From: Azonexus sp.
GTDB lineage: Bacteria > Pseudomonadota > Gammaproteobacteria > Burkholderiales > Rhodocyclaceae
DNA: 23,690 nt
Reading direction: 5' to 3'
Assembly: GCA_031285115.1 (NCBI GenBank)
Contig: JAITWU010000338.1
Span: 1-23,690 of the forward strand
The translations under genes were made by a program, and so were the position numbers. This document shows, one piece after another, positions 1 to 23,690 of the stretch; the first letter of the stretch is position 1; every line of letters begins with the position of its first letter. The notes below the pieces were generated by a model that saw only the letters and a program-made list of their open reading frames with translations, did no database searches and was not told where the DNA came from.

Positions 1-2
1 CC

Positions 3-308
3 GTCATTTTGGGCGGCGACGGCAAGGGGCAGGATTTTTCGCCGCTCGCGCCGGCGCTCAAACAACATGGCCGCGCCGTCGCGCTGATTGGCCGCGACGC
101 GCCGCTGGTCGCTGCGGCGATTGCCGCCTGCGGCCTGCCGCAACAACATTGCGCCGACATGGCCGAGGCCGTGCGCTGGCTCGCGGCACAAGCGCACAGC
201 GGCGATTGCGTCCTGCTCTCGCCCGCCTGCGCCAGCCTCGACATGTATCGCAATTACGCGCACCGGGCCGAAGCCTTCATTGCCGCCGTCCGGGAGTTGT
301 CATGCTGA
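3..308 (+). CDS. murD: UDP-N-acetylmuramoylalanine--D-glutamate ligase, C-terminal part (5' truncated)
   Basis: This is the last 101 codons of an open frame that enters from the left edge. MurD adds D-glutamate to UDP-MurNAc-L-Ala in the cytoplasmic stage of peptidoglycan synthesis. The visible part is the Mur ligase C-terminal domain. It opens with [14 protein letters not shown], the conserved start of that domain in MurD, and ends with the block [26 protein letters not shown] sequence, in which SPACAS-D is typical of MurD and distinguishes it from MurC, MurE and MurF. The position immediately before ftsW is the usual dcw place for murD. The stop codon lies inside the first codons of ftsW (7-base overlap), so the two are probably translationally coupled. 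Identification is firm; the ATP-binding and central domains are outside the window. Confidence 0.95.
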
Positions 309-1465
309 TTGCCGCTCTCGACGCGCCGAGAAAGCCCGTGGCGGAAATCGACTACGCCCTGTTGTGGGGCATTTTGCTGCTCCTGTTTGGCGGTCTGGTG
401 ATGGTCTATTCGTCGTCGATTGCTACGGCGGAGGGCAGCCGCTTCACCAATAATCAGCCCGCCTACTATCTGGTGCGCCACGGCGTTTTCATGTGCGTCG
501 GCCTCATCGCCGCCGCCGTCGCTTTTCAGATACCGCTCACGCTGTGGCAGAAATACGCGCCCTGGCTCTTCCTCATCGGCGTCGCGCTGCTGGCGATTGT
601 CCTCATCCCCGGCCTTGGCCGCGATGTCAATGGCGCCCGCCGCTGGCTGCCGCTCGGTTTCGCCAATCTGCAACCGTCGGAATTGATGAAGCTCTTTGCC
701 GTGCTCTACACCGCCGATTACACGGTGCGCAAAATCAATGTCATGCACGATCTGAAACAGGCGTTTCTGCCGATGTTCGGGGCGATGGCCCTGGTCGGCA
801 TGTTGCTCCTCAAAGAACCGGATTTCGGCGCTTTTGTCGTCATCATCACCGTCGCTATGGGCATTCTCTTTCTCGGCGGCCTCAAGGCGCGGCTGTTTGC
901 TCTCCTCACCGTCGGTCTTCTGATCGCCTTCGCCATTCTGATCGTCGTCTCGCCCTACCGCCGCGACCGCATTCTCGGCTTCATGGACCCGTGGGCCGAC
1001 GCCTATGGCGACGGCTACCAGTTGTCGCACTCGCTGATCGCCTTTGGCCGGGGCGAATGGTTTGGCGTTGGCCTCGGCGGCTCGGTTGAAAAACTCTTTT
1101 ATCTGCCGGAAGCCCACACCGATTTTCTCCTCGCCGTGATTGCCGAAGAACTGGGTTTCTTCGGCGTGCTCGCCGTCGTCCTGCTCTTTGCCCTGGTCGT
1201 CCAGCGCGCCTTCGCCATTGGCCGCCGCTGCGTCCAGCTCGACCGCCTCTACCCGGCGCTGGTGGCGATGGGCATCGGCATCTGGATCGGCGTCCAGTCC
1301 TTCATCAACATGGGCGTGAACATGGGGGTGCTGCCGACCAAGGGGCTGACCCTGCCGCTGATGAGCTTCGGCGGCTCCGGCATCCTCGCCAACTGCGTGG
1401 CGCTGGCGATCCTGCTTCGGGTCGATTGGGAGAATCGCCAACTGATGCGCGGGAGCAAGCTATGA
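302..1465 (+). CDS. ftsW: Peptidoglycan glycosyltransferase / cell division protein FtsW
   Basis: Predicted 387-residue polytopic inner-membrane protein of the SEDS family, the septal peptidoglycan polymerase that works with the transpeptidase FtsI in the divisome. Family blocks visible in order are YSSS near residue 40, the GARRWLP and QPSELMK region near 105-125, KEPDFGA near 170 with the conserved acidic residue of the SEDS active site, and a C-terminal block [15 protein letters not shown]. About ten hydrophobic segments are spread along the length, and the size is normal for FtsW. A longer frame is open upstream, but the ATG at 302 gives the expected short cytoplasmic N-terminus, has CGGGAG about six bases upstream and overlaps the murD stop. 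The 3' end overlaps murG by 4 bases (ATGA). FtsW rather than RodA is favoured by the dcw context. Confidence 0.96.
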
Positions 1466-2520
1466 GAAAAACCATTCTCATCATGGCGGGCGGCACCGGC
1501 GGGCATATTTTTCCGGCGCTGGCGGTGGCCCGCAAAATGCGCGATGCCGGATGGCGCGTGGCCTGGCTCGGCAATCCCGATGGCATGGAGGCGCGGCTGG
1601 TGACGCCGCATGGTTTCGAGATGGTCTGGGTCAAATTCGCGGCGCTGCGCGGCAAGGGCCTGGCGCGCAAACTGCTGCTGCCGTTCAATCTGGCGCGCGC
1701 TTTCGCCCAGGCGTTCAAGTCGCTGCGCCAGATTCGCCCGGATGTCGTGCTCGGCATGGGCGGTTACATCACTTTCCCCGGCGGCGTGATGGCGGCGCTG
1801 ACCGGCGTGCCGCTCGTGCTGCACGAGCAGAACGCCGTCGCCGGTCTCGCCAATCGCGTCCTGGCCCGCCTCGCCAGGCGCGTTCTCAGCGGTTTTCCCG
1901 AGGCGCTGCCCAAGGCCGAATGGCTGGGCAACCCGGTGCGCGACGAGATTGCCGCGCTGCCGCCGCCCGCCGAGCGGTTTGCCGGACGCGAAGGCGCTTT
2001 GCGCCTGCTGGTCATCGGCGGCAGCCTCGGGGCGCGCGCCTTGAACGAAGCCGTGCCGCAGGCGATGGCTCTGCTGGCGGCTGACCAGCAGCCGGAAATC
2101 GTCCATCAGGCGGGCGAAAAGATGATCGACCAGCTCAAGGCCAATTACGCCGCCGTCGGCGTCGCCGCCCACTGCGTTCCTTTTATCGAAGACATGGCCG
2201 GGGCTTACGCCTGGGCCGATCTGGTCATCTGCCGGGCCGGGGCGCTGACGGTTGCGGAACTGGCGGCGACCGGCGTCGCCAGCATTCTCGTGCCTTACCC
2301 CCATGCCGTCGACGACCACCAGACCGCCAACGCCCGCTTTCTCGCCAGCGTCGGCGGCGCTTTTTTGTTGCCGCAAGACGAGCTTTCCGCCGACAACATT
2401 GCGCTGATCCGCAACTACAGTCGCCATCAATTGCTCGAAATGGCCGAACAGGCGCGCAGTCTCGCCCGCCAGGAAGCCGCTGGCGACGTCGCCTTTGCCT
2501 GCGCCGAGGCAGCGAAATGA
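1462..2520 (+). CDS. murG: UDP-N-acetylglucosamine--N-acetylmuramyl-(pentapeptide) pyrophosphoryl-undecaprenol N-acetylglucosamine transferase
   Basis: Predicted 352 residues. MurG transfers GlcNAc from UDP-GlcNAc to lipid I to make lipid II on the inner face of the cytoplasmic membrane (GT-B fold, family GT28). The N-terminal G-loop [14 protein letters not shown] starts at residue 10. A second glycine-rich stretch ([11 protein letters not shown]) and [12 protein letters not shown] follow in the N-domain. GGSLGAR opens the C-domain, and the donor-binding segment contains [15 protein letters not shown] and VDDHQTANA. The start at 1462 is preferred over an in-frame ATG 36 bases upstream because it begins directly with the conserved [13 protein letters not shown], has GGGAG six bases upstream and gives the ATGA overlap with ftsW. 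Length is typical. Downstream lies the heptanucleotide repeat region, the only long gap in this part of the cluster. Confidence 0.97.
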
Positions 2521-2524
2521 ACAG

Positions 2525-2640
2525 GGATCAGGCATCAGGGATCAGGAATCAGGTGAGTTTCCGCGCCTGCGGCGCGCATGAATACCTGACACCCGATCCC
2601 CGATGTCTGATTCCTGACTCCTGAAACCTGAAACCTGATG
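2525..2640. repeat. Heptanucleotide tandem-repeat element between murG and murC, two inverted arrays around a hairpin core
   Basis: Four units of consensus GNATCAG run in perfect 7-base register at 2525-2552 (GGATCAG, GCATCAG, GGATCAG, GAATCAG). Eight units of the complementary orientation, consensus CCTGANN, run at 2585-2640 (CCTGACA, CCCGATC, CCCGATG, TCTGATT, CCTGACT, CCTGAAA, CCTGAAA, CCTGATG). The last unit contains the murC start codon. The spacer carries a perfect 6-bp hairpin, CGCGCC-TGC-GGCGCG, at 2562-2576. The two arrays are approximate inverted repeats, so the transcript could fold back on itself. The element fills essentially the whole gap between the murG stop and the murC start. 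Related arrays occur after trpE and between trpD and trpC. The pattern is read directly from the sequence; its function is unknown. Confidence 0.88.
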
Positions 2641-4032
2641 AAACACAAAGTCAAACACATCCATTTCGTTGGCGTCGGCGGTTCCGGCATGAGCGGCATT
2701 GCCGAGGTGCTGGCTCACCTCGATTACACCGTCAGCGGTTCCGACCTCGCCGCCAGCGCGACGACGCGGCGTCTTGAAGGCGAAGGCGTCAAGGTCAGCA
2801 TCGGCCACGCCGCCGGTCATATCGCCGGGGCCGATGTCGTCGTCGTGTCGACCGCCGTCAAGGCCGATAACCCGGAAGTGGTCGCCGCCCGCGAGAAAAA
2901 AATTCCCGGTGTGCCGCGCGCCCAGATGCTCGCCGAACTGATGCGCCTGAAACGCGGTATCGCCATCGCTGGCACACATGGCAAAACCACCACGACCAGC
3001 CTCGTCACGAGCATTCTCGCGGCGGGCGGCATCGACCCGACTTTCGTCATCGGCGGGCGTTTGAACGCCGCCGGGGCCAACGCCAAGCTCGGCAGCGGCG
3101 ATTTTCTCGTCGCCGAGGCCGATGAGTCGGATGCCTCCTTCCTCTTTCTCTCGCCGATGCTGGCCGTCGTCACCAATATCGACGCCGACCACATGGAAAC
3201 CTACGGCCACGATTTCGAGCGTTTGAAGGGGGCGTTTGTCGATTTTCTCAACCGCCTGCCCTTTTACGGCGTCGCCGTGCTCTGCGCTGATGACCCCAAC
3301 GTGCGGGCGATCATGCCGCAGGTGAGCAAGCAGATCGTCACCTATGGCCTGTCGCCCGACTGCAATGTGTACGCCGAAAATATTGTGGCCGACAGCGGCC
3401 AGATGCGCTTTGACTGCGTGCGCGTCAATGGCGGCGTCAGCCGCTTGCCGGTCACGCTCAATGTTCCCGGCGTGCACAATGTGCTCAACGCCCTGGCGGC
3501 GATTGCCATCGCCAGCGAGGTGCAGATTCCGGATGCCGCCATCGTCAGCGCCCTCGCCGAATTCAGCGGCGTTGGCCGCCGCTTCCAGCGTTACGGCGAA
3601 GTCGCCTTGCCCGGCGGCGGCAGTTTTACGCTGATCGACGATTACGGCCATCATCCGGTCGAAATGGCGGCGACGCTCGCCGCCGCCCGTGGCGCTTTCC
3701 CCGAGCGCCGTCTGCTGCTCGCTTTTCAGCCGCACCGCTACACGCGGACGCGCGATTGTTTCGAGGATTTCGTCAAGGTTTTGAGCACGGTCGATGCGCT
3801 TTGCCTGGCCGAAGTCTATGCCGCTGGCGAAGCGCCGATTGTCGCTGCCGATGGCCGTTCGCTCGCCCGGGCGCTCCGCGTCGTCGGCAAGGTCGAGCCG
3901 GTTTTTGTCGAGGACATCGCGGCGTTGCCGCAAACCATTCTTGAAGCCGCCCGCGCTGGCGACGTGGTGTTGTGCATGGGCGCTGGCTCCATCGGCGGCG
4001 TGCCGGGCAAAATCGTGGAGATGACGGCATGA
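2638..4032 (+). CDS. murC: UDP-N-acetylmuramate--L-alanine ligase
   Basis: Predicted 464 residues. MurC attaches L-alanine to UDP-MurNAc, the first ATP-dependent amino-acid ligation in peptidoglycan precursor synthesis. The N-terminal Rossmann motif [17 protein letters not shown] spans about residues 9-25, the ATP-binding loop [10 protein letters not shown] starts at 112, EADESDASF is in the central domain and DDYGHHPVE plus QPHRYTRT are in the C-terminal part, all diagnostic of MurC. The start is well supported because residues preceding the Rossmann motif (MKHKVKH) are of the expected length. However, the ATG is the last three bases of a heptanucleotide unit (CCTGATG), and no purine-rich Shine-Dalgarno sequence precedes it. 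The 3' end overlaps ddl by 4 bases. Confidence 0.97.
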
Positions 4033-4943
4033 GCGCCATGCGTGATTTCGGCAAAGTTGCGGTGCTGCTGGGCGGCGATTCCGCCGAGCGCGACGTCTCG
4101 CTCAACAGCGGCGGACGGGTGCTCGCCGCTTTGCAGGGGCAGGGCATCGACGCCCATGCCTTCGACCCGGCGAGCGAGCCGCTCGCCGCCTTGAAAAACT
4201 ACGACCGCGCCTTTATCGCCCTGCACGGGCGGCATGGCGAGGACGGCGCGATTCAGGGGGCGCTCGAACTCATGCGCATTCCCTACACCGGCTCCGGCGT
4301 CATGGCGTCCGCCATCGGCATGGACAAATTCCGCACCAAGCTCCTGTGGCGGGCCGCTGGTTTGCCGACGCCGGATTACGCGCTGCTCACCGCCGCCAGC
4401 GACTTTGCCGCCATCGAGCGGACGCTCGGTTTGCCGCTGTTCGTCAAACCGGCGCGCGAAGGTTCGTCGATTGGCATCAGCAAAGTCAAAGCGCCGGGCG
4501 AACTGGCCGCAGCCTATGTCGAAGCGGCCCGCCATGATCCGCTGGTGCTCGCCGAAAAAGGCGTCATGGGTGGCGAATACACGGTCGGCATCGTTGGCGA
4601 CACGGCCCTGCCGATTGTCAAAATCGAACCGGCGACCGACTGGTACGACTATGAAGCCAAATACCACCGCGACGACACGCGCTATCTCTGCCCCTGCGGC
4701 TTGAGCGGCGACAAAAAAGCCGAGATCAAAAACGGCGCGCTCGAAGCCTTCCGCCTCATCGGCGGGCGCGGCTGGGGGCGGGTCGATTTCCTCATGGACG
4801 AAGCCGGTCGCCACTATTACCTCGAAGTGAACACCGCGCCCGGCATGACCGATCACTCGCTGCTGCCGATGGCCGCCCGCGCCGCCGGTCTCGACTATCC
4901 GGCGCTGGTGCGCCGCGTTCTTGAACTGGCGGCGAACGACTGA
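4029..4943 (+). CDS. ddl: D-alanine--D-alanine ligase
   Basis: Predicted 304 residues, the size of DdlB-type enzymes. Ddl makes the D-Ala-D-Ala dipeptide for the MurNAc-pentapeptide. The ATP-grasp ligase signatures are present: [17 protein letters not shown] near residues 12-28, [16 protein letters not shown] near 65-80, [15 protein letters not shown] in the ATP-binding domain, and the C-terminal active-site block [16 protein letters not shown] with the Mg-binding and substrate-binding residues. The start at 4029 gives an ATGA overlap with murC and has GTGGAG eight bases upstream. A second in-frame ATG three codons later cannot be excluded. The position between murC and ftsQ is the standard dcw location of ddlB, so the gene could equally be named ddlB. 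Confidence 0.96.
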
Positions 4944-4951
4944 GACGATGA

Positions 4952-5692
4952 ATGTGGAACAAACCGCACTTGCTCAACGCCCTGGCCGACCTGCTCCTGC
5001 TCGTCGCGGCGGCGGCCGCCCTGGCCGCCGGGGCGGTCTGGCTGGTGCGCGTGCCAGCGCTACCGGTCGAGCGGGTCGATTTCACTGCGCCGCTCGACAA
5101 CACCCGGCGCGAGGAGGTCGAGCGGGTGTTGCAGCCGACGCTCAAGGGCAATTTTTTCAGCATCAATCTGGAAGCCGTGCGCGGCGCGCTGGAGCGTCTG
5201 CCCTGGGTGCGCAAGGCGCAGGTGCGGCGCATCTGGCCGGCGCGGCTGGAAATCGCGGTCGAAGAACACAAGGCCGTCGCCCGCTGGGGCGAGGGCAAGG
5301 GCGAGCTGGTCAACCGTTACGGCGAGGTTTTTACGGCCATGACGAGTGAAAACAAACTGGCGGCGCTGCCGCTCCTCTACGGCCCGGCGGGCGCCGCGCC
5401 GGAAGTGCTGACGCGCTATGGCGAACTGGTCGAGCAATTCGCCAAAGTCGGCGAAAAGCCCGTGCAGTTGCTGCTGACGCCGCGTCTGGCCTGGCAGTTG
5501 AAGCTCGCCAGCGGCATGGCGGTCAATCTTGGCCGCGAGCAGGCGAAAGCGCCGTTGAGCGAGCGGCTGCGGCGGTTTCTTGAAGTTTGGCCGGAAAAAA
5601 TCGGCAAATTGGCGACGCGCCCGGAAATGATTGATTTGCGGTATCCAAATGGTTTCGCCATGCGTTTTGCAGGCGAGGGGAAGGGAAAGTAA
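4952..5692 (+). CDS. ftsQ: Cell division protein FtsQ
   Basis: Predicted 246-residue bitopic membrane protein of the divisome, the periplasmic connector that recruits FtsB/FtsL. A short cytoplasmic tail is followed by one hydrophobic segment at about residues 10-32 and then a POTRA domain at about 38-107. The POTRA domain contains ERVDFTAPL, the helix EEVERVLQPTLKGNFFSINL and the block LPWVRKAQVRRIWPARLEIAVEEH, which is strongly FtsQ-like. The C-terminal part includes the segment WQLKLASGMAVNLGRE, matching the FtsQ beta domain. The start at ATG 4952 follows the ddl stop by 8 bases. An ATG at 4948 is in another frame and does not give this protein. Sequence conservation of FtsQ is low in general, so assignment rests on POTRA motifs plus position. 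Confidence 0.93.
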   Translation: MWNKPHLLNALADLLLLVAAAAALAAGAVWLVRVPALPVERVDFTAPLDNTRREEVERVLQPTLKGNFFSINLEAVRGALERLPWVRKAQVRRIWPARLEIAVEEHKAVARWGEGKGELVNRYGEVFTAMTSENKLAALPLLYGPAGAAPEVLTRYGELVEQFAKVGEKPVQLLLTPRLAWQLKLASGMAVNLGREQAKAPLSERLRRFLEVWPEKIGKLATRPEMIDLRYPNGFAMRFAGEGKGK

Positions 5693-5696
5693 GAAG

Positions 5697-6926
5697 ATGG
5701 CAAGGGATAACAAGGACATCATCGTCGGCCTCGACATCGGCACCTCGAAAATCATCGCGCTGGCCGCGGAAATCGACGCCGAAGGCAAGCTCAACGTGAT
5801 CGGCATGGGGTCGCAGGATTCGCGCGGGCTGAAAAAAGGCGTCGTGGTCAATATCGAGGAGACCGTGCACACCATCAGCCGCGTCATCCAGGAAGTCGAA
5901 CTGATGGCCGACTGCAAGGTGCGCGATGTGTACACCGGCATCGCTGGCAGCCATATCAAGAGCTTCAATTCCAACGGCATGGTGGCGATCAAAGACAAGG
6001 AAGTGACCCAGGCCGACATCGAGCGCGTGATTGAGACGGCCAAGGCGATGCCGATTCCGGCCGATCAGGAAGTGCTGCACATCCTCACCCAGGAATTTGT
6101 CATCGACGGCCAGGACGGCATCCGCGAACCAATCGGCATGAGCGGGATGCGCCTCGAAGTGAGGACTCACATTGTCACCGGCGCGGCTTCCGCCGCCCAG
6201 AATATCGTCAAGTGCGTGCGCCGCTGCGGGCTGGAAGTCAATGATCTGGTCTTGCAGCCGCTGGCTTCGAGCTACGCCGTGCTCTCGGAAGATGAAAAAG
6301 ATCTCGGCGTCTGCCTCATCGACATCGGCGGCGGCACCACCGATCTCGCCGTGTGGACGCAGGGCGCGATCCGCCACACTTCGGTCATCCCGATTGCTGG
6401 CGATCAGGTCACCAACGATATTGCGATGGCGCTCAGGACGCCAACGCGCGAAGCCGAGGACATCAAGTGCAAATACGGCTGCGCCCTCTCGCAACTCGCT
6501 GACGCCACCGCCAATCTCGATGTCGCTGGCGTCGACGACCGGCCCAGCCGCAAACTTTCGCGCCGGGCGCTCGCCGACGTGATCCAGCCGCGCGTCGAAG
6601 AACTGTACGAACTGATCCAGCACGAACTGCGCCGCGCCGGTTTCGAGGAGGTTTTGTCGTCGGGCATCGTGCTCACCGGCGGGGCCAGCGTCATGCCCGG
6701 CATGGTCGAGCTGGGCGAGGAGATTTTCCACATGCCGGTGCGTTTGGGCAGCCCGAAATACACCGGGAGTCTTGCCGATGTCGTGCAGTCGCCGCGCTTT
6801 TCAACCGCCTGCGGTCTGTTGCTCGAAGCCCAGGCGCAACGCAGGCGCGGCCAGAATATTCAGGAAAAACAAGGGATTGGCGACGTCATCAAGAGCATGA
6901 AGACGTGGTTTGTGAAGAATTTTTGA
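5697..6926 (+). CDS. ftsA: Cell division protein FtsA
   Basis: Predicted 409 residues. FtsA is an actin-like ATPase that tethers FtsZ to the membrane and recruits later division proteins. Actin-fold nucleotide-binding motifs are visible: GLDIGTSKIIALAAE at residues 11-25 (phosphate 1), LIDIGGGTTDLAVW near 207-220 (phosphate 2) and VLTGGASVMPGMVEL near 325 (adenosine motif). The extreme C-terminus, VIKSMKTWFVKNF, looks like the amphipathic membrane-targeting helix. The ATG at 5697 lies 4 bases after the ftsQ stop and follows a purine-rich stretch (GGGGAAGGGAAAG). An upstream in-frame extension was discounted because it would overlap ftsQ by 60 bases. It is followed by ftsZ after 33 bases. Confidence 0.97.
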   Translation: MARDNKDIIVGLDIGTSKIIALAAEIDAEGKLNVIGMGSQDSRGLKKGVVVNIEETVHTISRVIQEVELMADCKVRDVYTGIAGSHIKSFNSNGMVAIKDKEVTQADIERVIETAKAMPIPADQEVLHILTQEFVIDGQDGIREPIGMSGMRLEVRTHIVTGAASAAQNIVKCVRRCGLEVNDLVLQPLASSYAVLSEDEKDLGVCLIDIGGGTTDLAVWTQGAIRHTSVIPIAGDQVTNDIAMALRTPTREAEDIKCKYGCALSQLADATANLDVAGVDDRPSRKLSRRALADVIQPRVEELYELIQHELRRAGFEEVLSSGIVLTGGASVMPGMVELGEEIFHMPVRLGSPKYTGSLADVVQSPRFSTACGLLLEAQAQRRRGQNIQEKQGIGDVIKSMKTWFVKNF

Positions 6927-6959
6927 GCAGCATTTCACTTTTTTTCAGAGGAGGTAGTC

Positions 6960-8141
<1,182 letters not shown>

Positions 8142-8169
8142 ATAACCGCCACATTCTCTGAAAAAGGGC

Positions 8170-8198
8170 GGCGGCGCGTTGTGCTACAATGCGCCGCC
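8170..8198 (+). promoter_or_regulatory. Candidate lpxC promoter: extended -10 inside a large palindrome
   Basis: An extended -10 element TGC-TACAAT lies at 8182-8190 (TG at 8182-8183, hexamer at 8185-8190). It sits inside a near-perfect inverted repeat: GGCGGCGC (8170-8177), then TTGT, a GCT centre, ACAA, and GCGCCGCC (8191-8198). That gives 12 Watson-Crick pairs plus one G-T pair around a 3-base centre. A recognisable -35 is lacking. Transcription would start near 8197, about 45 bases before lpxC. The hairpin could also act at the end of the ftsZ transcript, but no T-tract follows. The same architecture precedes secA. Confidence 0.6.
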
Positions 8199-8242
8199 TT
8201 CCCCAATCCATTCAAATACTTGGCTCGCTGTTTTCTCCTTTT

Positions 8243-9157
8243 ATGCTCAAGCAACGCACCTTGAAAACCATCACCCGCGCCTCCGGCGTCGGTTTGCATG
8301 GTGGCGTCAAGGTCAACATCGCCTTGCGCCCGGCGGCGCCCGATACCGGCATCGTCTTTCGCCGCACCGATTTGCCGCAGGCGGTCGATATTCCGGCCAG
8401 CGCCACGCTCGTCGGCGATACGCGGATGTGCTCCTGCCTTGAAAAAGATGGCGTCAAAGTCGGCACCATCGAGCATCTGATGTCGGCCTTCGCCGGTTTG
8501 GGCATCGACAACGCCTGGGTCGATCTCGACGCGCCGGAAGTGCCGATTCTCGACGGCTCGGCTTCGCCCTTCGTCTTTCTCATTCAATCGGCGGGCATTG
8601 AAGAACAAAACGCCGCCAAAAAATTTATCCGCGTCACCCGCCCGGTCGAAGTCAGGGACGGCGACAAATGGGCGCGCTTCGAGCCTTACGAGGGCTATCG
8701 CCTGTCCTTCTCCATCGTTTTCAACCATCCGGCCATCGACAAATCGGCGCAACAGGCGACGATGGATTTCGCCGAGCAGTCCTACGCCCGCGAAATCGCC
8801 CGCGCCCGCACCTTCGGTTTCATGCAGGAAGTCGAATATCTGCGCGAAAACGGCCTGGCGCTCGGCGGTGGTCTGGAAAACGCCATCGTCCTCGACGAAT
8901 ATCGCGTCCTCAATCAGGATGGTCTGCGTTACGGCGACGAATTCGTCAAACACAAAATTCTCGATGCCGTGGGCGACCTCTACCTCGTCGGCCATCCGCT
9001 CTTGGCCGCCTATTCTTCGCACAAAGGCGGCCACGCGCTCAACAACCTGCTCGCCCGCCACTTGCTCAATACCCGTGACGCTTGGGAAATGGTCAGCTTT
9101 TCCGAGACCGCCCCGGCCCCGGCTGGCGTTACCCGCTGGCTGACGCAAGTCGCCTGA
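8243..9157 (+). CDS. lpxC: UDP-3-O-acyl-N-acetylglucosamine deacetylase
   Basis: Predicted 304 residues, against 305 in E. coli. LpxC is the zinc-dependent deacetylase that catalyses the committed step of lipid A synthesis in the cytoplasm. The N-terminus [19 protein letters not shown] matches the family start exactly, which fixes the ATG at 8243 rather than an in-frame ATG 54 bases upstream that overlaps the -10 box. Metal and catalytic residues are present: GTIEHLMSA (Glu77, His78), HKILDAVGD (His237, Asp241) and [10 protein letters not shown] (His264). No Shine-Dalgarno sequence is visible; the start follows a pyrimidine-rich CTCCTTTT. Its place directly after ftsZ is the standard end of the dcw cluster. 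Presence of lpxC implies a lipopolysaccharide-bearing Gram-negative cell. Confidence 0.98.
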
Positions 9158-9167
9158 GCCGCGCCGC

Positions 9168-9356
9168 ATGTGGCTGCTGCGCCTTCTCGCCGGCATTCTG
9201 GTGATTGCCATTGGCGCGGGGCTGCTGATTTATTTCATCACCGGCAAGCGCGACTGGCTCAACCTCTCCTGGCGCTTGTTGCGCTGGGGCATCGTCTTTG
9301 CGCTGCTGGTTTTTGCCCTGCTGTTTCTTGAGCGCCTCGCCGTCATTCCGCTCTAG
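9168..9356 (+). CDS. Small two-helix inner-membrane protein of unknown function
   Basis: Predicted 62 residues. Two hydrophobic segments, about residues 3-25 (LLRLLAGILVIAIGAGLLIYF) and 42-60, flank a short loop with charged and aromatic residues (TGKRDWLNLSWRLL). The hairpin topology suggests an integral inner-membrane protein. It starts 10 bases after the lpxC stop, so it is probably cotranscribed with lpxC; no clear ribosome-binding site is seen. Its last 14 bases overlap the 3' end of dciA on the opposite strand. I do not recognise a named family and infer no function. It is supported as a gene by composition, position and the absence of any competing frame. Confidence 0.7.
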   Translation: MWLLRLLAGILVIAIGAGLLIYFITGKRDWLNLSWRLLRWGIVFALLVFALLFLERLAVIPL

Positions 9357-9777
9357 CAACGCGCGCCAGCAACCCCGTCAAAGCCCCCTTCAAGGCCCCT
9401 TCCGGCAACTTGCCGGAAGCCGCTTCGAGACTCGAAACGGCCTTGGCCGAGAGCGGTTTTGGCGACGAACTGATTGATCTTAAAGGCAATTGCCGGGGTT
9501 GTACTTTGACCAACATGCCATTACACTCAATGCCTTGTTTTGATAATTCGTCGCACAGACGCTGACTCATCTGGCGTAATTTGGCGGCGACCGCGCCGTT
9601 TTCGGTGTGGATAACGACGGTTCCCAACTTGTAATTGGCAATATGCGCGGCGTCCCGCAACCCCGGCGGGACCAGCGTAGCGAAACGGCGGGAAAGCTTC
9701 ATCAGCAGTCTGGCGTGCGCCAGCAGACGGGCAGTCGTGGCGTCGCTGTCGAGGTAGTGTTCCGGCCCTTGGTACAT
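9343..9777 (-). CDS. dciA: DciA-like (DUF721) replicative helicase loader-associated protein
   Basis: Predicted 144 residues on the minus strand. DciA/DUF721 proteins interact with the replicative helicase DnaB and stand in for DnaC-type loaders in most bacteria. Visible features are an N-terminal helix with repeated Leu/Arg (ARLLAHARLLMKLSRRF), then LVPPGLRDAAHIANYKLGTVVIHTENGAVAAKLRQM, where the pattern of a basic helix followed by a beta strand and Ala-Lys-Leu-Arg is typical of the DUF721 domain. The C-terminal third is low in conservation and Ser/Pro/Lys rich. The start at 9777 is the only reasonable Met and lies 12 bases from the divergent peptidase start. No Shine-Dalgarno is visible on this strand. 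The location between lpxC and secA fits betaproteobacterial gene order. Function is from family knowledge, not from the context. Confidence 0.8.
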   Translation of the reverse strand: MYQGPEHYLDSDATTARLLAHARLLMKLSRRFATLVPPGLRDAAHIANYKLGTVVIHTENGAVAAKLRQMSQRLCDELSKQGIECNGMLVKVQPRQLPLRSISSSPKPLSAKAVSSLEAASGKLPEGALKGALTGLLARVARAE

Positions 9778-9789
9778 GGAGGAGATTCC

Positions 9790-10722
9790 GTGCAGATCAT
9801 TATTGTCTCGCGCCATTTGCGGCAGGCGCGAACCATCACCATTATGCCCCGGCATTGGCTGGCGGTGGCTGCCGGTTTCGTCGCCTTTGCCCTGGCCTCG
9901 GCGGCGCTGATGTCTTGGTTGTCGGTGCACTGGCGCTTGCCGTTCGTCGAAGATCTCGTGCTCTCCCTGCAACAGCAGGAAAATCGCCGGGCGCAGGATT
10001 ATGTCCACAACAACCTGCAATTGATGGCGACCCGCATCGGCGAGTTGCAGGGCAAGCTGATGCAACTCGACAGTCTCGGCCAGCGGGTTTCCGGTCTGGC
10101 TGGCGACAAGGCGGCGGAAACCCCGAAAACGGCGGACGCGCCGCGCGACAGACAGGGCGGCCCGTTCCTGCCGGTGGTTTTGCACAGCGACGAATTGCAG
10201 AAGGAAATCGACCGTCTGGCGACTGCGGTCGATCACCGTGTGGCGGAGTTCGAGGCGCTCGAATTCCAGTTGCTGGAAAACCGCGTTCGTGACCGCCTGC
10301 TGCCGACCACCCTGCCGGTCAAGGCGGCGCGTCTGGGTTCCCCTTTCGGCAATCGCTCCGACCCCTTTGCTGGCATCCAGGCCCGCCATGAAGGCATCGA
10401 CTTTGTCGCCGACATTGGCGCCAAAGTCGTCGCCGCCGCCGATGGCGTGATCCTGGCGGCTGAGTTTCACCCCGAATTCGGCAATATGATCGACATCGAC
10501 CACGGCGACGGCCTGACCTCGCGCTACGCCCATTTGTCGCGCATCGACGTCGTGCCCGGCGCTCTGGTGAGGCAAGGCGAGAAAATCGGCCTGGTCGGCA
10601 CCACCGGGCGCTCGACCGGCCCGCATCTGCATTTTGAGGTGCGGATGCTCGGCGTGCCGCAGAATCCAGCCCTGTTTTTGAAGCAGAGCCGGGATTTCGC
10701 CCAATTCATGCAGCAACGCTGA
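9790..10722 (+). CDS. Membrane-anchored M23 family (LytM-type) metallopeptidase
   Basis: Predicted 310 residues with a GTG start at 9790, chosen because GGAGGAGA (9778-9785) sits just upstream and because the product then begins with a short basic cytoplasmic tail. One hydrophobic segment at about residues 23-47 anchors it in the inner membrane. A periplasmic helical region follows, probably partly coiled coil (about 55-170, Gln/Leu/Arg rich), then the LytM domain (about 183-290). Zinc and catalytic residues look intact: ARHEGIDF (His200, Asp204), RYAHLS (His248) and GPHLHFEV (His279, His281). The family cleaves peptidoglycan cross-links or activates amidases. An intact HxxxD and HxH set argues for an active enzyme rather than a degenerate EnvC/NlpD-type activator. 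It is divergent from dciA and precedes secA. Confidence 0.88.
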   Translation: MQIIIVSRHLRQARTITIMPRHWLAVAAGFVAFALASAALMSWLSVHWRLPFVEDLVLSLQQQENRRAQDYVHNNLQLMATRIGELQGKLMQLDSLGQRVSGLAGDKAAETPKTADAPRDRQGGPFLPVVLHSDELQKEIDRLATAVDHRVAEFEALEFQLLENRVRDRLLPTTLPVKAARLGSPFGNRSDPFAGIQARHEGIDFVADIGAKVVAAADGVILAAEFHPEFGNMIDIDHGDGLTSRYAHLSRIDVVPGALVRQGEKIGLVGTTGRSTGPHLHFEVRMLGVPQNPALFLKQSRDFAQFMQQR

Positions 10723-10765
10723 TTTGGCTGTGGCCTGATTGACGCCAGCCACGTCCGGCGCAGCG

Positions 10766-10788
10766 GGGCGGCGTGCTAAAATCCGCCC
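10766..10788 (+). promoter_or_regulatory. Candidate secA promoter: extended -10 between inverted GC arms
   Basis: The extended -10 TGC-TAAAAT lies at 10774-10782 and is flanked by inverted arms GGGCGG (10766-10771) and CCGCCC (10783-10788). The layout matches the lpxC promoter: GTGCTACAATGCGCC there, GTGCTAAAATCCGCC here. No good -35 hexamer was found at the usual distance. Predicted transcription start is near 10789, leaving about 40 bases of leader before the secA ATG. Confidence 0.6.
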
Positions 10789-10828
10789 TTTGCCCGCGCC
10801 ATGCGCGGCGTCAATTCGATAGATTGCG

Positions 10829-13555
<2,727 letters not shown>

Positions 13556-13630
13556 GGTACTTTTCTTTCGATTTACCCTTGTCTGCCCGCCACCCAATGG
13601 AAAGACCCAGAGGCCAAGGGTGGTTAGATC

Positions 13631-13715
13631 TGTAGGATGGGTAGAGCGCAGCGAAACCCATCATTGGCGGGAACCGTTGCTGTGTTGGGTTTCGCTGCGC
13701 TCTACCCAACCTACA
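13631..13715. repeat. Dispersed palindromic repeat (about 30-bp arms) downstream of secA
   Basis: The left arm at about 13631-13660 (beginning TGTAGGATGGGTAGAGCGCA) and the right arm at about 13686-13715 (ending GCTCTACCCAACCTACA) are inverted copies. They differ by roughly one base over about 28, with some 25 bases between them. Read as protein, the arm gives the WVERSETHH peptide, which I recall as a common spurious annotation produced by this type of repeat in many proteobacterial genomes. The transcript would form a long stable hairpin between secA and argJ and could stop transcription or protect the secA 3' end. No T-tract follows, so a rho-independent terminator is not claimed. Confidence 0.8.
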
Positions 13716-13734
13716 AAACCATTCCGCACAACCG

Positions 13735-13757
13735 CCCTCTCCCGCGAGGGGAGAGGG
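13735..13757. repeat. CCCTCTCCC/GGGAGAGGG hairpin repeat upstream of argJ
   Basis: A perfect 9-bp inverted repeat, CCCTCTCCC (13735-13743) and GGGAGAGGG (13749-13757) with a 5-base loop, lies 20 bases before the argJ start. A related hairpin follows trpC at 23411-23432, so this is a dispersed repeat type rather than a locus-specific terminator. No T-tract follows it. Confidence 0.7.
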
Positions 13758-13777
13758 GCTAATCTCAGGACACCGCC

Positions 13778-15004
13778 ATGCCCGTCAATTACGCCACGCC
13801 CGCCGCTGATCAACTATTTCCCGTTGCCGGTATTCGCCTCGGCACCGCCGAAGCGGAAATCCGTAAAAAGAATCGCCGCGATTTGACGTTGATCGCGCTT
13901 GACTCCGGTTGCACAGTGGCGGGCGTTTTCACGCAAAACCGCTTTTGCGCCGCGCCCGTGCAGTTGTGCCGTGAGCATCTGGCGAGCGGGGAGGAAATCC
14001 GCGCGCTGGTCATCAATACCGGCATCGCCAACGCTGGCACCGGCGAGCCGGGGCGGCTGGCGGCGGAGGCGACTTGTCAGGCGGTGGCGGCGGAACTCGG
14101 CGTTAGCGCCGGGCAGGTGCTGCCTTTTTCGACCGGCGTCATTCTCGAACCGCTGCCGGTCGAGCGTCTGGCCGCCGGTCTGCCCGCCGCCAGGGCCGAT
14201 CTCAGGGCCGATCACTGGCACGCTGCCGCCCACGCCATCATGACCACCGATACGGTCGCCAAAGCCGCTTCGCGCCGCGTCAACGTCAATGGCCGCCTCG
14301 TTAACATCACCGGCATGTCCAAAGGCGCGGGCATGATTCGCCCCAATATGGCGACCATGCTCGGCTTTGTCGCTACTGACGCGGGCATCGCCCAGCCGCT
14401 GCTCGACAGTCTGGTCAAGGAAGCGGCGGATGCCTCTTTCAACTGCATCACCGTCGATGGCGACACTTCGACCAACGATTCTTTCATCATGATCGCCAGC
14501 GGCCAGTCCGGCGCGGTTTTCGCTGACGAAAGCGACGCCGGTTGGCCGGAAGTCAAGGCCGCCCTCATCGCCGTTGCCGTCGAGCTTGCCCAGGCCATCG
14601 TCCGCGACGGCGAAGGCGCGACCAAGTTCATCACCATCGCCGTCGAGGGTGGCAAATCCAGCGAAGAATGCCGCCAGATCGGCTACGCCATCGGCCATTC
14701 GCCGCTCGTCAAAACCGCCTTTTTCGCTTCTGACCCCAATTTGGGGCGCATCCTCGCCGCCATCGGCTACGCCGGGATTGCCGATCTCGATGTCGACCAC
14801 ATCCGCGTCTGGCTCGACGACGTGCTGGTTGCCGAACACGGTGGCCGCGCCGCCGCCTACCGCGAACAGGATGGCGCTCGCGTCATGGCGCAAGCCGAAA
14901 TCACCATCCGCGTCGACCTTGGCCGGGGCGCGGCCACGGCCCGCGTCTATACCTGCGATTTTTCCTACGATTACGTCAAGATCAACGCCGATTACCGCAG
15001 TTGA
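13778..15004 (+). CDS. argJ: Bifunctional glutamate N-acetyltransferase / ornithine acetyltransferase
   Basis: Predicted 408 residues, the normal size for ArgJ. The enzyme transfers acetyl from N-acetylornithine to glutamate (and in bifunctional forms from acetyl-CoA), recycling the acetyl group in arginine biosynthesis. The precursor self-cleaves before a conserved threonine: the motif [16 protein letters not shown] places that nucleophile at Thr193. Other family blocks are [37 protein letters not shown] and [20 protein letters not shown] lies about nine bases before the ATG at 13778. It is convergent with apaG, with 18 bases between stop codons. Whether this ArgJ is mono- or bifunctional cannot be told from sequence. 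Confidence 0.96.
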
Positions 15005-15026
15005 AGCAGCGGGCGAAACGCTTCAA
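15001..15026. other. Inverted repeat at the argJ/apaG convergent junction
   Basis: TTGAAGC (15001-15007) and GCTTCAA (15020-15026) form a 7-bp stem with a 12-base loop, covering both the argJ stop and the apaG stop codon. It could be a weak bidirectional 3'-end structure, but there is no T-tract on either strand, so termination is only a possibility. Confidence 0.35.
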
Positions 15027-15406
15027 TGCAGCATCTGCGGCATGGCCAGCGCGAATTCCGGGATTTCGGCGTCGAACTGCGCGCCGTCAGCGGCGACCAT
15101 CTGATAACTGCCGCGCATCGTGCCGACCGGCGTCGCCAGTTGTGAGCCGCTGGTGTAGCGAAAACTTTCGCCCGGCTGGAGCAGCGGCTGCTGGCCGATG
15201 ACGCCCAAGCCGCGCACTTCCTGCACCGCCTGATTGGCGTCGGTGATGATCCAGTGGCGCGACACCAGTTGCACCGGCAACTCACCGGCGTTGTGAATGG
15301 TGATGGTGTAGGTGAACAGGTAGCGGTGATCGGCTGGACTCGATTGCTCAGGCAGAAACCGGGCAACCGGAGCGATTTGAATGTCGTATTTGCGCTTGTC
15401 TGGCAT
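15023..15406 (-). CDS. apaG: ApaG family protein
   Basis: Predicted 127 residues on the minus strand, the typical ApaG length. ApaG proteins have a fibronectin III-like beta-sandwich fold; the molecular function is not settled, although mutants in enterobacteria affect Co2+/Mg2+ efflux phenotypes. The family pattern is visible: [25 protein letters not shown], then [34 protein letters not shown] with the glycine-rich loop, then [12 protein letters not shown] near the end. The start at 15406 has a purine-rich GAAGGGA about seven bases upstream on its own strand. It is divergent from rpe with 44 bases between starts. ApaG next to rpe-gph-trpE is a recurrent betaproteobacterial arrangement. Confidence 0.93.
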
Positions 15407-15450
15407 GGGATAATTCCCTTCGTTTTTTTACACCAATTGAGGAGAAGACC

Positions 15451-16149
15451 ATGACAACCCGCGATTACCTCATTGCGCCGAGCATTCTCTCGGCCAATTT
15501 TGCCAGACTCGGCGAAGAAGTCGATAACGTGCTCGCATCCGGCGCTGACATCGTGCATTTCGACGTGATGGACAACCATTACGTGCCCAACCTGACCATC
15601 GGCCCGCTGGTTTGCGAGGCGCTCAAAAAGCACGGCGTCACCGCGCCGATTGACGTGCATCTGATGGTCAAGCCGGTCGATCGCATCATTCCCGATTTCG
15701 CCAAAGCGGGCGCGACGTATATCACTTTCCACCCGGAAGCCTCCGAGCATATCGACCGCACCATCGGCCTGATCCGCGAAAATGGCTGCAAACCCGGCCT
15801 CGTGTTCAATCCGGCGACGCCGCTGGATGTGCTCGAATGGGTGTTGCCCAAGCTCGATATGGTGTTGTTGATGTCAGTGAACCCCGGCTTCGGCGGGCAG
15901 AAATTCATTCCCTACGTGCTCGAAAAAGCGCGTCATGTGCGCCGCCTGATCGACGCCGCAGGCGTTGATTGCCGCCTGGAAATCGACGGCGGCGTCGGCC
16001 CCGCCAATATCAAGGAAGTGGCGGCGGCGGGCGTCGATACCTTCGTTGCCGGTTCGGCCATTTTCGGCGCTGGCAAGGAGAGCGACCCGCACCGCTACGA
16101 TTCCGTCGTCGCCGCCATGCGCGCCGAATTGCGCGCCGTCAGCCGCTAA
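15451..16149 (+). CDS. rpe: Ribulose-phosphate 3-epimerase
   Basis: Predicted 232 residues, slightly longer than the usual 220-225. Rpe interconverts ribulose-5-phosphate and xylulose-5-phosphate in the pentose phosphate and Calvin pathways, using a TIM barrel with a bound metal. Conserved barrel-strand motifs in order are [16 protein letters not shown] (about 9-24), [17 protein letters not shown] (metal-binding His and Asp), [29 protein letters not shown] (phosphate loop) and [12 protein letters not shown] near 175. The Shine-Dalgarno sequence GAGGAGAA (15439-15446) precedes the ATG. It is followed by gph after 8 bases, so the two are almost certainly cotranscribed. Confidence 0.97.
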
Positions 16150-16157
16150 GGGGCAGC

Positions 16158-16838
16158 ATGTATTTTCACAGCCTGACCATTGACCTCGACGGCACCCTGC
16201 TCGATACCGTCCCTGATCTGGCCGAAGCCGCCCGGCGGACGCTCCTCGAACTCAATGAGCCGCCGCGCAGCGTGACCGAAATCAACCACTTCGTTGGCCG
16301 TGGCATCGCCAAACTGGTCGAACGCTGCCTGACCCGCGACGCGCCGCCGACGGCGGCGCGGCTCGCCGCCGCCGTCAAGGTTTTTCAGCGCCATTACAGC
16401 GAAGTCAATGGCCGCCATACGCGCATCTACCCCGGCGTGCTGGAAGGGCTGGCGGCGTGGCGGGCGAGCGGCATCCCGATGGGCGTCGTCACCAACAAGG
16501 CGGCGATGTTCACCGGGCCGCTGCTCGAACGCATGGGGCTTGCGGCCTATTTCGATTGCGTGGTGTCCGGCGACACCACGGCGTATAAAAAGCCGCATCC
16601 CGAGCCGCTCCTCCACGTCTGCCGCCAATTTGGTACAGCGCCAGCGCGGCATCTGCACATTGGCGACTCGAAACACGACATCGAGGCCGCCCGCGCCGCT
16701 GGCTGCGCCATCTACTGCGTGCCCTATGGCTACAACGAGGGCGAGGCGGTGGACGCCGCCGATTGCGATGCGCTAGTATCCGACCTGCTCGCCGCTTACC
16801 GGCTGGCGCTCACGCATCCAGACCTCGAAACGAAATGA
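16158..16838 (+). CDS. gph: Phosphoglycolate phosphatase, HAD superfamily
   Basis: Predicted 226 residues. Gph hydrolyses 2-phosphoglycolate. HAD motifs are intact: motif I TIDLDGTLLDT near residue 7, with the nucleophile Asp in DLDGT, motif II VTNKAAM near 112, motif III KKPHPEPL near 145 and motif IV HIGDSKHDIEAARAAG near 170. The cap domain lies between motifs I and II. The start at 16158 is preceded by AAGGGG (16148-16153), which overlaps the rpe stop. A longer upstream frame would lie inside rpe and was discounted. The last codons contain a candidate promoter for the trp operon, and the stop overlaps the trp leader peptide start (ATGA). Substrate assignment follows the conserved rpe-gph-trpE neighbourhood. 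Confidence 0.93.
   Translation: MYFHSLTIDLDGTLLDTVPDLAEAARRTLLELNEPPRSVTEINHFVGRGIAKLVERCLTRDAPPTAARLAAAVKVFQRHYSEVNGRHTRIYPGVLEGLAAWRASGIPMGVVTNKAAMFTGPLLERMGLAAYFDCVVSGDTTAYKKPHPEPLLHVCRQFGTAPARHLHIGDSKHDIEAARAAGCAIYCVPYGYNEGEAVDAADCDALVSDLLAAYRLALTHPDLETK
16750..16779 (+). promoter_or_regulatory. Candidate trp operon promoter inside the 3' end of gph
   Basis: TGGACG (16750-16755) and TAGTAT (16774-16779) are separated by 18 bases, each matching four of six consensus positions. The -10 region uses the codons CTA-GTA, which stand out in a stretch otherwise dominated by C- or G-ending codons. The context GCGCTAGTATCCGACC resembles the lpxC and secA -10 regions. A transcript starting near 16786 would leave about 49 bases before the leader peptide start. 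This is inference only; readthrough from rpe-gph is an alternative. Confidence 0.4.
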
Positions 16839-16891
16839 CCAACCCGCGACTGTGGAATCAATGGCAAGGCTGGCGCCGCTGGCGTCCGTAG
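16835..16891 (+). CDS. trpL: trp operon leader peptide (attenuator peptide)
   Basis: An 18-codon open frame encodes [18 protein letters not shown]. Four of 18 residues are tryptophan, at positions 7, 10, 13 and 16, a strict spacing of three codons; this is far above the roughly 1% expected for Trp. Its ATG overlaps the gph stop (ATGA), so it may be translated by coupling. Ten bases after its stop a GC hairpin with a T-tract begins, and trpE follows 70 bases after the leader stop. In the known enterobacterial mechanism, ribosome stalling at Trp codons when charged tRNA-Trp is scarce favours an antiterminator and transcription of the structural genes. Composition, position and the following terminator together make this a convincing attenuator; the fold itself was judged by eye only. 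Confidence 0.85.
16872..16886 (+). promoter_or_regulatory. Candidate 1:2 hairpin and antiterminator strand of the trp attenuator
   Basis: GGCGCC (16872-16877) can pair with GGCGTC (16881-16886) across a GCU loop (one G-U pair), and this hairpin includes the third and fourth Trp codons. The competing strand GCTGGCGT (16878-16885) can instead pair with GCGTCGGC (16903-16910) in the upstream arm of the terminator, with 8 pairs including three G-U. A ribosome held at the first or second Trp codon would leave 16878-16885 free, whereas one reaching the stop codon would cover it. The pairings were found by inspection, and no energies were calculated. Confidence 0.45.
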
Positions 16892-16901
16892 ATCCTGCCC
16901 G

Positions 16902-16930
16902 CGCGTCGGCTCGACGCGATTTTCCTTTTT
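16902..16930 (+). terminator. Rho-independent terminator of the trp attenuator
   Basis: A perfect 7-bp stem, CGCGTCG (16902-16908) and CGACGCG (16912-16918), with a GCT loop is followed directly by ATTTTCCTTTTT (16919-16930). Together these form a canonical intrinsic terminator. It lies between the Trp-rich leader peptide and trpE and ends 31 bases before the trpE start, so it can only serve to stop transcription before trpE. Confidence 0.85.
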
Positions 16931-16961
16931 CGCAATCCCCGTCATTTTTAGAGGTTCCGCC

Positions 16962-18449
16962 ATGACTGAAACTGAATTTGCTGCGCTCGCGGCGCAAGGT
17001 TACAACCGCATCCCCGTCTCGCTGGAAACCTTCGCCGATCTCGACACGGCGCTTTCCATCTACCTCAAGCTGACCAGCGGCGCCAACGGCAGCCACTATT
17101 CCTACCTGCTCGAATCGGTGCAGGGCGGCGAACGCTTTGGCCGCTATTCGATCATTGGTCTGGCCGCCGCGACGCGCCTCGTCGTCAATGGCAATCAAGT
17201 GCTGGTGCTGACCGGCAACCGCGTCGCCGAGCGGGTCGATGACGTGAATCCGCTCGACTTCATTGGCGACTACATGCGCCGCTTCCGCGCGCCGCCGGGC
17301 GACGGTCTGCCGCGCTTCTGCGGCGGGCTGGTCGGCTGCTTTGGCTACGACACCGTGCGTTACGTCGAAAGCCGTCTGGCGGAGGCCGCCAAGCCGGACG
17401 CCATCGGCACGCCCGACATCGGCCTCTTGCTCTCCGAAGAAATCGCCGTCGTCGACAACCTCTCCGGCAAGTTGACGCTGATCGTCTATGCCGAACCCGG
17501 CTTCCCCGGCGCTTACCAGAAAGCGCGCGCGCGCCTGAAGGAACTGCTCGGCAAACTGCGCCTCCCGGCCAGCATTCCGGCGGAACAGCCCGCGCCGTCG
17601 GAACCGGCGGTATCCCTGTTCGGCGAACAGGCGTTCAAGGCGGCGGTGAGCACCATCAAGGACTACATCACGGCGGGCGACATCATGCAGACCGTGCTCT
17701 CGCAGCGCATGACCAAGCCTTTCGTGGCGAGTCCCCTGGCCCTTTACCGGGCGCTGAGGAGCCTCAACCCCTCGCCCTACATGTTTTACTTCGATTTCGA
17801 GGACTACCACGTCGTTGGCGCGTCCCCCGAAATCCTCGTCCGCCTCGAAGGCGAGCGCATCACCGTGCGCCCCATCGCCGGAACCCGCAAACGCGGCGCA
17901 ACGCCGGAAGAAGACGCGGCGCTCGCCGACGAGCTGCTCGCCGACGAAAAAGAACGCGCCGAACACACCCAGTTGCTCGATCTGGGCCGCAACGACTGTG
18001 GTCGCGTCGCCCGCACCGGCACCGTCAAGCTGACCGAAAACATGACCATCGAGCGTTACTCGCACGTCATGCACATCGTCTCCAATGTCGAAGGCCGCCT
18101 GCAACCGGGGTTGGACGCCCTCGACGTGCTCCGGGCCACCTTCCCCGCTGGCACCGTTTCCGGCGCGCCGAAAGTCCGCGCCATGGAAATCATCGACCAG
18201 CTCGAACCCGTCAAACGCGGCATCTACGCGGGCGCTGTCGGCTACCTCGGCTTTCATGGCGACATGGATCTCGCCATCGCCATCCGCACCGCCGTCGTCA
18301 AGGATCGCCAACTGCACGTGCAGGCGGGCGCGGGCATCGTCGCCGATTCCAACCCGCAGGCCGAATGGGAAGAAACCCGCAACAAAGCCCGCGCCGTCCT
18401 GCGGGCGGCGGAGCTGGCGGAACAGGGGCTGGATACGCTGGTGGATTGA
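16962..18449 (+). CDS. trpE: Anthranilate synthase component I
   Basis: Predicted 495 residues. TrpE converts chorismate to anthranilate, using ammonia delivered by the glutamine amidotransferase TrpG; this is the first step of tryptophan synthesis. The N-terminal block [21 protein letters not shown] contains the LLES segment associated with Trp feedback binding. The chorismate-binding domain shows [63 protein letters not shown] and [27 protein letters not shown] at 16950-16955 is the ribosome-binding site. It sits behind the leader peptide and terminator described above. The stop codon lies within the first unit of a heptanucleotide repeat array. Unlike the usual betaproteobacterial order, trpG is not adjacent: four toxin-antitoxin genes intervene. 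Confidence 0.98.
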
Positions 18450-18482
18450 TTCGGGGATCGGGCATCAGGAATCGGGGATCAG
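18448..18482. repeat. Heptanucleotide tandem-repeat array directly after trpE
   Basis: Five units in perfect 7-base register: GATTCGG, GGATCGG, GCATCAG, GAATCGG, GGATCAG (consensus GNATCRG). The first unit includes two bases of the trpE stop codon. It has the same sequence and orientation as the array that follows murG at 2525-2552. No inverted partner array was found before hipB, so this looks like a solitary left arm. Confidence 0.85.
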
Positions 18483-18520
18483 AGGCTGTCGTGTAACCGG
18501 GGGCAGCACTGTTTTGAAAA

Positions 18521-18555
18521 TAATGGTCTCCATGAAGACCATTAAATTGTATAAT
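18521..18555 (+). promoter_or_regulatory. hipBA promoter with overlapping operator palindrome
   Basis: A perfect 9-bp inverted repeat, TAATGGTCT (18521-18529) and AGACCATTA (18536-18544) with a 6-base spacer, lies just upstream of a consensus -10 box TATAAT (18550-18555). It covers the place where the -35 would be. No good -35 hexamer is present. This is the expected layout for autorepression by an antitoxin of the HipB type. Predicted start near 18562 leaves about 46 bases before hipB. Confidence 0.75.
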
Positions 18556-18607
18556 GATCTCTATCAAAACACTAAATTTAATTACCCGTCCCTGTCGAAC
18601 ACCTCCA

Positions 18608-18931
18608 ATGAACACCCCGCTCCCCCTCCCGGCTGCTCGCGCCATCGAGAAACTTGGTGGCGATATTTCCCTGGCTCGCCGCCGCCGCCATATTTCTCAG
18701 GCGTCGCTGGCCGAGCGCATGGGGGCTTCGTTGACCACCGTGCGGCGCATGGAAAAAGGCGATGAGCGTGTCCCCATCCATTTTTTCGCCCGCGCCCTGC
18801 ATGTTTTTGGCGAAATTCAGGCGCTCGAAAATCTGCTCGATACCGCCAAAGACGACATCGGCCTGCTGCTCATGGACGAGCGCCTGCCGCAGCGCGTGCG
18901 CCGCAAAACGGGTGTTTCGGGGGCGCTGTGA
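18608..18931 (+). CDS. hipB: HipB-type antitoxin, XRE family DNA-binding protein
   Basis: Predicted 107 residues. A helix-turn-helix domain of the Cro/C1 (XRE) type spans about residues 18-68. It includes LARRRRHISQASLAERMGAS, then TTVRRMEKGDERVPIHFFARALHVFG, with the usual QA-SLAERMG first helices and a recognition helix at TTVRRME. A short C-terminal tail (KDDIGLLLMDERLPQRVRRK) follows and is the likely toxin-contact region. An in-frame ATG at 18554 overlaps the -10 box and is rejected as the start. No Shine-Dalgarno precedes 18608. The stop codon overlaps the hipA start (TGATG). Antitoxin identity comes from the pairing with the HipA kinase; the protein is expected to bind the palindrome at 18521-18544 and repress its own operon. 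Confidence 0.88.
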   Translation: MNTPLPLPAARAIEKLGGDISLARRRRHISQASLAERMGASLTTVRRMEKGDERVPIHFFARALHVFGEIQALENLLDTAKDDIGLLLMDERLPQRVRRKTGVSGAL

Positions 18932-20280
18932 TGACTGCCGCCGCCCTTGCCGCCCGCCAGCAGACGCAGCTTGCCATTGGTCAGGCGGGCCTGCCGCTCG
19001 GCTCGCTCACCTACGCCCGTCAGGGGCGGCGCGAACACAGCGCCTTTGCCTACGCTGCCGCCTGGCTCGACAACCCGGCGCGCTTCAATATCTCGGCTGA
19101 TCTGCGATTAACCGCAGGCCACCAGTCGCACAAGGCGGCTTCGGCGCACGACTCGGTTTTTCATGGGGCGATTGCCGACACCGCGCCCGATGCCTGGGGG
19201 CGGCGCGTCATTGCCCGCGACCACGCCAAACGCCGCAAAGACAATCCTGAACTCGCGGCGTTGAGCGAACTGGATTACCTGCTGGCGGTCGACGATTTCA
19301 GCCGCATCGGCGCGCTACGTCTTTACGACGCAGCGGACGGCTGGCAACGAACCGTCGCCGACGGCCAGCGCCGCACCCCGCCGCTCATCGAACTGGAGCA
19401 CATTTTTCAAGCCAGCCGCGCCGTCGAACGCGGCCAGGAAAGCGCCGCCGACCTGCGCTATCTGCAAGGCAAAGGCACCTCGCTCGGCGGAATGCGCCCC
19501 AAGTGCACCCTCGTCGATGCAGACGGTTGGCTCGCCATTGGCAAATTCCCGAGCATCGGCGATGTCCGCAGCGTCACCCGTGGCGAAGTGCTGGCGCTCA
19601 AACTGGCGGCGCAGGCGGGCATTGATGTACCCGCCGCCCGCATCGTCGATCTGGGCGAGACGCCGGTTGCCGTCATCCGCCGTTTTGACCGCTGCCTCGA
19701 CCACGCCGGGGCTGTCGGGCGTATTCCCTACCAATCCGCCGCATCGCTCTTGCAAGCCGCCCGCGACGACGAGCGCAGCTACGCCGAAATCGCCGACGCC
19801 ATCCGCGCCCACGGCCACGCGCCGCTGCCCGACCTGCGGCAACTGTGGCGGCGGCTGGTCTTCAATCTGCTCATCAGCAATGTCGATGACCACCTGCAAA
19901 ATCTCGGCTTTCTCCATGTCAGCCACAGCCAGTGGCGGCTGGCCCCGGCCTTTGACATCAACCCCTTTCCCGACAAAGAGCGCGAATCGAAAACCTGGCT
20001 CTCGCCGCAGGATGGCCCGATTACCGATTTGCCGATGCTGCTCGCCCGCGCCCCCTGGTTCGCGCTCGACGAAACGCAGGCGCTGGCTGTCTTGGCCGAA
20101 GTACGCGCCGCCGTCGCCAACTGGCGGCAAACCGCCCGCAGCCCGGAGGTCGGTTTGCGACCAGCGGAACTCGACGACTTCGCGCCTGCCTTCGAGCACA
20201 AACAGATGGCCGAGGCGGCGGCGCTGCTTGGACGCCAGATATTCCACCAATCCCAAATTGGGACTAAAATCACGCCATGA
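18931..20280 (+). CDS. hipA: HipA-type serine/threonine kinase toxin
   Basis: Predicted 449 residues, close to the 440 of E. coli HipA. HipA kinases arrest growth by phosphorylating aminoacyl-tRNA synthetases. The N-terminal subdomain (about 13-135) carries the couple-domain pattern, including FHGAIADTAPDAWGRRV. The kinase core has the glycine-rich loop GTSLGGMRPK at 182-191, IGKFP with a likely ATP-contact lysine at 205, ISNVDDHLQN with catalytic aspartates near 319-320 and Asn324, and AFDINPFP with the metal-binding Asp342. All expected residues are present, so the kinase should be active. A GTG at 18928 is an alternative start. The 3' end contains the higBA palindrome and -10 box, and its stop overlaps the higB ATG by four bases. 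The substrate cannot be read from sequence. Confidence 0.92.
   Translation: MTAAALAARQQTQLAIGQAGLPLGSLTYARQGRREHSAFAYAAAWLDNPARFNISADLRLTAGHQSHKAASAHDSVFHGAIADTAPDAWGRRVIARDHAKRRKDNPELAALSELDYLLAVDDFSRIGALRLYDAADGWQRTVADGQRRTPPLIELEHIFQASRAVERGQESAADLRYLQGKGTSLGGMRPKCTLVDADGWLAIGKFPSIGDVRSVTRGEVLALKLAAQAGIDVPAARIVDLGETPVAVIRRFDRCLDHAGAVGRIPYQSAASLLQAARDDERSYAEIADAIRAHGHAPLPDLRQLWRRLVFNLLISNVDDHLQNLGFLHVSHSQWRLAPAFDINPFPDKERESKTWLSPQDGPITDLPMLLARAPWFALDETQALAVLAEVRAAVANWRQTARSPEVGLRPAELDDFAPAFEHKQMAEAAALLGRQIFHQSQIGTKITP
20251..20270 (+). promoter_or_regulatory. higBA promoter and candidate operator inside the 3' end of hipA
   Basis: The inverted repeat TCCCAA-A-TTGGGA (20251-20263) is followed after one base by the -10-like box TAAAAT (20265-20270). 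A transcript would begin at about 20276-20278, practically at the higB ATG (20277), so its mRNA would be leaderless or nearly so. The palindrome occupies the spacer between -35 and -10 and is a good site for HigA autorepression. The -35 is weak. The whole site lies within hipA codons. Confidence 0.6.
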
Positions 20281-20582
20281 ACATCGTCGCGGTAAAATTG
20301 CTTCGCGCTTTCTGGGAAACGCACCCGGATACCGAACAGGCGCTCAAATCCTGGGTTGATGAAGTAAAGAAAGCCGGATGGACGCAGCCTGCTGAGATCA
20401 AGGCGCAATATCGCAGCGCCAGCATTCTCAAAAATCGCCGTGTGGTGTTCAACATCAAGGGCAACGATTACCGTCTGGTGGTGGCCGTTGCCTATTCTTA
20501 TCAAGCGGTCTACATCAAATTCATCGGCACTCACCCGGAATACGACGCCATCAATGCCGAGACGGTAGAAATGGAAATCTGA
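20277..20582 (+). CDS. higB: HigB-type mRNA interferase toxin
   Basis: Predicted 101 residues. It belongs to the RelE-superfamily HigB toxins of the E. coli YgjN type, which cleave mRNA on the ribosome. The central and C-terminal block is characteristic: KNRRVVFNIKGNDYRLVVAV, then YIKFIGTHPEYDAINAETV, with the conserved His-x-x-Tyr-Asp. The N-terminal helices (LRAFWETHPDTEQALKSWV) also fit. The gene starts within the hipA stop (ATGA) and is followed after one base by higA, so the toxin-first order of higBA is kept. No Shine-Dalgarno is clear; expression may depend on coupling with hipA or on a leaderless transcript from the promoter at 20251-20270. Confidence 0.92.
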   Translation: MNIVAVKLLRAFWETHPDTEQALKSWVDEVKKAGWTQPAEIKAQYRSASILKNRRVVFNIKGNDYRLVVAVAYSYQAVYIKFIGTHPEYDAINAETVEMEI

Positions 20583-20583
20583 C

Positions 20584-20964
20584 ATGGAAATTCACCCGAT
20601 CCGCACCGAAGCAGACTACAAAGCCGCGCTACGCGAAGTTTCGGCCTGTTTCGACAACGAACCCGCTCCCGGCACCGCTGCGGGCGACCGTTTTGAAATT
20701 TTGTTGACCCTCGTCGAAGCCTACGAGGCCAAACACTATCCGATTGATCTTCCCGATCCGGTCGAGGCCATCAAGTTCCGTATGGATCAAGCCGGGTTGG
20801 CGCCCAAAGATCTGGTGCCAATGATCGGTCGGATCAATCGCGTCTATGAGATCTTGAATCGCAAGCGCCCGCTGACCTTGAGCATGATCTGGAAATTGCA
20901 CGGTGCATTGGGCATTCCCGCCGAGTGCCTGATCCAGCCTCCGAAGCTGCAAGCCACAAACTAA
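20584..20964 (+). CDS. higA: HigA-type antitoxin, XRE family
   Basis: Predicted 126 residues. It resembles E. coli HigA (YgjM): an N-terminal helical toxin-binding part ([23 protein letters not shown], then [19 protein letters not shown]) precedes a C-terminal helix-turn-helix domain at about residues 60-120. The latter contains [53 protein letters not shown]. It neutralises HigB and should bind its own operator. It starts one base after the higB stop, with a weak GGAAA upstream. It ends 22 bases before trpG, and no terminator is visible in between. Identification is by family pattern and pairing. Confidence 0.92.
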
Positions 20965-20986
20965 AAATCAAAGGATTAGCCAAACA

Positions 20987-21559
20987 ATGCTGCTGATGAT
21001 CGACAACTACGACAGCTTCACCTACAACATCGTCCAGTACCTTGGCGAACTTGGGCAGGAAGTGCGGGTTTTTCGCAACGACGCCATCACCCTGGACGAA
21101 ATCGCCGCCTTGCAGCCGCGCTATCTCGTCATCTCGCCCGGCCCGTGCGCCCCGGCGCAAGCCGGAATTTCACTCGCGGCGATCCGGCAATTCGCTGGCA
21201 AAATCCCGCTCCTTGGCGTCTGCCTCGGCCATCAGGCCATTGGCGAAGCCTTTGGCGGGCGTATTGTGTCGGCCAAACAGTTGATGCACGGCAAAGTCTC
21301 GCCGGTCGAGCACCAAGACATCGGCGTTTTTCGCGGCCTGCCCAACCCGCTCACCTGCACCCGCTACCATTCGCTCGCCATCGACCGCGAAAGTCTGCCC
21401 GAATGTCTGGAAATCACCGCCTGGACAGCCGATGGCGAAATCATGGGCGTGCGCCATAAAACGCTCGCCGTCGAAGGCATCCAGTTTCACCCCGAATCCA
21501 TCCTGACCGAATGCGGTCACGATTTACTCAAAAACTTCCTTGAGGAACACCGCCCATGA
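20987..21559 (+). CDS. trpG: Anthranilate synthase component II (glutamine amidotransferase)
   Basis: Predicted 190 residues, a stand-alone class I amidotransferase of normal size. TrpG releases ammonia from glutamine for TrpE. The catalytic triad is complete: Cys79 in [17 protein letters not shown], and His168 and Glu170 in [22 protein letters not shown] near residue 50 and YHSLAID near 127 are family markers. In some bacteria the same subunit also serves p-aminobenzoate synthase (PabA), so a shared role is possible. AAAGGA lies about ten bases upstream. It overlaps trpD by four bases (ATGA). The preceding genes are higBA rather than trpE, so its transcription must come through, or from within, the toxin-antitoxin block. 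Confidence 0.96.
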
Positions 21560-22581
21560 CGCCGCAAGCCGCCCTGCAACGGGTGATCGAACACCGCGAA
21601 ATATTCCATGACGAAATGGTTTCGCTCATGCGCCAGATCATGAGCGGTCAGGTCTCGCCGGTCATGGTCGCCGCCATTCTCACAGGCTTGCGCGTCAAGA
21701 AAGAAACCGTCGGCGAAATCGCCGCCGCCGCCAGCGTCATGCGCGAACTGGCGACGCCGGTCAAAATTCCCGACGACCAGCATTTTGTCGACATCGTCGG
21801 CACTGGCGGCGACAGCGCCCACACCTTCAACATCTCCACCGCCTCGGCTTTTGTCGCTGCCGCCGCCGGGGCCAAAATCGCCAAACATGGCGGGCGCAGC
21901 GTTTCCTCCAGTTCCGGCAGCGCCGACGTGCTCGAAGCCCTGGGCGCCAACATCAACCTGCCGCCGGACAAAGTGGCCGCCTGCATTGAAGAAACCGGCC
22001 TCGGCTTCATGTTCGCCCCCAACCACCACGCGGCGATGAAGCACGTCGCCCCGGTGCGGCGCGAAATGGGCGTGCGCACCATCTTCAACATCCTCGGCCC
22101 CTTGACCAACCCGGCCAGCGCTCCGAATACCCTGATGGGCGTCTTTCACCCCGACCTCGTCGGCATTCAGGTGCGCGTCATGCAGCGATTGGGGGCCAAG
22201 CGCGTCCTGGTCGTGCACGGCAAAGACAACCTCGACGAAATCTCCCTTGGCGCGGCCACCCTGGTTGGCGAATTGAAAGACGGCGAAGTGCGCGAATACG
22301 AAATCCACCCCGAAGACTACGGTCTACAAATGCGCTCGCTGAGAAACCTGCGCGTCGACAGCGCCGCAGAATCCAAAGCCATGCTCCTCTCGGCCCTCGC
22401 CAACGAGCCTGGCGCCGCCCGCGAAATCGTCTGCCTCAACGCGGGCGCCGCCCTCTACATCGCCAGCCGCGCCGCCAGCATTGCCGAAGGCATCGAACTC
22501 GCCCGCCAAACCATCGAAAGCGGCGCCGCCCGCGCCAAAGTCGAACAATTCATCCAATGCACCCAACGCCTGGCCGCCTGA
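21556..22581 (+). CDS. trpD: Anthranilate phosphoribosyltransferase
   Basis: Predicted 341 residues. TrpD joins anthranilate to PRPP to give phosphoribosylanthranilate. The PRPP-binding glycine-rich motif [15 protein letters not shown] lies near residues 80-95, followed by [21 protein letters not shown] near 115. [34 protein letters not shown] near 155-190 is a characteristic block, and GKDNLDEIS lies near 222. GAGGA sits nine bases before the ATG, inside the end of trpG. The stop codon falls within the first unit of a heptanucleotide array that fills the gap to trpC. Confidence 0.97.
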
Positions 22582-22618
22582 CTGCTGCCCCCTGTCACCT
22601 GAATCCTGAACCCTGATG
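22577..22618. repeat. Heptanucleotide tandem-repeat array spanning the trpD stop to the trpC start
   Basis: Six consecutive 7-base units run CCTGACT, GCTGCCC, CCTGTCA, CCTGAAT, CCTGAAC, CCTGATG, consensus CCTGANN. The first unit contains the trpD stop codon (TGA at 22579-22581) and the last contains the trpC start codon (ATG at 22616-22618). It has the same orientation and the same terminal CCTGATG unit as the array before murC. No purine-rich ribosome-binding site remains before trpC. Confidence 0.85.
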
Positions 22619-23407
22619 ACCGACATCCTCGCCCAAATCATCGCTGCCAAGCGCCGCGAAATCGCCGCTGCGCTCGCGCACAAACCCCTCGCCGCCCTTG
22701 AACTTGAGGCCGCCGCCCAACCCGCGCCGCGCGATTTCGTCGCCGCCATCCGCGCCAAACTCGCCGCCGGGCAGCCCGCCGTGATTGCCGAAATCAAAAA
22801 AGCCAGCCCGTCGAAAGGCATCATCCGTCCCGACTTTCACCCCGCCGACATCGCCCGCAGCTACGCCGCCCACGGCGCCGCCTGCCTCTCTGTGCTCACC
22901 GACTGCGACTACTTCCACGGCTCGCCCGAATACCTGCAAGCCGCCCGCGCCGCCTGCCCGCTGCCCGTGCTGCGCAAAGACTTCATCATCGACCGCTACC
23001 AGATCGCCGAAGCGCGAGTCATGGGCGCTGACGCCATCCTGCTGATTGCCGCCGCCCTCGACCTCGCCCACATGCAGGAACTCGAAGCCATCGCCCACGG
23101 CTACGGCCTCGCCGTGCTGGTCGAAGTGCACAACGGCGACGAACTCACCGCCGCCCTGCAACTCCAAACCCCGCTCATCGGCGTCAACAACCGCAACCTG
23201 CGCAGCTTTGCCGTCAGCCTCGACACCACGATTGACCTGCTCCCCCGCCTCCCGCCCGAGCGCATCGTCGTCACCGAAAGCGGCATTTCAACCCCCGCCG
23301 ACGTCGCCCGAATGCGCCATCATCACGTCAACGCCTTCCTCGTCGGCGAAGCCTTCATGCGCGCCCCCAACCCCGGCGTCGAGCTGGCGCGGCTGTTTAC
23401 TGCTTGA
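22616..23407 (+). CDS. trpC: Indole-3-glycerol-phosphate synthase
   Basis: Predicted 263 residues, a monofunctional TIM-barrel enzyme that closes the indole ring of the tryptophan pathway. Family motifs are [17 protein letters not shown] near residues 58-74 with the catalytic lysine, [36 protein letters not shown] near 121 with the second catalytic lysine, [10 protein letters not shown] near 188 with the substrate-binding Asn, and VVTESGIS near 218. No TrpF domain is fused. The ATG is part of a CCTGATG heptamer, as in murC, and lacks a Shine-Dalgarno sequence; the start is supported by the normal N-terminus ([16 protein letters not shown]). No trpF, trpB or trpA follows in the window. Confidence 0.97.
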
Positions 23408-23410
23408 GAG

Positions 23411-23432
23411 CCTCTCCCGTTTGCGGGAGAGG
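23411..23432. repeat. CCTCTCCCG hairpin repeat after trpC
   Basis: CCTCTCCCG (23411-23419) and CGGGAGAGG (23424-23432) form a perfect 9-bp stem with a TTTG loop, starting four bases after the trpC stop. It is similar to the hairpin at 13735-13757. No T-tract follows. It may mark the 3' end of the trp operon but is better described as a dispersed repeat. Confidence 0.65.
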
Positions 23433-23462
23433 GGCGAACGGCAGGGCAATCGCATGAATGAC

Positions 23463-23510
23463 GTAGGGGCGGCATTCTGCCGCCAGCGGGCGACTAAAAG
23501 TCGCCCCTAC
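23463..23510. repeat. Compound palindromic repeat (two hairpins within outer inverted arms)
   Basis: Outer arms GTAGGGGCG (23463-23471) and CGCCCCTAC (23502-23510) enclose two further perfect inverted repeats. These are GGCGGCA-TTC-TGCCGCC (23468-23484) and GGGCGACT-AAA-AGTCGCCC (23488-23506). It resembles widespread intergenic palindromic repeats of the GTAGGGGCGAC type, and a T-rich stretch begins 11 bases after it. The outer arms and inner hairpins compete for some of the same bases. Confidence 0.65.
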
Positions 23511-23652
23511 ACCCCCCTTTTTCTCCCTCATGGGCTTTTTGCAGCGGATAAAAACGGTTGTGTTGTCCAAAAGCATTCATGCGCTTGCCCTGGGGTGAAC
23601 GGTTTGCGCTGTGCGTAGCTATAGCCGCAACAATAGATAACCAGACACTTGG
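23511..23652. other. Non-coding stretch with no recognisable feature
   Basis: This is 142 bases with lower GC and different composition from the coding regions. No convincing gene, RNA or repeat was found. A TATAGC-like box near 23622 could be a weak promoter for a gene running off the right edge, but this is not supported further. Confidence 0.4.
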
Positions 23653-23690
23653 ATGATGGACGTTTCAGTTGCCGAAGCCCAAGGTTTGCA
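23653..23690 (+). CDS. Possible start of a small gene, perhaps a Phd/YefM-type antitoxin (3' truncated)
   Basis: The last 38 bases read MMDVSVAEAQGL in frame from ATG 23653 (or the ATG at 23656). The pattern x-V-S-V-A-E-A at an N-terminus is common in Phd/YefM-family antitoxins, but only twelve codons are visible and no ribosome-binding site stands out. It is a suggestion based on a short motif and could be chance or another family. Confidence 0.3.
   Translation, partial: MMDVSVAEAQGL

Follow-up and report, generated by a model that had tools for sequence, protein, structure and literature searches.

A conserved tryptophan-codon leader before trpE in Azonexus and its relatives, probably a translational attenuator

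The window, by which we mean the whole stretch of DNA analysed (23,690 nucleotides of an Azonexus sp. contig), carries rpe and gph followed by trpE and, behind other genes occupying 2.5 kb, by trpG, trpD, and trpC (Table 1). The interval between trpE and trpG (18554-20964) holds an HTH gene, a HipA-like gene (PF07804, 4.5e-43), a HigB-like gene (PF09907; PADLOC PD-Lambda-2_A 6.2e-38), and a PD-Lambda-2_B-like gene, which amount to two toxin-antitoxin-like pairs within the trp gene run; among 80 named relatives, TrpG was found in the available DNA behind trpE in 28, and a HipA-like match in none. The genome belongs to a relative of Azonexus/Dechloromonas and not to an enterobacterium; the labels of the named relatives, whose TrpE identity reached up to 90%, were Azonexus, Dechloromonas, or Betaproteobacteria. 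A consensus promoter was sought between 16100 and 17000 and none was found; TrpR (PF01371), for its part, gave no match in any of 41 genomes, although it did so in the E. coli and B. subtilis controls. Elsewhere in the window, the ftsZ-lpxC junction (8037-8315) gave a match to Rfam Xoo8 of 42.3 bits, the gathering score being 90; an imperfect inverted repeat at 2522-2637 is built from CAGGGATCAGGNAT-like units; and between secA and argJ lies a further inverted repeat (13631-13715), with 33-nt arms that are 94% complementary and spaced by 19 nt; its assignment to mir-761 (the Rfam name) we rejected as surely due to chance.

Table 1. Positions in the window of the genes and RNA elements around the trp leader.
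Feature	Position	Strand	Basis or remark
rpe	15451-16149		upstream of gph
gph, phosphoglycolate phosphatase	16158-16838	+	NCBIfam NF009695 and TIGR01449 above cut-offs
Arm P0, GACCTC, anti-Shine-Dalgarno-like, predicted to pair with 16951-16956	16821-16826	+	window fold, genus consensus fold
Arm P0', which contains the start codon of the leader, predicted to pair with 16941-16948	16832-16839	+	folds, alignment
Leader ORF rich in Trp (codons 7, 10, 13, 16), 18 codons and a stop	16835-16891	+	sequence, conservation
Arm P1, codons 4-10 with Trp-7 and Trp-10, predicted to pair with 16919-16933 (T-rich tail)	16846-16862	+	window fold
Alternative ("antiterminator") strand, over codons 12-14, pairs with 16903-16911	16868-16876	+	fold
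A:B hairpin, GGCGCC-GCT-GGCGTC, over codons 13-17	16872-16886	+	alignment A1, 99.4% of its cells being paired
C:D hairpin, terminator-like stem in the window	16902-16918	+	folds, alignment
T-rich tail, ATTTTCCTTTTT	16919-16930	+	behind the C:D hairpin in the window only, among 66 genus leaders
trpE Shine-Dalgarno zone, GAGGTT, target of P0	16951-16956	+	anti-SD binding -6.5 kcal/mol; pairing
trpE, anthranilate synthase component I	16962-18449	+	TIGR00564 above cut-off
trpG	20987-21559		window
trpD	21556-22581		window
trpC	22616-23407		window

An earlier note on this DNA had described, ahead of trpE, an 18-codon frame with TGG at codons 7, 10, 13, and 16 that starts inside the gph stop codon, and our reading of the sequence agrees on both counts: the leader runs from the ATG at 16835-16837, which overlaps the gph stop TGA at 16836-16838, to the TAG at 16889-16891. 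On neither strand does the window hold another ORF of 10-30 aa containing four Trp or more, and 20 dinucleotide shuffles of the window yielded one such Trp-rich ORF in total. Our genus set consisted of 72 genomes, the window's own included, of which 66 were read, the remaining six (G001, G003, G004, G026, G035, and G063) having been left out with trpE missing, partial, or not fetched. The conservation of Trp codons upstream of trpE in relatives, which the earlier note had proposed as a check, was found in 63 of those 66 genomes; among the three others, one is interrupted by the contig end (G025, with 60 nt of contig), one differs by a single base (G020, in which the same DNA is one base shorter close to the frame's end), and in the third (G019, read as L141, with the same match coordinates) trpE directly follows rpe. 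These 63 leaders plus those of L114, L130, and L134 constitute the 66 genus leaders on which all the swap, ribosome-model, single-leader, and terminator counts are based, while alignment A1 was made without ten (G011, G014, G022, G024, G036, G043, G055, G061, G064, and L130). Among the 61 genus leaders of 18 aa, both Trp-7 and Trp-16 were present in all 61, Trp-13 in 60, and Trp-10 in 44.

Farther from the genus, the leaders remained Trp-rich with another sequence, many of them displaying WRWRR- or WPWRP-like terminal runs. By rule, a leader was recognised in 23 of 33 named loci of other Rhodocyclaceae and in 16 of 25 genomes of the order, nine of the 25 having none, and the leaders of G103 and G115 being dropped from that set as chance ORFs; in a held-out order set of 78 genomes, most of which were among the highest ranked by TrpE (trpE being found in 146 of 160 genomes), the rule gave a leader in 47 and none in 31, a few of the 47 automatic picks being doubtful (e.g., G158 and G173) and kept in the counts. 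The long Trp leaders of L133, L136, L143, and L149 (29-45 aa) share a mid-frame run, AAGGAGAACG, which may mark an internal start site or serve in pairing. A Trp-codon leader is conserved before trpE, and it probably senses the tryptophan supply.

With respect to the upstream gene, the stop codon of gph overlapped with the start of the leader in 36 of the 53 genus leaders with a recognisable gph, the gph end lying at +1 in those 36 and at -7, in another frame, in 11; in 13 of the 66, no gph was recognisable upstream. Coupling is thus likely in the window, though not universal. The leader itself has almost no Shine-Dalgarno sequence, with a mean anti-SD energy of -0.6 kcal/mol versus -5.9 kcal/mol for trpE, and because it additionally starts inside the gph stop codon, it is probably translated by the ribosomes that finish gph.

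Ten bases beyond the leader stop begins the C:D stem, CGCGTCG (16902-16908) and CGACGCG (16912-16918) around a GCT loop, and the trpE ATG at 16962 stands 31 bases past the end of the T-rich tail at 16930, which coordinates coincide with those of the 7-bp hairpin and tail singled out in the earlier note. Folded alone, the hairpin had an energy of -11.1 kcal/mol (z -1.56), and 17 of 200 shuffles were as good; between 16100 and 17000, five terminator-like sites were found with that hairpin included, versus 0.8 expected. When one explicit rule, which recovers the E. coli terminator, was applied to all the leader sets, a terminator-like site between leader and trpE appeared in only one of the 66 genus leaders, that of the window, 4.7 being expected from shuffles; the corresponding counts were 4 of 23 for the other Rhodocyclaceae (2.5 expected), 2 of 16 for the order genomes (1.3 expected), and 3 of 47 for the held-out order genomes (3.5 expected). 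Across the order, terminator-like sites are no commoner than chance. The C:D hairpin, in turn, is kept in the aligned relatives that have no T-tract, and in the stem of the window one C-G pair has become T-A through change on both sides. The best reading of this pattern is that the intrinsic terminator was an addition in the lineage of the window.

That note had also proposed that the strand 16878-16885 pairs with the terminator arm. In our folds, only 16878-16879 do so (with 16902 and 16901), and the best alternative helix joins 16868-16876 to 16903-16911, mostly 5' of the strand proposed. When a ribosome was placed at Trp-7 of the window leader, the fold of the stretch left free was predicted to form this antiterminator; with stalls at Trp-10, 13, or 16, the terminator hairpin was predicted to remain. 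An antiterminator that excludes the terminator and is left free by a stall is therefore available in the window, in silico only, as stated by that fold. Of the "complete attenuator" of the E. coli kind that had been announced, the leader and a possible terminator and antiterminator hold for the window; the terminator, however, is missing in 65 of the 66 genus leaders. Likewise, of the features whose loss in relatives the note had reckoned as telling against it, relatives have kept the Trp codons and the C:D hairpin, but not the terminator.

The minimum-energy fold of the window locus, whose stability is not unusual (z -1.33), predicted the P0, P0', and P1 pairings all together, with the "T-tract" bound to the leader. 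A consensus fold of 56 genus sequences likewise paired the region around the leader start with the ribosome-binding site of trpE, and in alignment A1 a 33-pair structure was kept in 94.3% of the cells, which structure had been derived from those same sequences. Seven pairs of A1 had changed on both sides, versus 2.4 in shuffles and 1-4 in slid structures: four of the seven in P1 (which in relatives pairs TGCG..CTGG with CCAG..CGCA), two in C:D, and one in P0. The covariation within the genus comes mostly from P1 and C:D because the outer helices vary little. The CCTC of the outer arm was present in 61 of the 66 genus leaders and missing in 5, and occurred alike with the gph end at +1, with that end at -7 in the other frame, and in several leaders lacking a recognisable gph, which persistence points to selection on the RNA rather than on codons. 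At least 75% of the Shine-Dalgarno core was paired in the leader-trpE duplex in 65 of 66 genus leaders, 14 of 23 Rhodocyclaceae, 14 of 16 order genomes, and 37 of 47 held-out genomes. The conserved structure, well supported by the compared sequences, is a stem that links the start of the leader to the ribosome-binding site of trpE. In L078 (G085) and L083 (G098), the leader start and the zone upstream of trpE are long inverted copies of a ACAGAGRCACAGAG-type repeat, which repeat seems to have supplied the stem there.

Since the sequences differ greatly between families, the start of each leader (from -25 to the first Trp codon) could be tested against its own trpE site and against the sites of other genomes. 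For the 16 order genomes, one per family, the mean duplex energy was -28.4 for native pairs versus -20.0 for swapped ones (z -5.96); the 23 Rhodocyclaceae gave z -5.26 and the 66 genus leaders z -7.93. A first version with the whole leader had given -34.6 native versus -27.3 swapped in the order and -34.4 versus -33.0 in the Rhodocyclaceae, where the effect was weak because the GC-rich Trp cluster entered the duplex, for which reason the leader part was shortened. With the rule thereafter unchanged, the 47 held-out order genomes yielded z -9.51 (native -25.3, swapped -19.7), while among their controls DNA from the upstream gene gave 0.52, the reversed sequence -1.82, and the stretch past the leader stop -4.45, which last stretch is not an independent control because short spacers make it overlap with the trpE zone. 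In a mixed set of 29, the real pairs reached z -8.65, with -0.04 and -0.33 for upstream-gene DNA, -0.64 for the stretch after the leader, and -2.0 for the reversed site, so that the reversed control, at -2.0 and -1.82, was not quite zero. Pooling the order genomes (n=63) gave z -12.4, or -10.93 with the last 20 nt alone, and controls matched for spacing within the upstream gene gave -0.95 and -0.20 (n=59). The E. coli leader against its trpE site had z 0.01, a contrast provided by one sequence. Taken singly against shuffled trpE sites, 54 of 66 genus leaders, 6 of 23 Rhodocyclaceae, 7 of 16 order, and 16 of 47 held-out leaders fell below z -2; many single leaders are thus often not significant by this measure. 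Across the order, a leader and its own trpE site complement each other far better than do partners swapped between genomes. At the level of sequence comparison, the data consequently show a conserved leader whose complementarity over the trpE site coevolves, with no conserved terminator.

To relate this stem to translation, we modelled the predicted openness of the trpE Shine-Dalgarno in the genus leaders, which was 0.02 in the free RNA and rose to 0.34 once a ribosome covered the start of the leader. With a ribosome at the first Trp codon, the openness was 0.03, versus 0.02 free, if helices were allowed around the ribosome; if such helices were forbidden, the values were 0.32 at the first Trp codon and 0.30 at the stop codon. 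In these models, a Trp stall by itself thus frees the Shine-Dalgarno only with such helices forbidden, and a ribosome at the stop would then open the site nearly as much, so that only the dwell time separates the two states. In its make-up, the leader resembles a translational attenuator. Ribosomes that finish gph would translate the leader and, with ample Trp, would cross the 18 codons quickly and leave, whereupon the leader start region (16821-16862) would pair with the trpE ribosome-binding region (16919-16956), hiding the Shine-Dalgarno. Under a shortage of charged tRNA-Trp, a ribosome waiting on the Trp codons would occupy the leader arm and keep the arms apart, enabling the translation of trpE; a ribosome held in this way would part the arms for long, and a fast one would not. 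The coupling to gph, the stalling, and this direction of control are what we infer from the arrangement.

In the window only, a stall at Trp-7, by freeing 16868-16876 for 16903-16911, could also prevent intrinsic termination, which second output is possible there because the C:D hairpin has gained the T-rich tail; translation and termination may hence act together in the window. Were that termination the whole mechanism, the leader would be a classical transcription attenuator, with the Trp-7 stall blocking the terminator and transcription otherwise stopping within 16919-16930. The window does have a good terminator in its 7-bp stem and T-rich tail, the stem was kept through a two-sided change, and the predicted effects of the stalls at Trp-7 versus Trp-10, 13, and 16 would suit such control; nevertheless, the rarity of a terminator-like site in the genus, the pairing of the T-rich tail with the leader as well, and the fit of each leader start to its own trpE site, which this account leaves unexplained, render it unlikely. 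The C:D hairpin lacking a T-tract in the spacers of relatives could alternatively be compatible with a leader-dependent termination in that spacer that works by Rho, or by pausing, and needs no intrinsic terminator, and a Trp-sensing leader working through Rho has a precedent in E. coli tna, cited in the available part of PMC1262725; that mechanism, though, does not predict complementarity with the trpE Shine-Dalgarno zone, and we consider it quite improbable.

A plain translational coupling from gph through the leader to trpE, in which leader translation merely opens the trpE site without sensing Trp, would accord with the frequent overlap of gph stop and leader start and with the Shine-Dalgarno being opened best by a ribosome over that start, but hardly with the invariance of Trp-7 and Trp-16 or with the leaders that have no recognisable gph, and is the least probable account of all. 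We favour a leader that senses Trp by way of the ribosome and acts, as its conserved output, on the translation of trpE, to which reading we assign a probability of about 0.55. Its extension, that in much of the order around Azonexus and Dechloromonas, where TrpR was found in none of the 41 genomes searched, the attenuation of trpE translation replaces that of transcription, the window lineage adding a terminator and thereby obtaining two outputs from one sensor, we propose tentatively, at somewhat under even odds. The trp operon being the textbook instance of transcription attenuation, such a replacement, if true, would mean that the output of attenuation can change in a large bacterial group while the sensor stays, and that the window is a natural case of terminator gain. 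Furthermore, a leader start complementary to the target Shine-Dalgarno would constitute a simple rule for finding leaders missed by terminator-based scans.

As to known systems, Rfam run on the whole window gave no match at the element, Trp_leader included, at E up to 1. A covariance search of single loci against Rfam, as the earlier note had advised for Trp leader models, left the element of the window locus and of eight relatives unmatched at E up to 5, with E. coli scoring 93.1 bits against Trp_leader (RF00513), and of 229 genomes of the class none exceeded the cut-off of that model, 33 having weaker matches. The enterobacterial leader (E. coli trpL, RF00513) resembles the present one: in both, a short ORF with Trp codons stands immediately ahead of trpE and the end of the leader is flanked by alternative helices, and the window shares with it a terminator-like hairpin with a T-rich tail. 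The two differ in that here the Trp codons are spaced by three (W-x-x-W) instead of adjacent, the leader ORF overlaps the upstream gene, the leader start pairs with the trpE Shine-Dalgarno zone, of which pairing the single E. coli sequence shows none, and the terminator is missing from nearly all genus leaders. A description of the present trp arrangement was not recognised in our literature search, whose reach did not extend to key surveys, so that an earlier publication is possible.

Antibiotic-sensing leaders offer another parallel, as in ermC, where the downstream ribosome-binding site is masked. In toiL-topAI, according to the available part of PMC12121999, a ribosome occupying the short ORF ahead disturbs the pairing around the ribosome-binding site of the next gene, as we propose here. 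Both of those leaders sense antibiotics, whereas the codons here point to charged tRNA-Trp. Attenuation through overlap of a ribosome-binding site is a matter for which PMC4833913, in its accessible part, cites a 2010 survey, and the part of PMC2965389 available to us mentions an earlier scan that detected translational attenuators, its own terminator scan not detecting them, and describes a hairpin doing both jobs as undemonstrated at its date. Among the published designs that we found, and as far as the excerpts of PMC1262725 go, the nearest is the LEU element of Actinobacteria, located before leuA, in which, likewise, the leader carries codons for the end product, no terminator is obvious, and the base stem takes in the Shine-Dalgarno of the target gene. 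There, the run of leucine codons itself pairs with the leuA Shine-Dalgarno, a pseudoknot being proposed, and its authors, in those same excerpts, deemed leader translation unlikely as the mechanism; here, it is the leader start that pairs, and the gene is trpE.
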